Assembly: GCA_022729235.1 (NCBI GenBank)
Contig: JALDAJ010000001.1
Location: 824,442-888,441, forward strand
DNA: 64,000 nucleotides
Direction of reading: 5' to 3'
Origin: Candidatus Nanohalarchaeota archaeon
GTDB lineage: Archaea; Nanohalarchaeota; Nanosalinia; Nanosalinales; Nanosalinaceae
Both the position numbers and the translations under genes were made by a program. The notes below the pieces were generated by a model that was given only the letters and a program-made list of their open reading frames with translations, was not told the DNA's origin and searched no databases. Positions 1-64,000 of this stretch are shown in pieces; position 1 is the first letter of the stretch, and each line of letters begins with the position of its first letter.

Positions 1-1
1 G

Positions 2-100
2 AGCAGAGCTATGACAGCGAGGAATCGGTTGCCGGGAGAGTTCGACGACTTCTTTGAGTTCGTCGGTATGGAGACGCCTCCATGGTATCAGGAGGACTAG
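2..100 (+). CDS. C-terminal end of an unidentified protein (partial)
   Basis: An open frame enters from the left edge and gives about 32 residues ending in ETPPWYQED before a TAG at 98-100. The composition is acidic and protein-like. Its stop overlaps by two bases the stop of an opposing frame, which is a normal convergent arrangement. The fragment is too short to name a family. Confidence 0.45.
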   Translation, partial: SRAMTARNRLPGEFDDFFEFVGMETPPWYQED

Positions 101-198
101 ACTTCTTCGAATTCTTCTCTTATGTCTTCGATAATTTCTGTTATGTCGCCTTTGAATTTCCAGAGCACGATGCTTTCCTCGTCGCTAGGGTTGATGTG
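97..198 (-). pseudogene. C-terminal remnant of an unidentified acidic protein
   Basis: Read on the minus strand, this stretch gives a coherent acidic tail (LWKFKGDITEIIEDIREE and so on) ending in a stop at 97-99. Further upstream, beyond about 198, the same frame turns into Arg/His/Ser-rich sequence that is plainly the shadow of the peptidase fragment on the other strand. So only the C-terminus of this gene survives, and it is cut where the M24 homology begins. It may be a real deletion/inversion scar or an assembly join. Family unknown. Confidence 0.4.
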
Positions 199-564
199 CT
201 GGTGGTCCTGGAGGCTCAGCAGGCTGCTTTTGAAGTGCTTGAGCAGGGCGCGGGAGTTACAACTACTGAGGTCTACGATGCGGTCTGCGACGTCCTGGAA
301 GGGCACGGCTTCAAAACCTTGCGCGATGGAGATATCGAGGAAGGGTTTATCCACTCGGCGGGGCACGGTATCGGTCTGGAACTGCACGAGCCGCCGCGGA
401 TATCGGATAACAGTGAAGAGATCGAGGCGGGTACGGTCCTGACGGTGGAGCCGGGTCTGTACATTTCCTGTGTCGGAGGCGTACGTATCGAGGATATGGT
501 TGTGGTTACTGAGGACGGCTACGAGAACTATAACTCGATGAATAAGGACCTGGAGCTCGGCTAG
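199..564 (+). pseudogene. Truncated M24 (Xaa-Pro peptidase-like) remnant
   Basis: About 120 residues match the C-terminal half of M24 metallopeptidases. Visible are VLEAQQAAFE, the His-ligand block HSAGHGIGLELHEPP, the Glu-ligand block VEPGLY and the last Glu block GVRIEDMVVV. The family binds two metals through Asp, Asp, His, Glu, Glu in that order. Both Asp ligands and the whole N-terminal domain are missing, because the sequence starts just after where the second Asp would lie. An open frame continues upstream to 82, but that part is the antisense of the neighbouring remnant. The product would not be an active aminopeptidase. It ends just before a small unknown gene. Confidence 0.7.
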
Positions 565-619
565 TGTGTGGGTTGTAAAGTGTAGATATCCTGAAGAGTC
601 TCGTTCCTTCTTTTCTCCT

Positions 620-880
620 ATGAGTGATGATGTTGAACGCCCGGAGTGGATGGAACGTTTCATGGGAGAGTTGACTGAGTGGGTTCTTAACACGCCGGGA
701 GGAGGCGTCAAGTTTGTCAGGGCGAGGAGCCAGGAGGAGGCGCTGAGAAAGGCGGTGAGTTTTGAGGAAGTTGAGGTGTCCGGTACTCACGATGTACGTC
801 CACGAGTAGGGAGGTCGGACGCCCGCCTGATGCCGGAGCGAGAGTTTCTCCAGAGACTGAGAGAGCTTGTGGAGCGGTGA
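620..880 (+). CDS. Hypothetical protein, 86 residues
   Basis: A small charged protein beginning MSDDVERPEWMERF. An in-frame GTG at 566 would add 18 residues, but the ATG at 620 starts the more protein-like sequence, so I prefer it. It has no membrane segment, cysteine pair or motif I recognise. The C-terminal 20 residues (PEREFLQRLRELVER) look helical. It sits between the peptidase remnant and a membrane protein. Function unknown. Confidence 0.5.
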   Translation: MSDDVERPEWMERFMGELTEWVLNTPGGGVKFVRARSQEEALRKAVSFEEVEVSGTHDVRPRVGRSDARLMPEREFLQRLRELVER

Positions 881-929
881 TTTCTGGTCTTTTCTGAGGT
901 ATTAAAGAATAACGCGGTATGCGGTATCG

Positions 930-1754
930 ATGGATAGCTTTGACCCGAGCTTACTTCTCCTAGTTGTGGCAGCGTTCCTGGGAGTTCTATCGGTAGGATT
1001 GCTGGGGGTTCATGACGTATTCGGTATTTCACCTACCCTGAAGCTGATCGTGTTTTTCCTGGCTTCCTTGCTTTTCATACTGACAGGTGTTTACGTTGAA
1101 AGCCCGCTTGATTATTTTGCGTATCTACTGGCGGTTTCACTGTATCTTTCTGGTCTGTACCAGATGACCTTTTTTGGTTTCGATACAGCCGTGTACTTTG
1201 CAGTGACTGCGGCAGGTTCAGCGTTTATGGTAGGAGCCAGTTATCTCATCCAGCAGGATAGCCGGGAAGTATCTCGCGGAGATTTCAGGCTGTATTCTGC
1301 GGTACTTATGCTCTCTATCACGGCGTTTTTTTCCTATGGTATGTCGGCTCCAGAACCGACATATACCTTTATAGCCAACGAGGCTCCGGTAGTAGAAGGA
1401 GATGCTATGGAGCTAGGTAAGTTGTCGGTACACAACCCATTCCTTTTCTCCAGCAGACTGGATTTCCCGGGTTATGATGTCTGCATGTCTGGTTCTGAAG
1501 GAGTGGTTTTAAGGGTTTCCGCGGAGGTAGGCGGGGATGAAAGAGCTGTCAGGGGCGGTGAGGTGAGGCAGTTTCCTGTTGTAGCGGACGTTGGCAGCGA
1601 GTTATTTGATGATTTTGATTTTGATAACAGGAGTATCGGAACTGCATCGGAATGCGTCTCGGGGTCTGAAAAAAGGATCTGGATCGTTTCATCACCGGGC
1701 TCGCAGTTAGAGGATGCTTCATCGGAGAACAGTTACCTGTTCCGCTTTCTCTAA
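930..1754 (+). CDS. Membrane protein with a C-terminal exposed domain
   Basis: A 274-residue protein. Residues 1-100 hold about four hydrophobic helices (around 6-28, 35-55, 62-80, 85-105), and another lies at 123-140. A soluble, Asp/Glu-rich tail of about 130 residues follows, likely outside the cell. The tail has two well-spaced cysteines (in DVCMSG and SECVSG) that could form a disulfide. I recognise no family. The ATG at 930 follows a TTAAA-containing promoter-like stretch at about 900. It stands alone, with a 200-base AT-rich gap downstream. Confidence 0.65.
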   Translation: MDSFDPSLLLLVVAAFLGVLSVGLLGVHDVFGISPTLKLIVFFLASLLFILTGVYVESPLDYFAYLLAVSLYLSGLYQMTFFGFDTAVYFAVTAAGSAFMVGASYLIQQDSREVSRGDFRLYSAVLMLSITAFFSYGMSAPEPTYTFIANEAPVVEGDAMELGKLSVHNPFLFSSRLDFPGYDVCMSGSEGVVLRVSAEVGGDERAVRGGEVRQFPVVADVGSELFDDFDFDNRSIGTASECVSGSEKRIWIVSSPGSQLEDASSENSYLFRFL

Positions 1755-1861
1755 ACTTTCTGGTCCTCTATAGTCCGGACTAACCTCTATTTACCCAAAA
1801 TTTTCTTCCTGATATAGGACTCCTGGAGGTTTTAAGCTGTCTATGAACTTTTTCTGAAATA

Positions 1862-1916
1862 ATTAAACGATTAAAAACAATTATTAGGCGTATTAAACGG
1901 TTATAAACAGTTATTA
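1862..1916. repeat. Two 25-bp direct repeats upstream of a wHTH operon (probable operator)
   Basis: Two 25-bp units occupy 1862-1886 and 1892-1916, differ at three positions and start exactly 30 bp apart, close to three helical turns. Each unit holds two copies of the short word AACRRTTA, giving four half-sites. The repeats lie about 55-110 bases before a three-gene run whose middle gene encodes a winged-helix protein. That suggests an autoregulatory binding site (inference). Confidence 0.6.
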
Positions 1917-1969
1917 ACGGAAAAACCCTTTTAAACAGGTTTTTACAATGGAAGAGCGTGGTTGAAATC

Positions 1970-2071
1970 ATGAATGCTTTGAAGAATGCGGTTGAACAGG
2001 TAGCTGAACTCAAAAACCCTGAAAAAGAACTTAAAATAGAATCTGACTGTTTAAAAGGTCTGGAACGATGA
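1970..2071 (+). CDS. Small 33-residue ORF at the head of the wHTH operon
   Basis: ATG at 1970, with an in-frame GTG at 1958 as alternative. It encodes a 33-residue Lys/Glu-rich peptide beginning MNALKNAVEQVAELKNPEKE. Its TGA overlaps the ATG of the winged-helix gene (ATGA at 2068), so the two would be translationally coupled. The amphipathic helical look and the coupling support it being real. Function unknown. Confidence 0.45.
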   Translation: MNALKNAVEQVAELKNPEKELKIESDCLKGLER

Positions 2072-2385
2072 GCAGAGGATTTAGAAATCTTTTCATAAAT
2101 CTTGAACCTGTTAAAATTCTTTTGACAGTTCGCAAGCAGAAAAAGATATCTGTTAAGGGGGCTAGCGAAAAGACAGGGGTTAGCCAGGATTACGCTCTTG
2201 ATTCACTCGAGATGATGGCGGAGAACGGGCTGGTTAGGCGAGAAGACGAGGGTTACCTCATCACCCCGTACGGAAAGTCGCTCTCAGAAAGTCTTCTGTT
2301 ATTCCTTGATCTGGCGGAGAAAGTTGAGATACAGGAAGGCATGGTGAGCGAGCATGGTCTCGCGTTTATGGAGGGGAGACTATGA
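2068..2385 (+). CDS. Winged helix-turn-helix transcriptional regulator
   Basis: A 105-residue protein. Residues 12-70 read as a wHTH: helix PVKILLTVRKQK, recognition segment ASEKTGVSQDYALDSLEMMAENGLV and wing RREDEGYLITPYGKSL. A C-terminal helix (SLLLFLDLAEKVE) could dimerise. It lies between a 33-residue ORF and a 150-residue protein, each coupled by an ATGA overlap. The repeats at 1862-1916 are the natural candidate target. The family cannot be narrowed beyond small archaeal wHTH. Confidence 0.7.
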   Translation: MSRGFRNLFINLEPVKILLTVRKQKKISVKGASEKTGVSQDYALDSLEMMAENGLVRREDEGYLITPYGKSLSESLLLFLDLAEKVEIQEGMVSEHGLAFMEGRL

Positions 2386-2834
2386 GCGGGAGCAGTTCTT
2401 CCACACCGCCATCCCGGTCGAAGAAGGCGTTCGAAGAGGTAGAACTCCCGTTTGATATCATCTCTGATGACCACATAAAGGGAGATAAACTACGTGAAGC
2501 TCTGAAAGCTGATGAAGTAGACAACTCGATGAGAGATTACTCGGTCTTCGATGTCGAGCAGGAAGACGACCTCTACGAGTTCAGGGCAGTCAAGGACAGC
2601 ACATTTCCATACCTATTTCCGAGTAACGAGGCTTACATAGCATTTGAGCTGAGAGATTCAGATAAACACGAGTACAGCCATATGAGAGTGGAGATGGGTG
2701 CTCCTGATAAACGCGTTATGGATGAGCTATACCGCGGCGTGAGAGACCTTGAGAACGGTCTGGAGACGTACTTCAGGAACCAGCGTTTCGGAGATGGCAG
2801 GATTCAGAGGGCGGCGCCTCACACTGCTGATTAG
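2382..2834 (+). CDS. Hypothetical protein coupled to the wHTH regulator
   Basis: A 150-residue acidic soluble protein that starts within the stop of the regulator (ATGA overlap). It has a Ser/Pro-rich N-terminus (SSSSTPPSRS), then a mixed alpha/beta region ending in a helix (MDELYRGVRDLENGLETYF). I see no cysteine motifs and no recognisable domain. Tight coupling suggests it works with, or is controlled by, the regulator. Confidence 0.6.
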   Translation: MSGSSSSTPPSRSKKAFEEVELPFDIISDDHIKGDKLREALKADEVDNSMRDYSVFDVEQEDDLYEFRAVKDSTFPYLFPSNEAYIAFELRDSDKHEYSHMRVEMGAPDKRVMDELYRGVRDLENGLETYFRNQRFGDGRIQRAAPHTAD

Positions 2835-2904
2835 GCGTCTGCTTCTTTTTCTTCTCTTTATACTTTCAAAAGGTTTTATCTTGATAACTTACTAATACAG
2901 GCCT

Positions 2905-3906
2905 ATGGATGCGCAAAGAATCTTCCTTGGCGGAGTAGCAGCACTGCTGGTGCTTACATCATTCCTGATGGTCGCACCGTTTCTGGGTTACCTGCTGTCA
3001 GCTATTCTGCTCGCGTTTATCCTGAAGCCGTTGCAGGAGAAATTAGGGTCTTATATAGGACCTAATATCGCGTCCGGGATCATCATAATACTGTTTATAT
3101 CCGCAGTGATAGCACCTTTCGGTATAGCGTTAAGCGCAGTTGTAGATGACGCCCAGCAGTTAGTTGATAACATAGGAGATGCCGAGTTCCTGGATTTTGA
3201 CGAGATAGAAGAACTTATATTTGATTACACTGGTCAGGAAATCAACTTACAGCAAGAAATACAGGCTGGGCTTGAAAGGTTTGCCGAGGTCGCGGTCGGC
3301 GGGTTCGCCCAGGTAGTTGACCTTATAACAGGAGTTCTCATAGGGCTGCTGATTATGATATTTGTTCTTTTCTACCTCCTGAAAGACGGTGAAAAACTCC
3401 ATGCATGGGTGGTAGAGGTTACGCCGGTAGCAGAAGACCTGCAGGATGATCTGTACTCTAAGGCTGAGCTCATGACCTGGTCTGTATTGAAGGGTCACGT
3501 GCTGGTGGCTATAATAGAAGGTCTCATAGGAGGTCTTGGTCTCTGGCTCGCCGGCGTCCCGAACGTCGCGTTCTGGACGTTCATCATGATAATCCTTAGT
3601 TTCATCCCGGTTGTAGGTGCGTTCCTTGTATGGGCGCCAGCATCGATTTATCTCTTCCTGGTAGGAGAGCTCTCATCCGCTCTTTTCCTCTTCGTTTACG
3701 GGGCGGTAATCATCAGTCTGGCGGACAACCTCCTCCGACCGTACATGGTCGATAAAAGGGCGGAGATACATCCTGCAGCGATACTGATAGGTGTTATAGG
3801 CGGTATCTATGTGTTCGGTGCAGTCGGGTTATTCATCGGACCTATCATTTTCGGCTTCTCCAAGACTGTCCTGGATGTTCTTATGAGGGAGCAGTCAGAA
3901 CCATAA
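2905..3906 (+). CDS. AI-2E family (UPF0118) membrane transporter
   Basis: A 333-residue membrane protein with the AI-2E/PerM layout: paired N-terminal helices (about 8-45, then ILAFILKPLQEKLG), a helix around 55-80, a soluble middle (about 85-130) and a C-terminal block of five or so helices. The C-terminal block carries family-typical text (FVLFYLLKDGEKL, IPVVGAFLVWAPASIYLF, DNLLRPYMVDKRAEIHPAAILIG). Members export small molecules or act as Na+/H+ antiporters; the substrate here is unknown. Start ATG at 2905 follows an AT-rich promoter region. Single gene. Confidence 0.88.
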   Translation: MDAQRIFLGGVAALLVLTSFLMVAPFLGYLLSAILLAFILKPLQEKLGSYIGPNIASGIIIILFISAVIAPFGIALSAVVDDAQQLVDNIGDAEFLDFDEIEELIFDYTGQEINLQQEIQAGLERFAEVAVGGFAQVVDLITGVLIGLLIMIFVLFYLLKDGEKLHAWVVEVTPVAEDLQDDLYSKAELMTWSVLKGHVLVAIIEGLIGGLGLWLAGVPNVAFWTFIMIILSFIPVVGAFLVWAPASIYLFLVGELSSALFLFVYGAVIISLADNLLRPYMVDKRAEIHPAAILIGVIGGIYVFGAVGLFIGPIIFGFSKTVLDVLMREQSEP

Positions 3907-3907
3907 G

Positions 3908-4099
3908 CTAGGTATCGATACCTGCTTTATTCAGTCTTGAAAGGATGTCCTCCCTTTCGAGACCCCAGTCATCTATAAGTTCCAGTAAAAACTCTCTGTC
4001 AAACTCCTTGTTATTTAGAGACCTTAGGTCATTTCTATCCTTCTCCCGGTTCATCTTCGCCTTCAGAACAAATAGTTCTTCCAGAGGCGCGATATTCAC
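3908..4099 (-). pseudogene. C-terminal part of a frameshifted nucleotidyltransferase
   Basis: The frame can be read from a GTG at 4099, but homology-like sequence continues upstream in the same frame as EEEFLGQKVNIAPLEELF, followed by VLKAKMNREKDRNDLRSL. In MNT/AbiEii-like nucleotidyltransferases that segment (LG-Q-V-x-I-A-P-E-L-x-x-LK ... R-KD-x-DL) directly follows the catalytic half. The catalytic half is in another frame (4096-4449), so this is most likely one gene split by a one-base shift near 4112-4126. Alternatively it is a translationally coupled second ORF via the GTGA overlap. Confidence 0.6.
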
Positions 4100-4449
4100 T
4101 TTCTGTCCCAGAAATTCTTCTTCTCGCTGTGTTCGAACAGCTTCTGCATGTTATCTTCTTGAACCCTCTTAGGCGGAAAACCAGAACTGGCTTCAACTTC
4201 TATTCCTCTGAAAACAGTTTCAAAACCCTGGTCGTCGATGTGGTTGCCGTCTTTCACGTAATCCCTATCCTCGACTTCTGCACCTAATCTGCTGGCAAAT
4301 TCTCCGATATCTTGTTCGCTCACGATGAAGTCTATATCACTGAGATCTCGGTTAGAGTCACCGTAGAGTTTCACTGCCATACCTGAGAAAACTAGCCAGT
4401 CTAAGCCTTTGATTATGTCAAAAAGCTCAGAAAAGCCTTCTTTATCCAT
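4096..4449 (-). CDS. Nucleotidyltransferase-like protein, catalytic half (frameshifted)
   Basis: A 117-residue product with the minimal nucleotidyltransferase signature: SGMAVKLYGD, then DLSDIDFIV, where the D-x-D pair would bind metal. The N-terminal helix (FSELFDIIKGLDWL) fits the family. The last residues (NFWDRK) do not, and the family-like continuation lies in the -1/+2 frame in the next ORF. Many such proteins are the toxin or NTP-transferase half of two-gene systems, but no partner antitoxin is visible here. Whether it is functional depends on the shift being real. Confidence 0.6.
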   Translation of the reverse strand: MDKEGFSELFDIIKGLDWLVFSGMAVKLYGDSNRDLSDIDFIVSEQDIGEFASRLGAEVEDRDYVKDGNHIDDQGFETVFRGIEVEASSGFPPKRVQEDNMQKLFEHSEKKNFWDRK

Positions 4450-4497
4450 AACTGTACTATATTCCGGAAAGATAAAAAAAGAAAAAGTACCTGGGTT

Positions 4498-4758
4498 CTA
4501 GAAGTCGCTGTCCTGAGCCCAGTTGTAGAGATAGGCGATAAGCGCTCCGCCAATCGCTCCGTCAACAACTGCCCACACTGTTCCGATTAATGTCCCTGTC
4601 AGGGTGGCTTCATAGCCTATATAGATAGAGGAAGCCAGTTCAACTACAGCGACTCCGTAATCAGCGTAAGTCGCTAAAAGTCCGAGAACTAGTGCAAACA
4701 GTCCGCATGTAGCGGCTAGAGCGATAGCAAGAGACTTAACGTCAAGTTCTTCTGCCAT
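4498..4758 (-). CDS. Small membrane protein, archaeal 'bacteriophage holin'-type annotation family
   Basis: An 86-residue protein with two hydrophobic stretches (about 10-33 and 48-78). The text LAIALAATCGLFALVLGLLA ... LASSIYIGYEATLTGTLIGTVWAVVDGAIGGALIAYLYNW matches, from memory, a conserved short archaeal family that databases label holin-like without evidence for lysis. An upstream in-frame ATG at 4770 would add four residues. Single gene on the minus strand, and no phage genes are adjacent. Confidence 0.65.
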   Translation of the reverse strand: MAEELDVKSLAIALAATCGLFALVLGLLATYADYGVAVVELASSIYIGYEATLTGTLIGTVWAVVDGAIGGALIAYLYNWAQDSDF

Positions 4759-4862
4759 AGAGTTTTTCACCTTGTTAAACAGTTCTGTTCGCTCATTAAA
4801 AAGCGCTTCTTATACCTGCCAAACAGCATAACCAATAAGAGTATGACGCCTAATCGTAAGAT

Positions 4863-5708
4863 ATGGTCTTCGGCAGGTTAAAAACAGGGCTATTACTGAC
4901 AAAGGACAGCCTATTACTGATGCGGCATAACCCAAAATTAGGGCTGTTCCCGCTTGTAAGCGGTGCTGCCGGTTTTCTATTCCTCGCTATCTTCCTCGGA
5001 GTGACTTTCGGTCTAACGGCTGTTGCTCCCGAGGGTATAGCGCTTGCCGCACTGTTTTTCGTATACCTTGGACTGACGTTTATCTCATCGTTTTTCACCG
5101 CTGGCCTGGTGCACCAGACCCGTGAAGTACTGGAAGGCGGAGAAGCCTCTCTACGGGCAGGTATGGCAGGAGCGTGGAACGTGAAAAAGCCGTTACTGGT
5201 CTGGGCATTCATCAGCGCAACAGTCGGTATAATAATCAACGCAATCGAGAACTCTGACTCCCGAATGGCGCGTATCTTTGGCGTAATCTTCGGCGTCGCA
5301 TGGACGCTTATGACATTCTTCATAATACCGGTGATAGTCTTCGAGAAAACCTCTACCAAGGGAATGTTTACAAGAAGCGCCAGTACTTTCAAACAGACAT
5401 GGGGAGAGACCCCGATAAGTCTCATCGGAGTCCAGCTTGTCTCAGTAGCTGTTATGGCGGTGTTTGCACTACCCGCGATTTACCTGTTTTCCGTAGGAAT
5501 TATTTCTATCGCTATCGGACTGGTACTGACCGGCGTACTACTTTCATTCCTCGCCGCACAGACACTCCAGGGCGTGGTGAAAACGGTCCTGTACCTCTAC
5601 GCAGCTACAGGGGCAAAACCAGGCGAGTTCAACGACATCGACTTCGATGACCTGGCAAGCAGCAAATCCCGCTCCTCGTTGACCGGTCCCGCAACCAGCT
5701 TCCAGTAG
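4863..5708 (+). CDS. Multi-pass membrane protein (DUF6159-like)
   Basis: A 281-residue integral membrane protein with about six helices (25-55, 60-85, 115-133, 140-165, 190-215, 220-245). A conserved-looking loop LVHQTREVLEGGEASLRAG and the text IPVIVFEKTSTKGMFTRSASTFKQTWGE resemble the DUF6159 family, found in archaea and bacteria with no known function. The acidic C-terminal tail (NDIDFDDLASSKS) is likely cytoplasmic. It appears to be the last backbone gene before the AT-rich accessory region. Confidence 0.65.
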   Translation: MVFGRLKTGLLLTKDSLLLMRHNPKLGLFPLVSGAAGFLFLAIFLGVTFGLTAVAPEGIALAALFFVYLGLTFISSFFTAGLVHQTREVLEGGEASLRAGMAGAWNVKKPLLVWAFISATVGIIINAIENSDSRMARIFGVIFGVAWTLMTFFIIPVIVFEKTSTKGMFTRSASTFKQTWGETPISLIGVQLVSVAVMAVFALPAIYLFSVGIISIAIGLVLTGVLLSFLAAQTLQGVVKTVLYLYAATGAKPGEFNDIDFDDLASSKSRSSLTGPATSFQ

Positions 5709-5738
5709 GCGTTATTACAATCGATATGCCTTTACTTT

Positions 5739-6728
5739 TTAGGTGTAGGCAACTTCTCTCTCGAAGAGCTGTTCTTCAGCCTCCTCTGGATCTTTCTCAG
5801 GGTCTGGTAGTTCTGCAGCCTTGTCGTAAGACACTTTGACTCTTACTTCAAATTCTTGCTCTTCTCTATCGCCTACCAGGTCCATAGGTTCTTCTCCATA
5901 AGGCTTTTTGATATCTGTTAGCAGGTGGATATGGCCTTCGTAGACGATTCCATCTCCTACATCATAGGCGATGACTTCTGGCGTTCTTTCTTCACCCTCT
6001 CCTATGCATGACTCTATCCTGACCTCGTTTTTCTCTATGATATCTTCCATCAGAGCTTGATGGATATCCTCGTCCATAGGGCCTCCATAATCTACGTTGG
6101 AGGTGTATTCTCTGATAAGAGGGGAGAAAAATTCTTCAAATTCGTCTACATCAAGATTAACGCTGGTTGCTCCATCTAGTTTAATTTTCTTTTCTTTTCC
6201 AGCATAATTGCTTACCACAGTCTTAATTTTCTGTAAATAGCTACTATTTTTCCGATCATTGTACTTTTCCACTCCTTTAAGAATCCTTTTTATGCCTTTT
6301 AATTCCTCTTTACTAGATTCTCTGGGTCTTAGCATGCTTTTAACGCATTTCTTTGTGACTTTCGCGGTCTTTTTTAGACCAAGTGAAGGAGCCCTATTTC
6401 TCACGGGGTTAGAAGGATTACCATCGTAATCGATATGTCTGCTACGGGCTCCTGTTTTTAATTTGTAGCCTGAAGATGTTCTTTGAATACTGTGATCTCC
6501 ATCATTCAACTCTTCCACACCGTCTTCACTCACGTCCAGTATATATCTTTTACCTCCTTTTTTTCCGATATACCTTCCGTCATCCATCTTCCATACAGTA
6601 TGGAAGCCTCTGCTCAGCTTCTCTCCGTCTGAGTTATAGAAAGCGCTGGTAGCACCTCTTCCTTTGATTTCAAGGCCTTCTTCCACTTCTCCATATACTT
6701 CGTTAAGATCTTCTTCAATACTCTTCAT
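5739..6728 (-). CDS. Hypothetical protein, 329 residues
   Basis: A soluble charged protein of unknown family. The N-terminal 100 residues read as beta-rich repeats (FHTVWKMDDGRYIGKKGGKRYILDV), the middle is basic (KVTKKCVKSMLRPRESSKEELKGIKRILKG), and the C-terminal 130 residues are acidic and end PDPEKDPEEAEEQLFEREVAYT. No signal peptide or membrane segment is visible. The composition is AT-richer than the genes to its left, like the accessory region to its right. It lies just outside the 12-bp tRNA-end repeat at 6821, so it may be older cargo or backbone. Confidence 0.55.
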   Translation of the reverse strand: MKSIEEDLNEVYGEVEEGLEIKGRGATSAFYNSDGEKLSRGFHTVWKMDDGRYIGKKGGKRYILDVSEDGVEELNDGDHSIQRTSSGYKLKTGARSRHIDYDGNPSNPVRNRAPSLGLKKTAKVTKKCVKSMLRPRESSKEELKGIKRILKGVEKYNDRKNSSYLQKIKTVVSNYAGKEKKIKLDGATSVNLDVDEFEEFFSPLIREYTSNVDYGGPMDEDIHQALMEDIIEKNEVRIESCIGEGEERTPEVIAYDVGDGIVYEGHIHLLTDIKKPYGEEPMDLVGDREEQEFEVRVKVSYDKAAELPDPEKDPEEAEEQLFEREVAYT

Positions 6729-6820
6729 AAATTGTTATTTCCTACTACTAATTCATAAGTTCCGAATAATATAATTAGGCCAACCGCGCTCAGAGTAACA
6801 GACAGTTAAACGCTGATTAA

Positions 6821-6832
6821 AAGCCCCGCCCG
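6821..6832 (+). repeat. Candidate left attachment site (12-bp copy of the tRNA-Thr 3' end)
   Basis: AAGCCCCGCCCG matches the tRNA-Thr acceptor end at 39464-39475 exactly; one base further on either side the match stops. Twelve bases is short for a direct repeat made by tRNA integration, though it lies at the place where composition and gene content change. The same AAGCCCCG core recurs at 8153 and 8953, so some of the match may come from that repeat family instead. Confidence 0.4.
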
Positions 6833-6958
6833 GACGTACTACCAAGCGTTCAAAGCCCTCAATCGAAACACGGCGTGGCGAAAGGGCTAGCGACCTAGAG
6901 ATATTTATAGCCCATTGGAAAAGTGGTGAGGGGCTACGAATCAAGGGTACAAAGCCCC
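6821..6958. repeat. Structured AAGCCCC element, left-most copies
   Basis: AAGCCCCG at 6821 is followed about 20 bases later by GTTCAAAGCCCTCAA, the same layout as the copies at 8953 and 10514. An AGCCCT/AGGGCT pair encloses 6854-6889. A second unit at 6930-6957 is a GGGGCT/AGCCCC hairpin containing GGGTACAAAGCCCC. This stretch is distinctly GC-richer than its surroundings. Function unknown. Confidence 0.4.
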
Positions 6959-7450
6959 AGAAGAAAACAGGAAACTGTATTTGTAATAAAAAATCATAAA
7001 AGACTAAGGGCTAAATCCGTCTTATGAACCAAGGTGGATGCTTTTGGTTTGCATTCGTTAATTAGTTCTTGTAGCTATAGCTTTATCGCGGGTGACTGTT
7101 TTTGGTAATTTCTTACTGAATAAATATCCTACTTCTGTTCAAAACTATTCTAGAATTAGTTCTGTAAGAAATATTTCTTGGTTGCTATTAAAACATATTT
7201 TATGACTATCTAGAACTTCTCAATAAGTTTAAAGCTCAAAGAGCTGTATTTATGCCGTTTTAAGTCTTCTAAATCGATATAAGGCATTTAAAGCTTTTGT
7301 AATAATGTAGAATCGCGTGATTGAAATGACAAACAGCATGCAAGCCAAAATAGCAGAAGCCCAGAAGGGTGGATGCTTTTGGAGCATTAAAATCTAGTAT
7401 CAGTCGTGGTGAGTTAGGCCTCACTGGGCTTGAGAAAGGAGGTGAAATCA

Positions 7451-7897
7451 ATGGTAAGAGATGAACTTCCGTCTACTCCGCAAATAGAAGCTGTTGAAGA
7501 GGTGCTTGAAGATCGAGGTTACGAGGCCAGGGAAACTAATCTAACTAGGGTGAAAAATAGTGATGAAACCTTCGAATACACGAGCTTCAGGAAGAGTCCT
7601 GTAAATTCCTCGTTGGTTTATGACCAAGAGACGGGAGATGTTGTACAATTATCCGTCGCTCTTCCAAAAGGGAGGCCTTATGATTCAGAAACGGGACTTC
7701 ATGATCTGGATCCAGATGCAGTTCAATCAGCGATTGACTATCTGCAGAACGAGGATAGGATAGAGTACGATGACGAATTAGGATCTATAACAGCTAGATT
7801 TGAACCTCAGGAAACGCCTGAAGAAACGGCTGATCTACTGGAGGAGACGGCAGAAGCAGTGGAGACTGTTGCGGACATTAGAGAGGCTCTAAGCTAA
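7451..7897 (+). CDS. Hypothetical acidic protein, 148 residues
   Basis: Starts at the ATG at 7451, placed eight bases after a strong Shine-Dalgarno (GGAGGTGA at 7438-7445); an upstream in-frame TTG at 7430 has no such support. The soluble acidic protein begins MVRDELPSTPQIEAVEEVLEDRGYEARETN and ends in a long helix (TPEETADLLEETAEAVETVADIREAL). No motif I recognise. First gene inside the putative element. Confidence 0.6.
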   Translation: MVRDELPSTPQIEAVEEVLEDRGYEARETNLTRVKNSDETFEYTSFRKSPVNSSLVYDQETGDVVQLSVALPKGRPYDSETGLHDLDPDAVQSAIDYLQNEDRIEYDDELGSITARFEPQETPEETADLLEETAEAVETVADIREALS

Positions 7898-8084
7898 ACA
7901 AACGTTCATATATCTACTTTTTTCTTTTACTTACTCTCTTCTAGGTAAAGAAAGTTCAGAATTAGAGAAACAGACAGAAAATACAAGGGGCTTTTGTAGA
8001 TTATTTGTCTAAATCTTAAAATTCAACCGAAATATGCACTCTCCTATCTAGATATTATTTAAATGCTGAAGGCTGTATTTCTTT

Positions 8085-8230
8085 TGAAAATCCAAACGAA
8101 ACAAGGAGAGGCGAAGAATAAGTCGATAAACGACTGTGAACGCTTGAGAGGGAAGCCCCGTTTTGAGGTATGAATGTTGACTTCAACATCTCATACTGAG
8201 ATTGCGGTGAAACCCCGAGAGGTATACTAT
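8085..8230 (+). ncRNA. Possible structured RNA in a 379-base gene-free stretch
   Basis: The 7898-8276 gap has no gene. A TATTATTTAAATG box near 8053 could be a promoter. Downstream follow an AGTCG-ATAAA-CGACT hairpin (8121-8135), an AAGCCCCGTTTTGAG block (8153-8167), a long stem made of TATGA/TCATA plus ATGTTG/CAACAT (8168-8195) and ACCCCGAGAGGT. The same AAGCCCC-hairpin-CCCCGA order appears at 8953 and 10514. No known RNA family is recognised, and it could also be a DNA-level site. Confidence 0.35.
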
Positions 8231-8276
8231 GATTTAGTCCGCAAGTTAATTAAGAATATTTTGCTATCAATAAGTT

Positions 8277-8912
8277 ATGACAGGTTGGTCTGTGGTTGAA
8301 ACCGAGTATTCATCTGAGGGAAGACCAGAATACGAACAGATTTTTGTTAATGGAGATTCGGAGGCTGTAGAGAATTTGAATGAGGTATATTTAGAAGAGA
8401 GACTAAATGGATTTTCCTTCAAGGATGCAGCAGAGAACCTGTCAAACGCACAGAGAAATGGTAAAAGTAGAGAAAGCTCAGGAGATATAATTTATCCTGC
8501 AATTACAGAGGATGGTTATCGTTGGCGAGAAGAAATAATCAGAAGTGACGGCAGCTGGAGAAAAAGTATTCCATTCGTAGATTATCAAGAGATAGCTGTC
8601 TTATTTCCGCAAAAACGCTCAGGAATTAATCCCGATGATTTGGATGATGGCGAGATAGGTTTGGGTGCCTTACTCGTTGGGCAAGGATACAGTGCTGAAG
8701 AAGCACAAAGAATAGCTAAAGAACGGAAAGAAGCAACTAAAGAGGCTGTAGAAAATAATCCGTATCTACGAGATACACACTTTCTAGGAGACCGTTCCGT
8801 AGCAGTATACGCAACAGATAATGTAGAAACTAACGGGGCTGAAGAATTTCTCTGGGAATTGGCAGATGCTTTAGAGAAAGAAACAGTAGATAAGCAATTT
8901 GGAAATAAATGA
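8277..8912 (+). CDS. Hypothetical protein, 211 residues
   Basis: A soluble protein starting MTGWSVVETEYSSEGRPEYEQIFV, with a helical segment (SAEEAQRIAKERKEATKEAVENN) and an acidic tail. No cysteines or recognisable catalytic motif. It lies in the accessory region between two copies of the AAGCCCC element and ahead of an AGCCC/GGGCT hairpin. Codon usage is AT-rich like its neighbours. Function unknown. Confidence 0.55.
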   Translation: MTGWSVVETEYSSEGRPEYEQIFVNGDSEAVENLNEVYLEERLNGFSFKDAAENLSNAQRNGKSRESSGDIIYPAITEDGYRWREEIIRSDGSWRKSIPFVDYQEIAVLFPQKRSGINPDDLDDGEIGLGALLVGQGYSAEEAQRIAKERKEATKEAVENNPYLRDTHFLGDRSVAVYATDNVETNGAEEFLWELADALEKETVDKQFGNK

Positions 8913-8919
8913 TAAAATA

Positions 8920-8934
8920 AGCCCGCACTGGGCT
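8920..8934 (+). terminator. Hairpin after the 8277-8912 gene (possible terminator)
   Basis: A perfect AGCCC-GCACT-GGGCT stem-loop starts eight bases after the stop codon. The following bases are only modestly T-rich, and archaeal terminators are mostly T-tracts, so a role as terminator or RNA stabiliser is a guess. Confidence 0.35.
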
Positions 8935-8952
8935 CTTGAACATAACGCTTAT

Positions 8953-9022
8953 AAGCCCCGTTTTGAGTTCGGGTAATCGGGTTCAAAAGCCCACAAACTA
9001 GTGGACAGTGACCCCGAGGTCA
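8953..9022. repeat. Structured AAGCCCC element, copy near 9.0 kb
   Basis: AAGCCCCGTTTTGAG at 8953-8967 is identical to 8153-8167. It is followed by GGGTT-CAAA-AGCCC (stem with one G-U pair), a CCAC/GTGG stem and a perfect TGACC-CCGA-GGTCA hairpin at 9009-9022. It lies 49 bases beyond the stop of the minus-strand gene at 9071, so it could be part of that transcript's 3' end. Confidence 0.5.
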
Positions 9023-9070
9023 GTATTTAGTTTTGTATAGACAAATGTTTTAACTTATTGTTTGGTTATT

Positions 9071-10336
9071 CTAGATTGGATTAATAGCAGAAACCTCAGG
9101 TATGTATATTAAGGCATCAAAGTTTTCTCTAAGTCTCAGTTTGTCGTAGTGATCTTCAATATTTTCAAGATGGAAATAAGTTCCTGCAGTATGGAGTCTG
9201 TGTTCTTGAGTTATCCATTCCTTCAGTCCTTCATTTGGTATGCCTGTAAAGTCTAGGAAGAATGGTTCTTGAATCTGATCTAGTTCTTGAGCTAGAGTGT
9301 CTTCGTGTAGTTTTTCAAATGATCTTTCTCCCTCCCAGTTAGGCTGTGGTTCTTCCATATCGAGGTATTTGAATGATCCTGTTCCGAAATCAAAGCCGAT
9401 GGCGTAATAGTCTTCCCCGTATTTCTGATCTAGATAGTATCCGAGTGCCTTTGATTCAGGGTTTTCAGGTTTCCCTCCTTTCTTGATGTGAGCGTTATGT
9501 GACCAGACAAATGCCTTTTCTTCATCTTCGAAATCCATCATCCAAGAAATATTTTCCGCCATACTTTGGTCACGGAAAGTCCAAGAATCTATATCAAGTT
9601 CAGCATTCTCATTTACGGCTAAACAGAACTTTCTACACTGCTCAAGTATCACTACTAACTGCTTCAATAAGTTGTATTCTTTCTCAGAAATAATTTCCAG
9701 ATACTCATCCTGCTTCTGCTTGACTTGATTCTCCAAATCTGTGATAAAGTCTTTGAGTTCCGCTTCTTTTTCTTTATCTATTTCTGCGAACATCATCTTT
9801 CCTTGCTCCATAAACTCCAGAGTCTCATTATTTGCTTCAATAAAGTCTCTGTCAACTTTCTGCATAATTTTCCGCAGCTTCTTGAAAGAAGCAATATCAT
9901 TCTGCATATCAAAGCCATAGAATCTGACTTTCTCCTCATCTGAAACCTGCTTATTATGTTCTCGAACCCATTCCACCAAGTTCAAAATTTCTTCTGTTCT
10001 GAATATAGGCGAGCTTATCGAACTCAGTGCTTCTTCAGCCGTTCCTTCTCCGTTAACAACATAGTTGTTGATTTCAAGCGTTTCTCCAAACGATGCTTCC
10101 CAAGCGAATATACGGTAGTCTAACTCTTCAACAAGAAATCGAAAGAATCTGCGTCTAACCTGATGAAACTCTTTAGTGGAGTGTGTAGCTTCGCCTATAC
10201 CAATGATTTTCCTGTTCTCAAGTGTTTCTTTCGGTATTTGGAAGTCTTCAAAAGGATTTTCTGAAGAAATCTTAAGCGGAGTTGAATAAGATTCTAACTG
10301 ATTTGATATATTCTCTTGAGAAGACATAGAACACAA
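9071..10336 (-). CDS. Erythromycin esterase-like protein
   Basis: A 421-residue protein with the erythromycin esterase/PF05139 pattern. It shows IIGIGEATHSTKEFHQVRRRFFRFLVEELDYRIFAWEASFGE near residues 44-86, NNYVVNGEGTAEEALSS, then TEEILNLVEWVREHNK, YGFDMQ, and WSHNAHIKKGG around 275. The GEATH and SHNAH histidines are the expected active-site residues. A coiled-coil insert spans about 170-215. Ere enzymes hydrolyse the macrolide lactone, but distant members act on other substrates. An alternative start at Met4 (10327) is possible. The promoter side holds the next AAGCCCC element. Confidence 0.82.
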   Translation of the reverse strand: MCSMSSQENISNQLESYSTPLKISSENPFEDFQIPKETLENRKIIGIGEATHSTKEFHQVRRRFFRFLVEELDYRIFAWEASFGETLEINNYVVNGEGTAEEALSSISSPIFRTEEILNLVEWVREHNKQVSDEEKVRFYGFDMQNDIASFKKLRKIMQKVDRDFIEANNETLEFMEQGKMMFAEIDKEKEAELKDFITDLENQVKQKQDEYLEIISEKEYNLLKQLVVILEQCRKFCLAVNENAELDIDSWTFRDQSMAENISWMMDFEDEEKAFVWSHNAHIKKGGKPENPESKALGYYLDQKYGEDYYAIGFDFGTGSFKYLDMEEPQPNWEGERSFEKLHEDTLAQELDQIQEPFFLDFTGIPNEGLKEWITQEHRLHTAGTYFHLENIEDHYDKLRLRENFDALIYIPEVSAINPI

Positions 10337-10513
10337 ATTTACATTTTCAGGCTTAAATCTCTGGAATTCTCGAAATACTTAACACTAACGAAAATTACGG
10401 CAATATCTTTCAATAACTAATTGTGACAAAAAATATCAACTTCAAATGCTCGTATGAGAAATTCTAAACCAAAAAACCTGTTATCAGAACCTGATAGATA
10501 CAAATATAGTGTT

Positions 10514-10581
10514 TAGCCCCTTTTCGAGCTTGGGATGTAGGGTTCGAAAGCCCACAATCCCTTGGTGAACCCCGAAGGGTT
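10514..10581. repeat. Structured AAGCCCC element, copy near 10.5 kb
   Basis: TAGCCCCTTTTCGAG is followed by GGGTT-CGAA-AGCCC, CCACAATCCCTTGG and a perfect AACCC-CGAA-GGGTT hairpin (10568-10581). Compared with the 8953 copy, the last stem differs at several bases on both sides yet still pairs, which is compensatory change. It lies 27 bases from the stop of the minus-strand gene at 10609. ATAGACA follows about 15 bases later here, and also follows the 8953 copy. Confidence 0.5.
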
Positions 10582-10608
10582 GTAATGTCGGTCTACATAG
10601 ACAGTTTT

Positions 10609-11610
10609 TTATGAATTCTGAATTCTGTGAGCTACATCTGATGAACTGAATAGTCTGGCGTCTTTAGATACCGTCAATATGGTCTCTCCATCATACTTGT
10701 GTTCAATCTGCTGAAGCAGTTCCTCCAGGAATTCTAGTTCTTCATTAGTAAATACATCTATCTGCTCTAGAGCTACGTCTAGGCTAGCCTTAACTTCCTC
10801 ATAAGATATTGTATCTGAAATTTGAGGTTTCATCGTTTCTAATTTAATCTCTGAAAGAACATCTTCTATGTCTTCCATACCGATACTGTCTTCAAGATGT
10901 AGGAATATGGATGCGCCGTGTTTCAGGAGAAGATATTTTGGCTTCTTGTCGTGTAGTGGGAGGAATATTTTGTGGGAGCTTTCCATTTCTTCAGGGTTCT
11001 TTTTGACTCCTTTCAGAAAGCTCTTGATTATCGTTACCTTTTCCGTTGATTCAAGCTCTTCTCTTACATCGTATTCTTCTAGAAGGTCGTCATAAATTTC
11101 TGACGCATAATCTTCCAGTTCTATAGTTTTTTCTTCCTCAATTTTTCTGATGATTTTTCCCAGTAATTTGTCCATCGAAACTTTTTCTTCTCCTATGACG
11201 ATTTCTTCTTCCAATATGGAGTTATCTTCTAGACCGTGGTAAACTGCGGTTTTATAGGATTTTTCTCCGTCAAGATTAATTTTGACCGAGGTATTCTGTG
11301 GTTTAGTATGTTTGATGCTTTTCTCGTCGCTAAAACGGGATGAGAAGCTGTAAATTACTTGTTTGTAGTCTTCGTTTATCCTGATGGCGTGAGGTCTGGT
11401 GCTTTCATCCTTTATTATAAGATTACTCTCTTTCAGCCTACCTAGATTTCTGGATACAGCATCTCTTTCATATGGGACTCTATCTACGATTTCGTTTACC
11501 GAGAATTCTTCCTTATCTGAGTTATGCAGAACTTGTAGTATACAGTCCATAGTTCGATTGTAATGGACGTATCCTTCTTCTCTGTTAATGTGGTATCCCT
11601 CCTGATACAT
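10609..11610 (-). CDS. wHTH-domain protein, possible regulator
   Basis: A 333-residue protein. Residues 17-75 look like a winged helix: MDCILQVLHNSDKEEFSVNEIVDRVPYERDAVSRNLGRLKESNLI and a short wing (RPHAIRINED). The remaining 250 residues are acidic alpha/beta sequence with no family I recognise, including SSHKIFLPLHDKKPKYLLLKHG around 210. It is divergent from the replication module at 11790. It could control that module or the element's copy state (inference). Confidence 0.6.
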   Translation of the reverse strand: MYQEGYHINREEGYVHYNRTMDCILQVLHNSDKEEFSVNEIVDRVPYERDAVSRNLGRLKESNLIIKDESTRPHAIRINEDYKQVIYSFSSRFSDEKSIKHTKPQNTSVKINLDGEKSYKTAVYHGLEDNSILEEEIVIGEEKVSMDKLLGKIIRKIEEEKTIELEDYASEIYDDLLEEYDVREELESTEKVTIIKSFLKGVKKNPEEMESSHKIFLPLHDKKPKYLLLKHGASIFLHLEDSIGMEDIEDVLSEIKLETMKPQISDTISYEEVKASLDVALEQIDVFTNEELEFLEELLQQIEHKYDGETILTVSKDARLFSSSDVAHRIQNS

Positions 11611-11789
11611 TATGTATTACCCGCGGATACATAAAAAGGGTTTGGTCGGCAATCATCCCACAGGATGAAAGAATCCAAGAAAACCTCGGCGAACACGCAA
11701 GAAAACAGTATTAGGGTCGGCGTAGAACTTCCTTCACACTCTGCGCCGACTCCAACATTTTTCCTGATTTCAGCCAGGAGGTGTAGAAA

Positions 11790-12302
11790 ATGGCAGTAAC
11801 CGACGGACGAAGAAAATTCCGCTGTGGTAAGTGTGAGGAAGAAATCGAAGAATGGGACAGAACTCCTGAAAGCGACAGCCACGACTTCAAATGTCCAAAC
11901 TGCAACAAGCCTCATATTCATCACCGAACTGACGCTTTCGAGGAACTGATTCCAGTAAGTGAAGAAGACGGCGAACACCAGAACGTGTTCATTACTACTA
12001 CAGGTAGGAAAATTCACGGCATAGACTCCGTACAACGCCTCCTGACAGAAGCAACTTCCAAGAAAACCTGTAAAAACTGTCACGCAGAGAAACACGAAGA
12101 CTGGGAATACAGCAAGTCTCCAAACTACGACCTTGCCTGTCCAGAGTGCGGGAAGAAACACTTAGAAGACACCAACAAGCTGATTCCAGTCGATAAAGAA
12201 GGAAACCGTCAAGACGTGATGGAGGACTCAAGAGGACGGACATATATAGGAGAGGAAGAGATACAGGAAGCCCTAGAAAAACTGAAGGAGGAGATAGAAT
12301 GA
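11790..12302 (+). CDS. Protein with two tandem zinc-ribbon units
   Basis: A 170-residue protein built from an internal duplication. Residues 10-75 carry CGKC ... CPNC, and residues 90-150 carry CKNC ... CPEC. Each is followed by a similar LIPV-EDG/KEG segment and a nucleic-acid-type beta strand (TTTGRKIHG, DSRGRTYIG). A good GGAGGTG lies ahead of the ATG at 11790. It is first in a tightly packed run of small genes leading to the MCM helicase, so a DNA- or RNA-binding role is plausible. Confidence 0.65.
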   Translation: MAVTDGRRKFRCGKCEEEIEEWDRTPESDSHDFKCPNCNKPHIHHRTDAFEELIPVSEEDGEHQNVFITTTGRKIHGIDSVQRLLTEATSKKTCKNCHAEKHEDWEYSKSPNYDLACPECGKKHLEDTNKLIPVDKEGNRQDVMEDSRGRTYIGEEEIQEALEKLKEEIE

Positions 12303-12424
12303 AGCGCAATCGTTGTGATAGATGTGGTAGCGACGATATTGCAGTAAACAACAACTCTGACTCTATAAATCGGAGAACTCTACGTTGCAGAGAATGCGGG
12401 AAAACAGGGTTCGAGGTGTTCTAG
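12299..12424 (+). CDS. Small zinc-ribbon protein, 41 residues
   Basis: Starts in an ATGA overlap with the stop of the two-ribbon gene. The product MKRNRCDRCGSDDIAVNN continues to LRCRECGKTGFEVF, with CDRC ... CREC ligands for one zinc. The compact C4 ribbon and the coupling make this convincing in spite of its size. Function unknown, probably nucleic-acid contact. Confidence 0.6.
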   Translation: MKRNRCDRCGSDDIAVNNNSDSINRRTLRCRECGKTGFEVF

Positions 12425-12425
12425 T

Positions 12426-12527
12426 ATGGTAAAAAATACTGCTATGAAACTCAATCAGAATTCAGGTTATCGCAATTTATTCACGGAAAATCTGGTCAGA
12501 AAAGAGAAGGTGGTTAGGGATGAATAG
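12426..12527 (+). CDS. Small basic ORF, 33 residues
   Basis: ATG at 12426, one base after the preceding stop, giving MVKNTAMKLNQNSGYRNLF and a basic tail. Its TAG overlaps the start of the next gene at 12520. Gene packing argues for it, but the sequence has no motif. Confidence 0.35.
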   Translation: MVKNTAMKLNQNSGYRNLFTENLVRKEKVVRDE

Positions 12528-12741
12528 ACAAGAGCTATTTCTCTATAACTACTACGGTTGTCCTCCGCCTCCTCCAGAAAAGAGGGATGAGGAATGCACA
12601 GTAGAAGGTTGTGCGGAAAGTGCCTGGATACAAGGTAATTGTCCCGACCACCTCTCTTTTGACTTAGCTACAATCTGGTCAGGACTGGATAACACAAAAT
12701 CTGCAAACGAATTCCTGAAACTTCTAGGTCATAAGGTATGA
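12520..12741 (+). CDS. Small Cys-containing protein, 73 residues
   Basis: The protein starts MNRQELFLYNYYGCPPPPPEKRDE and carries CTVEGCAESAWIQGNCPDH, a possible C-x4-C-x8-C-x2-H zinc site. It overlaps the next gene by four bases (ATGA). It belongs to the small-gene run ahead of the MCM helicase. No known family. Confidence 0.5.
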   Translation: MNRQELFLYNYYGCPPPPPEKRDEECTVEGCAESAWIQGNCPDHLSFDLATIWSGLDNTKSANEFLKLLGHKV

Positions 12742-13028
12742 CAACGCATACTGTAGATTGCTCCTCTACAAGCAAAGAAGCTGTTCAACAGGTATTGAAT
12801 GAAAAAGAAGGATATCTAGTAACATCCTTTGAGGTTTCTGAGGGGAAAGTAATTTTTGAGTTCAGGGAAAGCAAAGCCAGGAATAATAATTATGTCTGGT
12901 TCGTTTCGGAGACGGATGAAGTAGAGGAGCACGTAGTAAATTACGAAGAACAGGGGTGGTCGCTTGTAGACTACTCTGTAGAGGAACAAGTTTACTTGCT
13001 TTTCCATAAAGGAGGTGAGAAGAGATGA
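12738..13028 (+). CDS. Small hypothetical protein, 96 residues
   Basis: A mainly beta-strand protein (GYLVTSFEVSEGKVIFEFRES ... NNNYVWFVSETDEVEEHVV ... GWSLVDYSVEEQVYLLFHKGG), which looks like a small two-repeat fold. It is coupled to the previous gene by ATGA. A 31-codon frame beginning at 13025 overlaps its stop but has no support beyond that. Function unknown. Confidence 0.5.
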   Translation: MTTHTVDCSSTSKEAVQQVLNEKEGYLVTSFEVSEGKVIFEFRESKARNNNYVWFVSETDEVEEHVVNYEEQGWSLVDYSVEEQVYLLFHKGGEKR

Positions 13029-13091
13029 AGGAAGTGCGCTCTCTTCCTTACATCTCTTTTTGTACCACGTCGGTGTCAGGGGGTGTAAGCT

Positions 13092-13388
13092 ATGGATTAT
13101 CCTCTTTCGACTCCTTTTAAACTCTACTGCTGGACTCAAAGCAGTGTATACTACATCTTCTATGAACACTGTGAAGGCTATGAACGTCCCCATAAACTCG
13201 GTTTAGACCTTCTGTTGAGAGAAGTCAATCTATGTCCTGTCTGTGAAGGTTATGAATCCAGATTTCACAGGGGTCAGTGTAGGTTTACTGACTTTATTCT
13301 AGAGCTAGACGTTTTAAACGAAAAATATGACAGAAATAACAGGGTTCAAAGGGTTCATAACCCCTCCATAGGAGGGGTTGTAGAATAA
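13092..13388 (+). CDS. Small Cys-containing protein before the MCM helicase
   Basis: A 98-residue frame starting MDYPLSTPFKLYCWTQSS, with a possible zinc site LCPVCEGYESRFHRGQC. Its TAA overlaps the ATG of the helicase gene by one base. The C-terminal codons run through the AACCCCTCC/GGAGGGGTT hairpin, so coding and RNA structure share that stretch. Confidence 0.45.
   Translation: MDYPLSTPFKLYCWTQSSVYYIFYEHCEGYERPHKLGLDLLLREVNLCPVCEGYESRFHRGQCRFTDFILELDVLNEKYDRNNRVQRVHNPSIGGVVE
13359..13379 (+). promoter_or_regulatory. Hairpin that can hide the MCM ribosome-binding site
   Basis: AACCCCTCC (13359-13367), loop ATA and GGAGGGGTT (13371-13379) form a perfect 9-bp stem. The 3' arm contains GGAGG, the only Shine-Dalgarno-like sequence before the MCM start at 13388, though the spacing is long. 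Folding would block it unless a ribosome on the upstream gene melts the stem, giving translational coupling (inference). Confidence 0.5.
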
Positions 13389-15649
13389 TGAGTAACAACC
13401 AGAAGCTGAATGAGAAAAGAAGAAAGATACTGAACTATCTGAAAAACAGTGGCGAGCAGACAACCAAGAAAATCTTCGAAAACTCAGATACCGATTACAG
13501 TTCGAAAAACTCTCTCAATAATGCCCTGAATCGTCTCAAGAATCACGGATACCTGAAAAAGACAAATCCAAAAGGTCAATCAAATTACTGGAAACTTACA
13601 GAAAAGGGAAGAGAAGCAATATCTGCTAGAAAGATTGATGTAAAAGATAGTACTTTAGAATATGGAGAATTAGTTAGAAGACTGGGAGATTTTGTACAAG
13701 AAAAATTACAGGATGATATTGCGCACGCTATCAAGAAAGATAAAAAATCTTGGATAGAGGTCAGTCTTCCAGACTTGGACAGATTCGATAAAGAAATAGT
13801 GAATAAATTGCTGAAAGACCCCGACACGGTACTAGAGGCATTTGAAGAAGTAGTAGAAAATAGTTCTCTGGTAGGTAGAGAAGATTCTTTGGAAGTTAGG
13901 ATTGTAGATTTGCCTGAAGAAGATACAGTAAAACTTTCAGAGATTTACAGCGAAAATATAGGTCATTTCGTAGCGGTGGAAGGAATTATTACCAATAATA
14001 TACTCTCAAAACCTGCAGTTAAATCAGGTATATTCGAGTGTGCAAAGTGTGGAGACCAGTACAAGAAAGAACAGGACTCCTCTCACCTAAAATCACCATA
14101 TAAATGTGAATGCGGTTCTAGAAAATTTGAGGTTGTAGAAAAGATTCTGCAGGACACTAAGACAATTAGTATACAGGAGAGAACCAGCAAGCCGAATCCC
14201 AGGAAGCGTGAAGTATACCTGGAAGGCAGTCTAGCAAGAAATAAAGAATTAGAGAACGCCAGCCTTGGTTCTTTAATTAGAGTAAATGGTATTCTACGAG
14301 ACCGTCCTCTCAAGAAAAATTCCAAGAAGCTAGAACCCTATATAGAGGCAAACTCTATTGAGTTCAAGGACAAGAACGAAGTGGAAGAAATAAGTGAGGA
14401 AATACAAGAACAAGTACAAGAATTATCTAAAAACCCTGAAATAAAAAGCAAGCTCAAGGAATCGGTAGCCCAAGGGAAAATCGGAGGTCTTGACCGTGTC
14501 AAAGAAGGATACCTACTTTATAGGCTTGGAAAATTTCCAGAAGGAGATATACATCTTCTGATAGCAGGAGAGCCAGGAGTCGGAAAATCTGAACTAGTTT
14601 CAACCAGCGCAGAAACACTTCCTAGAACAGTATATACGGTACTTGAAAATTCTACAAGTACAGGTATTACCGCATCGCTCACTGAAGACAAGAAGAAAGG
14701 AGGATATGAAGTAAATGCTAACGCTCTTGTAAAAGCAGATGACGGCTTCTTTATAGGTGATGAAGCAGGAAAATTTAACGACTCTTACAGTTGCTTCAAT
14801 ACGCCTATGGAGGATGGAGAAGTAAATAGGTCTGCAGGAGATAAGGATATTAGACTGCCTGCGAAGGCGTCTGTCTGTCTAGTTATGAATCCGTCAGACG
14901 TGAATGATAGAAGGTGGGATGGAAAGCCGTCAATAGATGATTTACCTGTAAGCTCTCAAAGTGATATTTTAAGCAGATTCCATCTCAAAATAGCTATACC
15001 CAGTCAGGAAATAGGGGGAAGTGACAGTTTACGGAGAGAAATTAGAAAGGCGGAGAAGGTTCTTTCATCTGATGAAAACAGAGCAGAGCTTGACCTAGAT
15101 ATTTACCGTGCATATCTTTCAGTAGCTGAAGATATAAATCCAGAAATCTCAGAGGAGGGTGAAGAACTTCTAAAACGTATCTATGTAGGACTATCATTAA
15201 AGAATTACACTTTATCTCCAAGGACTTTGATTGCGTTAAAGAGGATAGCAAAGGCGTATTCAAGAATACGTTTGGAGAATAAAGTCTCTGAAGAAAGAGT
15301 AATAGAGGCTTACATATTCTGGAAAGAATGTCAAGCTACTCTCTATGAGGAGTTTAGAGAGGAAAAGCGAAGGGTCACAGAATCTAGTGGATTTCAGAAA
15401 CAGAAACCGTCTCTATTAGGTGAACTTCTGGAAGTGCTCAGTAGAAATAATGGAAGAATGAGGAAGGAGGACTTAAAGGAGGAGCTGGAGCTTGGGGGTT
15501 CGGAATCTAAACGGGAAAAAGTTTTTGGAGAGTTAATTGAAGACGCCTTGGAGCAAAATGCAGTATCGGAAGAAGGACAGTTTATATATCTGGAAAAAGA
15601 GCCTGACTTTTTCGGAGGAGAAGTTGTAGAAATCTTGGAGAATATCTAG
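13388..15649 (+). CDS. mcm: MCM-type replicative helicase with N-terminal winged helix
   Basis: A 753-residue protein. Residues 1-80 form a wHTH (RRKILNYLKNSGEQTTKKIF ... GYLKKTNPKGQSNYWKLTEKG). The MCM N-terminal domain follows with a zinc site (CAKC near 217, CECG near 238). The AAA+ core has Walker A GEPGVGKS near 395, a divergent Walker B FFIGDEAGK near 455, sensor MNPSD near 497 and an arginine-finger region LSRFHL. A C-terminal winged helix ends the protein. It should unwind DNA for replication of the element. The wHTH at the front is not usual for cellular MCM, and Walker B lacks the usual DEFDKM. Confidence 0.88.
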   Translation: MSNNQKLNEKRRKILNYLKNSGEQTTKKIFENSDTDYSSKNSLNNALNRLKNHGYLKKTNPKGQSNYWKLTEKGREAISARKIDVKDSTLEYGELVRRLGDFVQEKLQDDIAHAIKKDKKSWIEVSLPDLDRFDKEIVNKLLKDPDTVLEAFEEVVENSSLVGREDSLEVRIVDLPEEDTVKLSEIYSENIGHFVAVEGIITNNILSKPAVKSGIFECAKCGDQYKKEQDSSHLKSPYKCECGSRKFEVVEKILQDTKTISIQERTSKPNPRKREVYLEGSLARNKELENASLGSLIRVNGILRDRPLKKNSKKLEPYIEANSIEFKDKNEVEEISEEIQEQVQELSKNPEIKSKLKESVAQGKIGGLDRVKEGYLLYRLGKFPEGDIHLLIAGEPGVGKSELVSTSAETLPRTVYTVLENSTSTGITASLTEDKKKGGYEVNANALVKADDGFFIGDEAGKFNDSYSCFNTPMEDGEVNRSAGDKDIRLPAKASVCLVMNPSDVNDRRWDGKPSIDDLPVSSQSDILSRFHLKIAIPSQEIGGSDSLRREIRKAEKVLSSDENRAELDLDIYRAYLSVAEDINPEISEEGEELLKRIYVGLSLKNYTLSPRTLIALKRIAKAYSRIRLENKVSEERVIEAYIFWKECQATLYEEFREEKRRVTESSGFQKQKPSLLGELLEVLSRNNGRMRKEDLKEELELGGSESKREKVFGELIEDALEQNAVSEEGQFIYLEKEPDFFGGEVVEILENI

Positions 15650-15663
15650 ACAAAAACCCTTCC

Positions 15664-16095
15664 TTAAAGTGTCTATTTTGCTGGACACAGGTTTCTTCAA
15701 GTCTCGAATTAGAGAAGCTATTGATGGAAGACCTTATCTCAGAATGGCGCAGTAGTCAAGTAGAAGTAGAACCAGAGACTGTGATAGGCTCTGAACACAG
15801 TTTGGAGGATATTAAAAAGCAAGTTCGGAAAATGTCAGAGGCGCAGAAGAAGAATTTTCTTTACAGGATGCTGGCGCAGACTCACGCCAAGGGCAGTAAC
15901 ACTACTAGAGAGGAGATGGAATCTATCATATTAACCACGATAAAAATTATGCGTCACTACGAGTCCTTGAAGGCGCAGAGAGACAAGTTCTCTGAATCAG
16001 TTGAAGAAGTAGAAGGATAGAACTTAAATTTCCTTGTAGAGTTTCCTAGATGATTAAAGTGTCGGTTTGCGCCTACGCACCATTCTTAAAGTGTC
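15664..16095 (+). repeat. Three copies of TTAAAGTGTC around a small gene
   Basis: The 10-mer TTAAAGTGTC occurs at 15664-15673, 16054-16063 and 16086-16095, all in the same orientation. One copy is upstream of the 99-codon gene and two, 32 bases apart, lie just before the recombinase start at 16126. They look like operator sites or sparse iterons for an element-encoded binding protein (inference). Confidence 0.5.
15724..16020 (+). CDS. Small hypothetical protein between helicase and recombinase
   Basis: ATG at 15724 (an adjacent TTG at 15721 is less likely) gives 98 residues beginning MEDLISEWRSSQVEVEPETV. It is mostly helical and Lys/Glu-rich (LEDIKKQVRKMSEAQKKNFLYRML ... YESLKAQRDKFSESVEEVEG). 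It is flanked on both sides by the TTAAAGTGTC repeats, so it is a candidate for the protein that binds them. No family recognised. Confidence 0.5.
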   Translation: MEDLISEWRSSQVEVEPETVIGSEHSLEDIKKQVRKMSEAQKKNFLYRMLAQTHAKGSNTTREEMESIILTTIKIMRHYESLKAQRDKFSESVEEVEG

Positions 16096-16125
16096 GAATG
16101 GGAAAATAAACAGGTTTATTTTCAT

Positions 16126-17223
16126 ATGAATGAAGAAGACGTCGATGAAACCATAGATGAAATCTTTGATGATTATGCCCAGTACCAGGAAGAAAACTAC
16201 ATAGACTTCGACAAGTTCCTCAACCACTATCGAGGCGAACTCTCCAAGAACACCTTGGTTACCTACGGAAGAGCTTTGAAGTTCATCGACTTTGACCCTC
16301 TAGCAGATTCCCCAGAACCTGAGTGCCTGGATGAAGAAGAACAGGAAAAGTTTGACCTGTCGCAGTTTGAAAGTCTTTGGTCAAAGCGGAAAATGAAGGA
16401 AGTATGTGGGAAGGTTGACAAAAATCGTGCTACCAGGAACAGACAGTCGTACCTCTGCTGGCTCGCTCTCAAGAAATACTACAAAGCGGTAGGTGAAGCA
16501 GGGAGAATTGAAGAACTCCCGAATTCCTCTGATTTTGATAATAGAAGCAGTAGCGGAGATACAAGCGATACTGATGACTATGTAAAGGTCAGTCTTGAGG
16601 AAAGCCAGATAGAACAAATGATGGATGTAGCAGATGAAAAAATGAAGAATGCGCTGATTAATCTTTACCACGGAGGTATGAGAAGCTATGAGCTACTTCA
16701 CGCAACATACAAGTGGTACGATTTCTCTTTGGAGGGACGAATAGAGGTAGAAGTCCCAGCTAAGTATGCGAAAGGTCGCCGAGGGAATCGTTCCTCTGAA
16801 AAACTCTATATTAAAGAAGAGTTCCAGGAAGCTCTCCAAAACTACATTTTGGATGTTCACAATTTCGATGGAAGTTACAGTGACTTTCTGAAACAGGTAG
16901 ATGAGGGTAAGGAGCAGTATCTGTTCAACTTCAAACAGGAAACGAATAAGTCATTCAAAGATTTGAGGGTAGAACGCTGGCGTCTATGGGAGTCTATCCG
17001 CTCTGTGGCGAAGGATGCAGGTCTTAATGAGGAAGATGTGAAGAGCTTAAGCAGTCACGATTTTCGCACGAACCAAATCCGAAAAGTCTATGACACCGTT
17101 AATGACCTTAAGAGGACTGCCCTGGTTGCACGGCACGCTTCATCGAATACTACAGAAAAATTTTACCTAAACAAGGATGAGCAAGAAAAACTGGAAACCT
17201 ACAAAGAAGCATTTGAAGAATGA
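16126..17223 (+). CDS. Tyrosine recombinase/phage-type integrase
   Basis: A 365-residue protein. A SAM-like core-binding N-terminal domain (about 20-115, with FLNHYRGELSKNTLVTYGRAL) is followed by a catalytic domain. The expected residues are present: Arg in GMRSYELLHATYKW (near 185), Lys in the beta hairpin (AKGRRGN), H-x-x-R in LSSHDFRTNQIRK, the second His region ARHASS and the nucleophile Tyr in TTEKFYLNKDE. It is the second recombinase of the element and lies beside the MCM gene. It could resolve multimers or act as an alternative integrase. Confidence 0.85.
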   Translation: MNEEDVDETIDEIFDDYAQYQEENYIDFDKFLNHYRGELSKNTLVTYGRALKFIDFDPLADSPEPECLDEEEQEKFDLSQFESLWSKRKMKEVCGKVDKNRATRNRQSYLCWLALKKYYKAVGEAGRIEELPNSSDFDNRSSSGDTSDTDDYVKVSLEESQIEQMMDVADEKMKNALINLYHGGMRSYELLHATYKWYDFSLEGRIEVEVPAKYAKGRRGNRSSEKLYIKEEFQEALQNYILDVHNFDGSYSDFLKQVDEGKEQYLFNFKQETNKSFKDLRVERWRLWESIRSVAKDAGLNEEDVKSLSSHDFRTNQIRKVYDTVNDLKRTALVARHASSNTTEKFYLNKDEQEKLETYKEAFEE

Positions 17224-17263
17224 AATGAAAAGTCATTTATCTTACTGTTTTGTGAATTAATCT

Positions 17264-17827
17264 ATGAGTTTTGACCTTTCTAAAGAGTATTTTGAACAAG
17301 ATACTGGTTTAGAAGAAAAAGAAAACCTATCAATTGAGGAAGCTCTACAAGAAGTAGATAAGGTTGTCAGTACAACAGAACCAACAGGTTTGTCCTTTGG
17401 AACAGAAGACCACGTACTAGGTTTTGATTATGTGCCTGATGAAGATGAGTGGCGAGTACTTGTAATCTGGCAAAACCAGGAGCGTGACGACCTCAGTCGT
17501 TCAGGACTACCAACAGAGATAGTGAAAGAAGTACTTCAAAAATATTCTGAAGATGGAGAATGGTTGGAGATGCTGGAAAACTGGGAAGGACACGAAGAAG
17601 ACGAAATAGTGGAATTGTTGAAGGAGAAAATAAAATCTACTGACTGGGAACTTAACACAGACTTCAATCCCGCTATGATAGAACTGAGAGCTGAAGACAA
17701 CCAGTTCGTACTTGACCCTGACAAAGCAGAAACAGTAAACAAGGATGAGGTAGGAATATCCATTAACTCACAGAATTACACAGTAATGCTCTCCCAAGAC
17801 GGCTCAATACAATTTATAGAAGAATAA
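17264..17827 (+). CDS. Hypothetical acidic protein, 187 residues
   Basis: A soluble, very acidic protein starting MSFDLSKEYFEQDTGLEEKENLSIEEAL. Two halves each have a strand-rich stretch: LSFGTEDHVLGFDYVPDEDEWRVLVIW near 45-71, and ISINSQNYTVMLSQDGSIQFIEE at the end. A promoter-like AT-rich stretch precedes it. No known family. It follows the recombinase gene in the same direction. Confidence 0.5.
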   Translation: MSFDLSKEYFEQDTGLEEKENLSIEEALQEVDKVVSTTEPTGLSFGTEDHVLGFDYVPDEDEWRVLVIWQNQERDDLSRSGLPTEIVKEVLQKYSEDGEWLEMLENWEGHEEDEIVELLKEKIKSTDWELNTDFNPAMIELRAEDNQFVLDPDKAETVNKDEVGISINSQNYTVMLSQDGSIQFIEE

Positions 17828-17895
17828 TGAAATCAACAACCTGAAAGCTAGAATTAAAGCTTAGCATTAAAACAAATTGACAATAGGGACAAAAA

Positions 17896-18801
17896 ATGGA
17901 AAGAAAAGACTACTTCTACATAACCAGTATCGCCTTCCTATTCCTAATAGTAGTCACAGGCTACAGCAGTAACTTATCAAGCGATGTGAAAAGCCTGACA
18001 GTTGACCCTGTAGCCAACACCTTAGACCAGACACAGACCTGTGAACTAGAAACCTCACTAAACATAGACGATGAAACAGTTATTGCTAATGTAACACACT
18101 TCAGTTCACCTGAAGAAGTAGCAATAGATAGCCACAAAGTCCGTTTGAAGGCTGAAGAAATACAAGACCGTCATCACCGAACAGGAATCGAATACACCTG
18201 TGAAGAAGTATTCGAGGGAGAAGGAGAATACAGTTGTGAAATACAGGGAGAACCACAACCTGAAACAGAACTAGGATTCGTCATCGAACCAGAAACTAAC
18301 TACAACCCATTCCAAGACAGATGCGAATTTGAAGGACACCACCGTGACGAAGACATAGAATGGATAAGAACAGAAAGTTACGCATCAGCAAACCCACAAA
18401 CCAGCCTTGAAGTAACAGATGTAAACATAGATATTGAAGATGTCTCTTGGGGCGAAACAGTAACAGAAGCAGTAGAACACCTAGAAATCACCAACACAGG
18501 AAACACCGAAGTAGAAATATCCGCAACATTCCCAGACGAAGAACAACCAGAAAAACACCTAGAAAACGACAAAGGCTCAATCTTCCTCGGAGAACCAGGA
18601 ATACAAGAACTAGAAACAGAAATATCGCCAGATGAAACAGAAGAAATAGCTGTATACTACCAAGTAAGCCCACAACAAGAATCAGAAAAAGATGAAATAA
18701 CTCCGATAAGAGAAACTGCATATATATTAGTAAACCCAGAACAACCGAATTCAATCGAAACTGCGCAACAAAACTATACAGTTAGCATAGAAATAACATA
18801 G
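17896..18801 (+). CDS. Membrane-anchored extracellular protein
   Basis: A 301-residue protein. An N-terminal hydrophobic segment (YFYITSIAFLFLIVVTGY, about 6-23) acts as a signal anchor, and the rest is acidic and beta-rich. Four cysteines lie in the first half (TCELETS, YTCEEVF, YSCEIQG, DRCEFEG) and could form two disulfides outside the cell. Residues from about 185 (EHLEITNTGNTEVEISATF) look like an Ig-like or NEW3-type domain with a conserved ITNTGN turn. A surface or virion-type role on the element is possible. Function unknown. Confidence 0.6.
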   Translation: MERKDYFYITSIAFLFLIVVTGYSSNLSSDVKSLTVDPVANTLDQTQTCELETSLNIDDETVIANVTHFSSPEEVAIDSHKVRLKAEEIQDRHHRTGIEYTCEEVFEGEGEYSCEIQGEPQPETELGFVIEPETNYNPFQDRCEFEGHHRDEDIEWIRTESYASANPQTSLEVTDVNIDIEDVSWGETVTEAVEHLEITNTGNTEVEISATFPDEEQPEKHLENDKGSIFLGEPGIQELETEISPDETEEIAVYYQVSPQQESEKDEITPIRETAYILVNPEQPNSIETAQQNYTVSIEIT

Positions 18802-18807
18802 CTTTAC

Positions 18808-19137
18808 TCAGTAAATTTCTGATGATTTCGCATCCGTACCTCTATACTTTTCAGGGACTTTCAGAGTGCCTGTAAGCACTTCCTCTGTCTCATTATCTTC
18901 GTCAGCTACTACTACGCTTATCTTCTCCGTTTCTTCAAATGGATACCTGTCAGGGTAAGTCTTCATTCCTTTCTTCTGGATTACGTTGGAGACTGTTTTC
19001 TTCCACTGCTTCTTTGAAAGAGATTTCAAGTCTTTATCTGTCTCTAAAACTGCTATGTTTAGGTATATTTCTTTATTCAGGTTAGGGTGAGGTCGCTCGT
19101 CCATCTCTTTCACGGCTCTTATCCAGGCAGTTTGCAT
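18808..19137 (-). CDS. Hypothetical protein, 109 residues
   Basis: A small Lys-rich protein beginning MQTAWIRAVKEMDERPHPNLNKEIYLN. A basic middle (LSKKQWKKTVSNVIQKKGMK) and an acidic end follow. It is convergent with the surface-protein gene, with only six bases between the stops. No family recognised. Confidence 0.45.
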   Translation of the reverse strand: MQTAWIRAVKEMDERPHPNLNKEIYLNIAVLETDKDLKSLSKKQWKKTVSNVIQKKGMKTYPDRYPFEETEKISVVVADEDNETEEVLTGTLKVPEKYRGTDAKSSEIY

Positions 19138-19173
19138 CAGTTACGACTTCTTTCGACTCATTAAAAATCTAGT

Positions 19174-19215
19174 CCCGACACGTCGGGGAACAGTCTTGAA
19201 ACCTGTATTAACAGG
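19174..19215. promoter_or_regulatory. Two hairpins upstream of the DUF262 gene
   Basis: CCCGAC-AC-GTCGGG at 19174-19187 and CCTGT-ATTA-ACAGG at 19202-19215 lie in the 206-base gap between divergent genes. They may be operator palindromes for either gene. Position alone supports this. Confidence 0.3.
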
Positions 19216-19343
19216 ATTGAAATCTATTTTAGAACGGTTGATTCTTCGTGCGTGCGCCTCGCCGAAGGTCTGGGGTATGTAACTAGGGGTAGGGCGTGTT
19301 TCAGGTCACGTAATTTTTAACTCTGGTAATCTCACCGAAGGTT

Positions 19344-21110
19344 ATGAGTAAGGCGCAAAGTTTCCAAGAAGTTGTAACTAAACAAGTTAAATTCAAGATT
19401 CCTGAGTATCAGAGAAATTATTCCTGGACTGAGGAAGAGTTCCAAGACCTGTGGAGAGACCTAAACAACGTGATGGATAACAGAGAGGCGGAAGGAAACG
19501 GGAGAAACCATTTCTACGGGATGTTTCTCTTTGAAACTGAGGATAATGTTTACAAGATAATAGATGGACAGCAGAGAATCACTACGGCAATCATCTTCTT
19601 GAATGAAATCAAGAACAAGCTAGCTGAGCAAGGATACGATACCGAGGCTGAAAAGATAAAACAGGGCTACATAAAAGACATCAACGGCTACAAACTCCAG
19701 CTTGGAACAGATGAGGATGACCTTGTATTGAAGGACAATATACTAGGTAAGAAAGTTGTTGACAGGGATATAGAAGTAATATCTGACTCTCCTTCTCAGA
19801 ACAAGCTCTTGAGAGCCAAGAAGTTCTTCAGGGAAAAACTGGAGGACAAGGACAAAGAATACCTTCTAGACTTGAAGGAAGAGATAACTAAATTAGAAGT
19901 CCTTACGTATGAAGTAGAGTCTATTATCCGTGCAGTAAAGATTTTCGAAACCGCCAACGACAGAGGACGAGACCTTACAGTCCTGGACAAGACCAAGAGC
20001 TTCCTAATGCTACAAATCTATCTCAACAACCACGAAGGAGAAGAAACAGCAATAAAGGAAGAAATAAATCTTCTACAATCCAGATTCGGAGATATATACG
20101 GTAAAATTGAAGAGATTAATCAGGATAGCCACTGGGGAGACCTATCCGAAGACAACATTCAAAGATTCCACTACATTCTATGGGACACTGAATGGAGCTC
20201 AAGCAGAGGAGAAAGATACCACCAGAACCTGCTAGAAAACCTGAAGCAGAAAATCAGAGAAAGTGAAACGCCTTTAGAGGATATTGAAAATTATTCGAAG
20301 CAGTTAAAGACCGCTTTTGTGGCGCAGGAACAACTGACGAAGAAATCTGAGGATAGCAGAGAAAAGTACCTGATTAAACGGATGGAACTTATGGGAAGTA
20401 TGGGTAATATCAGACCCTTGCTACTGGCTCTGCGCCTCAAGAAAGATTCTCTAGGAGAAGACAACTATATCGAAATTCTAGAGCTAGTAGAGACACTAGC
20501 GGTCAGGATGTATTCAATTCTTCAAAGACCTGCCTACACTGCTAGATACAAGATATACAACCTGGCTAGAGATGTTTACCAGGAAAACGTTTCAGTAGAA
20601 GAAATCAAAGAAAAACTGATAGATATAATAGAGGATAAAGCAAGTGATGAAGCAGTAAGAGAAGCTCTTACAGAGGAATACGATGATTTCTACAAAGACT
20701 TTGGGAAACAGGAAATCAGGTTTTTACTCTACTTCTATGAAGAACACAAACAGACAGAGTCGGACAGACAGAAAATGCCTTTCAACTTGGAAGAATGGGT
20801 GAACGGAAAACTAGTCGGCGCAGACAAAGATACAAACATAGAAGTTGAACATATCCATCCACAGTCTCCGAACGAAGACCTAGACCTAGAGGAAGATAAA
20901 CACAGGCTCGGAAATCTTTCAATTCTACCTGAAGGAGAGAACAAATCACTTCAGAACGCAGTTCAAGCCGACAAAGAAGAAGCATACAAACACGTAAACC
21001 TAGATATGAATAAGGACATAGTTCCCGATTTAACTGACTGGGGCAAAGATACAATTGAGAACAGAGAAGAGGAGATAGTTAATCATATCTTGGAACGCTG
21101 GAGCTACTAA
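19344..21110 (+). CDS. GmrSD-like type IV restriction protein (DUF262 + DUF1524)
   Basis: A 588-residue protein with both halves of the GmrSD architecture. The N-terminal DUF262 domain has FKIPEYQRNYSWTEEEFQDLW (near 18-38) and the nucleotide-site motif IIDGQQRITTAI (near 72-83). The C-terminal DUF1524 domain has the HNH-like nuclease site VEHIHPQSPNEDLDL and HRLGNLSILPEGENKSLQNA (near 500-545). GmrSD enzymes cut glucosylated hydroxymethylcytosine DNA using NTP; close relatives have other targets. It heads a block of defence-like genes in the same direction. It could act alone or with the methyltransferase and helicase that follow. Confidence 0.85.
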   Translation: MSKAQSFQEVVTKQVKFKIPEYQRNYSWTEEEFQDLWRDLNNVMDNREAEGNGRNHFYGMFLFETEDNVYKIIDGQQRITTAIIFLNEIKNKLAEQGYDTEAEKIKQGYIKDINGYKLQLGTDEDDLVLKDNILGKKVVDRDIEVISDSPSQNKLLRAKKFFREKLEDKDKEYLLDLKEEITKLEVLTYEVESIIRAVKIFETANDRGRDLTVLDKTKSFLMLQIYLNNHEGEETAIKEEINLLQSRFGDIYGKIEEINQDSHWGDLSEDNIQRFHYILWDTEWSSSRGERYHQNLLENLKQKIRESETPLEDIENYSKQLKTAFVAQEQLTKKSEDSREKYLIKRMELMGSMGNIRPLLLALRLKKDSLGEDNYIEILELVETLAVRMYSILQRPAYTARYKIYNLARDVYQENVSVEEIKEKLIDIIEDKASDEAVREALTEEYDDFYKDFGKQEIRFLLYFYEEHKQTESDRQKMPFNLEEWVNGKLVGADKDTNIEVEHIHPQSPNEDLDLEEDKHRLGNLSILPEGENKSLQNAVQADKEEAYKHVNLDMNKDIVPDLTDWGKDTIENREEEIVNHILERWSY

Positions 21111-21158
21111 ATGACTTCACTGGAAAGAATTAAAACCAATTTTGTGTGATGTAGTATT

Positions 21159-24100
21159 ATGCCGTATTCGAAGATAACTTCTTCAGATATAGCGAATTGG
21201 GACTCTATAGATAAAATCGCTGAATCTCTAGAGAAAAGAGGCTTGGAGCGTGAAAAGAATCTTTCAGAACACGACGATGAAATTGTATTGAGAATAAATG
21301 ACGACGAATTTGTTGCTGTAGTGAAGGCAGAGGAAGGAAAGAAAGCATCGGATTATCGAACCAGAATGGACTCAGCAAGGCACACACAAGTTGTTTCTAC
21401 CACAGATTTCGAAAACTTTACTTTCACAAGCAGAAGACGTTCCTGGGATAAACACGGACGAATTCAATACCAGAAATTCTCCTTCAGCAAAGACCAGTTC
21501 ACAGGACGTGGAGAAAAAAGGTCAGTCCTAGAAAAACTCAACAATATAGAATATGGTGACTCTAGAACTATAGACCAGATTTACGAAACACAGAAAGTTG
21601 TCAAGAAATTCTACGACGAGTTCGAAGAAATTAAAGCTGAGATGGTCAGAAATGTAGAGAATATACCTGAAGACAGAGGAGATGCAAAACAAAATTACGC
21701 TCAGACTATTTTTGACCGACTGATTTTCCTTTACTTTATCCAAGAGAAAAAGCTTCTAGACTACAAGAAGGACTACCTCAGACGACATCACGAAAGAATT
21801 ACAGAAGAAGGTGAAGATGTATACGAGGAATTTTACGAACCATTATTCTTCAAACTGTTATCTGAAGGAGCAAAAGATACTGAGTTCGGAGAATTACCGT
21901 ACCTGAACGGAGGGCTTTTCAGCAAGACGAGAATCGAAGAAGAATTCCCAGAAGCAAGGCTTGGAAGCGGTGTGGAAGAAACCAACGAACTATTCGAAGA
22001 AATACTTGACTTCCTCGACAGTTGGAACTGGCACGCTGACGAAAGATTAGATATAGTAGACCCGAACAGAGTGAGTCCAGAACTTCTCGGGCATATTTTC
22101 GAGAAAACAGTCAATCAGAAAGAAATGGGGGCATACTACACGCCAGAAGAAATCACCCATTTTATGGCGAGAAACTCCATTCATCCATATATTATAGACA
22201 GGCTGAATGAGAAATTCGATACTAACTACGAAGAAATAGACGAAGTATTCAACTTAGACGAATATGAGGAAGACGAAGAAACTTACGAACACGATGAAAC
22301 GAGAATCGGAGAACTGGACGGAATAAACCGAGAAGAAGTAGAACATCTCTACTTCGAAGTTCTTGAAGACCTGAAGGTTCTCGACCCTGCAGTAGGTTCT
22401 GGAGCATTCCTGCTCGCAGCCCAAGAAGTCCTACTAGACGTATACCTTTCCTGCATCGAATATTTCCAGAAGCTCGACGAAGAACAGAAATGGGAGATGA
22501 CACCGCAAATAACGGAGTTTGTCCAGGAGCTAGAGGAAGGAACGCAGAGCGAATCGATGCACGCCAAGAGAGAAATTATTCTACAGAACCTCTACGGTGT
22601 CGATATTGACAGAGGGGCAACAGAAATCTGTAAGCTCCGACTATGGTTATCAATTGTCGCAGACCTCGAAGAAGGGAAAGACCCGACAGAAGTTGAAACT
22701 CTCCCGAACATCGATTTCAATATCAGACAAGGAAACAGTCTTGTCGGTTTTACACAGCCACTGGACAAAGCTCTTGACGGCGGCTCTAGTGGTCAGAACA
22801 CCCAGTCCAGCCTTCATCATTTTAATGAAGACTCCATAAAGGAGAAATACGAAGACATTATTGACGCAATTGAGAAGCATAAACGTGCAGATAGCAGTAA
22901 GGAGGCAGAAAAATATAGGAAAGATGCAGAAGAACTTCTTAGCAAATATAGAAGTGAACCTAACCAGAAGATAAAGAAGCAGTTTGAAAATGCGGGGGCA
23001 GAGGTTGATAAAGATACAATAGAAGACTTCTCTCCGTTCCACTGGGTTTTAGAATTCGCTGAGGTTTATTCTGAGGGCGGATTTGATGTAATTGTCGGAA
23101 ACCCGCCTTGGGAACAGCTTAAACCGCTGAGAGATGAGTATTTCGAACAGTTCGATGCTACATTTAGAGGTCTAAAACCTGATGAAAAGAAGGAGAGGAA
23201 GAAAGAGCTATTGGAAGACCCTGAAATCGAAGCGGGATGGGAAGAATACCAGAGAGAAATAGATATTCAATCCACCTACTTTAAGAAATCGGGCGTGTAT
23301 CAATTCCAGCAGCCAGTTGTAGATGGCAGGAAGCACGGGACGGAGAGAGAGCTAGCTGCTCTATTTTTGGAGAGAGTTTTCTCTTTAGCGGATGAAGAAG
23401 GTTATGTATCTCAAATTTTACCTGGAAAAATCTGGAATGGTAGTTCAGCGAAAGATTTGCGGATGCATTTGCTTAACGGAACGAACATCCGTTCTCTGGT
23501 AACGTTTGAAAATAAAGGAATATTCAGCGATATACATCCTCAATATAGATTTGGAGTAGTTGTGTTTGAGAACCAGGACGAGACTGAAGAATTAGAAGGT
23601 ATTTTCGGACAAACAGAAACTGATATTCTAGAGAGATTAGATGACGCTAGTGTCCAGATTCCAAAAGAAGTTCTGGCTAAATTTTCACCAGAAGCTCGCA
23701 CTTTCCCAACCATTAAGTCAGAAGAAGATGTCAAAGCTCTCAAGCCTATCTTAGATTATCCGCCTATAGGGGATGATATAGAGAATAAGTGGGTCGTGCA
23801 AAGCTATAGAGAACTAGACAGAACGAATGACTCAGATAGATTTGTTGAAAAAGAAAAAGGCGATTATCCAATATACAGCGGAGGCAACATCTTCCAGTTC
23901 TGTTACAAAGATGTAGATGGAATTAGTCTGGAAGACACTGAATTCTGGAGTGTTGATGAAGAAAAAGACCCTGAAGTGAGTGCAAAGAGAAGAATCAGAG
24001 AGAAGAACACCTTGGAGCTAAAGAAGCAACTATACCAGGCTTTCGATGGAAGTGGTTCTCAAAAGAAATTTGTTAATGAATTATTAGAAAAGAAAAGAGG

Positions 24101-24764
24101 TAGAAGTCTAGAGCTAGATGATGTGTTGCTCGACTGTAGGACTTTCAGAATTGCTTATAGGTATGTAGCCAGACAGACGGATGAACGCTCTATGATTGCT
24201 TCTGTTTTGCCCAAAGGAGTAGTTACCAGAAATCAAGCACCGACGGTCAGACCTTTCGAAATAAACCCTTCTAAGGATGACCTTGATTCTGAAGACCTGC
24301 ACAGTTGCTACGAGGAGATTTTCTCTACCGAAGAACTCTTTTACGCTGTAGGAATTATGAACAGTCTGCCTTTCGACTTCGTGATGCGAATGAAAGCTGA
24401 CGCCTCAATTCCTGCTTACAGACTTGAAGAAACTCAAGCACCTCGTCTGACCGAAGGCGACAAATGGTTTGAATTTATATGGGAGCGGGCTGCGAAGCTA
24501 AACGCTTATGATGAAGAATTCAAGGAAGTCCGAGAGGAACTTGATATTGAGGCTGTAAAAGAGGGAGAGAAAAGAAAAGAACTTCAGGCAGAGATTGATG
24601 CAGCAGCTTTCAAAGCCTATGGTGTGGAAGATAATGAGGCTAGGCACATACTCGATACTTTCCATAAGGTCAATAATCCTCGAATGATGGATGACGAGTA
24701 TTTTGATATGGTTTGGGACAAATATCAGGATTTAAAGGAGAAAAAGGAGGTAGTAGCTGAATAA
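21159..24764 (+). CDS. Large Eco57I-type adenine-N6 DNA methyltransferase
   Basis: A 1201-residue protein with an Eco57I/PglX-like core: AYYTPEEITHFMAR near 325, SAM motif I LDPAVGSGAFLLAAQ near 407, GVDIDRGATEICKLRLWLSIV near 480, and catalytic motif IV VGNPPW near 645. The N-terminal 300 residues carry an N-x-x-x-x-FDRLIFLYFIQEKKLL helix typical of these enzymes. The C-terminal 500 residues probably recognise the target sequence. Its stop overlaps the start of the helicase gene. Expected role: marks host DNA, or forms a restriction complex with the helicase. No proven nuclease domain is visible in it. Confidence 0.87.
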   Translation: MPYSKITSSDIANWDSIDKIAESLEKRGLEREKNLSEHDDEIVLRINDDEFVAVVKAEEGKKASDYRTRMDSARHTQVVSTTDFENFTFTSRRRSWDKHGRIQYQKFSFSKDQFTGRGEKRSVLEKLNNIEYGDSRTIDQIYETQKVVKKFYDEFEEIKAEMVRNVENIPEDRGDAKQNYAQTIFDRLIFLYFIQEKKLLDYKKDYLRRHHERITEEGEDVYEEFYEPLFFKLLSEGAKDTEFGELPYLNGGLFSKTRIEEEFPEARLGSGVEETNELFEEILDFLDSWNWHADERLDIVDPNRVSPELLGHIFEKTVNQKEMGAYYTPEEITHFMARNSIHPYIIDRLNEKFDTNYEEIDEVFNLDEYEEDEETYEHDETRIGELDGINREEVEHLYFEVLEDLKVLDPAVGSGAFLLAAQEVLLDVYLSCIEYFQKLDEEQKWEMTPQITEFVQELEEGTQSESMHAKREIILQNLYGVDIDRGATEICKLRLWLSIVADLEEGKDPTEVETLPNIDFNIRQGNSLVGFTQPLDKALDGGSSGQNTQSSLHHFNEDSIKEKYEDIIDAIEKHKRADSSKEAEKYRKDAEELLSKYRSEPNQKIKKQFENAGAEVDKDTIEDFSPFHWVLEFAEVYSEGGFDVIVGNPPWEQLKPLRDEYFEQFDATFRGLKPDEKKERKKELLEDPEIEAGWEEYQREIDIQSTYFKKSGVYQFQQPVVDGRKHGTERELAALFLERVFSLADEEGYVSQILPGKIWNGSSAKDLRMHLLNGTNIRSLVTFENKGIFSDIHPQYRFGVVVFENQDETEELEGIFGQTETDILERLDDASVQIPKEVLAKFSPEARTFPTIKSEEDVKALKPILDYPPIGDDIENKWVVQSYRELDRTNDSDRFVEKEKGDYPIYSGGNIFQFCYKDVDGISLEDTEFWSVDEEKDPEVSAKRRIREKNTLELKKQLYQAFDGSGSQKKFVNELLEKKRGRSLELDDVLLDCRTFRIAYRYVARQTDERSMIASVLPKGVVTRNQAPTVRPFEINPSKDDLDSEDLHSCYEEIFSTEELFYAVGIMNSLPFDFVMRMKADASIPAYRLEETQAPRLTEGDKWFEFIWERAAKLNAYDEEFKEVREELDIEAVKEGEKRKELQAEIDAAAFKAYGVEDNEARHILDTFHKVNNPRMMDDEYFDMVWDKYQDLKEKKEVVAE

Positions 24765-27700
24765 TGGTATTTCTTGACCCGATTATCGATAATCAGGAAC
24801 ATAGCTTGCGTGATACTTACAAGAAGCTTGTTAGAAGAAGTGAAGAAGTCCGAATTGCTACAGGTTACTTCTACTTGTCAGGCTTTAATCTGTATAAGGA
24901 AGACCTAGAAGAACTTGCTGACCCTGAAGAACTTGGAAAATCACCTATTCGAATCATAATGGGTAGGAAGACAGATAGAAGAACTGCTGATGAGCTTGAA
25001 GAAGGTTTTAATCTGCGTGAGCAGATGGAAGATGATATTCACGAAGATATTGAACAGCTTAACAACGCCCAGATGGATAGGTTAGAAAGACTCAAAGACT
25101 TCATCGCAGAAGGACTTGTAGATGTCAGAATCAGCAATCCTGATGGAGGAAGTTTCCACGCTAAAGGAGCTTCTTTCAGAGAGCCACTCACTGAAGGCGA
25201 GAAAAATGTAGAAGACCAGGACAGAAGACCTGTTTCCGTAATTGTAGGGTCATCGAACTTCTCAGAAACAGGACATACTAAAAATATCGAACTAAACCTC
25301 TCCTCTCAAGATGCTACGAAGGCAGCAGAGTTTGAAGGATGGTTCGACAACAGATGGGCGAACTCCGAAGAATTTAATCAGGAACTAATTGAGATAATAG
25401 AATCGAATCCAAAATATCAGGACTGGAAAGAAGACCAAGAAGAAACAGAGGGCGAAGAAAGTGAAGAACTCGAACTCGGAACATTTATCGAACCATTCGA
25501 ATACTACAAAATGCTGGCATACGACGCACTGGATGGCTATGTCAGCGACAGACACAACAGCCCACTATACCACTTCCAGCACAGAGGATACGAAAGTGCA
25601 AAAGCAAAGCTCGCCAAATATGACGGAGCAATTATCTCTGACAGTGTAGGACTTGGAAAGTCATTCATCGGAGCAGAAATTCTAAGGGACTACAGACACA
25701 ACGGACTCAACGCACTTCTAATCGTTCCAGCACACCTAACCAACCAGTGGGAAGAACTTCTGGAAGAAGCAACAGATGAAACAGGTAACAAATACTTCAA
25801 CCTTGAAGTCGATGACCGCCATCTTGAGGTAATGAGCATCACGAAGTTCCAGAACTTGGAATATGAAAGAGTTCAGGAACTTCGAGAACAGTTTGATGCA
25901 GTTCTTGTAGACGAGGCACACCGATTTAGGAACAGCGGTCGCTGGAAACCAGGAAAAGAAGATTACAAAGGAACTCGAAGATACGCCAACCTCAGAGAGT
26001 TCAAGGACAAGAAGATGATAATGTTGACAGCGACTCCTCTGAATAACAGTGCAGAGGACTTGAAGAATCTGATAAGCTTATTCACCAACGAGAAAGACCT
26101 AAGAAATATCGATGGTCTGGACTTCGATGCATTCGACGAATACATCAAGCTTGCTAGCAAGCGTAAGAAGATGATTAGGGAGGATGAGGTAGACCAGCAA
26201 GAGCTTCAGAAAATACTTGACCAACTTGCTGACAAAGCCGAAGAAATCGGAAATATTCTTGACAGTGTGATGGTTCTCAGAACGAGGAAACACGTCAAGG
26301 AGCAACTACGAGAGGAAGAAGACTTCGATATGAACTTCAAGCCTCCAGAAGTCCACAAGGAGAACTATACGCTTCCTGATGCGTATCAACCTGCATATGA
26401 AGTTCTTCCAGATATAATGAATGCTCTACACCTCCCGCATATTACAATCAGAAATCCGCAGGGAGGCAGCACCTTGAAGGCGCTCTACAAGTTGAACCTG
26501 CTGAAAAGACTGGAATCATCGCCATATGCATTCATAATGTCGCTTCAGACACTTTACGAGAGTGAAACCAAACTATTAGATATACTTGAGGACTTGCCAG
26601 AAGACGAAAAGGTCAGAGAACTTCAAGAGCTACAAGATGAAGATAAAGTCGTTCTCGAAGATTTCACGCAGAACGAGGAAACAGCAGAAGGACTCCAGTC
26701 AACACTTGAGGAACTTGGATTCGATGATTCTGTCGCCAGACAAGGCGATGATGTAGTTGACGACCTCGAAAAAGCAGAGGTCGGAGATGTCATCAAATTT
26801 ATCCGTGAAGACCTGGCGATGCTCTCTCACTTCGCATCACAGTTCGTTACAGGCATAGCTCCTCAGGACGAAGAACTCAACGACCTAAAACACACTACCG
26901 ATAACTGGCTGCGAGAGAAAGGACTCAATAAAATACCTGATGTTCCACCGACCAAATACGATGAAGTAGTCTACCCTGGCACTGACTTGGAGGATGCGGT
27001 CGAGGAGCTAGAACCATTCTATAACAGAATCTTCGACATCCAAGAGTTCAAGGACACGAAAGTAGACAGGTTAGCGAAGGTTCTGAACAAACAGGACGGT
27101 AAGACTATCATATTCACTCAGTATAGAGCCACAGCAGACTACATCTACGACCAATTGCTGGATTCCGATGAATCACCTATGACAAGAGAAAACAGTGCGG
27201 TCGTAAAGGGAGGTGACAAGAACAAGCAGGATGTTGTGAAAAGATTCTCACCAGGCTCTACTGGTTATCAGTCAACACTTGATGAAGAAGGAGAAAACGA
27301 GCTAGACTACGTGGTCGCAACTGACACACTTTCCGAAGGAGTCAATCTTCAAGATGTAAACACAGCAATAAACTACGACCTGCCTTGGAATCCGATGCGT
27401 ATCGTTCAGAGAGTCGGAAGAATCGACCGAATCGGAAGCACAGCCGACAAACACGTCCACAACTTCTTCCCAGACGAAGACCTAGAAACAGCCATCAAAC
27501 TACTGGAAAGACTCCAAGCAAAGATTGACGACATCGCACTGATTGTCGGAAAAGAAAACAACATACTCGACCCTAACGAAGACGAAGTCCTAGACCGCGC
27601 AGGAGTCGAAAAAGAGAAAACCATCGGAGAAATTGAACTCGAAGAAATACAAGAAAGCGTCCAAAAATCCAGAGAAGTAGAAGACATCAACGAATTAGAC

Positions 27701-28501
27701 GACACCAGTCAAAACGCGCTCCTACGTAGAACAGGCAAGGAAAGCGAGAAAGAAGCATTTAGACGTGTAAAGCTCAAGCAAGAACTTCAGGATAAATACG
27801 ACCTCGAAGAATCAGACTTCGAGTTCGCTGAAGACTACTTTGAAACACAGCCAGAAGACAGAGAACAACTATACACTGTCCTCAACGAAGACAATATTTC
27901 CGAAGCATCAGTCCTAGCCTTGATGCATATCTGGTACGAGAACTCAGATGCACCACTAAACCGTGCCGAGCGAGAAGTATATTACACAAGCTCTCACAAG
28001 GACGAGGTCAACACTATCAACAGCGTCCGCCAAATCAATATCAGTAAGTATGAAGATACAGAAAAGATTGACGAAGTTGATGAGACTCTGAAGAATGAGA
28101 TTGAATTAATCACAGAAAAGGTCGATGAAAGAACTGGTGAGGCAGAGAAATCTCAGGTAGAGGGAGCTTACAAGGAAGGCGGAAAGAAATCAAAACAACA
28201 GGAAATGGTTCTGGAATACCTTGAAAGAAAAATCATACCTGAAGAAGACCACTTAGAAGAACAGGCACAGGAAATACTTAACAGACTGAAACATCCTAAT
28301 CTGAAGAATACCGAGGAAGGCAGAGAGTTACGCAGCTTACTCGGCGACCAAGCCCTGACCGATTGGGATACTCAAGAACTACTAAACGAACTTCAGGGAT
28401 TTGTCGAGGAGTTCATCCAAGAATCACCTGAATACCAGTCAAAGCTAGCCAAGAAAAGCGAAGTCAACTCCGACACTCCCGTCTGGGCAGTAGTTCGCTG
28501 A
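24764..28501 (+). CDS. PLD-nuclease/SNF2-family helicase fusion
   Basis: A 1245-residue protein starting in the stop of the methyltransferase gene (TAATG). Residues 1-200 form a phospholipase D-like nuclease domain with one H-x-K (FHAKG, His132) and VGSSNFSETG near 161-170. From about 285 comes an SF2/SNF2 ATPase: Walker A SVGLGKS near 294-300, DEAH at 383-386, TATPLNNSAEDL near 423, and a C-terminal helicase half with FTQYRATADYIYDQLL and ATDTLSEGVNLQ plus QRVGRIDRIGS. A long acidic coiled tail follows. The pairing with an N6 methyltransferase resembles DISARM (drmD/drmMI) and related systems, but drmA, drmB and drmC are absent as such. Confidence 0.87.
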   Translation: MVFLDPIIDNQEHSLRDTYKKLVRRSEEVRIATGYFYLSGFNLYKEDLEELADPEELGKSPIRIIMGRKTDRRTADELEEGFNLREQMEDDIHEDIEQLNNAQMDRLERLKDFIAEGLVDVRISNPDGGSFHAKGASFREPLTEGEKNVEDQDRRPVSVIVGSSNFSETGHTKNIELNLSSQDATKAAEFEGWFDNRWANSEEFNQELIEIIESNPKYQDWKEDQEETEGEESEELELGTFIEPFEYYKMLAYDALDGYVSDRHNSPLYHFQHRGYESAKAKLAKYDGAIISDSVGLGKSFIGAEILRDYRHNGLNALLIVPAHLTNQWEELLEEATDETGNKYFNLEVDDRHLEVMSITKFQNLEYERVQELREQFDAVLVDEAHRFRNSGRWKPGKEDYKGTRRYANLREFKDKKMIMLTATPLNNSAEDLKNLISLFTNEKDLRNIDGLDFDAFDEYIKLASKRKKMIREDEVDQQELQKILDQLADKAEEIGNILDSVMVLRTRKHVKEQLREEEDFDMNFKPPEVHKENYTLPDAYQPAYEVLPDIMNALHLPHITIRNPQGGSTLKALYKLNLLKRLESSPYAFIMSLQTLYESETKLLDILEDLPEDEKVRELQELQDEDKVVLEDFTQNEETAEGLQSTLEELGFDDSVARQGDDVVDDLEKAEVGDVIKFIREDLAMLSHFASQFVTGIAPQDEELNDLKHTTDNWLREKGLNKIPDVPPTKYDEVVYPGTDLEDAVEELEPFYNRIFDIQEFKDTKVDRLAKVLNKQDGKTIIFTQYRATADYIYDQLLDSDESPMTRENSAVVKGGDKNKQDVVKRFSPGSTGYQSTLDEEGENELDYVVATDTLSEGVNLQDVNTAINYDLPWNPMRIVQRVGRIDRIGSTADKHVHNFFPDEDLETAIKLLERLQAKIDDIALIVGKENNILDPNEDEVLDRAGVEKEKTIGEIELEEIQESVQKSREVEDINELDDTSQNALLRRTGKESEKEAFRRVKLKQELQDKYDLEESDFEFAEDYFETQPEDREQLYTVLNEDNISEASVLALMHIWYENSDAPLNRAEREVYYTSSHKDEVNTINSVRQINISKYEDTEKIDEVDETLKNEIELITEKVDERTGEAEKSQVEGAYKEGGKKSKQQEMVLEYLERKIIPEEDHLEEQAQEILNRLKHPNLKNTEEGRELRSLLGDQALTDWDTQELLNELQGFVEEFIQESPEYQSKLAKKSEVNSDTPVWAVVR

Positions 28502-28543
28502 CACACAGATAAAAATAAATTTATAGGAGGCTCATCCAAGCTT

Positions 28544-28960
28544 ATGTCAGATTACAAAGGACTCGTGTTTCCTCTCTACAGAGATATTATAGAGAGAGCT
28601 GTTGAACAGGATAAAGATGTCTTTGTCAAATTCTCTAGAAGGCAAATAGATGAGGGAGAAGAACTCTATCTCTATGAAAGCGGTGAAAACGGCAGAAGAA
28701 AAATTGTAGCTAAAGCTATCGTAACTGGTTCTCAACATCTTAAGCCTTCAGAAGTCAAAGAAAACTACAGTGATAGAGTCTTCCAAACAGAGGAAGAATT
28801 AGAGGACTACATCCGAGGTAGAGGAAACAAAGAAATGCTCGTTATAGAGTTAGAAGACTTACAATATCTAGACCACCCAGTTGAAGCACCTGGTAATCTA
28901 ACAGTTGCGGGACTTTACCTCGACGATGAGAGATATGAGAAGCTAAAGAATAGTCTTTGA
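28544..28960 (+). CDS. DUF365 family protein
   Basis: A 138-residue protein with the DUF365 pattern: GLVFPLYRDIIERAVEQDKDVFVKF, LYLYESGENGRRKIVAKAIV, YSDRVFQTEEELEDYI, LVIELEDLQYLDHPVEAPGNLTVAGLYLDDERYEKL. The family is archaeal, and I take it to have a PUA/ASCH-like fold that may bind modified bases or RNA; that fold is inference. A GGAGG lies 13 bases upstream of the ATG. Its place directly after the methyltransferase-helicase pair suggests it could read modified DNA for the system. Confidence 0.72.
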   Translation: MSDYKGLVFPLYRDIIERAVEQDKDVFVKFSRRQIDEGEELYLYESGENGRRKIVAKAIVTGSQHLKPSEVKENYSDRVFQTEEELEDYIRGRGNKEMLVIELEDLQYLDHPVEAPGNLTVAGLYLDDERYEKLKNSL

Positions 28961-29012
28961 TTCTTGTTGTCTTTAGAAAACATTACAAGATTTTACATTA
29001 GAATTAATTGTT

Positions 29013-30086
29013 ATGGATGGCGGAAATCTCTGGTTCTATGATAATAGAAATGAAATACTAGGCATTTTACAGGATTTCAGCAACGAATATGGAAACTTTT
29101 ACGCCACATTATTTGTCAAAGAACCAGGAATTGACCTTATTGAACCTTTAACAATTCTGGAGAAGAGAAGCAGAGTGTTTGGTTTTGAGGAGAAAGAAAG
29201 CTCTGACCTAGAGATATTTGAATTAAATTTTGAGAATGGTGAAGCGGAAGAATGTCCAAACTGTGGAGAACTAATTCAAGAAGAAAGTAGTCCGAAGTTT
29301 CTGATGATAAGAGAAGATAATTTTGTCCTAGTGATATCAAACGCAAACAGTAAGGAATATGAGGCAAGAATAAACTATCTCAACGCTCTATACCCGACAC
29401 TTTCTCGAATATTCTTGCGTTCTGCGCAGATACAAGATATTCTAGATAGTAGCGAGGAACAGCTGGAGCAGGACTGGAAAGTGACTGAATTTGTAGCGAA
29501 AAGACGATATGGGCAGGAAGTAAGCGTCCAAGAATATCCCAAAGGCAATATAGGAGTTGAAGAAGCATATAGGAGAGCAGAAGAGCGAGATACCTGGATA
29601 GATAATATGCACGTTAATTCTCTTGATAAAAGAGTTCGTCTTAGGCGAGACGGTATAATTAATCTTTCTTTTACTAACGCCGAAGATATACTATCACTGG
29701 TATTTAACCAGATAAGAGAGGAAGTTAAAGAAGACTATGAAGTTCTTGCGTCAGAAGAAATCTTAGAACAAGAAGACGCAGCCATCGAACTCTCCCTAGA
29801 GCGAGATTACTTTACTGATATAGAAAGCTCTCAAGCTATTAAGAAAGAGCTAAACCAAGTTGAACAAGTGGACATTTTCCCATTAACGCAGGACAGTGAA
29901 CAACCTGAATATTACCTGAAGGACTACTCAACAGGCAGTGTAACAAAAATAATTGTAACAGGTCAAGACAAGCTGTTCATATCGCCTGAACTGTATCCTT
30001 CAGCGGTATCCATCTACAAAATCCTGACAAAAATATCCGACGTAGTAGAGGGTGAAATAAATGTCACAAAAACTCAGACGGTATAA
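29013..30086 (+). CDS. Uncharacterised protein of the defence-like block
   Basis: A 357-residue soluble protein starting MDGGNLWFYDNRNEILGILQDF. It has a CPNC pair (EECPNCGELIQEES, near 78) with no second pair, a helix-rich middle and a strand-rich C-terminus (SVTKIIVTGQDKLFISPELYPSA). No family recognised. Its last 26 bases overlap the next gene, so the two are probably made together. Confidence 0.55.
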   Translation: MDGGNLWFYDNRNEILGILQDFSNEYGNFYATLFVKEPGIDLIEPLTILEKRSRVFGFEEKESSDLEIFELNFENGEAEECPNCGELIQEESSPKFLMIREDNFVLVISNANSKEYEARINYLNALYPTLSRIFLRSAQIQDILDSSEEQLEQDWKVTEFVAKRRYGQEVSVQEYPKGNIGVEEAYRRAEERDTWIDNMHVNSLDKRVRLRRDGIINLSFTNAEDILSLVFNQIREEVKEDYEVLASEEILEQEDAAIELSLERDYFTDIESSQAIKKELNQVEQVDIFPLTQDSEQPEYYLKDYSTGSVTKIIVTGQDKLFISPELYPSAVSIYKILTKISDVVEGEINVTKTQTV

Positions 30087-31176
30087 AGACAGAATCAACG
30101 ACTATAGAGCCTCAGTATATGCCTCAGTCTTCCTCCGAAATCTGATTGAGGAAGAATGGAATCTAAACTACACCTTCCACTTTGGAGGCAACATAGATGG
30201 CTCTAGAAATGACTCTCCAGACTTTGTCCTTGAATCAGAGAATCAAGAAAACAGGGATATTTTGGGTGACCTAAAGAAAAGTATCTGTAGAAAAGACCTT
30301 TCTGACGATGCCACGCCAAGCGACCTAGTTAAAGAGCACGGAGAAGATAAGCTCTTGAACGAGATTTGTGGAGACCTAGAAAAAGATGCGGATAAATACT
30401 CTGATTCCTTCGACCATATTTCCGACCCGCACGACTTATTTTTCTTCTACAGGAACAAATACAACCGAATTCCAAGAGTCTGGAATAAAGTGTCAGAACT
30501 CCCTGAAGAAAGACAAGTAGCAGGTATTTCCTACGAAGTTACCCAAGGCAGGCAGAAGTCACTTCAGATAGACCTTGACTTCGGTGGATTCTCGAATGAT
30601 AAACTTAATGATAAGATAGAGTTCAGCAATACCGAGTTTGTCTACGAAAAAATACCTGAGATAATTCTAGAAGATGAAATAGTAATAGTGGAAGAAAACG
30701 ACTCCGCACCACTCGGTTACTTGATATTTGTTCTATGGACTGTAGTATTCGATAAATTAGAAAGCAAAGAGAAAGATGAATTGATACTGGACAGATTTGA
30801 GAGGGAGAAAACAGGCGAAATCACTGAGATGAAGGTTGACCTAGAAGAACTTATTGACCTACTCAACGAAGAATACAAGCTACCTTTCTTTGAAACACAT
30901 CCTTCAGGAGGTACAAGACACCAGTTCTCTGACAAACAAGTAGAAGAAGCACTAGATGCGATGGCAGCTATGGATAACTTAGGTGTCGAGAAAATTGATG
31001 GAGAAAGAATCACTTACCGCATAGAATACGGCGTGATTTCTAAAGGAAAACAAGACGCACTAGAAACAATAATTGAATATATGCAGGAAGAAGGAATTGG
31101 ACAGTTCGAATCAGAAGATGAAGGACAAACTGCAGTAGTTCAGAAAGGACTTTCTAAGTTTGAGGGAGAAAAATGA
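30061..31176 (+). CDS. Uncharacterised protein with possible PD-(D/E)xK nuclease motif
   Basis: A 371-residue protein. Near 55-75 it reads NDSPDFVLESENQENRDILGDLKKS: a PD, a spacer of about 16 residues and D-x-K after a hydrophobic strand, preceded by a helix (ASVYASVFLRNLIEEEW). This is the layout of a PD-(D/E)xK nuclease core, though not proof. The C-terminal 120 residues look like a winged-helix region (VDLEELIDLLNEEYKLPFFETHPSGG ... ISKGKQDALETIIEYMQEEG). It overlaps both neighbours, so it is part of a tight three-gene unit. Confidence 0.55.
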   Translation: MSQKLRRYKDRINDYRASVYASVFLRNLIEEEWNLNYTFHFGGNIDGSRNDSPDFVLESENQENRDILGDLKKSICRKDLSDDATPSDLVKEHGEDKLLNEICGDLEKDADKYSDSFDHISDPHDLFFFYRNKYNRIPRVWNKVSELPEERQVAGISYEVTQGRQKSLQIDLDFGGFSNDKLNDKIEFSNTEFVYEKIPEIILEDEIVIVEENDSAPLGYLIFVLWTVVFDKLESKEKDELILDRFEREKTGEITEMKVDLEELIDLLNEEYKLPFFETHPSGGTRHQFSDKQVEEALDAMAAMDNLGVEKIDGERITYRIEYGVISKGKQDALETIIEYMQEEGIGQFESEDEGQTAVVQKGLSKFEGEK

Positions 31177-31460
31177 ATTACTGTCCTTATTGCGGTGAAG
31201 AACTTATAGAAGACGCTTCTTTCTGTCAGGAATGCGGTAGTAACATTAAGAAACAGTCCGCCAATTCTGAGGAAAAAACTAACATCCTACAAACGGAAGA
31301 AGAGATAAAGCAGGCGGCTAGAGATGCGGTTGAGAAATACGATATGACCAGAGAACATATCACAGAGGAAATGATTATGCATTATTTCTTGATGCAGCAA
31401 ATCATACAGAAAGAAGCAGAGGAAGAAGTAGAAAAAGAACTCAATACGGATTTAGGTTAA
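31173..31460 (+). CDS. Small zinc-ribbon protein, 95 residues
   Basis: An N-terminal double CxxC ribbon (MNYCPYCGEELIEDASFCQECG) is followed by a helical Glu-rich tail that looks coiled-coil (EEEIKQAARDAVEKYDMTREH ... QQIIQKEAEEEVEKEL). It starts in an ATGA overlap with the putative nuclease gene, so it is probably the third subunit of that unit. Its last nine bases overlap the end of the convergent histone gene. Confidence 0.6.
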   Translation: MNYCPYCGEELIEDASFCQECGSNIKKQSANSEEKTNILQTEEEIKQAARDAVEKYDMTREHITEEMIMHYFLMQQIIQKEAEEEVEKELNTDLG

Positions 31461-31652
31461 GGCTCGCTTCAAGTGTTCTTGCTTTACAGTCTCATAGTCT
31501 TCTTCCTGAGCAACTGCTATTGCTTCTTCAGCTACATCCCCTGCAAATCTTTCCAATATCTCGATTAGCTCTTTAGATGCATCTTTGCTGACACGCTTGT
31601 TACCTTGTTTCTTAATAATTCGTTTCCCTGCAGATATAGAGAATTCTGACAT
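31452..31652 (-). CDS. Archaeal histone-fold protein encoded in the element
   Basis: From the ATG at 31652 the product is 66 residues: MSEFSISAGKRIIKKQGNKR, then VSKDASKELIEILERFAGDVAEEAIAVAQ and a last helix after ETVKQEHLKRAL. The order helix 1, RVS-type loop, long helix 2, TVK-type loop, helix 3 matches archaeal histones. The usual RKT before V is replaced by DYET, so DNA contacts may differ. The frame is open 34 codons further up, but that part is not histone-like. It sits beside the NurA-HerA group and could compact or mask element DNA. Confidence 0.75.
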   Translation of the reverse strand: MSEFSISAGKRIIKKQGNKRVSKDASKELIEILERFAGDVAEEAIAVAQEEDYETVKQEHLKRALT

Positions 31653-31780
31653 ATTTATTAGCTCTAAATCTGGTTTTTTATAGACTTTGTTAAGTAAAAA
31701 TGTCAATTGATAGAGGTTTCTTGAATTAGAAATAGGTTTAACTTTTTCACCCAAATTACCTTTTCAGAGGTTAATGTAGA

Positions 31781-32173
31781 ATGGTCGACCGTAATATACC
31801 TCCTGGCGATTCTTTATCACAGGAAAATCGCTATGGAGGGTTACATCTTGGCAATATAATGTTTTTCAGTCAAGACCTTACAGAACAAGTTTCAGATGTT
31901 AAAGAACAGCTGAAAGATATTCGAGATAAAGATATTTCGAAAAAAGAGCAATTTAAGAGGGAAAGAAATGCGCTTCTAGAATTCAAAGAAACAGTTGGGA
32001 AACGTAGCGGACAAATTTCAGAAAAGGCGGATAAGATACGGAAACACTTGCCTGATGAGATGACAGACTATGCAGAAGATGTAAAGAATTCGAAAGAATT
32101 CGCAAGAGAAGAACCTGATAAAGAAGAATATGACCTTAGCTTCAACAAGGGAAATGAAGTGGAGGATGAATAA
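31781..32173 (+). CDS. Coiled-coil protein upstream of nurA-herA
   Basis: A 130-residue protein. Residues 30-105 are a heptad-like, Lys/Glu-rich helix (LTEQVSDVKEQLKDIRDKDISKKEQFKRERNALLEF), and the C-terminus is acidic. It ends three bases before the NurA-like gene and shares its direction. It may be a third component that bridges or regulates the HerA-NurA machine (inference). No family recognised. Confidence 0.55.
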   Translation: MVDRNIPPGDSLSQENRYGGLHLGNIMFFSQDLTEQVSDVKEQLKDIRDKDISKKEQFKRERNALLEFKETVGKRSGQISEKADKIRKHLPDEMTDYAEDVKNSKEFAREEPDKEEYDLSFNKGNEVEDE

Positions 32174-32176
32174 ATT

Positions 32177-32938
32177 ATGGAGGAAAACTGGATTGTAAAC
32201 TCTGAAGAAGAATGGGAGGTAACTGAACTAGAACCTGGAGAATTCCAAGCTGAATATGTTTTCCTTGACGGCTCACAAGTAGACCTTACAAATCGAGAGC
32301 CTTCCAGAGGGAAAATATTCATCTCATACTTAGTGATGGATGGACTTGAACCTGTGGAATCAGAAATTCTGAAGAATACGGTAGATGTTTCTGCAACTCA
32401 GGACATAAATGACAAGATGACACGTGGAGAACGAATTATCGCAGAAGACCTGGCACACGAAGAAGATAACAGAGTTGTATTCTTTGATGGTATTAGACCA
32501 CCCACGTGGGGAGAAAGAGGGGAATTCCCATTCGTTTCGCTCATTAAAGATTCCGCAACAAACAGGCACTATAAAGGAAAAGGGCTCATACCAGAACTAA
32601 CAGACAAGTATTCGAACCCTGTAATGATAGAAAACATCTATCAGGAAGACAGCATACCTGACAACATTAGCAGAACGGGTCAGGAAGTCATCTTCGTCAA
32701 ATTCACGCCACTCACGCCCGCATTCAAAATAGTTTATGGCGGAGGAATAGACGACATACAAGCGCATCTAGAAGGATTAATGCGCTACTGCCGAAACAGA
32801 TTCAAACCAGGTTATCCGTTACCTAGCTATATTGTTCATAAAACAGCAGGAAAGAATCCTGAAGCACAAGCACATCGAAATAATACAATCCTTCCTGAAA
32901 ACTCTCACGACGCCTATATGAAACTATTAAGAGGTTGA
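32177..32938 (+). CDS. nurA: NurA-domain nuclease
   Basis: A 253-residue protein with the NurA layout. It has an N-terminal metal site strand YVFLDGSQVDL (near 29-39), a central DGIRPPTWGERG region, and the C-terminal signature RFKPGYPLPSYIVHKTAGK (near 216), equivalent to the GYPxPLxxAH end of the family. NurA is a 5'-3' exonuclease/endonuclease that works as a dimer bound to the HerA hexamer, resecting DNA ends. The overlapping downstream gene is HerA-like, which strongly supports the call. Cellular herA-nurA usually sit with mre11-rad50; here they are on an element. Confidence 0.75.
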   Translation: MEENWIVNSEEEWEVTELEPGEFQAEYVFLDGSQVDLTNREPSRGKIFISYLVMDGLEPVESEILKNTVDVSATQDINDKMTRGERIIAEDLAHEEDNRVVFFDGIRPPTWGERGEFPFVSLIKDSATNRHYKGKGLIPELTDKYSNPVMIENIYQEDSIPDNISRTGQEVIFVKFTPLTPAFKIVYGGGIDDIQAHLEGLMRYCRNRFKPGYPLPSYIVHKTAGKNPEAQAHRNNTILPENSHDAYMKLLRG

Positions 32939-32943
32939 ATACT

Positions 32944-34548
32944 ATGCAAAGAGAAGATTTTGAAGCCATAAACTTTGAAGATGAGGAAATACCCGCAGAG
33001 GTAATCAAAATCAAAGACGGCAGAAGAATAACTGTTGCTAAAGGCGACCAGATGGAGATGGGGAGCTTCAAAGTAGTAGAAGACCCGAAAGGAGACTACC
33101 TAATCAAAGTCATAGAACCTGTCAAGTCAGATGGAGATGCTGAATCACATTATCAGTTCCAAAAATTCGGATTCCCGACCTTTGAACCTTGGAATCATAA
33201 ATGCAGTATAGTCGGAAAAGTAGAAGACGGAGAAGTCAAAGGATACGATAAAAAACCAGAAAAAGGAAGTCCTGTACTAGACAAACTTGACGGAGACATC
33301 TTCGACTACACAGAACCATACTTCGGAGAACTCGCCACCGACGATATACAGGTAGGTATTCCGCAGGAAGCAATCAACCTTCACTTCTCAATCTTCGGAG
33401 GAAGCGGAAAAGGAAAAACCAACACCGCCTGCGTTATCATATCCCAACTTCACGGATTCCAACAAGCAGTACCTATCGTAATCGAAAACAAGAACAGCCT
33501 AGTAGACGACCTAATCAAGCACTACTACAGCAAAAGCGATAACGACGAATACCAAGTCCTGACAGCCAACGAAGCAAACTACGAAAACTTCAAGGACTAC
33601 GGAGTTCCCAGCAACCAGATAAGGAAACTATTGATAGACCCTAACGACCTCGACCTAGACACATTCCGACTTCTAGTAAGAAACTTCGATAGAGAAAGCA
33701 CTTACGCCAACGTCATACAAGATTACTACTACGAACATAGGCAGGACAACTGGTTCGACACCTTGGAAGACGAAATAGAAGACGGAGAACTTGATGTAGC
33801 GGAAGCAACAGAGGACGCTATCAGGCGCAGAGTGAACAGCGTTAGAAGAAAAAGCTTTATCGCTGACAGAGATGAAGACGGAATAGAAATCTTCGACGTA
33901 GCCAAGCACACAGTGAATGAGGAGGAAGCACTTATCGTGGATGTATCCAGTGCAGGAGACAGAGTTATGAAAGCAGTTGGAATGCTTGTAGCCAACAAAC
34001 TTGCCTCTGTATGCGACAGAAGAAGAGTTGAGTCCGACAATATGGATGACGAAGTACCGTTCATCCTGGCGATGGACGAGGCGCACAACTGGATAGGGAA
34101 AGGAGAAGACACAGAACATATCTTCAGAAGATTCATCAAGGAACAGCGTCAGAACAAGCTTGGATTCCTGTTTATCACGCAGGAAGGAAGCAACCTAGAT
34201 ACACCGTTCTTCAACAACGTAGGAACTATAATCACTCACACGATGAAAGGAGATGAAGCCAGCCACGTAGCATCAAATATGTCCACAGATACAGAGAAAG
34301 GAGAAATAGAAACACTAGAGAAAGGAACTGCTATCGTAGAAGACTCCACCGAGCATAGCAAGGTAGACGCTTCCCTAAAAGTTGAAGTCTTCGGTGCTTT
34401 CGAAGACTGGGTATGGAACGCAGAACTCTACGAATGCAGTGACTGCGGAGAAAAAAAGGCATTAAACGAATTGCGCCAGCCCCGTGAAACTCCAAAATGT
34501 AAAAGTTGCAATACTACGGCAGAAGACTTTGTAGAGCAACAGGTCTAG
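32944..34548 (+). CDS. herA: HerA-type hexameric DNA translocase
   Basis: A 534-residue ATPase from the ATG at 32944 (a TTG at 32935 would overlap the NurA stop). An N-terminal HAS-barrel-like domain (about 15-130) precedes Walker A FGGSGKGKTN near 150. Walker B ILAMDEAHNWIG lies near 375, FLFITQEGSN follows, and an arginine-rich RRFIKEQRQNK helix is typical of HerA. The C-terminus adds a zinc ribbon (CSDCGEKK ... CKSCNTT) not usual in HerA. Likely role: pump DNA into the NurA nuclease for repair, replication-end processing or defence. Confidence 0.85.
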   Translation: MQREDFEAINFEDEEIPAEVIKIKDGRRITVAKGDQMEMGSFKVVEDPKGDYLIKVIEPVKSDGDAESHYQFQKFGFPTFEPWNHKCSIVGKVEDGEVKGYDKKPEKGSPVLDKLDGDIFDYTEPYFGELATDDIQVGIPQEAINLHFSIFGGSGKGKTNTACVIISQLHGFQQAVPIVIENKNSLVDDLIKHYYSKSDNDEYQVLTANEANYENFKDYGVPSNQIRKLLIDPNDLDLDTFRLLVRNFDRESTYANVIQDYYYEHRQDNWFDTLEDEIEDGELDVAEATEDAIRRRVNSVRRKSFIADRDEDGIEIFDVAKHTVNEEEALIVDVSSAGDRVMKAVGMLVANKLASVCDRRRVESDNMDDEVPFILAMDEAHNWIGKGEDTEHIFRRFIKEQRQNKLGFLFITQEGSNLDTPFFNNVGTIITHTMKGDEASHVASNMSTDTEKGEIETLEKGTAIVEDSTEHSKVDASLKVEVFGAFEDWVWNAELYECSDCGEKKALNELRQPRETPKCKSCNTTAEDFVEQQV

Positions 34549-34551
34549 AGA

Positions 34552-35313
34552 ATGAAAATTAACTTGTTTGGAGTTAGTCACGTAGCTCAGAAAAGTGAAA
34601 TGCAGGAACAGCTAGAGGATTATATTGAAGATAAAGAGCTTGACGCAATTTTTATTGAAAGACTGGATGAAGAGCCTGGTATTAAGGAAAAGTTGAAGGC
34701 ATCTTTGATGAATCCGTCTCTTATGCTTTTCAAGTATCTATACAAGCACATAGGAGATTTACTGGTTTTCCTCAAGAATCTAACTAGGAGACGAGAGATA
34801 AACTGGACTAGAGATGACGGACGAATAGCTAAAGAACTCAGTAATGAGTTAAATATTCCATTATATAATGTTGATAAGTCGATTGAAAAATCTATACTTG
34901 ATGAAGGCTGGATTTGGACAGCATTAAGCTGGACAGTCTTTCTAGCCCTCTCAGCACAGATATTCCAGTTCGGCTACCTAATATTTGTAGGAGAATTTTA
35001 CAGTATACTTGGTCTAGGCGCAGAAATCTTCGGACTAATAGCCTCCCTGTTTTTCGCAGTATCAATCCTAATCGCATTTCCATTCATAATAGCCGAAGTA
35101 GACTCCAGAAACATCTATATGCTGAACAACTTACAGGAAATATCCGAAGAAAATGATTACGAAAATGTATTGATGATAACTGGTAGAAAACACGTAGAAG
35201 GGTTTGAAACACTGATACAAATGACACCAGATAGTTGCAGTTCAGAGAATTATACAAGGAAATCGTTAAGACAAAGGATTCAGAGTAGAGTAGGAGGTAT
35301 TGCTAGTAGATGA
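34552..35313 (+). CDS. TraB/PrgY-like membrane protein
   Basis: A 253-residue protein. The N-terminal GVSHVAQKSEMQEQLEDYI (residues 6-24) and the late MITGRKHVEGF (near 220) correspond to the GxxHV and GxxH motifs of the TraB/Tiki superfamily. The early part also has AIFIERLDEEPG, where the family's conserved E-R/L lies. Two strong membrane helices (about 120-145 and 155-185) divide the motifs. The family contains putative metalloproteases and pheromone-shutdown proteins. It begins three bases after the herA stop, so it may be co-expressed. Substrate unknown. Confidence 0.65.
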   Translation: MKINLFGVSHVAQKSEMQEQLEDYIEDKELDAIFIERLDEEPGIKEKLKASLMNPSLMLFKYLYKHIGDLLVFLKNLTRRREINWTRDDGRIAKELSNELNIPLYNVDKSIEKSILDEGWIWTALSWTVFLALSAQIFQFGYLIFVGEFYSILGLGAEIFGLIASLFFAVSILIAFPFIIAEVDSRNIYMLNNLQEISEENDYENVLMITGRKHVEGFETLIQMTPDSCSSENYTRKSLRQRIQSRVGGIASR

Positions 35314-35573
35314 ATTCAGAAATGGATTACTGCCCTAGCTGTGGCGGGGATGTGTTAGATGAAGCAAGTTACTGTCATTCTTGTGGGGAGAAACTTGAAG
35401 ATTTTAACACAGACTCCCACGACAGCAGTAGTGAGGAGAAGGAAGATGACCAAGAGAATGAGAAATTGAAGGAATTGGAAAGTCTTCTTCAAGAGAACCC
35501 TGAATTGTATGATACCTTGACAAATATCGAGCAAAGGATAATAGACGCACTTGGAGTTAATCCAAATAACTAA
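35310..35573 (+). CDS. Small zinc-ribbon protein, 87 residues
   Basis: N-terminal MDYCPSCGGDVLDEASYCHSCG is a double CxxC ribbon closely like the one at 31173, followed by an acidic Ser/Glu linker and a helix (LKELESLLQENPELYDTL). It is coupled to the TraB-like gene by an ATGA overlap. Both ribbons follow the same pattern (ribbon, then charged helix), so they may be adaptors for neighbouring proteins. Confidence 0.6.
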   Translation: MNSEMDYCPSCGGDVLDEASYCHSCGEKLEDFNTDSHDSSSEEKEDDQENEKLKELESLLQENPELYDTLTNIEQRIIDALGVNPNN

Positions 35574-35615
35574 AACTCCAATTATCGCCTTTAAAATCTC
35601 AATATTGCCTGTCTG

Positions 35616-36416
35616 CTAAATCCTCTGATACCCTTCTTCGTTTTGGAAAACTTCTCCTTCTCTCGCTAGTTCATTTAATGCGGTTTCCGCCATCTTCACT
35701 GTGACTCCTTTTTCCTTTACTTTTTCAGCGATTTCTCCAGGGGTGAACCCTGAGTCTTCAGAAGAATCGGGTAGGGCTTGTTTCACTATATTCTTGACTG
35801 GCGGTGTTTTCTCGACTTTCTTGTAATTATAGGCTTCGTCTTTAGTGAAGTCTTTGATTCCGCCATAATCGTATTTCTGCTTGTCCCATTTCATATTGAA
35901 GAGTGCTTCATAGGCAACTTCGTTAAGTGCCTTGTGTCTTCTCCAGCGAAGAGCTGATAGTAGCCAGTGCGCAGGTGAGGTCGTTTCTATGTTATCTTCT
36001 ATTTTCTCAGAGTTCAGAATTATTTCCAACCCTTCAAACAAGACTTTTTCCAGTTTCCAGTATCCACATTTTTGCGGTAGTATATGTTCGATATAGGATT
36101 CTAGGAATTCTCTTACCCATTTTTCGTTGTCGATTAGGGATTCTACTACGACTTCTGAGTTTGCTTCGTGTTTAAGTTCTTGGTATATGAAGTCGGCGAT
36201 TCTCTCAGTGTTTACTCGGTAATATGTTGGGTTTTCTCCGAGAATTGGTTCGATGAATTTGACTTTTTCTAGTTTTTGAACTACTCTATCTACTGATGTT
36301 TGGTGTTTATCCAGTTTTTTAGATAGTTCTGAGGTATAGGAGGGTTGTTTTGCTAATTCGTGTAGAATTTTGGTGGCAAGAGGTGATTCTAGAGGCGCAG
36401 TACTAGATTCAGACAT
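35616..36416 (-). CDS. wHTH-domain protein
   Basis: A 266-residue protein with an N-terminal winged helix (residues 12-65: ATKILHELAKQPSYTSELSKKLDKHQTSVDRVVQKLEKVKFI, wing NPTYYRVNTER). A helical middle and a second wHTH-like segment at the C-terminus (TPGEIAEKVKEKGVTVKMAETALNELAREGEVFQNEEGY) follow. Probably a transcriptional regulator of the element's right half. It is convergent with the zinc-ribbon gene. An inverted CCACATAGGTGTGG lies just before its start (about 36421-36434). Confidence 0.65.
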   Translation of the reverse strand: MSESSTAPLESPLATKILHELAKQPSYTSELSKKLDKHQTSVDRVVQKLEKVKFIEPILGENPTYYRVNTERIADFIYQELKHEANSEVVVESLIDNEKWVREFLESYIEHILPQKCGYWKLEKVLFEGLEIILNSEKIEDNIETTSPAHWLLSALRWRRHKALNEVAYEALFNMKWDKQKYDYGGIKDFTKDEAYNYKKVEKTPPVKNIVKQALPDSSEDSGFTPGEIAEKVKEKGVTVKMAETALNELAREGEVFQNEEGYQRI

Positions 36417-36474
36417 ACTACCACATAGGTGTGGTAGTCTTAAATTTGTTTTGTGAGGGATATTGAAGAAACCG

Positions 36475-36951
36475 CTAGAGGTCGTAGATTTTATTTACAA
36501 CGAAGGCTAACTGTCCTGCCTCTATGTAGTCAAGATTCCCGTTTCTGACTCTTGACTTTATATCTTCAATTCCGCAGTAGACTTCATCATTCTGGTATTT
36601 GAGTAAGGTGTCTCTATTTTCATCGTAGTCTACTATACAAAACTCTGACCTGTCTTTATCGTAGAGAACTTCACCGAGATGAAGCTTTCCTTGTTTTATT
36701 CCGAACAACATTCCTTGAGCTCCATATTTCAGTCTGAAGTTTCGAAGTTTACTCGATGCTTCTTCTATCTTTGAAGCACTGACTTCCGAGTTTTCTACAT
36801 CTTTTCCGCTAACTGAGAAGTCTTCAGGTACTCTATATTTTCTTTCTGTCTTGTTCAAGTTCCATTCAGATTCTACAAGACCTGCCTCATTAAGAGTTTT
36901 CAGAGCATTTCTCACTTCTTGTATCTCTTCTTTACTAGGTTGTTCTGTCAT
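36475..36951 (-). CDS. Hypothetical protein with possible wHTH N-terminus
   Basis: A 158-residue protein. Residues 8-45 (EEIQEVRNALKTLNEAGLVESEWNLNKTERKYRVPED) look like the last helices and wing of a winged helix. The rest is alpha/beta with no recognised motif. It lies upstream of the regulator at 35616 in the same direction. Function unknown. Confidence 0.5.
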   Translation of the reverse strand: MTEQPSKEEIQEVRNALKTLNEAGLVESEWNLNKTERKYRVPEDFSVSGKDVENSEVSASKIEEASSKLRNFRLKYGAQGMLFGIKQGKLHLGEVLYDKDRSEFCIVDYDENRDTLLKYQNDEVYCGIEDIKSRVRNGNLDYIEAGQLAFVVNKIYDL

Positions 36952-36985
36952 AAAAATTATACCTCAGCGAAATGTAAAGTAAAGT

Positions 36986-37483
36986 ATGGACAGTAAATTG
37001 AAATGTGAAATAGCTGATGGCGATTGGAATTCCAGAAAAAGTCAGTGTGAGTTTAACACTGTGTCCAATCATACAGATTGTGTAAAAAGAACGGTAAAAG
37101 AGGCTATAGGTAGCAGTATGACAGCAGGAGCAGAAGGAGCTGTCCTAAAAGGAACGAAAACACTTGTACAGTGTTATGGTGAAAAATTTGTTTTCCAGCA
37201 AACTTACGAGAAACTAGAGGTGTCTGAAGAACACTCGGAAAGTTTCACTGCAGAAAGAACTCGGCTTCAGACAGAAAACATAGCACAAAATACTTTGAAA
37301 GTTGCCGAGCAACCTGTGAAGCGTAGAGAGCCTGGTTTAGATGCAAGAAGCTTGGAAAATAATGTTTCTGAGCAGAGAGAAAGTATAACTTGTCCGAAAT
37401 GCGGTACAGAAATGAAGAAGACAATAGATTCAATTTATGTATGTTCTGAGTGCAACTCTAAATTTATTGAGGGCAAAACTTAG
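36986..37483 (+). CDS. Hypothetical protein with C-terminal zinc ribbon
   Basis: A 165-residue protein. The last 35 residues form a ribbon (ITCPKCGTEMKKTIDSIYVCSECNSKFIEG). The N-terminal part has several single cysteines (KCEIADG, SQCEFNT, HTDCVKR) and no family I know. It is divergent from the gene at 36475 and convergent with the RadC-like gene. Function unknown. Confidence 0.5.
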   Translation: MDSKLKCEIADGDWNSRKSQCEFNTVSNHTDCVKRTVKEAIGSSMTAGAEGAVLKGTKTLVQCYGEKFVFQQTYEKLEVSEEHSESFTAERTRLQTENIAQNTLKVAEQPVKRREPGLDARSLENNVSEQRESITCPKCGTEMKKTIDSIYVCSECNSKFIEGKT

Positions 37484-37510
37484 AGGGAAAATAGCTACAG
37501 ATTCAAAAAA

Positions 37511-37963
37511 TTATTTTACATTCAACTTCTCCTCACGTTTCATACTACAAAACTCTTCTCTAGATATTATTACGTGGTCAAGTAGCTGGACATCGAACTT
37601 CTCCAAGCAGGTCTGAACCTGTTCGGTTGCCTTTAAGTCAGACGTGGATGGTTCTGCGCTGGTCGAGGCGTGGTTGTGGACTAGGATGACTGCTTCTGCA
37701 TCAGTAAGGACTGCGGTTCTGACAATATCCTTCACGTCCAGGGAAGTCTGCATCGACTGTCCGAGGGAAATCAGTTTGTCACCGATAACCTTGTTGTCGT
37801 TGTTCAGGTAGACGACGTAGAGAGGTTCCTTCATCTTTCGGCGCAGGAACTGATACCTATCTTTGATGTGCTGGAGGCTGGCTACCTGGTCTCTGCCCTC
37901 TTCGACTTGCTGGAGACTGCTTCCGCTGTGATTGTTCCGAAACTGTATTCCATAGACTAACAC
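37511..37963 (-). CDS. RadC-like JAB/MPN domain protein
   Basis: A 150-residue protein equal to the RadC MPN(+) domain. It has FLRRKMKEPLYVVYLNNDNKVIGDKLISLGQ (near 45-76), SLDVKDIVRTAVLTDAEAVILVHNHAS, then EPSTSDLKATEQVQ, and DHVIISREEFCSM. The HNH...S...D metal site is intact (HNHASTSAEPSTSD, with Ala for the usual Pro after the second His). RadC proteins are common in bacterial mobile elements; their activity is uncertain. It lies 38 bases after the integrase gene in the same direction and is shorter than cellular RadC, lacking the helix-hairpin-helix part. Confidence 0.8.
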   Translation of the reverse strand: MLVYGIQFRNNHSGSSLQQVEEGRDQVASLQHIKDRYQFLRRKMKEPLYVVYLNNDNKVIGDKLISLGQSMQTSLDVKDIVRTAVLTDAEAVILVHNHASTSAEPSTSDLKATEQVQTCLEKFDVQLLDHVIISREEFCSMKREEKLNVK

Positions 37964-38000
37964 TTCTTGGAAGAAGTATGGGGTGAGGGAGAGGCAGGAC

Positions 38001-39386
38001 CTAGATTTTGCCTGCGCCTCCCTGTAGACCTTTCTGATTTTTCTCGATGACTACTACTTCTTGTTCGGTCTTGTTTCTTGCTATTTTGTCGGTGAGTGCG
38101 TGTCCGCAGGTGCAGAGGTCTCTGGTCGGTGGGTGGATTGTCTCGCAGTTCCCGCATTTCTTCCTGTCAAGCGCTTTCAGGTCTCTGTCGTCTTCTGGTT
38201 CGATTCCTTGTGCGAGAAGCCTGTCTCTCCCTTCTATCTTGTCAGGTTCTAATGTGTAATCTCTGACTTGTTGAAGGTCGCTCCACCCTCCTCTGTCAGC
38301 TACTTCGCCTATATCCCAGTCTGCAATTTTGCGGTAATACGTTACCATCGAAAAACGGTATGCGTGAGGGTTATGGCGTTTATCTAGGTTGATATTGTCT
38401 GCTAGTCTTTCCAGGGCTTTGGATATGCTTCTTCTGGACATTTGGTCTCCTCTATCCTTTGCTTTCTCTCCGTCTGGCGTGTATGAGTCTTGGAGGACGC
38501 AGAAGATGTAGGCTTCTGGGTTATCGCTTCGAGGGTGGTATTCCAGCCATTCACGGAGAAGATGTGTGCAACGTGTTAAATGGTTCTCTCTTTTTGGGCG
38601 CAGACTCTTGTTTTTCTGACTGTTCAGAGTTAGTGTGGTGTGTGTATCGTGTCTGGTTACGTCCTTTATCTGGAGTGTTCTGATTTCCTCCAAACGAGCC
38701 CCTGTACAGTAGAATAGGAGTGGTAGGAGGGCATCTCTCCTGTTTTTTGCGGATTTCGCCATTGCCATTACTTCGTCTGGGAAGATGAAGTCGTAAATCC
38801 TCTTCAGTTCTTTCTTCCCTGGGTGGGAGGTGTTCGTGACCTCTGAGTCGAGGATGTTCCAGATACGGGGTGGTCTGTCTCTTGGAGGGAACATCGTCTT
38901 GTAGAACTTCTGGAGGCAGACACGTCTATCCCGCTTTGTGGTTGCGGAGACATCTTGCTGGTCTATTGCGTCAGCAAGTTTTCCTATGTCTTCCAGTGTT
39001 GCTTCTAAAAGCTTGAAATCGGTGTGTGGTAGAATTTGTCCGAACTGTGACAGGTATTTCTCAAGCCTGTAGTCGCTGATTTGGTCGTCTCGGACAGAGT
39101 TGAGTTCGTGTATGAACTCTTCTACTGCTTCTCCGTTTTCAGGGGAGACGTAGTCTTTGTCTAGAAGGTTTTGAAGTCGTCTTTGGATGTGTGGTGACAG
39201 AGTTGAATCTGTCGTTTTGTCTGTGTTGTCGTCTTCGTTGTGTTCTGGTTTCATTTCAAAGGGTTCACCTGATGTTTGAGTGAACCCTTCGGGTCGGTCG
39301 GGGTTTCCCCGCCCGTTCACCTGTTCGAGGAGTTGCCTCCTCTTATCTTTGTATTCCCGTTCCGTTATGGCTTGGGAATCCTTCAC
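38001..39386 (-). CDS. int: Tyrosine integrase of the element, with C-terminal zinc ribbon
   Basis: A 461-residue frame, or 416 from the Met at 39251. The N-terminal core-binding domain spans about 80-170. The catalytic domain has Arg in CTGARLEEIRTLQIKDV (near 228), H-x-x-R in HAYRFSMVTYYRK (near 347) and Tyr in VRDYTLEPDK, with the second His position replaced in DRGGWSDLQQ. A C4 ribbon (KKCGNCETIHPP ... CTCGHAL) lies near 415. It starts within 80-215 bases of the tRNA-Thr 3' end, so it probably integrates there. The first 45 codons cover two perfect hairpins and may be non-coding. Confidence 0.82.
   Translation of the reverse strand: MKDSQAITEREYKDKRRQLLEQVNGRGNPDRPEGFTQTSGEPFEMKPEHNEDDNTDKTTDSTLSPHIQRRLQNLLDKDYVSPENGEAVEEFIHELNSVRDDQISDYRLEKYLSQFGQILPHTDFKLLEATLEDIGKLADAIDQQDVSATTKRDRRVCLQKFYKTMFPPRDRPPRIWNILDSEVTNTSHPGKKELKRIYDFIFPDEVMAMAKSAKNRRDALLPLLFYCTGARLEEIRTLQIKDVTRHDTHTTLTLNSQKNKSLRPKRENHLTRCTHLLREWLEYHPRSDNPEAYIFCVLQDSYTPDGEKAKDRGDQMSRRSISKALERLADNINLDKRHNPHAYRFSMVTYYRKIADWDIGEVADRGGWSDLQQVRDYTLEPDKIEGRDRLLAQGIEPEDDRDLKALDRKKCGNCETIHPPTRDLCTCGHALTDKIARNKTEQEVVVIEKNQKGLQGGAGKI
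39259..39311. promoter_or_regulatory. Two perfect hairpins at the 5' end of the integrase frame
   Basis: AAGGGTTCAC (39259-39268) pairs with GTGAACCCTT (39280-39289), and CGGGG-TTT-CCCCG lies at 39299-39311. Their words (AAGGGTTC, CCCCG, ACCCGAAGGGTT on the minus strand) echo the AAGCCCC elements at the left end. They could be integrase arm-binding sites, with translation starting at the Met at 39251. Confidence 0.4.
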
Positions 39387-39414
39387 GTCGCCGAAAGGCT
39401 TGTAGTGGGAAAAC

Positions 39415-39454
39415 CGTTTCTATTCACCCACAAAGAGTGTGGGCTTTCGAAACG
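39415..39454 (-). other. Hairpin between tRNA-Thr and the integrase
   Basis: A two-part stem: outer CGTTTC/GAAACG (39415-39420 with 39449-39454) and inner CCCACA-AAGAG-TGTGGG (39427-39443). On the minus strand it reads TTCGAAAGCCCACA, a 14-base word also present in the element copy at 10514. It may be a tRNA 3' trailer structure or a recombination arm site at the element's right end. Confidence 0.4.
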
Positions 39455-39464
39455 ATTTTCACGA

Positions 39465-39612
39465 AGCCCCGCCCGAGATTTGAACCCGGGACCTCGTCCT
39501 GTTTGTTGACTGATTCCGCCGTAGGCGGCGACCACCGAAGTGTGGTCCTTGCGTGTGGACCGAGCGTAACCAGTCCTACCAAGGACGTGCTCTACCGCTG
39601 AGCCAGCGGGGC
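39465..39612 (-). tRNA. tRNA-Thr (GGT) with a 76-base intron
   Basis: Read on the minus strand from 39612: acceptor GCCCCGC pairs with GCGGGGC, the D-arm is GCTC-AGCGGTAGA-GC, anticodon stem CGTCC pairs with GGACG, the loop is TT-GGT-A ... A, and the T-arm is CCGGG-TTCAAAT-CTCGG. The anticodon GGT is at 39580-39578. The intron is about 39501-39576, between positions 37 and 38, and contains GACCAC/GTGGTC and CCGCC/GGCGG stems. Position 73 would be U, as in many archaeal tRNA-Thr. No CCA is encoded. The 3' end is the probable attachment site of the element. Confidence 0.85.
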
Positions 39613-39752
39613 AACGGTTGTTGGTCCGCTTCAGAAACTCTGGGTTTCGTCAGCGGGGCGTGTATCTTGTTGATAGGTGGTAAGTTCTTTAAATTCGAAG
39701 GTTGTTGTTCAGTGTATCAGAATTTAAGTTTTGCCGTAAGCTGGTTCTCTGC

Positions 39753-40148
39753 ATGACGGATGAGGGATTCCCGGATAGGGACGAGTTGTGTAGTTTTAAT
39801 GAGTATCTCTTAGACGGGACTGAGTATCTGGAGGTCGTTGAAAGGTTGGAAAATACTGAGTATGAGCGGGATGAAGTTGCGGAGGCTTTGAATGAACTGG
39901 CTGAGGACCCTGAGCTCTTGGAGTTCCTGAATGAGGTTAAAAGAGGGCATAATGATTGGAAGCGTCTGTACGAGATTTACGGTCGCTCTTTTAATGATTA
40001 CAGGAAGCGTCTGGAGTCATGTGGCATGATAAAGTCGATTGACAAGTGCGGCAGGGAAAGAGATTTTGGGCTGACCTGGCTGTCTCGGAAGTATTTTGAA
40101 CATCTTCAGAATTTCGATACGGATAGTTTGAGGAGTGCTTCGGATTAG
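39753..40148 (+). CDS. Hypothetical protein, possible wHTH
   Basis: From the ATG at 39753 the product has 131 residues (MTDEGFPDRDELCSFNEYLL ...). The frame is open to 39702, but the extra residues are not protein-like. Helix-rich N-terminal half with repeated acidic helices (ERDEVAEALNELAEDPELLEFLNEV). The C-terminal half looks like a winged helix (WKRLYEIYGRSFNDYRKRLESCGMIKSIDKCGRERDFGLTWLSRKYFEHL). First backbone gene beyond the tRNA and element. Confidence 0.55.
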   Translation: MTDEGFPDRDELCSFNEYLLDGTEYLEVVERLENTEYERDEVAEALNELAEDPELLEFLNEVKRGHNDWKRLYEIYGRSFNDYRKRLESCGMIKSIDKCGRERDFGLTWLSRKYFEHLQNFDTDSLRSASD

Positions 40149-40158
40149 TTTCTGCTGG

Positions 40159-41037
40159 TTACATCGCGACCAGTACTATGCCGGCTATCAGTATCAGCGA
40201 TCCAAGGAGTTTCTGGAGTACGTGGGTTTCCCCGAAGATCTGACCGCCGGCTATTATTGTCAGCGGTATCTGCACCTGGAGTACAGGGATTACCTTGCTT
40301 GCCTCCGCAAGTGATAGTGCGGTCAGTATGGATAGGTATGCTCCTGCACCGGCAAGCCCTGCGACGCTGTAGACTATTTTCCGTGATGATAATTCGTTCC
40401 TGAATGTCTCGATGTGATCTCCGTTCCTGCCCTGGAGGTAGCCGTTGATAGCTATCGCCATGGTCAGGAGTATGAAAAACGTGTATACTTTGGGGTCAAG
40501 TGTCTGTGTAACGTACCGGTCTGTTACGGCTGCAACCCCGAATACAGCTGCTGATGCGAGAGACAGCTGTGCGCCTCTGTCTGTTTTCAGGTTGGTGAAG
40601 GGTTCCAGGAAGTGAGTCCTGTTTTCCAGGAGGACGATGTAGCTTCCCAGCGTTACAAGTATTATACCTGAGCCGAGGCTGAGTGTTATGACTTCGTGGA
40701 GTATTATAACTCCTAGTACGGCGACGAATACTGGCTGGAGACGGCTTAGAGGCATCGCGATTGATAGGTCGGTTTTCTTGAGTCCGTGGTTGAGAGCGAG
40801 TATGCCGAATACGTTCGCCAGTCCTGAAAGCAGGATGAAAGGAGCGAACTGTGTTAAGGTATCAAGGTGTGTTGTGGAGATATAGTAGAGGAAAACGGGT
40901 AGGTAGAAAGCTGTGGATATCACGGCGTATATCGATGTGTAGGTTACTGCCGAGGTGTCCTCCATGACTTCCTTGCTAATCACTGCCACTGCTGCAAAAA
41001 GGATAGCTGCGATTAATGCGGTGTAGAACCAGAGCAT
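40159..41037 (-). CDS. EamA/DMT-superfamily transporter
   Basis: A 292-residue protein with about ten hydrophobic helices in two homologous halves of five, as in the drug/metabolite transporter superfamily. Family-like text includes LNHGLKKTDLSIAMPLSRLQPVFVAVLGVIILHEVITL (first repeat) and LSLAEASKVIPVLQVQIPLTIIAGGQIFGETHVLQKLLGSLILIAGIVLV (second repeat). Substrate not deducible. Convergent with the gene before it. Confidence 0.88.
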   Translation of the reverse strand: MLWFYTALIAAILFAAVAVISKEVMEDTSAVTYTSIYAVISTAFYLPVFLYYISTTHLDTLTQFAPFILLSGLANVFGILALNHGLKKTDLSIAMPLSRLQPVFVAVLGVIILHEVITLSLGSGIILVTLGSYIVLLENRTHFLEPFTNLKTDRGAQLSLASAAVFGVAAVTDRYVTQTLDPKVYTFFILLTMAIAINGYLQGRNGDHIETFRNELSSRKIVYSVAGLAGAGAYLSILTALSLAEASKVIPVLQVQIPLTIIAGGQIFGETHVLQKLLGSLILIAGIVLVAM

Positions 41038-41069
41038 ATGACTTCTCTAGAAACTTGGCGTTGAAATAC

Positions 41070-41231
41070 TTATCCTGCGAACTGGTCGTTCTTCTTTCTC
41101 AGGTGAGGGTAGCCGCATTTCCTGCAGGATGTTTTCTCCGGGTTAGTGGTTCTGTTACGGGCGTTGCATCTCCTGCAGATGTAGATGTTTCCGAAAACCC
41201 TTTCTTCAGCTTCCTCGAATTTCTGGGCCAT
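41070..41231 (-). CDS. rpl40e: Large-subunit ribosomal protein L40e
   Basis: A 53-residue protein: MAQKFEEAEERVFGNIYICR, then RCNARNRTTNPEKTSCRKCG and YPHLRKKNDQFAG. The C4 zinc finger (CRRC ... CRKC) and the KKND-type basic end are the archaeal L40e pattern. Start ATG at 41231 is near a GGTGA. It stands alone between the transporter and Nudix genes. Confidence 0.85.
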   Translation of the reverse strand: MAQKFEEAEERVFGNIYICRRCNARNRTTNPEKTSCRKCGYPHLRKKNDQFAG

Positions 41232-41269
41232 TAGATGTTCACCTTAGTTACCGTTGGCGGACTTTAACT

Positions 41270-41803
41270 TTAAGTAACCTTCAATACTTCTCTCACTGGT
41301 TCCAGGTACGGCTCCCGCATCTCCTCTCCGGATTCTTCCAGGTCTTGCAGGGTCCAGTACCGTGCTTTTTCAGCATCATCGCCGGCATTAACTCCTCCTT
41401 CGACTTCTTCCTTACTTATGAGGTAGACAAGTACCAGGACGTAGCCTCTTCCAGGCTGTTCTATGAAAACTGTATCGAAAAGCTCTAATTCATCTGGATT
41501 AGCCTCAACCGAGGTTTCCTCTTTTAGCTCCCTGGCGGCTCCTTTCTCTGGTTCTTCATCCTGCTCCAGGAAACCTGCAGGAATACTCCATTTACCCTTG
41601 TCCGGCTCGATTCCGCGTTTTATCAGGAGCGTCTCCTCGTTTCCAGTAACTACCACTCCTGCCGCAGGTTTGGGGTTCTGCCATATGACTTCTTCACAGG
41701 TCTCGCAGTAGAACCGTTTTCTGTCGTCTACGTACTTTGTCGACAGTTCAGAGCTGCAGAATGGGCAGAACCGCGGGGTTCCAGGACAGGATAGGTTGGT
41801 CAT
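41270..41803 (-). CDS. Nudix hydrolase with N-terminal zinc ribbon
   Basis: A 177-residue protein. Residues 12-38 carry CPFC ... CETC, and residues 75-97 the Nudix box GFLEQDEEPEKGAARELKEE(T), preceded by KGKWSIPAG. This two-domain form (ribbon plus Nudix) resembles the NudC/NADH pyrophosphatase-type and related archaeal Nudix proteins. It should hydrolyse a nucleoside diphosphate derivative; the exact substrate is not deducible. Possible start at Met1 only. Confidence 0.87.
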   Translation of the reverse strand: MTNLSCPGTPRFCPFCSSELSTKYVDDRKRFYCETCEEVIWQNPKPAAGVVVTGNEETLLIKRGIEPDKGKWSIPAGFLEQDEEPEKGAARELKEETSVEANPDELELFDTVFIEQPGRGYVLVLVYLISKEEVEGGVNAGDDAEKARYWTLQDLEESGEEMREPYLEPVREVLKVT

Positions 41804-41917
41804 GAGGGATTTTGAGGGAGTAGTGCTCTAATTTGTTTCTGTTACCTGTGGTGACATGTATCATTGTTCGAATATGATGAACAGTATTTAAGGTTTGGTG
41901 TTTCTCCCAACCCGGAA

Positions 41918-42517
41918 ATGGCGAAAGAGTCAAGAGAGGTAGATGGAGAGGAAGTTTACGGCGAGATAAACCCTGTTCGCGAGTACGAGGGTGTCGATGT
42001 CGAGCAGTTTGAGAGGATGACTGGCGCGCCTTACAGGCACTGGAAAATGCAGAGAGGAGTTCCCCATGATGGATCAAAGAATGAGACGGATAAATACGAT
42101 ATTGGCTTTCACGATATCGAAGATGTCTACCTTCTCGCAGTGCTCGGGAGGGATATGCTTGAAAGCTACGGCGATTCTGGTTTCGGTGATATCCTCGAGG
42201 TTTTTGAGAAGACAGACTTCGACAACCCGTACGATGAGATAGGTCACGAACTCAAGAGAGACAGGGGAGGGTACACCTTCCTGGACTGGATGGAGGAGGA
42301 ACCTGTCCAGAGCCTTACAGAAAGCTACGGCTGGAAAACCCCCGGTCATTTCGACCAGACAGTTCAACGTCTAGCCACATTTACTAATCATATTGACTCC
42401 GCGCTAGATGCTGAAGGTCCTTACAGCGAAGGAGTGCCTGCTGTACACCTTCAATCTTACAGGCAGGGCGCACAACGGGCAGAAGAGCTTGTCCGGGAAC
42501 TTGAAGACTTGGTGTAG
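41918..42517 (+). CDS. Hypothetical protein, 199 residues
   Basis: From the ATG at 41918 (MAKESREVDGEEVYGEINPVREYEGVDVEQF). The frame is open to 41864, but the upstream part includes the promoter-like stretch. Acidic soluble protein with a helical C-terminal third (LQSYRQGAQRAEELVRELEDLV). No motif recognised. Convergent with tRNA-Asp. Confidence 0.55.
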   Translation: MAKESREVDGEEVYGEINPVREYEGVDVEQFERMTGAPYRHWKMQRGVPHDGSKNETDKYDIGFHDIEDVYLLAVLGRDMLESYGDSGFGDILEVFEKTDFDNPYDEIGHELKRDRGGYTFLDWMEEEPVQSLTESYGWKTPGHFDQTVQRLATFTNHIDSALDAEGPYSEGVPAVHLQSYRQGAQRAEELVRELEDLV

Positions 42518-42540
42518 TTGTAGAAACGAAGTCGCGGAAC

Positions 42541-42590
42541 ACAGCGTTTGAACCCGAAACGCTGTTCGAGCACTTTTCGAATACGAAAAG
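42541..42590 (-). other. Two hairpins directly 3' of tRNA-Asp
   Basis: CTTTTCG-AATA-CGAAAAG (42573-42590) touches the tRNA 3' end, and ACAGCGTTT-GAACCCG-AAACGCTGT (42541-42565, perfect 9 bp) follows. They lie between convergent genes, so they may be a tRNA trailer or processing structure, or a shared terminator. Confidence 0.45.
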
Positions 42591-42695
42591 CGCGGAGCGC
42601 GGGATTTGAACCCGCGTCCTCACCGCGCCGCCCATACAACAGACGTTGATATGGTTGACAGGGTGAGATGATGGGCCGGACTACACCAGCTCCGC
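42591..42695 (-). tRNA. tRNA-Asp (GTC) with a 30-base intron
   Basis: Minus strand from 42695: acceptor GCGGAGC/GCTCCGC, D-arm region GTGTAGTCCGG, anticodon stem TCACC/GGTGA, loop CT-GTC-A ... C, and T-arm GCGGG-TTCAAAT-CCCGC. Anticodon GTC is at 42659-42657. The intron is about 42626-42655, after position 37. The discriminator is G, as expected for Asp. No CCA is encoded. Confidence 0.87.
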
Positions 42696-42769
42696 GTGAA
42701 TCTGCAAACTGTAAATCGATATTTAACTGGAATTCTTTTAAACACTTAAGCCTCCAGAGGTTTGACAGG

Positions 42770-44020
42770 ATGTCAGAAAGATATGTTATAATCGGTGACG
42801 GTATCGCAGGAGCCGCGGCTGCAGAGACTATAAGAGAAGAACAGGGATACGCAGAGATCGCGGTCCTCACTGATGAGTCCGAGCCGCTTTACAACCGAAT
42901 CATGCTGAAGACGTATATGAAAGGCAAGCTCCCGCTCCAGTACACGCGCGTCCACGATAAGAGCTGGTATGAGGAGAGAGACATAGAACTTGAGCTTGAG
43001 ACCCGGGTCGTTGATGTTGATACGGAGGATAATACTGTCAGGACGGAGAGCGGCGACACATATGATTACGATAAACTGCTGGTCGCGACAGGCGGTTCAC
43101 CGAGAAAGCTGCCGTGTGATGAGGGCTACGACAACGTTCACTACATGTGGACGATGGACGACGCCAGGAAGATGCGAGAGGTCGCTGAAGAATCGGAGCG
43201 CGCTGTAGTTATCGGCGGAGGTCTTCTTGGAATCGACTTCGCGGTCGTCTTCGCAGAGCACGGCGCGGACGTGGACTACCTCATACGCGGTGAGAACTGG
43301 TGGAGACGCGGTCTCGATAGAGAGGGTGCGGAGATAATCCACGAGAAGCTGGAGGAGAAAGGAGTCAACATAGTAACAAATACTGAGGTCGAGGAGTTTG
43401 AAACCGAAGATGGTGAGGTCACTGCCGCAGTCAGTAAAGAAGGGAAGCATTTCGAGTGCGACACTGTCGCGGTTGCTATCGGACAGACACCGAACAGCGA
43501 CTTCATCAACGTGGAGAAGAACGATAGAGGGATGATCAAGACTGACAAGTACCTCCAGACCTCTGAATCTAACATCTATGCGGCGGGAAACATGGTCGAG
43601 TACGACTCGCCCGTGTTCGAGCGCAGGCTCTGCAACGGCTCCTGGGACCACAGCGAAGAGATGGGAGAGACTGCCGCGCTTAACATGGTGGGCGCAGATT
43701 TCTCAGACGAGAAATCCTGCTCTGAGCAACAGTCTGGAGAAGACTGGTGCGGGCGAGATGAGTTCGACTACGTCAACACCTACGGCGTCGGCCACTTCGA
43801 TGTACAGTTCCTGGCGATCGGTGACTGGGATGGAGAGCCAGTTTCAAGAGACTATGATGCAGAGGGACACTACAGAAGGTTATTCTTCCGAGACGATAGA
43901 CTGGTTGGCGCGGTTATGATAGGGTACACGAGAGGCCAGGAAGAAATCAGGAGGATGATACGGGAGAAGGAGAAGGTCGATGACAGGGAGAAACTTCTGG
44001 ATAAGGATTATGGGAAGTGA
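42770..44020 (+). CDS. FAD-dependent pyridine-nucleotide oxidoreductase
   Basis: A 416-residue protein from the ATG at 42770; the frame is open 34 codons further, back into the tRNA. It has an FAD-binding dinucleotide fold YVIIGDGIAGAAAAETIRE (5-23), LLVATGGSPRKLPC near 105, a second NAD(P) fold AVVIGGGLLGIDFAVVFAEHGADV near 145, and VAVAIGQTPNSDF with a later YAAGNMVEYDSPV FAD motif. It resembles nitrite reductase/rubredoxin reductase-type class I oxidoreductases without a CxxC disulfide. The C-terminal 100 residues contain two extra cysteines (KSCSEQQ, DWCGRD). The electron partner is unknown. Confidence 0.85.
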   Translation: MSERYVIIGDGIAGAAAAETIREEQGYAEIAVLTDESEPLYNRIMLKTYMKGKLPLQYTRVHDKSWYEERDIELELETRVVDVDTEDNTVRTESGDTYDYDKLLVATGGSPRKLPCDEGYDNVHYMWTMDDARKMREVAEESERAVVIGGGLLGIDFAVVFAEHGADVDYLIRGENWWRRGLDREGAEIIHEKLEEKGVNIVTNTEVEEFETEDGEVTAAVSKEGKHFECDTVAVAIGQTPNSDFINVEKNDRGMIKTDKYLQTSESNIYAAGNMVEYDSPVFERRLCNGSWDHSEEMGETAALNMVGADFSDEKSCSEQQSGEDWCGRDEFDYVNTYGVGHFDVQFLAIGDWDGEPVSRDYDAEGHYRRLFFRDDRLVGAVMIGYTRGQEEIRRMIREKEKVDDREKLLDKDYGK

Positions 44021-44108
44021 AGATTTTTGAACGTAGTAATGATTCTTGTACACGAACAAAGATGTTGTTACCAATAAGTTAATAAATAATTTGTTGTGGT
44101 TATATTGT

Positions 44109-44729
44109 ATGGAACTTTCCTCGCTGGATTCTCGTAAGAAGTATACGGAAGAAGATCTGACTACATATTATCATGGCGTCAGCTGTGCCTCATGTATAGA
44201 AGGAATTTTAGATGAGGGAGCATTGGTATCCAAGAACAGGGGGGAAAGCATAGGCTATGACATTATGGTTACACACCTCCATGAAGACATAATCAGGCAC
44301 GCTGGCTCGAATATCACGAAAGTTAATCTGAGCGATGCTGAAGCTGTTAAATCCTATGTAGAAGAGCATAATGAAGAATTAATGGAGGCAGGAACCTGCT
44401 ATACAAAGTGGCTTATGGATGAGTCTGTAGAGTACGGAAGAGGTTTAGATTTTAAGAATGATCTTGTTTGGTTAGCGAGGGTTAAAGAAGAAGCGAATAA
44501 CTATTCTGCTACAGAAGAAGTATGTAATAAGAGGTCAGGAGGTATTTTCGAGTTATCTCTACCTGAGGGAGATGTACTGAATATGGGGATAAGAGGAGGA
44601 GTTCCTGGCGACGTACCCTTAGAGTTCGCCGATGTACTCTATCTTGAAAACATGAATGAGGAAGAGGGCGAAGAAATATGGCTGGAGTTCGTAAGCTCCA
44701 GATATGATGTGAGGATTAAACGGATTTAG
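44109..44729 (+). CDS. Hypothetical protein, 206 residues
   Basis: From the ATG at 44109. The start YYHGVSCASCIEGILDEGAL (near 19-38) is similar in feel to the H-G-T ... I-L-E-G opening of ADP-ribosyltransferase-like folds (RES, PARP, Tpt1 types), but the later catalytic residues are not evident to me. The middle is mixed alpha/beta. It lies convergent with and five bases from the Dph2 gene. Function unknown. Confidence 0.5.
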   Translation: MELSSLDSRKKYTEEDLTTYYHGVSCASCIEGILDEGALVSKNRGESIGYDIMVTHLHEDIIRHAGSNITKVNLSDAEAVKSYVEEHNEELMEAGTCYTKWLMDESVEYGRGLDFKNDLVWLARVKEEANNYSATEEVCNKRSGGIFELSLPEGDVLNMGIRGGVPGDVPLEFADVLYLENMNEEEGEEIWLEFVSSRYDVRIKRI

Positions 44730-44733
44730 GAGA

Positions 44734-45720
44734 CTACTCCACTTCATCCAGTGTGTCCAGTGCTCTTGGACTTACCAGTGCAAGGTCCTGGAAGTCCTTG
44801 GTCATTCTGGGGCAGGCGCAGTTGACGTAGATGTCGATTCCGTAACCGCGGTAGTCTGATTCGAAGATGCGGTCTTCGACGAATAAGTAGACGTCCTTGC
44901 CGTGTTTCTCCAGTTTCTCCTTCGCTATTTCTACGGCGCGCATGTAGTTCTGGCCTTTCTTCGATGAGGTGATGATTCCCCACTTCTGCTTGTCCTTGTA
45001 CTTCATGACGCGGGCGATTTCCGCCTTCATCTCGTCGTCCAGTGAGTTCGGTGGCTCGACCCAGATATGTTTCTCGTAGGGATCGACCACGTACACCTTC
45101 TTGCCGGTCTCCGATACCTGCGAGGGATGGAAGTGTCCCGAGCCGAGGAAGACGAACGCGTCGACTTTCTCCGCGATGTTGTGCGCGGCGCCTGCGTCGC
45201 ATCCGAGCACCTGTCCGGGTTCCGAGGTTCGTAGACCTGTCTTACCTTCCACGACATCATAACCCTTGTCTTCAAGGAACTCTCTGGCGGGTTCGGCGCG
45301 GTCCATGTACTGTGTGACGCCGACAAGCCCGAGTTTATCCCCCTCGATCTCATCGTAATGCTCCTCCAGGACACTCATTATATCTCGGTCCTCGCGGTAA
45401 GGAAGGTAGTAGACGTCCGCGTCCATCATGTCCGCTCCTTCAGGGTGGAGGAACCGTGTGTGTCCGATGTGTATGAGTGCGTCCGCGTCCATCCTCTTCG
45501 CTTTCTCATCTGCGATACCGCAGGCGCCGAATGTTGATGCGCCGACGATGACCGGTTCTATATCATGTTTTCTAAGCCTGTCAGCGTACTCTATAATCTG
45601 CGGTTTGATGCCGTCAGGACCCTGTAACCCGATGCGGTTGTAATCCTTTTCTCTGACCTCTTCCAGGACTTCTTCAAAAGTCTCGTAGTTAAACTTTTCC
45701 CGCTCTTTTTGTTCTGGCAT
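44734..45720 (-). CDS. dph2: Diphthamide biosynthesis protein Dph2
   Basis: A 328-residue protein with the Dph1/Dph2 pattern: RIGLQGPDGIKPQIIEYADRL near 34, STFGACGIADEKA near 62, VGVTQYMDRA, LGCDAGAAHN near 170, and IDIYVNCACPRMTKD near 300. The three conserved cysteines for the [4Fe-4S] cluster (in GACG, LGCD, NCACP) are present. It makes the first step of diphthamide on elongation factor 2, transferring aminocarboxypropyl from SAM, as a homodimer in archaea. Strong archaeal marker. Confidence 0.92.
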   Translation of the reverse strand: MPEQKEREKFNYETFEEVLEEVREKDYNRIGLQGPDGIKPQIIEYADRLRKHDIEPVIVGASTFGACGIADEKAKRMDADALIHIGHTRFLHPEGADMMDADVYYLPYREDRDIMSVLEEHYDEIEGDKLGLVGVTQYMDRAEPAREFLEDKGYDVVEGKTGLRTSEPGQVLGCDAGAAHNIAEKVDAFVFLGSGHFHPSQVSETGKKVYVVDPYEKHIWVEPPNSLDDEMKAEIARVMKYKDKQKWGIITSSKKGQNYMRAVEIAKEKLEKHGKDVYLFVEDRIFESDYRGYGIDIYVNCACPRMTKDFQDLALVSPRALDTLDEVE

Positions 45721-45745
45721 ACTGTCTTTATAAGCCGCAAGCTTT

Positions 45746-47263
45746 TTACTTGGAAAGCTCTCTCAACTGCTTAAGAATAAATCTCCGTTCCTCCCGCTCC
45801 ACAACTTTCTCCAGCTGCTCCAGGTTTCTTGAGGTTCCGAAGACATCGAAACCTGCGCTCACTGCCGCGCGGATTATCTCTGGTTCCGGATAGTCGACAA
45901 GAAGTATCTTCAGGTCTGCATCAAGATACGTTATCGCCTCTTCAAGCCCTTCTCTTCCAAGCTTCCTCGCATCGAGCACTGCTTTTTCGCCTTCGAAGCC
46001 AAATATTTCGCCGTAGCTGGTTAGATATCCCGAGCTCGGTATGGTGTCTGCTCTAGCGTTTCTGTCCGTCACTGCGTACCGCGATCTTGAGAACGGAGGT
46101 GTCATGTAAATCCCGTTACCGGAGTCTATGGGAAGTACTTCTGATGCTGTTCCAGCGACCTTTCCGTGTAGGTCTTCCGGTTCATTGGTCTCTCCTGTTA
46201 CTGTCACCTGGCGGGGTTCGAGTGATACGTGCTGTCCCTGTTCCAGCTCCTCTCTAAAACTGAACACTGCGGGTTTCTCTCTACTCCTGGCGAGCTGTGC
46301 ATGTGTGGATGTGTAACCTCCTTTTTTCGATATAACAGCTTCAGGATACTTGTCCGGTGACACCGTCTCCTCTGAATACGCTATTTCTCTCCCGATCTCT
46401 CCTTCTATTTCTCCTTCTGATACTCGTATCCCTTCCAGAGACAGGGATGTTGTTCCGAACGGATTCACGTGCCCTGTTTCGGATGCATCGACTACGTAGA
46501 AACTTCCCCTCTTGTATACGAACTTCACGTCCACGTTTTCCTGTTCAAGTGACTGGAAGAGCTGTATGACTTCTTCATCGCTGAACGGCGGTTCAGGTCT
46601 AACAGTCTTCTTCTCATGTTTCCCGTTCATGTTATTTCTCTCGACTGCCACCTGTTTCTCCGGAATCCGTCTTTCTTCAACCCGGTTTCCTACCAGGTAC
46701 ATCGCCGGTGTTGTAACGCCTTCCTCTATAGATGCTCCCAGTCCCTCGACTGTTTCAAGCAGGCTATAGTTGCCGAAGTAAGATGTGATAGCGGCACCGC
46801 TGTATCCTGGCTCCACCATCTGCTGGACTATTACTGCGGGATAATCTTGCTCTGTTTCTACCTGGTAATAGGAGGCTATTACTTCTTTTAACGCGTCTTC
46901 TAGTCCTGAAGCTCCAACGTTCAACCGGTAGTCGAACACGCCTTCCCTGTCGTCCGATACTCTCAAAGACACTCGCTGACCGTTCCGTTGTCCTCCGACC
47001 AGGTTTCTCGCTTTCCCGGACGCCTCGCGTACCTCGGAGCTCATACCTATCTCATCGTAGGCTTTCTCGACTTTTTTCCAGGTACTACCTGAGAACTGTT
47101 TGTTGACAACTTCTTCTGATGAATCTGCTTCGCCTATCAGCTCTCTAACATCTGTTCGTGTTATGGTGAAGAAATTAGGTACATTCAGGCTCTCTACGGA
47201 ATCCAGTCTCGCGGCTTTTCCGCCTGATTCCTCACGGGTTACCTCTCCTTTCCACTCTACCAT
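45746..47263 (-). CDS. Phosphoenolpyruvate synthase-like protein (shortened)
   Basis: A 505-residue protein. The N-terminal PEP/pyruvate-binding domain (about 1-290) shows GGKAARLDSVE, VSLRVSDDREGVFDYRLNV, VIVQQMVEPGYSGAAITS and KFVYKRGSFYVVDASETGH. A swivelling PEP-utiliser domain has KKGGYTSTHAQLARSREKPAVF near 312, matching GG-x-T-S-H-A, so the phospho-histidine is kept. The C-terminal TIM-barrel domain seems reduced: GYLTSYGEIFGFEGEKAVLDARKLG and a short helix-strand tail of about 130 residues, much shorter than in PpsA. It may be a regulator or a partial enzyme. Convergent with nothing; single. Confidence 0.75.
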   Translation of the reverse strand: MVEWKGEVTREESGGKAARLDSVESLNVPNFFTITRTDVRELIGEADSSEEVVNKQFSGSTWKKVEKAYDEIGMSSEVREASGKARNLVGGQRNGQRVSLRVSDDREGVFDYRLNVGASGLEDALKEVIASYYQVETEQDYPAVIVQQMVEPGYSGAAITSYFGNYSLLETVEGLGASIEEGVTTPAMYLVGNRVEERRIPEKQVAVERNNMNGKHEKKTVRPEPPFSDEEVIQLFQSLEQENVDVKFVYKRGSFYVVDASETGHVNPFGTTSLSLEGIRVSEGEIEGEIGREIAYSEETVSPDKYPEAVISKKGGYTSTHAQLARSREKPAVFSFREELEQGQHVSLEPRQVTVTGETNEPEDLHGKVAGTASEVLPIDSGNGIYMTPPFSRSRYAVTDRNARADTIPSSGYLTSYGEIFGFEGEKAVLDARKLGREGLEEAITYLDADLKILLVDYPEPEIIRAAVSAGFDVFGTSRNLEQLEKVVEREERRFILKQLRELSK

Positions 47264-47327
47264 AGTTACAGTATTCTGTTTATTTCCTAATTAAACCCTT
47301 CCTCCAATATGATTCTGGGGGAGGAAG

Positions 47328-47744
47328 ATGTCGGAGGCGGAAAAGTGGCCATTGTACCAGGACGGGAGAGAAAGGTTTCTAGCCCGTATCCTGGGATTAG
47401 AGGATGATTTGAACCATTCCCGGTTTTTCATCGAGGCGGTTGACCGTGTACCTATCTGGCTAGATAATGAAGGTGTTAAAGTATCAACATACCATCCTGA
47501 CAGTATAAAGAAAGTGATGGAAGGAATTGCCGGGGAGCGAGGGACCGAGGTCGAACTACCTGGTGACTGGAATGATTATAAGGCGGATATGGGTGCGGCT
47601 CTATCCGGTATTAACGAGTTAACAGATGATGACGCTCTAGAAGAGATATCTACCTATGGGCGTAACCATAAGCGCTACCGGGGCAATATCGGTAAAGAAG
47701 AACTGATGGAGATAAGAGATGATGTTGAAAGGTACTTTCTCTAG
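47328..47744 (+). CDS. Hypothetical protein, 138 residues
   Basis: A soluble protein starting MSEAEKWPLYQDGRERFLARIL after a GGGGGAGGAAG Shine-Dalgarno. Mixed alpha/beta with no cysteine or membrane segment. No known family. It is divergent from the PEP-synthase-like gene and convergent with L10e (three bases between them). Confidence 0.5.
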   Translation: MSEAEKWPLYQDGRERFLARILGLEDDLNHSRFFIEAVDRVPIWLDNEGVKVSTYHPDSIKKVMEGIAGERGTEVELPGDWNDYKADMGAALSGINELTDDDALEEISTYGRNHKRYRGNIGKEELMEIRDDVERYFL

Positions 47745-47747
47745 GTA

Positions 47748-48272
47748 TTACTTATCCATCTTGACCCTGAATCCGACAGGCAGCTTCTTTCCAGCCCTGT
47801 CAAGCGCCTTCCGTGCCTCTGGAACGTTCTCTTCATCGACTCTTATTCGGAAAATTACCTGGTCATCGTCAACAAGTGATGCCCTCCCGGTTGGGCGACC
47901 GAAAGGCTTTCTCATACCCTCGTAGTACCTGTCTGCGCCCGCGACCCCTGCAAGAGGGTGGTACCTTAGTACGTGGTGAGGGTAAGGCAGAAGTTTCATG
48001 TGGTAGTCTTCTTCCATGTCAAGCTCCTTACTTAGGTAAGAGTTCGCCGCAATCCTTGCAGCTTCCAGCGCCTCCGATCTGATGGCGCACCCTTCTTCGA
48101 TGTGTAGAACAACTGCAGTCTCGAAGTCCTTGTTCTTGGCGCCCTGCTCGTACTGTGTAATCCTTGGCGCAGGTGCTCCTGTAACATAGTTATCTTTATC
48201 GCTGGTCTGGGACTGCCTCGTATAAGGTTGACCGGGCTTGTCCCTGTAGATACGTGCTGGTCTATCTCCCAT
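47748..48272 (-). CDS. rpl10e: Large-subunit ribosomal protein L10e (uL16)
   Basis: A 174-residue protein starting MGDRPARIYRDKPGQPYTRQ. It carries VVLHIEEGCAIRSEALEAARIAANSYL, MKLLPYPHHVLRYHPLAGVAGADRYYEGMRKPFGRPTGRASLV and VPEARKALDRAGKKLPVGFRV. This is the archaeal/eukaryal L10e (bacterial L16 equivalent) that lies near the peptidyl-transferase centre and A-site tRNA. Normal length. Confidence 0.95.
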   Translation of the reverse strand: MGDRPARIYRDKPGQPYTRQSQTSDKDNYVTGAPAPRITQYEQGAKNKDFETAVVLHIEEGCAIRSEALEAARIAANSYLSKELDMEEDYHMKLLPYPHHVLRYHPLAGVAGADRYYEGMRKPFGRPTGRASLVDDDQVIFRIRVDEENVPEARKALDRAGKKLPVGFRVKMDK

Positions 48273-48333
48273 TTTTGATAAACACCTTACAGAGAAGGTC
48301 TGACTTAAGTTTTAAATAGGGCTTGGCTATAGT

Positions 48334-48801
48334 CTATCCAAGAATCTCTGCTTGTCTGAAATCATTTGCATCCAGTGCCTCGGGCAGAGTTACATCTTCC
48401 TCGTCCAGTACATCCTGTAAAGTTCTTTCTATTATCGGCATCTCCTCGTTAATTCCGATGAATCTCAGTAATGCTTCTTCATAGTCTCTCTGGGCTTCTA
48501 TCATCGATGCGAAATCAACTACCTGTCTTTCATCCAGTTTTAATTCGTCCTTTGTCTGAGTGTAATGATGTGGATCTTCTCTATCTGATTTTATTTCTCC
48601 GTAAACTAGAGATCTTGCTGAGACATCGTTCATTTGCTGGTAAATTTCATACCCTTCCCGTAGAGGGTCTAACACCATATCCGTGTCATAATCCTCATCA
48701 ATAACTTTATTCAGTCCATCATGTATTTCTCTAACATAGCCGTACATCTCATCCTTCAGGGTAAGCAACTCTCTTGAGAATTCCTTTTCAGGATCAGACA
48801 T
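48334..48801 (-). CDS. Hypothetical translin-like helical protein
   Basis: A 155-residue, almost wholly helical acidic protein: EFSRELLTLKDEMYGYVREIHDGLNKV, YEIYQQMNDVSARSLVYG, VDFASMIEAQRDYEEALLRFIG. The helical run and QRDYEEALLRF recall archaeal translin-family proteins, but I cannot confirm that. Minus strand, upstream of L10e in the same direction. Confidence 0.5.
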   Translation of the reverse strand: MSDPEKEFSRELLTLKDEMYGYVREIHDGLNKVIDEDYDTDMVLDPLREGYEIYQQMNDVSARSLVYGEIKSDREDPHHYTQTKDELKLDERQVVDFASMIEAQRDYEEALLRFIGINEEMPIIERTLQDVLDEEDVTLPEALDANDFRQAEILG

Positions 48802-48905
48802 ACTCCAACAATAGGTTGTTATTTTTAAATAGTAAATCTAGGATCTGTCTTTAGTATGACTCAGATAATCTGTTTTCTAGAAAGTAACATTTTGGACTGC
48901 ATACC

Positions 48906-49040
48906 CTACCGTGCCTTGTTCATGTGTTTCATGCAGAACTGGTGGCAGTAGCCTTCGCCTGTCTCGTAAAAATCAGCTTTCATGCGGACAATACTGCCGC
49001 AGAGTATGCAGTCTCCTATAGGTAATGATGATTCTTTCAT
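48906..49040 (-). CDS. Small zinc-finger protein, 44 residues
   Basis: ATG at 49040 gives MKESSLPIGDCILCGSIVRM, then KADFYETGEGYCHQFCMKHM and NKAR. The C-x2-C ... C-x3-C arrangement looks like a zinc knuckle. It is too short for most gene callers. It is divergent from the oxidoreductase gene. Function unknown. Confidence 0.55.
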   Translation of the reverse strand: MKESSLPIGDCILCGSIVRMKADFYETGEGYCHQFCMKHMNKAR

Positions 49041-49144
49041 CCCCCTTCCCCCGGCACAAGGTTATCGGTGCTTCATTAAAAAGGTGTGTTTACTTGAGTG
49101 GTGCTTCAATCGATATTTTAAATTCCGGAGAACTGATTTGGTAC

Positions 49145-50404
49145 GTGAAGTCGCTGAAAATATACCAGATAGGGCTCGGAAGTTTTGGACGTCACGGCTT
49201 TGAGAAGCTGGTGGAGATGCATAACCACCTGGAAGAGGTAGATGTAGAGCTGAAAGGTGTCTGTGAAAGAGATTTTGACAGGTTAGAGGAGGCACAAAAA
49301 TTTGCCGAGGCGAACGGTATCGATATCGAGACGTTTCACAGCGTAGAGGAGATGTACGACGCGGCAGAAGAAGAGAGTGGAAAAGTGATGTTCTACGGTG
49401 CAGGTCCTGCAGACGTTCACGCCCATCACATATACGAGTCACTGCAGAGAGGGTTTTTCCACCTGGCGGAGAAACCGCCGTCGATGACGAGAGAACAGCA
49501 CCTGAGGGAGAAGGAGCTTTCGAAGGAGCGCGATGTGTTCTACAAGGTTGACTTCGTTGAGAGAGAAAACCCTGTCGTGAAAAAAGCACTTGACCTGCTT
49601 GAAGGCGAGGACATCGAATCGATAAAGGTTTTCAGGGAGAGTAGCATCGGTGCGCAGAAAGTCCTTCAGCCAGTGGAAAGGCAGGGTGTTAAAGGAGGGG
49701 ATATACTTGACAAGATGGTTCACGAGGTATACGTCCTGGACTTCCTTGAGGCTGCAGGTATGGAGCCGGAACTGGAGCTGGAGGAGGCTGTATCTCCTTA
49801 CTTCATGCCTAAAACTCCAGGGTCAGAAAAACTGATGTCGGTCAACGGTAGTGTACTGGAGGATATCAGTGAAAAGACGGCGACGGGTAGAACCCATGCT
49901 GTGTTCCAGGCAGGTGATGTCGACGTAGAGTTTTACTCGAGCTGGTTAGGTGTTAGTGAGGAGGCAAAGAGCGCCGCGGAAAGAGTGGAAGACCTTGTGG
50001 AAGAATCAGTTATTGATAGGAGTCACAGAGGTGCCGGTGACAAAGCGTTCGTTGACGAGGAGGCACGTTTCTTCGTGGTGGAGGGTACCCGGGAACTAGC
50101 AGGAGACATGCTTCACGGAAACCTTTACGATCTTGATTCAGGTCAGCAGATCGAGGTCCCTGATCTTCTCCACGATCAGCTCTACCGTGTCGTGGAAAAG
50201 GCAGTATTATCTGCAGTGGGTAAAGATGTAGATCACGAGGTCACGGAAAAGGAAATCGATATTTTCATGAACGCAGTGTTTGACGTGAAAGAGAGAGTGG
50301 TTGAAAACGCGGACGGGTTCATGGATGAGCTTGAGCGCGCCAATAGAAGGCTTAAAGAGATGATTATAGAGGATTTAAAGATGGAGGAAGGGGTGACAGC
50401 ATGA
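49145..50404 (+). CDS. Gfo/Idh/MocA-type oxidoreductase
   Basis: A 419-residue protein from the GTG at 49145; the frame is open to 49025, but the Rossmann fold begins at once after this GTG (VKSLKIYQIGLGSFGRHGFE). It has GVCERDFDRLEEAQKFAEANGIDIETFHSVEEMYDAA, then the EKP motif HLAEKPPSM near 112, typical of the Gfo/Idh/MocA family that oxidises or reduces sugar nucleotides. A long C-terminal beta domain follows. Its last four bases overlap a sugar nucleotidyltransferase gene (ATGA), so it probably supplies a modified sugar. Confidence 0.82.
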   Translation: MKSLKIYQIGLGSFGRHGFEKLVEMHNHLEEVDVELKGVCERDFDRLEEAQKFAEANGIDIETFHSVEEMYDAAEEESGKVMFYGAGPADVHAHHIYESLQRGFFHLAEKPPSMTREQHLREKELSKERDVFYKVDFVERENPVVKKALDLLEGEDIESIKVFRESSIGAQKVLQPVERQGVKGGDILDKMVHEVYVLDFLEAAGMEPELELEEAVSPYFMPKTPGSEKLMSVNGSVLEDISEKTATGRTHAVFQAGDVDVEFYSSWLGVSEEAKSAAERVEDLVEESVIDRSHRGAGDKAFVDEEARFFVVEGTRELAGDMLHGNLYDLDSGQQIEVPDLLHDQLYRVVEKAVLSAVGKDVDHEVTEKEIDIFMNAVFDVKERVVENADGFMDELERANRRLKEMIIEDLKMEEGVTA

Positions 50405-51495
50405 AAGCAGTTATACCGGTTGCGGCGAAGAAAGAGTCTCTTTTCCCGTTCTCGGAGTCCAGACCAGTAGGTTTGATGCCGGTGGTAGGTAAGCCGCTGG
50501 TAAGCCATCTGATATCTGCGCTCCAGGAAGTAGGTGTTGACGATATCTACCTGGTTACGAACTACATGGAGGAGCAGTTCGAGGAAGTTTTCGATGAGTA
50601 CACTAATGTCAACCTGATAACCCAGGAAGAACTGAACGGTACAGCTGCAGCGGTCAACTGCTGTGACTTTATAGATGAAGAGTTTTTCGTTGTCAACGGT
50701 GATGTGATGGTCTCCCAGCGCGACCTGGAGAGTCTTCTTGAGAAACACAATAACTCGGGAGACGGGGTTACCCTGCTTGCAACAGACCAGAGAAAGCCGG
50801 AGAAGTTTGGTGTCCTGAGCATAACCAATGACCGTGTCAAATCGATAGAGGAGAAACCTGAAGAGGCGGAAAACCCGCTTGTAAACACTGGTATCTATGT
50901 TTTTGATCCAGAGATATTTGATTATATTCAGAGACTTGAAAACGACTACCTTAGTTTAACAGATGCTGTCGCAGGGATGATCGGTGACAGCGAGGGGCGT
51001 TTTGAGCTTATCCAGGATTACTGGTTCGATATAAACTCACCCCGGAAGCTGTGGGAGGCGGACAAGATAAAACGAGATCACGATACCAGGGGAGTTCACG
51101 GGGAAGCAGATATCAGTGAAAACGCGGAGGTAGGTGATAACGTAGTCATAGAGAAAGGTGCAGAGGTCAGACCCGGATCTGTTATAGAAGGAAGCTACAT
51201 TGGTGAAAACGCGGTTATAGGACCGAACACAGTCGTCAAAGGGTCAACGGTTTCAAGAAACAGCGACCTTGAGGAGTGCAGTGTTTCCAACTCACTCCTG
51301 TTCGAACGCACCGCCCTGAAGGCGTTCACCTCGATTGAGCAGTGTATACTTGGAGAAGAGGTTGAGGTCGAGCCCGGGACGGTTATACGGGAATCGTTTA
51401 TCGGTCCACGCAGTTTTATCGAGATGAACAACTCTATACGGAACGTGGAATTCGTTCCTGATGCAAGAACAGATCTTGGTGAAATCAGTAAGTAA
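50401..51495 (+). CDS. Nucleotidylyltransferase-family protein with degenerate signature
   Basis: A 364-residue protein with a nucleotidyl-transferase domain (1-230) and a left-handed beta-helix (LbH) domain (240-350, hexapeptides such as ENAVIGPNTVVKGSTVSRN). The first motif is MKAVIPVAAKKESLFPFSES, where active enzymes have AAGxGTRxRPLT. The G-x-G-T-R loop that binds the NTP is lost, although VGKPLVSHL, VNGDVMV and EEKPEE are kept. It is paired with an intact paralogue at 53077. It may be a regulatory or allosteric subunit, or have altered chemistry. Confidence 0.78.
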   Translation: MKAVIPVAAKKESLFPFSESRPVGLMPVVGKPLVSHLISALQEVGVDDIYLVTNYMEEQFEEVFDEYTNVNLITQEELNGTAAAVNCCDFIDEEFFVVNGDVMVSQRDLESLLEKHNNSGDGVTLLATDQRKPEKFGVLSITNDRVKSIEEKPEEAENPLVNTGIYVFDPEIFDYIQRLENDYLSLTDAVAGMIGDSEGRFELIQDYWFDINSPRKLWEADKIKRDHDTRGVHGEADISENAEVGDNVVIEKGAEVRPGSVIEGSYIGENAVIGPNTVVKGSTVSRNSDLEECSVSNSLLFERTALKAFTSIEQCILGEEVEVEPGTVIRESFIGPRSFIEMNNSIRNVEFVPDARTDLGEISK

Positions 51496-51581
51496 TCCTG
51501 TATGTTAAACTTTTCTGTTGTTCTACACATTTGTCGTTCTGTATGGCATCATATGAAGTAGAATAGATATTTTAGACCTGC

Positions 51582-53036
51582 ATGGAACTCAAGGTCCGTG
51601 AAGGGGAGAGTAAAGAGGTTAAATCAGCTATTGATGGCGCAGATATCTGGTTAACCCCGGAGGTTAAGAATCAGGTAGCAGAGATAGAAAATAGTTATCC
51701 TTATTACTGGGGTGACGGAGAGCTCAAGGAAGCAGTTTTCCGGGTTTCGCACCAGATTCATGGTTTCCTTGAGATGGATCGGGTAGACCCCGGGAGCAAT
51801 GATATACTTGTTGCGACAGACTTTGACGGTCCAGTGAATATCCTGGATTCTACAGTTTTAGAGCAGTTGCCAGGAGATAATCGTCCCGGTGATGTCAACA
51901 TGCATCCCGGGTTCCAGGAAGCGTGGGAGTTTATTCCTTATGAGACCAGTGTTTTGACCTCGGTGATATCCAACAGGAGTGTTCCTTACCTCCAGTACTG
52001 GTCAGATAACCATCTCGGCGACTTCCTTGGCTCAAGACTGACCCTGGTAGGTGAGGGGGGAGCAACTTATACGGAGGGACTGGCTGACAGTGTCTCGTCC
52101 GCGGTGGAGCTGGAAAACATTCATTTTACATCTATGCCTGATATCTCCGTTACAGATACCCTTTACAGGGAAGGAGAGGGTATAGATATCAGTGAAAGGG
52201 TGGGGCTGGAAAGAGAAATATACCGCAGGGCAGCGGATGAAGGTCGGAAGATAGTATCTGCCCGGAAGTTCTCCCCTGAGATGGTAACCGTCAGCTTTGA
52301 AGGTTCAGGTCTTAACCTGGAAGAGGAAAGAACTGGTATCTGGAACAGTGATTTCTATGCAGAAACGTACGGAGACATATCAATAGAGGAGTTATGGGAC
52401 TTTATATCTGATTTTGAAGAAGGAGAGTTTTACCGCCTTGGGAGCACAGATGCTATAGTATTCAGGGACAGTTACGAGAGCGCTAAAACTCTTAGCAGGG
52501 TCCTGAATTACAAGCCCGCTGAACTCCGGTTTGACAGACCTAATGAAGGACTTCTTGAAAAAATTCCGGGGAAACAGGTAGAGAGCCCGGAGAATTATCT
52601 GATGTTCACCACTCATCCCATGGCTGATGAAGATTACACGTTTAAGGATGCCAGAGAGGACCTAGAAGCTGCGGCACGCTGTTACAGGGAAAGAACAGGG
52701 AATGAAGTAGAACTGGTTCATAACACAGACTGGTGGACCGATTATATTCTCGGCGAAAAAACAGGTAAGGAAAGTTCAACAGAGGAACTCCTGGAAAATC
52801 ACCCAAGATTCCGTCCTGAAAACACTGTTATCTTTTATATGGGGGACAAGTCTACGGACGTCTATACCGGAGATAGATCTTACTTTTTCGCACAGGAAGG
52901 AAAACCTGCTGAAGACGCAGCCAGGGACAAAGGTACTCGATACGGTGTAGCAGAGACCTCTGTGGACTACGCACTAGGAATCGCGGATTTGATGTACCAC
53001 GTAGGTGTGACTGATGACTCAGAGAGCGGTTCCTGA
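51582..53036 (+). CDS. HAD-superfamily protein, large
   Basis: A 484-residue protein. HAD motif I is VATDFDGPVNILD (near 86), where the second Asp of DxDGT is Gly-Pro. Motif II is SVISNRS, and motif IV is IFYMGDKSTDVYTG (near 425). A large cap domain lies between, including VELVHNTDWWTDYI. The D-x-D of active phosphatases is here D-F-D-G-P, so activity is plausible. The long insert suggests a sugar-phosphate-type substrate such as those of the nearby nucleotidyltransferases. Member of the same direction run. Confidence 0.65.
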   Translation: MELKVREGESKEVKSAIDGADIWLTPEVKNQVAEIENSYPYYWGDGELKEAVFRVSHQIHGFLEMDRVDPGSNDILVATDFDGPVNILDSTVLEQLPGDNRPGDVNMHPGFQEAWEFIPYETSVLTSVISNRSVPYLQYWSDNHLGDFLGSRLTLVGEGGATYTEGLADSVSSAVELENIHFTSMPDISVTDTLYREGEGIDISERVGLEREIYRRAADEGRKIVSARKFSPEMVTVSFEGSGLNLEEERTGIWNSDFYAETYGDISIEELWDFISDFEEGEFYRLGSTDAIVFRDSYESAKTLSRVLNYKPAELRFDRPNEGLLEKIPGKQVESPENYLMFTTHPMADEDYTFKDAREDLEAAARCYRERTGNEVELVHNTDWWTDYILGEKTGKESSTEELLENHPRFRPENTVIFYMGDKSTDVYTGDRSYFFAQEGKPAEDAARDKGTRYGVAETSVDYALGIADLMYHVGVTDDSESGS

Positions 53037-53076
53037 CCTAAAGACATAAAGAAGTAATGAAGATAATTTTTCGGTG

Positions 53077-54267
53077 ATGAAAGCCGTTATCCTCGCTGCG
53101 GGTAAAGGGACTCGTATGAGACCTCTCACAGAGGATACACCTAAACCTCTTCTACCGGTTGCAGGAAAACCTATAATCCGGCATACAGTTGATCTTTTAG
53201 AAGGACACGTAGAGGAGATAATCGTTGTAGCGGGGTACGAGAAACAGCAGGTAGAGGACTTTTTCTCCAGTGATTCGTATGTTCGGGTGGTAGAACAGGA
53301 AGAACCTCTTGGAACCGCTGACGCAGCATTGACTGCCCAGGACTACGTGGATGGGAAGACGCTGGTGATTAATGGCGATGATATCTACCGGGTTGACATG
53401 GAGGGAATAAGAACGGTGGACAGAGGCGTCATTGCTTCAGAAGTAGACGACCCGGAGAGTTATGGGGTAATCAGTGCTGAGGACGGACAGGTTAAAGGTA
53501 TAGAAGAAAAACCGGATAATCCTGGTTCAAACCTGGTGAATACAGGGTTCTACATCGTACAAGAGGATTTTTTCGAGTTACTTGAAAAAGTGGAAGAGTC
53601 GGAAAGAGGAGAGTACGAGATAACACGTGCTTTAAACCAGTATATCAAGAGCTACGGCGTCGAAGTTGTAGAGGCGGAGAACTGGTTTCCCTGCAGCTAT
53701 CCGTGGCAACTTATCGAAGCAAACGAGCAACTGATGGATAGGCTGGAGGGCAGGATTGAAGGCGAGGTAGATAGGTCTGCCTCGGTAAATGGTGAAGTAG
53801 TAATAGAAGAAAACGCCGTTATCCAAGAAAACACGGTTATAGACGGACCTGCCATCATAAAAACAGGGGCTGAGATCGGTCCAAACGCGCATATCCGGCA
53901 AGGAACAGTACTTCACAACAATGTTAATGTCGGTAACGGCTCTGAGGTAAAGAATTCGGTGGTGATGGAGGACTCCTCACTACCGCACCTGAACTATATT
54001 GGAGACAGCTACGTAGGCAGAAATACCAACATCGGGGGAGGCACGATAACAGCTAATATCCGCCACGATAATAAGGAGGTCATGATGGAGGTCAAGGACA
54101 GCCTTATGGAAACGGGTAGAGAGAAACTGGGGGCGGTTATAGGTCCGGGGGCTAAAATCGGTGTAAACTGCTCTATCAATCCTGGCAGGATAATCGGTTA
54201 CGAAACAACGGTGGCGCCGGGAACAGTGGTTAAGAAGAATATTATTCCCGGGGCAGAAAAACGATGA
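53077..54267 (+). CDS. GlmU-like bifunctional sugar-1-phosphate nucleotidylyltransferase
   Basis: A 396-residue protein from the ATG at 53077 (GTG at 53074 adds one residue). N-terminal domain: MKAVILAAGKGTRMRPLTED followed by TPKPLLPVAGKPIIRHTVD, with INGDDIY as the metal site and IEEKPDN. C-terminal LbH domain with hexapeptides (ENAVIQENTVIDGPAIIKTGAEIGPNAHIRQGTVLHNN) and GNNTNIGGGTITANIRHD-like text matching the acetyltransferase region. Archaeal relatives make UDP-GlcNAc (GlcN-1-P acetyltransferase plus UTP transfer) or glucose-1-P nucleotides. It overlaps the next gene by four bases. Confidence 0.87.
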   Translation: MKAVILAAGKGTRMRPLTEDTPKPLLPVAGKPIIRHTVDLLEGHVEEIIVVAGYEKQQVEDFFSSDSYVRVVEQEEPLGTADAALTAQDYVDGKTLVINGDDIYRVDMEGIRTVDRGVIASEVDDPESYGVISAEDGQVKGIEEKPDNPGSNLVNTGFYIVQEDFFELLEKVEESERGEYEITRALNQYIKSYGVEVVEAENWFPCSYPWQLIEANEQLMDRLEGRIEGEVDRSASVNGEVVIEENAVIQENTVIDGPAIIKTGAEIGPNAHIRQGTVLHNNVNVGNGSEVKNSVVMEDSSLPHLNYIGDSYVGRNTNIGGGTITANIRHDNKEVMMEVKDSLMETGREKLGAVIGPGAKIGVNCSINPGRIIGYETTVAPGTVVKKNIIPGAEKR

Positions 54268-54761
54268 AGATAGGTATTGACTTTGACCGCGTACTTTTCA
54301 AGACAGAAGAATTCAAGGAGTTCCTGGAACAAAAAATCCCGGGATTCATAGGAGCATATCCTGAAGAAGGTGTTTACAATCCTGGTAGACATGCGGAAAG
54401 CCTTGGTATAGAAAAAGAAGAGATAATGGACGCGCTCGGGAACGCTGACAGGTTTATCAGGGATGATGCTTCAGAACTCAGGGAGCTCAGACCAGGTCAT
54501 GAACTTGTACTTGTAAGCCGTGGAGACCCGGCGTTCCAGGGCAGGAAAATCACTAACTCAGGGGTATGCGAGCTATTCGATGCAGTGGTTGTCATAAAGG
54601 ACGGACCAAAGGACAGGATTGATATCGACTTCCTGGTAGATGATGCCGATTTCGAACATGAAAGAGCTGATGTACCCGGTTTCAGATTCGATATGAGAAG
54701 GCACAGTGTTAGAGATATAGTTGAGAAGGTGAGAGAGCTTGAAGCCAGAAAAAGTGTTTAA
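54264..54761 (+). CDS. Small HAD-like phosphatase
   Basis: A 165-residue protein: motif I KIGIDFDRVLFKTEEF (residues 2-17), motif II ELVLVSRGD near 73, and motif IV IDFLVDDADFEHER near 120. The D-x-D pair and DD end are intact. The compact HAD fold resembles 5'-nucleotidase or polynucleotide-phosphatase-type proteins. It overlaps the upstream GlmU-like gene by ATGA and the mutase gene by 22 bases, so it is part of the sugar-nucleotide operon. Confidence 0.7.
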   Translation: MKIGIDFDRVLFKTEEFKEFLEQKIPGFIGAYPEEGVYNPGRHAESLGIEKEEIMDALGNADRFIRDDASELRELRPGHELVLVSRGDPAFQGRKITNSGVCELFDAVVVIKDGPKDRIDIDFLVDDADFEHERADVPGFRFDMRRHSVRDIVEKVRELEARKSV

Positions 54762-56064
54762 ACGGTACGACATCCGCGGGAACTACCCTGGTGAAATCGA
54801 TGAAGAATTTGCAGAACTACTGGGTAGAGCCATCGGAACCTTCTCAAGGCAAGAGTACTCGAGTAAAGTAGTTGTTGGAAGAGACAGCAAGAAAAGCTCT
54901 TTACCTCTTAAAAAGGCGTTCGTTGAGGGTTTAAGGGGTGCGGGCGTTGATGTTCTGGACGCTGGTACAGGACCGACCGACTACGTAGCATTAGCGGGAC
55001 GGGAAAATAAGTCTGTATCAGTCCAGATAACCTCGTCCCACTTACCTCTTGACACCAACGGCTTCAAGTTCATGTACCCAGAAGGCAACGGCTTCCTGAA
55101 CCCGGATCTTTACGAGGTCCAGGATTTGTTCCGGGAAAGAGACTTCAAGAGCGGAACGGGAAAGGTTGAAGATGTATCGGGAGAGTCCTATGAAAGATAC
55201 TTCGAGGAAGTAAAACAATTTTTCCACCAGTACTTTGACTCCATTGACAGGAAGGTCGTGGTTGATACGCTAGGAGGTGCTGCAAACGGTTTTCTGCCGG
55301 AACTTCTCGAAGAACTCGGCGCTGAAGTCGTAGATATTGCCGCGGAGAAAGACGCGGATGAACCCTACGTTGATCCTCCGAACCCGGAGCCGGGAGAACT
55401 GGAGTACGTAGCGGAGCGTGTTGAAGAGGAGAACGCTGATATCGCGCTCGCAACCGATATGGACGCGGACAGGGTCGCGGTCTACTATGGTGAAGAGTGG
55501 TTAACAGGAGACCAGCTTTTCGCGGTTCTCGCGGGACTGATGACTCCTGAAAAAGTTGTAGCCTCAGTAGATACCTCTACCTTGCTTGAAGAAGTTGTGC
55601 AGGGTAAGGATGGAGAAGTATACTATACCCGGGTAGGAGATCCGTTTGTCGCGGATAAAGCTCTTGAAGAGGATGCGGTACTTGCTGGAGAGCCAAACAA
55701 CCATTACTGTTTTCCCGGTTTCGTCCCATACAACTCTGGCACACTTACTGGGCTTTTACTCTCCGCGGCAGACCTGGAGAATCTTCTCGAAGAAGTTCCA
55801 AATCGCTCTACAGGACGTACCAGTCTGGAGGTTGAGGACAATAAGGTCAAAGAGGATGTCATGCAGGATATAGAGAATGAGGTCAGAGAGGAACATGAGA
55901 TGATTTCCGACCTGGACGGTGTGAAGTTCAGGAAGGAAGGTGCAACTGTTCTTGCCCGACCGTCCTCCCGCTCACCTGTTATACGGGTAGCAGTTGAGGC
56001 TCAGAGTAGAGAGGACGTGGAGAATGTTCTGGGAGAGGTCAGGGAGCTTGTCCGGAACCAATAA
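54739..56064 (+). CDS. Phosphohexomutase (phosphomannomutase/phosphoglucosamine mutase family)
   Basis: A 441-residue protein. N-terminal KRYDIRGNYPGEIDEEFA, active-site serine loop QITSSHLPLDTNGFKF (near 95, where others have TASHNP), metal loop LATDMDADRVAVYY near 235 (DxDxDR), and sugar-binding loop LAGEPNNHYCFPG near 315. All four domains seem present and length is normal. The start is TTG 54739 (22-base overlap with the previous gene) or GTG 54754. Converts hexose-6-P to hexose-1-P, which feeds the nucleotidyltransferases upstream. Confidence 0.88.
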   Translation: MKPEKVFKRYDIRGNYPGEIDEEFAELLGRAIGTFSRQEYSSKVVVGRDSKKSSLPLKKAFVEGLRGAGVDVLDAGTGPTDYVALAGRENKSVSVQITSSHLPLDTNGFKFMYPEGNGFLNPDLYEVQDLFRERDFKSGTGKVEDVSGESYERYFEEVKQFFHQYFDSIDRKVVVDTLGGAANGFLPELLEELGAEVVDIAAEKDADEPYVDPPNPEPGELEYVAERVEEENADIALATDMDADRVAVYYGEEWLTGDQLFAVLAGLMTPEKVVASVDTSTLLEEVVQGKDGEVYYTRVGDPFVADKALEEDAVLAGEPNNHYCFPGFVPYNSGTLTGLLLSAADLENLLEEVPNRSTGRTSLEVEDNKVKEDVMQDIENEVREEHEMISDLDGVKFRKEGATVLARPSSRSPVIRVAVEAQSREDVENVLGEVRELVRNQ

Positions 56065-56089
56065 AACTTGGTCTGAGAAATCATTCCCT

Positions 56090-56305
56090 ATGAGCGATAC
56101 ACTTCACAGTTTCTCTGAAGGACCCTATGACCTCCTGAATTACTCGATTGAGACAAACAATGGAAAAGTGGTGATTGAAGTCAACAACGGCGGTCTAGGA
56201 AGACTGCCTATCGAGAACATGGAAACAGTCGAACAACTGAGAGAGGCACTCGAAAAGGTAGAGGCTCACTTCAAAGAACTGAAGAGAAGACAGGAAGAGC
56301 TTTAG
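56090..56305 (+). CDS. Small hypothetical protein, 71 residues
   Basis: ATG at 56090: MSDTLHSFSEGPYDLLNYSI, then a strand (GKVVIEVNNGGLGRLPI) and a helix (EQLREALEKVEAHFKELKRRQEEL). A strand-strand-helix pattern of unknown family, possibly a small accessory of the sugar operon. An open frame upstream to 55994 lies within the mutase gene and is not used. Confidence 0.5.
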   Translation: MSDTLHSFSEGPYDLLNYSIETNNGKVVIEVNNGGLGRLPIENMETVEQLREALEKVEAHFKELKRRQEEL

Positions 56306-56452
56306 TAAATCTTCCTCAAAATGTTTCATGTTTCTGGTCAGGATTTCCAATTGCTCTTTTTGGCAGTTACAGCGATACAGGTGTCGTGGAAAGTCAGTAC
56401 AATTCCAAAAATAAGAGAAGAAAAAGAGTAAAGATGAAGGCTTCGAGACGTT

Positions 56453-56620
56453 TTAAACGTCTCTTGCCTTGCAGGTTCTGCGTCCGTTGTCTTCTGCTCT
56501 TTCTACGGCTCTGTTGATGAGTCTTTTGACTTCATCGTCTAGAGCGTCGTAGAAGTCGCTTCCGACGTTTACGCCAGATGCGGCGTCACGGACGCCTGAT
56601 TTCTTTAGAACGTCTACCAT
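56453..56620 (-). CDS. Small histone-fold-like protein (DUF1931-like)
   Basis: A 55-residue product: MVDVLKKSGVRDAASGVNVG, then SDFYDALDDEVKRLINRAVE and RAEDNGRRTCKARDV. The order short helix, loop, long helix, RRT-type loop and K-A-R-D matches the histone fold, with RRTCKARDV in place of the usual RKTVKPED. Such short archaeal proteins are annotated DUF1931 or histone-like DNA-binding proteins. The start is ATG at 56620. Gene is AT-flanked and single. Confidence 0.65.
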   Translation of the reverse strand: MVDVLKKSGVRDAASGVNVGSDFYDALDDEVKRLINRAVERAEDNGRRTCKARDV

Positions 56621-56809
56621 GGTTGATTCACCAATTAGCTATTGTGTGGCTTCTTTTTTATAGGGAGGGGGTTTCCGGGCTTTAAACAACCTAGTCTCGG
56701 TCTCTACTACCGGTTTTGTTATTTCAAGTCGATGAAAAATAAACCTTAAAAAGGGGATAATAGCCGTTATCAGCCATTAATAAAGGTTTTCTTTATATAG
56801 CGCTTTTTT

Positions 56810-56827
56810 GTTCGGTTTGAACCGAAC
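56810..56827. promoter_or_regulatory. Palindromic operator before the ArsR-type gene
   Basis: GTTCGGTT-TG-AACCGAAC is a perfect 8-bp inverted repeat with a two-base centre. It lies about 10 bases after a TATA-like CTTTATATAG (56791-56800) and 43 bases before the regulator's ATG. A site that close to the likely transcription start fits a repressor binding its own promoter. Confidence 0.6.
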
Positions 56828-56869
56828 CGGACTTGTTAAAATAAAAAGTACTTTCCATCATTTTTAGCC

Positions 56870-57409
56870 ATGGAGCTTGATTTCAAAACTGTCAAGGCAC
56901 TTTCTTCTCCTACCAGGATAAGGATACTTAACCAGGTCCTCGAGCAGGAGTCTACCCCGACCGCGCTGAGTGAGAACCTGGACCGGAGCAAGTCAACTGT
57001 TTCCTCCCATCTTGACACGCTCGTAGACGCAGATCTCGTGGAGAAGGATAAGGAGGAAGGACGCAGGAGGGTGATTTACAGACCTACTGGGAAGGCGGAG
57101 GACATAGTACGGGGAAAGGAGAAAAGAGTCAAGTTCAGCCTCGCCTCATCTTTCGTGTCTGCCTTCGCCGGGGTTGCTCTTGTAGGGAGTCAGGTTGTTG
57201 ACTATACATCAGGGACTGTTGAAGACAGGGCGTACCTCCAGGAGGATTCTCCTGGTGTCATGGCTGAGACTGCAGAAACTGCTCCTGCAGGAGGTCAGGA
57301 GTTTTTACTTGATCCTTCAACCGCGGTTCTTGCCTTCGGTCTGTTCTTCATCACTGTCTCCGCCCTTGCCCTCATATATGGTCTGGTTATGAGGCGGATA
57401 GGACGGTGA
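56870..57409 (+). CDS. ArsR-type wHTH regulator with C-terminal membrane helices
   Basis: A 179-residue protein. Residues 1-75 form an ArsR/HTH-type winged helix: MELDFKTVKALSSPTRIRIL, TPTALSENLDRSKSTVSSHLDTLVDADLV, wing KEEGRRRVIYRPTGKAED. Two hydrophobic segments lie at about 87-107 and 148-170. A membrane-tethered regulator is implied. It is preceded by a perfect palindrome (56810-56827) that it may bind itself. The signal is unknown. Confidence 0.75.
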   Translation: MELDFKTVKALSSPTRIRILNQVLEQESTPTALSENLDRSKSTVSSHLDTLVDADLVEKDKEEGRRRVIYRPTGKAEDIVRGKEKRVKFSLASSFVSAFAGVALVGSQVVDYTSGTVEDRAYLQEDSPGVMAETAETAPAGGQEFLLDPSTAVLAFGLFFITVSALALIYGLVMRRIGR

Positions 57410-57503
57410 CTGGCAAAGGTATTAAACTTTTCAACATCAATGTTTCTAACGTGTTAAAGTGAGAAACAACACCAACTATCTCGGACTTGCTCTGTGACTT
57501 CAA

Positions 57504-57950
57504 ATGGCATCTTGTAAACTATGTGGACAGGACGCGGATTCTCTAAAAAAGGTTAAAATCGAGGGAGCAACGCTCAAGGTCTGCGACTCGTGCTCGGATA
57601 TGGGCGAGGAAGTAGGGACTTCGAAGAAGAGAAAAAAGAAGACAAGAAGCAGGTCTGCCAGACCAAGGTCTGAAAAGGTCCTGGTGAACGATTACGGGTC
57701 CCGGATTAAGGAGGCGCGTGAAGAAGAGGGGATATCCATCAAGGAACTCGCTGATGAATTAAATGAAAAAGTCTCGCTCCTCAGCAAGCTTGAAAAAGAA
57801 GATCTTAAGCCGGATAACTCACTTGCGAAGAAGATCGAGGATAGGTTAGGAATTGATCTCTACACAACGCCCACGGTTCATGACCACGACGCACCGAGTT
57901 CGGACAGCAGGAAAGCTACTCTTGGAGACGTTGCGGAAGTAAAGGACTAG
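57504..57950 (+). CDS. Multiprotein bridging factor 1-like protein
   Basis: A 148-residue protein. N-terminal zinc ribbon MASCKLCGQDADSLKKVKIE ... LKVCDSCSDMG, a basic linker (KKRKKKTRSRSARPRS), and a HTH_3 domain: YGSRIKEAREEEGISIKELADELNEKVSLLSKLEKEDLKPDNSLAKKIEDRLGIDLY. This is the archaeal aMBF1 arrangement; the eukaryal homologue bridges TBP and activators. In archaea it contacts the small ribosomal subunit or transcription machinery. Overlaps the next gene's stop by four bases (convergent). Confidence 0.85.
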   Translation: MASCKLCGQDADSLKKVKIEGATLKVCDSCSDMGEEVGTSKKRKKKTRSRSARPRSEKVLVNDYGSRIKEAREEEGISIKELADELNEKVSLLSKLEKEDLKPDNSLAKKIEDRLGIDLYTTPTVHDHDAPSSDSRKATLGDVAEVKD

Positions 57951-58414
57951 AGCCTGAACTCCTGGTCAAGTAACAGGTGAGAGATTAATCCCAGACCCAG
58001 GGCTGTACCCGGGACTGCAGAACCGAGAAGGTAGACCCCGATGACAACTACCAGACTTGACAGGGTCACGCAGAAACTGAGGGTATGGGTTATACCGCGG
58101 TGCTTTATCTTCACCGCGTCCAGGAGAAGATAGACTGCTACAAGAGCCAGTATGGATGCAGCGAAACGGTACACGATATCCGCAGGGATAAAGAGCAATA
58201 AGAACAGGCCAGCAGATATACTTGTCATCGCCTTCACCGAGCGGTGGACGTAAGCGTTCTTGTTATCGATGTCAGGCAGGACAGAACCTATGAAAACAAG
58301 TATGACCGAGATAACAGCTTCACTGCTCGTGATATCTACCTCACCCAGGACATAAACTGTTACAGCAGCCAGCAGGAAACCGAACAAAACGTGCTCATGG
58401 AAGTCTCCCATCAA
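57947..58414 (-). CDS. Membrane-bound metal-dependent hydrolase-like protein (DUF457/YdjM)
   Basis: A 155-residue protein with about four helices. Family motifs: N-terminal MMGDFHEHVLFGFLL, GSVLPDIDNKNAYVHRSV near 46 (LPDxD), KHRGITHTLSFCV near 110 (HRG-x-TH) and ISHLLLDQ near the end. The DUF457 (YdjM) family carries these three metal-type motifs; function is unknown. Start may be the second Met (MGDF, 58411). Confidence 0.8.
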   Translation of the reverse strand: MMGDFHEHVLFGFLLAAVTVYVLGEVDITSSEAVISVILVFIGSVLPDIDNKNAYVHRSVKAMTSISAGLFLLLFIPADIVYRFAASILALVAVYLLLDAVKIKHRGITHTLSFCVTLSSLVVVIGVYLLGSAVPGTALGLGLISHLLLDQEFRL

Positions 58415-58449
58415 AAAAACTATACGTCACGCCGCTTAAAGTTACTTAT

Positions 58450-59334
58450 CTAACAACAGCCACAGCCGCTGTCAGGTTTACCATTACACGCCGCTCTCAG
58501 TCCGTGAAGTACAGCCTCTTCTTCAAGCGTACATTTCTCGACTTCAGGAGCCTCATTAGCTATCTGTTCCTTTATACCTGGTAAAATAGGTTCGATCACT
58601 TCTTCGGGATGGTTTAGTGCGACCGCGCCACCGAGGACGATTTTCTCTGGGTTGTACAGGTTGACCAGGTTAGCGAACGCTTTCGCATTGATTTCATTCA
58701 TCCTCTCAAGCGTTTTTTCCGCCGCTTTATCGCCGTTACCTGCTTTTTCAAAAACCTGTCTTGCGTCCCTGAAGTCTTCTCCCGTAGTTTTTTCCGCGGT
58801 TCTTGGAAGACTGTTCCCTGAGCAGTAAGCCTCCCAGTGGTCCTCCCCTCCACACCCGCAGTCCCTGCTGTCCTCGCCGACCTGCATGTGCCCGACCTCT
58901 CCGAAGTTACCGTTCCAACCCTCAACAAGGTTCCCATCGACTATGAGGCCGGCACCGATACCGCTGGAGATTGTGACGTAGAGAAGATTATCGACACTGT
59001 GATCGCCATAATAGTATTCTCCCAGAACTGCGGCGGTACAGTCATTTACAATCCGGACATCCCCAAACGCTTCCAGTGGTCGCTTGATCTGCACCTCCTC
59101 CAGATCGATATTCGGCGGGTAGAACACTCCCCTATCCCGGTCAAGAGGTCCGGCAGCCGCGACAGCAACACGGTCAATATCATTTATCTTGCCATTTGAA
59201 AGCGTCTTTTCCAGGCAGGCTCCCATGTCTTCAAGGAATTCCTGGCTTTTCACCTCTTTAACTATCTCGAAGTCGCCGTTACCAACGCCTATCAACGTAT
59301 TAGTGCCGCCTATATCGACGCATAGAAACGCCAT
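58450..59334 (-). CDS. ROK-family sugar kinase (glucokinase-like)
   Basis: A 294-residue protein. Phosphate motif FLCVDIGGTNTLIGVG (3-18), ISSGIGAGLIVDGNLVEG near 125, and the ROK zinc/substrate region GEVGHMQVGEDSRDCGCGGEDHWEAYCSG near 145, where GH-x-x-x and C-x-C-x-x-x-x-C (DCGCGGEDHWEAYC) are kept. NPEKIVLGGAVALNH near 235. Should phosphorylate glucose, GlcNAc or ManNAc with ATP. The C-terminus ends in GCGCC, an unusual Cys tail. Could feed the phosphohexomutase. Confidence 0.87.
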   Translation of the reverse strand: MAFLCVDIGGTNTLIGVGNGDFEIVKEVKSQEFLEDMGACLEKTLSNGKINDIDRVAVAAAGPLDRDRGVFYPPNIDLEEVQIKRPLEAFGDVRIVNDCTAAVLGEYYYGDHSVDNLLYVTISSGIGAGLIVDGNLVEGWNGNFGEVGHMQVGEDSRDCGCGGEDHWEAYCSGNSLPRTAEKTTGEDFRDARQVFEKAGNGDKAAEKTLERMNEINAKAFANLVNLYNPEKIVLGGAVALNHPEEVIEPILPGIKEQIANEAPEVEKCTLEEEAVLHGLRAACNGKPDSGCGCC

Positions 59335-59393
59335 ATTACAGAGTAATACATACGTCTTTTTGTATCCTTCTGTACTGCCCCGAATTTAAGGCT

Positions 59394-59900
59394 CTAGGGC
59401 GCCAGTTCGAGTTGTCCTGAGCCGTCCAAGGTGTAAAGATACTCACTGTCCATGTCGAAATGGTCGAGGTTATCTGGGTACACGCCCCACTTTGTGAAGA
59501 TATCAGGTTTGTATCCCATCTCTTCAAACTCTAGTCCCGCGTCCAGAAATCGTCCTGTCTCGCGGACGTTATCAGTGTCGTGGAAGTCGTCGTTGTAGAC
59601 GCATACAACATAGGTATCCCGGCTGCTTGAAGATTTGGATGTAGAACACTTGGCGCCTGAAAGCATGTTCTGCTCTACTACCCAGTCCAACACTTTTTCG
59701 TACTCTCTATCTATGTCCGATTCGTCTATCTTGATAACCCACTTGCCAGAGGTTAAACCAGACGGTCTGTAAAGACTGGATTGCATCCAGATATAGTCGG
59801 CGCGGAACTCGTCCGTTGGGTCTAGAGCTACATCTCTATCTATGAATGTTTCCCCAGAAGGGTTTCTGGATACCAGATGCATGTTGAAGAGGTCTTCCAT
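59394..59900 (-). CDS. DUF1917/Bles03-like protein
   Basis: A 168-residue protein with family-like text: SGKWVIKIDESDIDREYEKVLDWVV (near 50-74), LSGAKCSTSKSSSS, TYVVCVYNDDFHDTDNVRETGRFLD near 96-120, and MGYKPDIFTKWGVYPDN near 132. This is a DUF1917-type protein (human Bles03 relative); role not established. Minus strand, upstream of the ROK kinase in the same direction. Confidence 0.7.
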   Translation of the reverse strand: MEDLFNMHLVSRNPSGETFIDRDVALDPTDEFRADYIWMQSSLYRPSGLTSGKWVIKIDESDIDREYEKVLDWVVEQNMLSGAKCSTSKSSSSRDTYVVCVYNDDFHDTDNVRETGRFLDAGLEFEEMGYKPDIFTKWGVYPDNLDHFDMDSEYLYTLDGSGQLELAP

Positions 59901-60060
59901 CTTAATCCCACATCCGTACCACGCAGATTTAAAAGAGTCTATTGCCTATCGACGGATAACGTGATTACAATGCAGGGTGGATACTTTCACTTCGGAAACA
60001 GATTTGCAACCAGGTAAAATCTCTCTAAACAGTTCTAACTCTAGCTCTGATTCTTCTCAA

Positions 60061-60135
60061 GGCTTCTCGAAAAAGGGAAGCCAGAAACGAAGCTCCTCAA
60101 GTCGCTTCTTGAGTTCACCTTCAACTGAGGGTGAA
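60061..60135 (+). promoter_or_regulatory. Hairpin-rich leader of the AbrB-type gene
   Basis: In the 230-base gap 59901-60130, three hairpins lie in a row: GGCTTC/GAAGCC (60061-60082), CTCAAG-TCGCTT-CTTGAG (60096-60113) and TTCACC/GGTGAA (60114-60135). The last pairs over the GTG start at 60131 and may control translation. No gene is visible in the rest of the gap. Confidence 0.4.
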
Positions 60136-60376
60136 TGCGTTCACGTTCTCGGCAACGCTTGACTCGAAAGGACGCATCACTGTACCGTCGAGGATTAGGA
60201 AACGATTGAACCTCGGGAAAGGCGATGAGATTTCTCTCTCGCTCAGCTCCACGCAGGTAGTCGTGGAAGAAGTCGGCAGTTACCGGGAAGCGCTTGAGTT
60301 CATCAACTCGCTTGACTCAGTGAAGAGCTTCTCTTACGAAGACGGAGTAGTCGAGGTGACCATCAGTGACAGGTGA
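60131..60376 (+). CDS. SpoVT/AbrB-type swapped-hairpin protein
   Basis: An 81-residue protein from the GTG at 60131. Residues 5-45 (FSATLDSKGRITVPSRIRKRLNLGKGDEISLSLSST) are an AbrB-type DNA-binding hairpin with the typical GRITVP-x-x-x-R-x-x-L-x-x-G-D. The C-terminal half is a strand-helix-strand. In archaea such proteins are antitoxin- or regulator-like. It overlaps the downstream gene by four bases (GTGA), so a toxin-antitoxin-type pair is possible but not shown. Confidence 0.78.
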   Translation: MNAFTFSATLDSKGRITVPSRIRKRLNLGKGDEISLSLSSTQVVVEEVGSYREALEFINSLDSVKSFSYEDGVVEVTISDR

Positions 60377-61131
60377 GTATGTTCATCGGTGTCCCAGAGA
60401 AAGGTAGAAATGCGGGTATGGCTCTAAGAGAAGAACTTCCTCCTGGCTATGATGTAGACTTTCTGCTCGATGTTTTGAATGGCGGAGGTAAGAATTTTGC
60501 TAGGAGAGGAGCAGATATCAACTGGGTTGCCGAAGCGGTTGCAGAGCTTGATTGTGTAGAATTTAGAGATACAGGAAGTCCGTTTCCAAGACCGATATTC
60601 ACACAGATTCAGCTTGACGGAAAACTAATCACCTCATATGAGGAGAATCCTCTAGAGAAGGATTTCGATCGTTTCTATCAGGGGTTAGACCAGATAGTAG
60701 AAGAAGACTGTTCAGTAAACAGAATTTGCGAAAAATCCTTTGAGGATCTGGCAAAGGAGATAGCCGAAGAAGAGAACTATCTGCTCGAGGATTTTTACGG
60801 CAAAGAAGTCAAGTGGGGAGTCATGAACACCGATCTTGACGCTGAGCCGGAAGCAGTTCTTATGCCGGAAAACTTTCCCAACCTGGGGATAGCAGCAGTT
60901 GATAAATACTGGGATAAAATTCCCAAGTATCTCCGTTTCGAGGATTATACAGGTGGCAACGGGATAGATACATGGGACGAAGAAGAGATTCTGGCTAATA
61001 CATCAGAGGAAGTAGCCGGAGTCTATATGTTCGTCTCAGGTAAAACTGCCGAAGATGCTGGGCTCGAATACGAAGCTCTTCCTGGTTTCAACAGTCGGCT
61101 CGGAAGATTCGAGGTGATGGAGAATGAATAG
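60373..61131 (+). CDS. Hypothetical protein coupled to the AbrB-type gene
   Basis: A 252-residue acidic soluble protein starting GTG 60373 (overlap with the AbrB stop) or ATG 60379 (MFIGVPEKGRNAGMALREELPPGYDVDF). There is no toxin motif, no cysteine cluster and no membrane segment that I can see. Alpha/beta-like with text such as RFEDYTGGNGIDTWDEEE. Its end is 54 bases before HisRS. Confidence 0.55.
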   Translation: MSMFIGVPEKGRNAGMALREELPPGYDVDFLLDVLNGGGKNFARRGADINWVAEAVAELDCVEFRDTGSPFPRPIFTQIQLDGKLITSYEENPLEKDFDRFYQGLDQIVEEDCSVNRICEKSFEDLAKEIAEEENYLLEDFYGKEVKWGVMNTDLDAEPEAVLMPENFPNLGIAAVDKYWDKIPKYLRFEDYTGGNGIDTWDEEEILANTSEEVAGVYMFVSGKTAEDAGLEYEALPGFNSRLGRFEVMENE

Positions 61132-61185
61132 CTTCAAAACCGCTTTAAAACCTCGCAGGAAAAAACCTGATAGGAGAACGATAAA

Positions 61186-62487
61186 ATGACTGAGATAACT
61201 TCGCTTAAAGGATTCTATGACAGGTACCCGGACGATTGGGCGAGCTGGAAAAAACTGATAGAAGTAGTGGACGAGACAGCTGAAGAGTTCGGGTTCAGGC
61301 AGATAGACACACCAAATGTAGAAAAGGCGGACCTGTACCGAGTCAAGTCGGGTGAGGAACTGATGGAGCAGATGTACAACTTCGAGGACAAGGGCGGGAG
61401 AGAGGTATCGCTTATACCCGAGCAAACTCCTACACGTGCACGTTTAGTCCAGCAGAGGAAGGACCTGAAGACGCCGATAAAGTGGTACGACACCTCGAAA
61501 AGGTGGAGATACGAGAACGTCCAGAAAGGTCGTGACAGAGAGTTTTTCCAGGGCGACTTCGACATATTCGGCATCGAAAGTGTCGAAGCTGACGCCGAAG
61601 TCATAGCCGCCGCAGCGACGATATACCAGAAACTTGGTATCGAGGACCGCGTAGAGTTCCTTATCAACGACCGAAAGCTGCTTGAATCCATGCTTGAATC
61701 CCAGGGAGTCGAGAACACGGAGGAAGTCATGAGAGAGGTAATCGACGACAAGGAAAAGATGACCCGCGAAGAGTTCCTCGACGAGCTTGAGGAACGAGAC
61801 CTTACCTCCGACCAGGCGGAAAAAGTCGATGAACTGACCTCTATATCTGGTCCTATAGCGGATACTATAGACGAGGTTAAGGAGAAAGCTCCTGAAGAAG
61901 CCCGGGAATCCGTTGAGAGGATGGTGAGCCTGGCGGAAGCGCTGGAAGCTTACGGTGTTGCAGATGTTTGCATGCTCGACCTATCGATAGCGAGAGGTCT
62001 CGCATACTATACGGGTCTGGTCTTCGAGGCGTTTGATGCGGAGGGAGAACTCCGCGCTCTGTTCGGAGGCGGGCGTTACGATGAGCTTGTCGGAATGTTC
62101 GGTTCACGCGAGGTACCTGCTGTTGGGTTCGCGTTCGGATACTCTACAACTGTGGAGCTCCTCAAGAAGGAGGACCGGTGGCCTCTGAAGGAGGTCGAGA
62201 CCGATGTCTACGTGCTGAGCGTATCCGAGTCAGTGCGAGACCGCGCCCTTGAGTATGCGAAGGAGTTGAGGGAGGAAGGCCTAGTCGTCGAGACCGATCT
62301 CTCAGGAAGAGGTTTCGGAGGTCAGCTGGACTACGCGGACTCTATAAATGCCGAACGCGTTTTAATCGTGGGCGAGCGAGACCTAGAGAACGGAGAGGTC
62401 ACTATGAAGCACATGGACACAGGAGAAGAAGAACAGCTGGATGAAGATGGAGTAGTTGAGCACCTGGAGTCAGAGAGCTTCCTCTAG
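61186..62487 (+). CDS. hisS: Histidyl-tRNA synthetase
   Basis: A 433-residue class II synthetase. Motif 2 TSKRWRYENVQKGRDREFFQGDFDIFG near 103-130, QIDTPNVEKADLY and the histidine-specific LSIARGLAYYTGLVFEAFD near 267 (HisA region). Motif 3-like GRYDELVGMFGSREVPAVGFAFGYSTTVELL near 297. C-terminal anticodon-binding domain (about 345-433). All active-site signatures are intact and length is standard. Charges tRNA-His. Confidence 0.94.
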   Translation: MTEITSLKGFYDRYPDDWASWKKLIEVVDETAEEFGFRQIDTPNVEKADLYRVKSGEELMEQMYNFEDKGGREVSLIPEQTPTRARLVQQRKDLKTPIKWYDTSKRWRYENVQKGRDREFFQGDFDIFGIESVEADAEVIAAAATIYQKLGIEDRVEFLINDRKLLESMLESQGVENTEEVMREVIDDKEKMTREEFLDELEERDLTSDQAEKVDELTSISGPIADTIDEVKEKAPEEARESVERMVSLAEALEAYGVADVCMLDLSIARGLAYYTGLVFEAFDAEGELRALFGGGRYDELVGMFGSREVPAVGFAFGYSTTVELLKKEDRWPLKEVETDVYVLSVSESVRDRALEYAKELREEGLVVETDLSGRGFGGQLDYADSINAERVLIVGERDLENGEVTMKHMDTGEEEQLDEDGVVEHLESESFL

Positions 62488-62867
62488 CTGAACTCTCCTA
62501 GACCTCTCTGCTGCTGTTTTTTCTCCTCCATGTAGAAGTTGTACTCGCGGGCGATCCATCTGGTAACGAGGTTGACAACTGACTCGACCTGGCTGTCGGT
62601 GAGTTCCTTGCCCTCTGGCACCCGGTGTGACCTGTTCAGATCTTTCCTGGACGCGGCGTTGCAGGCGTGCATCGCCTTGTAGACAGGGTTACCGCCTAGA
62701 GGAGTCTGCTTCCCATCGTTCTCCGGCTGTCTCCTCAGCTTCTTCTCCACCATTCTCCGTGCCTGCTCCCTGATACCGTCTATACCTACTTCCTGTATCA
62801 GCTCCACGTCCTTATCATCCAGTCTCGGCCTGGAAACGTCTCTTCCCGGGAGTTTAAGTCTGCGCAT
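62484..62867 (-). CDS. Basic protein, DUF4186-like
   Basis: A 127-residue protein. The middle GKQTPLGGNPVYKAMHACNAASRKDL and the following HRVPEGKELTDSQVESVVNLVTRWI resemble the DUF4186 pattern (GHPVF-x-AQHAT ... W-H-x-I-P-x-G ... W-I), though key residues differ. Basic start MRRLKLPGRDVSRPRL suggests nucleic-acid or ribosome contact. It is convergent with HisRS, overlapping by four bases. Confidence 0.5.
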   Translation of the reverse strand: MRRLKLPGRDVSRPRLDDKDVELIQEVGIDGIREQARRMVEKKLRRQPENDGKQTPLGGNPVYKAMHACNAASRKDLNRSHRVPEGKELTDSQVESVVNLVTRWIAREYNFYMEEKKQQQRGLGEFS

Positions 62868-62912
62868 AGTTCATAACTCAGAATTCGAAAGTTTTAAGAA
62901 TAGGATTTTGTT

Positions 62913-63584
62913 TCAGAATCTTTCGTATGCTGTATCCTGACCGTCTTCTCTTTCATCGAGCCCTCTCTCATGTATTTCCTGGATTTGGTCGTGCACTAAC
63001 CTTTTCATCTCTTCTCTTATCTCAGGATTTGGAACTTCACCGGTACTGAGAAAGCTCTGTATACTTTCATGCATATCTGATAGAAAGTCTTCCAGTCCGT
63101 CCACATCTGCAGATACTGAATCTGTTCTTATGCTTTCTACTTCCCTGTAACTGCTCTCGATCCAGTTATCGATTTTCCTCAGTTCTTCTTCTGATTTCTC
63201 AGAGATTGAACCAGCGATCCTCTCGTATCTCTCTAGTTCCTTTATTCTGTTCTCTAGCCAGGGCTTATGGTTGTTCTTCAAACGTTCTAGTTCTTGATAT
63301 GCTTTTCTGGCCACAAGATCAGAACCTATAAGAATAGCAATAATCTCCTCAATCTCACGCCACTCAGCGCCAAGAAATTCCAGGGTCACGTGTATGTCTT
63401 TATTTTCCAGTTCTTCAGTTCTTGATACTATATTTCTCCATCTCCCATCAAGACTCGAGTCTATAGAACCATTTTCTCCCCGTAAGTGCTCAATGAGGCT
63501 TTCTGCGGTGAGAAGATAACTCTTTGCCTCATCCCACTGGTTTTTCACTTCATCGACAGGGTTATCGGAATTTATTGAATTCAT
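62913..63584 (-). CDS. Hypothetical helical protein, 223 residues
   Basis: An almost wholly helical, Glu/Arg/Ser-rich protein with coiled-coil-like heptads (about 30-140: SLIEHLRGENGS, AYQELERLKNNHKPWLENRIKELERYERIAGSISEKSEEEL). No known family or motif. It lies divergent from the YchF-type GTPase. Function unknown. Confidence 0.5.
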   Translation of the reverse strand: MNSINSDNPVDEVKNQWDEAKSYLLTAESLIEHLRGENGSIDSSLDGRWRNIVSRTEELENKDIHVTLEFLGAEWREIEEIIAILIGSDLVARKAYQELERLKNNHKPWLENRIKELERYERIAGSISEKSEEELRKIDNWIESSYREVESIRTDSVSADVDGLEDFLSDMHESIQSFLSTGEVPNPEIREEMKRLVHDQIQEIHERGLDEREDGQDTAYERF

Positions 63585-63648
63585 AATTCATCCACGACGA
63601 TTTTGATATCAGTGACAGGTAAAAAGTCTTCCCAGATGAAAGGTTAAT

Positions 63649-64000
63649 ATGCCATACAAAATCGGTCTTGTCGGTAAACCCTCGGTCGGGAAGTCAACGT
63701 TCTTCAACGCTGCAACGATGAATGATATAGAGGAGGGTGCGTACCCTTTCACCACTATTGATCCCTCAGTGGGCGAGGCGTATGTCCGTGTGAGATGTGC
63801 CGCACCTGATTTTGATGAGAAGTGTGACCCGAACTTCGGTTTCTGTGAGGACGGTAAGCGTTTTGTTCCCGTCAAGCTCGTGGATGTTGCAGGACTGATT
63901 CCTGGTGCGCACGAGGGTAAAGGGCTGGGTAACAAGTTCCTGACAGATCTCAACGAGGCGGATGTACTGGTACACATAGTAGACTTTTCCGGTAAGACGG
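63649..64000 (+). CDS. YchF/DRG-related Obg-like GTPase (partial, 3' end cut by window)
   Basis: The first 117 residues of a larger GTPase: G1 IGLVGKPSVGKSTFFNAAT (4-22), then ANDIEEGAYPFTTIDPSVGEAYVRV (G2 with TTIDP), CDPNFGFCEDGKRFVPVKLVDVAGLIPGAHEGKGLGNKFL (G3 DVAG). The archaeal 'redox-regulated ATPase YchF' or Obg/DRG-like group often has a cysteine-rich insert as here (CAAPDFDEKCDPNFGFC). ATG at 63649. The rest lies outside the window. Confidence 0.85.
   Translation, partial: MPYKIGLVGKPSVGKSTFFNAATMNDIEEGAYPFTTIDPSVGEAYVRVRCAAPDFDEKCDPNFGFCEDGKRFVPVKLVDVAGLIPGAHEGKGLGNKFLTDLNEADVLVHIVDFSGKT

What the first reader, a model, noticed from the sequence alone, without database searches (positions are those of the whole stretch)
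19344..31460. Defence-like block linking GmrSD-like, methyltransferase, PLD-SNF2 helicase and an unknown gene set
Seen: seven same-direction genes, several overlapping (24764, 30061, 31173). The methyltransferase and PLD-SNF2 pair are coupled by TAATG. Known: DISARM and related systems combine SNF2 helicases, PLD proteins and methyltransferases; GmrSD acts alone. Inference: a system that may combine restriction of modified DNA with a methylation-guided helicase-nuclease. The usual drmA/drmB are absent, so it does not equal DISARM.
Basis: partly seen in the sequence, partly recalled or inferred. Interest (0 to 1): 0.8.

Follow-up and report, generated by a model that had tools for sequence, protein, structure and literature searches.

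The report
Two-gene methylase–helicase-nuclease defence module
A tiny salt-loving archaeon carries, on an acquired DNA island, a methylase paired with a helicase-nuclease that in relatives travel together as one restriction-modification-like unit whose target can be switched by DNA inversion, while the other five genes of the proposed 'system' are neighbours that are linked more loosely or not at all.

Summary
All seven genes and the overlaps are real. They are not one conserved system.

The core is a pair: an Eco57I/PglX-like adenine methylase (21159-24764) and a PLD(HKD)-SNF2 helicase-nuclease (24764-28501). Both match the same 20 haloarchaeal plasmids. In 34 further genome loci the methylase lies beside every full-length helicase but one, which is on a 7.5-kb contig. 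More distant pairs occur in Thermococcus, other archaea, lactobacilli and cyanobacteria.

DISARM/ARMADA YprA and the DUF499 ATPase are absent from the genome; no PglZ or BrxC appears in the block. The pair is therefore best read as a two-subunit, ATP-dependent RM-like module.

In at least eight haloarchaeal loci the methylase's N-terminal half lies between inverted repeats, two opposed C-terminal halves and a tyrosine recombinase: a specificity switch. Helicase distances track the methylase N-half (r=0.95) but not its target-recognition region (r=0.12). This implies the methylase carries the target and the helicase-nuclease follows it.

GmrSD (19344) is an intact type IV candidate, enriched near such pairs (3/34 loci) but not conserved. 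DUF365 (28544) recurs beside PLD-SNF2 in three other archaeal loci, and also beside BREX and type III RM. Genes 29013-31460 have no detectable relatives.

New variant of a known kind. Defence function untested.

The parts
19344..21110 (+). GmrSD-type (DUF262/GmrSD_N + GmrSD_C) putative type IV modification-dependent endonuclease, 588 aa; optional neighbour of the pair
   Evidence: Pfam PF03235 3.6e-31 and PF07510 2.4e-16; DGQQR and EHIHP motifs read in the protein; PADLOC HEC-06/Orf5; DUF262 in 3/34 haloarchaeal pair loci against 0.083 expected
21159..24764 (+). Eco57I/PglX-like N6-adenine DNA methyltransferase, 1201 aa; motif I DPAVGSG (409-415), motif IV NPPW (648-651); inferred specificity subunit
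   Evidence: PF07669 5.7e-28; closest solved relatives CamA and BrxX; about 49-54% identical full-length homologues paired with the helicase in 20 haloarchaeal plasmids
24762..24766 (+). TAATG: stop/start overlap coupling methyltransferase and helicase-nuclease
   Evidence: sequence
24764..28501 (+). PLD (HKD)-SNF2/RapA-like helicase-nuclease, 1245 aa; HxK(132-134)...GSSN...E176, Walker A K299, DEAH 383-386, motif VI 882-889; inferred restriction motor/nuclease
   Evidence: PF13091, PF00176, PF00271; PADLOC HKD+Snf2 1e-76 over residues 7-1173; invariant catalytic columns in archaea and bacteria
28544..28960 (+). DUF365 protein, 138 aa (possible EVE/PUA-like base-reader accessory)
   Evidence: PF04033 30.9 bits against cut-off 25.9; relative of PDB 2kku, 1.5e-8; DUF365 also directly next to PLD-SNF2 in Thermococcus profundus, G162 and G136
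29013..30086 (+). Unknown protein, 357 aa, no relatives found; membership not supported
   Evidence: no hits
30061..31176 (+). Unknown protein, 371 aa, with a PD-x(n)-DLK stretch (SPDFVLESENQENRDILGDLKKS) that could be a PD-(D/E)XK motif; unproven
   Evidence: motif by eye; no hits; single-sequence model uninformative, pLDDT 34
31173..31460 (+). Small zinc-ribbon protein, 95 aa; a similar short zinc-ribbon ORF lies at 35310-35573
   Evidence: PF13240 1.7e-7

Best explanation
P0002 and P0003 form a two-subunit, ATP-dependent restriction-modification-like system that works in the manner of a type III or type ISP enzyme. The methyltransferase recognises an unmodified site with its C-terminal target-recognition part and methylates adenine on host DNA. 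Its N-terminal half docks the PLD-SNF2 protein, which translocates on DNA lacking the mark and cuts it with its HKD nuclease domain. GmrSD (P0001) next to it is an independent type IV enzyme that could catch modified DNA which the first module cannot. DUF365 (P0004) is a possible reader of modified bases that assists methylation-based systems. P0005-P0007 are unassigned. Shown: the pairing, intact catalytic residues, absence of other DISARM/ARMADA/BR cores from the genome, co-divergence with the methylase N-half, and invertible C-halves in relatives. Inferred: complex formation, methylation-blocked cleavage, antiviral or anti-plasmid function, and the roles of P0001 and P0004.
For: Both genes match the same 20 haloarchaeal plasmid records at full length, about 50-55% identical. 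The methylase lies in every one of 34 genome loci that holds a full-length helicase except one 7.5-kb contig; two loci match only a helicase fragment. In 46 other archaeal genomes 8 of 11 strong PLD-SNF2 genes have a methylase within 5 kb, the other three being truncated reading frames. The pair occurs in tandem, convergent or reversed order, so linkage is not mere operon inheritance. Helicase distances correlate with methylase N-half distances (r=0.95, Mantel p=0.0002) but not with the 701-1000 region (r=0.12). In relatives the C-half is switched by inversion while the helicase stays fixed. That would be lethal unless the nuclease takes its specificity from the methylase. The methylase N-domain lacks an ExK nuclease motif, leaving the invariant PLD site as the only evident nuclease.
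Against: No biochemical or virus-resistance data. The type III analogy rests on logic, not homology: the helicase is SNF2/RapA-like. Defence genes cluster in islands and plasmids anyway. The fold of the methylase N-domain was not resolved (pLDDT 61.6, no credible Foldseek match), so a degenerate or unusual nuclease there is not excluded. The window's own copy has no inversion apparatus.
Confidence: 0.7

Rival explanations
1. All seven genes are one composite defence system combining type IV restriction with methylation-guided helicase-nuclease.
For: Compact co-directional block with short gaps. One archaeal locus, L101, has methylase, DUF365 and PLD-SNF2 on one strand and EVE, DUF262 and DUF365 on the other. 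DUF262 is enriched near pairs, 3 observed against 0.083 expected.
Against: P0001 matches no haloarchaeal pair locus; DUF262 in 3/34 only. P0005 and P0006 have no relatives. Gaps with TATA-like stretches suggest separate units.
Confidence: 0.12
2. The pair is a stripped DISARM class I/ARMADA (DrmMI + DrmD) remnant that needs a YprA helicase encoded elsewhere.
For: Weaker similarity to DrmMI and DrmD models; ARMADA and DISARM share a PglX-like methylase plus a BrxHII/RapA-like helicase (PMC12458937).
Against: YprA/MZB is absent from the whole genome and from 8 of 11 pair-bearing plasmid records; the three records with a match have it elsewhere, at least about 16 kb away. The PLD nuclease is fused to the helicase, and the PADLOC HKD+Snf2 model fits far better than DrmD (1e-76 against 1e-30).
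Confidence: 0.08
3. P0002 is a stand-alone type IIG enzyme and P0003 an unrelated helicase; proximity reflects defence-island clustering.
For: PADLOC labels P0002 REase_MTase_IIG first; islands cluster such genes.
Against: Near-universal adjacency in several gene orders, distance correlation 0.95, and no ExK motif in the N-domain.
Confidence: 0.1

Closest known systems
Type 2 BREX-related (BR) systems: HKD-SNF2 helicase + methylase + DUF499 ATPase + DUF3780 (PMC12839542); also the archaeal COG1743-DUF499-SNF2/PLD-EVE operon (PMC7641849)
   Same: HKD/PLD nuclease at the N-terminus of a RapA-like SNF2 helicase, encoded with an adenine methylase; EVE-like accessories in archaea
   Different: No DUF499 in the window's genome. 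The methylase is Eco57I/PglX-like with no DUF1156-type hit. EVE is replaced by DUF365.
DISARM class I / ARMADA
   Same: PglX-like methylase plus RapA-like helicase pair
   Different: No YprA/DrmA, no DrmB hit; PLD fused to the helicase rather than a separate DrmC
Type III and type ISP restriction-modification
   Same: Working logic: a specificity-carrying methylase plus an ATP-driven helicase-nuclease
   Different: SNF2 motor with HKD nuclease in place of the ResIII helicase with PD-(D/E)XK endonuclease seen in L085
GmrSD / DUF262 type IV restriction (P0001 only)
   Same: Both GmrSD domains and motifs present
   Different: 28-33% identical to haloarchaeal plasmid homologues; substrate unknown
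Phase-variable hsdS inversion systems (e.g. Streptococcus pneumoniae, PMC4948785)
   Same: Recombinase-driven inversion changes methylase specificity
   Different: In the haloarchaeal relatives the shared N-terminal half of a single-chain methylase sits between the repeats and can join either of two C-halves; not present in the window's own copy

Membership tests
DISARM | drmA (YprA/DUF1998 MZB helicase) | tested here: not met
   PF09369 absent from the whole genome; the control rang in 8 of 14 genomes
DISARM | drmB and drmC | tested here: not met
   No DrmB or DrmC model among the PADLOC matches listed for the block and its downstream neighbours; not searched genome-wide
[quoted passage not shown]
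BREX | PglZ and BrxC | tested here: not met
   No PglZ or BrxC hit among 20 proteins of the island; not searched genome-wide
BREX-related (DUF499) systems | DUF499 ATPase | tested here: not met
   PF04465 absent from the genome
Type IIG RM | Nuclease domain in the methylase chain | tested here: inconclusive
   No ExK conserved in N-terminal alignment A5; AF2 N-domain model weak and without a credible match
Two-component ATP-dependent RM (works like type III/ISP) | Methylase and helicase-nuclease inseparable and co-evolving | tested here: met
Two-component ATP-dependent RM (works like type III/ISP) | Cleavage of unmethylated DNA, blocked by methylation | not testable with these tools
   needs biochemistry
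GmrSD type IV restriction (P0001) | GmrSD_N (DUF262) and GmrSD_C domains with DGQQR and HNH-like motifs | tested here: met
GmrSD type IV restriction (P0001) | Cleaves glucosylated or otherwise modified DNA | not testable with these tools
   needs an assay
DUF365 (P0004) | Pfam PF04033 above gathering cut-off | tested here: met
   30.9 against 25.9 bits
EVE/PUA base readers (P0004) | Homology to the EVE domain | tested here: inconclusive
   EVE E=0.094 in Pfam; hhalign probability 35% over 51 columns

The most novel reading that the evidence does not exclude
A widespread but apparently undescribed archaeal two-gene RM class: a PglX-like methylase whose C-half is the sole, evolutionarily swappable and in haloarchaea invertible specificity determinant, commanding a constant PLD-SNF2 helicase-nuclease, with DUF365 as an interchangeable modified-base reader that also serves BREX and type III systems.
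Probability: 0.3. Interest if true: 0.72.

Novelty: new variant of a known kind. Interest (0 to 1): 0.5.

Why it matters
It separates a real, conserved two-gene core from neighbours that only looked like parts of it. The core is simpler than DISARM, ARMADA, BREX or BR systems that share its halves, so it is a tractable test of how PglX-like methylases direct SNF2 helicases, an open question for those larger systems. The invertible methylase in haloarchaeal relatives, if confirmed, would be an archaeal specificity switch in which one flip re-targets modification and restriction together. The window would place such a unit in a 1-Mb, probably symbiotic archaeon, where imported restriction genes may affect exchange with its host.

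Tried and rejected
Genome-contig scan with P0003 alone and viral scans with P0002, P0006, P0005 and alignment A3: no relatives; the genome scan succeeded with an alignment. Searches for P0006 and P0005 relatives in plasmids, for P0006 in 28 same-phylum genomes and 394 genomes of the haloarchaeal phylum, in PDB, Pfam, NCBIfam, PADLOC and PHROGs: none. P0006 as a PD-(D/E)XK nuclease: only a motif by eye; the single-sequence AF2 model is useless, so not claimed. P0002 N-domain fold: no credible Foldseek match. Att-type direct repeats bounding the island: none found. Rfam elements and tRNAs: none. DUF365-EVE homology: suggestive only. DUF365 as a specific partner of the pair was softened after finding it next to BREX-1 PglX/PglZ and type III Res and next to EVE in most archaeal loci. 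Literature searches for an invertible PglX or an Eco57I/PLD-SNF2 pair returned nothing directly on point; absence from an open-access library is weak evidence of novelty.

Full report
The observation. Same-strand order is not itself informative: the strand is nearly constant from 13.4 to 35.6 kb, and the block is limited only by two small minus-strand genes. Gaps of 42-52 nt before 21159, 28544 and 29013, with fully A/T octamers about 30 nt upstream of 19344, 21159 and 28544, allow four transcription units rather than one. The block lies in a low-GC stretch (about 0.39-0.44 from 6 to 37 kb against 0.45-0.52 outside) that also encodes an MCM helicase, an integrase and a HerA-like ATPase, so an acquired element is likely. 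The genome is one 1.03-Mb contig, and neither P0003 (cut-off 1e-20) nor P0006 is found in 27 other genomes of its phylum.

What the proteins are. P0001: GmrSD_N plus GmrSD_C with DGQQR and EHIHP. P0002: an Eco57I-family adenine methylase with DPAVGSG and NPPW; its profile's closest solved structures are CamA and BrxX. P0003: a PLD domain with HxK...GSSN...E followed by a complete SNF2/RapA-like helicase; the PADLOC HKD+Snf2 model covers residues 7-1173 at 1e-76, far better than DrmD at 1e-30. P0004: DUF365 above Pfam's cut-off, related to the Archaeoglobus-type structure 2kku (the source organism is from memory). P0005 and P0006: nothing. P0007: a zinc ribbon.

Which genes belong together. tblastn of P0002 and P0003 against 72,556 plasmids gave full-length, roughly 50-55% identical hits in the same 20 haloarchaeal records, in tandem, convergent, or separated by a gene or two. 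A profile scan of about 85,000 species genomes gave 34 loci; every one with a full-length helicase has the methylase except L026, a 7.5-kb contig; L050 and L051 match only a helicase fragment. Beyond haloarchaea, adjacent methylase and PLD-SNF2 genes occur in Natrinema, Natronococcus, Thermococcus profundus, two lactobacilli, Lactobacillus kefiranofaciens and Picosynechococcus. Among 46 archaeal genomes chosen because they have DUF365, 8 of 11 strong PLD-SNF2 genes have the methylase within 5 kb, the other three being truncated frames. The pair is therefore the conserved unit.

The other neighbours. P0001 hits none of the haloarchaeal pair loci at E<=1e-3. A broader DUF262 profile finds one in 3 of 34 genome loci against 0.083 expected from the genomes' own DUF262 density (Poisson 9e-5, two of the three loci being near-identical). 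DUF262 also flanks the pair in L008 and L014. So it is an enriched but optional companion. The only plasmid with a P0004 relative is that of T. profundus, where it directly follows the PLD-SNF2 gene. In the 46 DUF365-bearing genomes, two DUF365 genes lie within 1 kb of a PLD-SNF2 gene (expected 0.03) and five within 12 kb (expected 0.17). One of these loci, L101, carries methylase, DUF365 and PLD-SNF2 on one strand and EVE, DUF262 and DUF365 on the other, the nearest thing to the window's toolkit. However, the closest relatives of P0004 sit between a PglX-like gene and dGTPase/PglZ (L086) or after a type III Res gene (L085), and EVE lies near most other DUF365 genes. DUF365 therefore looks like an accessory of methylation-based systems generally. 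P0005-P0007 have no support as members.

A specificity switch in relatives. In L003, L019, L020, L021, L024, L041, L046 and L047 a second methylase C-terminal half (residues about 430/480-1195) lies in opposite orientation, and a tyrosine recombinase follows the distal half. Inverted repeats with exact cores of 54-56 nt (L003, L019-L021), 46 plus 34 nt (L046), 80 nt (L047) and 29 plus 25 nt (L024, L041) flank the shared promoter-side and N-terminal segment. None of 20 loci with a full methylase but no opposed half has the recombinase. In Halobaculum saliterrae two loci are in opposite orientation: N-halves 97% identical, expressed C-halves 52% identical, and each one's open, stop-free silent half matches the other's expressed half at 97% and 93%. 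Contigs L018 and L043 end exactly at the repeat end and L049 within two bases of it, as expected if populations are mixed, although a short repeat alone could also break assemblies. Over 24 loci, helicase distance tracks methylase residues 1-430 (r=0.95, Mantel p=0.0002) but not residues 701-1000 (r=0.12, p=0.06); that region is also the most variable.

Mechanism. A nuclease with its own fixed target would destroy the cell each time the methylase changed specificity. The constant helicase-nuclease must therefore be directed by the methylase, as in type III, type ISP or BREX-like logic: the methylase reads the site, an unmethylated site licenses the SNF2 motor, and the PLD domain cuts. The methylase N-half is the likely docking surface; its sequence shows no ExK motif, but the fold was not resolved. 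Shown: linkage, motifs, co-divergence, inversion geometry. Inferred: complex, cleavage rule, defence. GmrSD would add an independent type IV arm against modified DNA.

Comparison with known systems. DISARM and ARMADA need a YprA helicase, absent from the genome (definitions from PMC12458937). BREX-related systems need DUF499, absent (PMC12839542), though their Type 2 has the same HKD-SNF2 fusion. PMC7641849 predicted an archaeal COG1743-DUF499-SNF2/PLD-EVE operon, the nearest published prediction. No PglZ or BrxC was found among island proteins. The pair shares parts with all of these and meets the definition of none, so it is a new variant of a known kind.

Phylogeny. P0003 falls at the base of the haloarchaeal branch rather than inside it (basal node support weak at 0.53), so it is not a recent copy of any sampled haloarchaeal gene.

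Noticed in passing
L003 15816-22633; L019 13831-20750; L020, L021, L024, L041, L046, L047: Invertible methylase cassette in haloarchaeal relatives: the N-terminal half lies between inverted repeats, two opposed C-terminal halves and a tyrosine recombinase.
   Followed up: yes
L018, L043, L049 (contig ends): Independent haloarchaeal draft assemblies break at (L018, L043) or within two bases of (L049) the inverted-repeat end, consistent with mixed orientations in the culture.
   Followed up: partly
L086 7348-14047: A DUF365 gene related to P0004 sits between the C-terminal part of a PglX-like gene and dGTPase plus PglZ genes of a BREX locus.
   Followed up: partly
L054-L122 (most loci): DUF365 and EVE genes are repeatedly close together in archaeal genomes, often within a few hundred bases; function unknown.
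   Followed up: partly
window 6000-37000: Low-GC island with MCM (13388), tyrosine integrase (16126), HerA-like ATPase (32935) and a second integrase at its edge (38001-39386); looks like an integrated plasmid or virus-like element. No flanking repeats found.
   Followed up: partly
window 31452-31754 (-): Small gene that looks like an archaeal histone fold (by eye) between the block and the HerA-like gene.
   Followed up: no
window 9071-10336 (-): Erythromycin-esterase family protein (PF05139, 1.7e-61) inside the island.
   Followed up: no
L101 2172-2612 and L085 8140-8973: Small proteins with D-x-D...(I/L)IELKR stretches (possible PD-(D/E)XK nucleases) next to DUF365; no Pfam match above cut-off and no PADLOC match.
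   Followed up: partly
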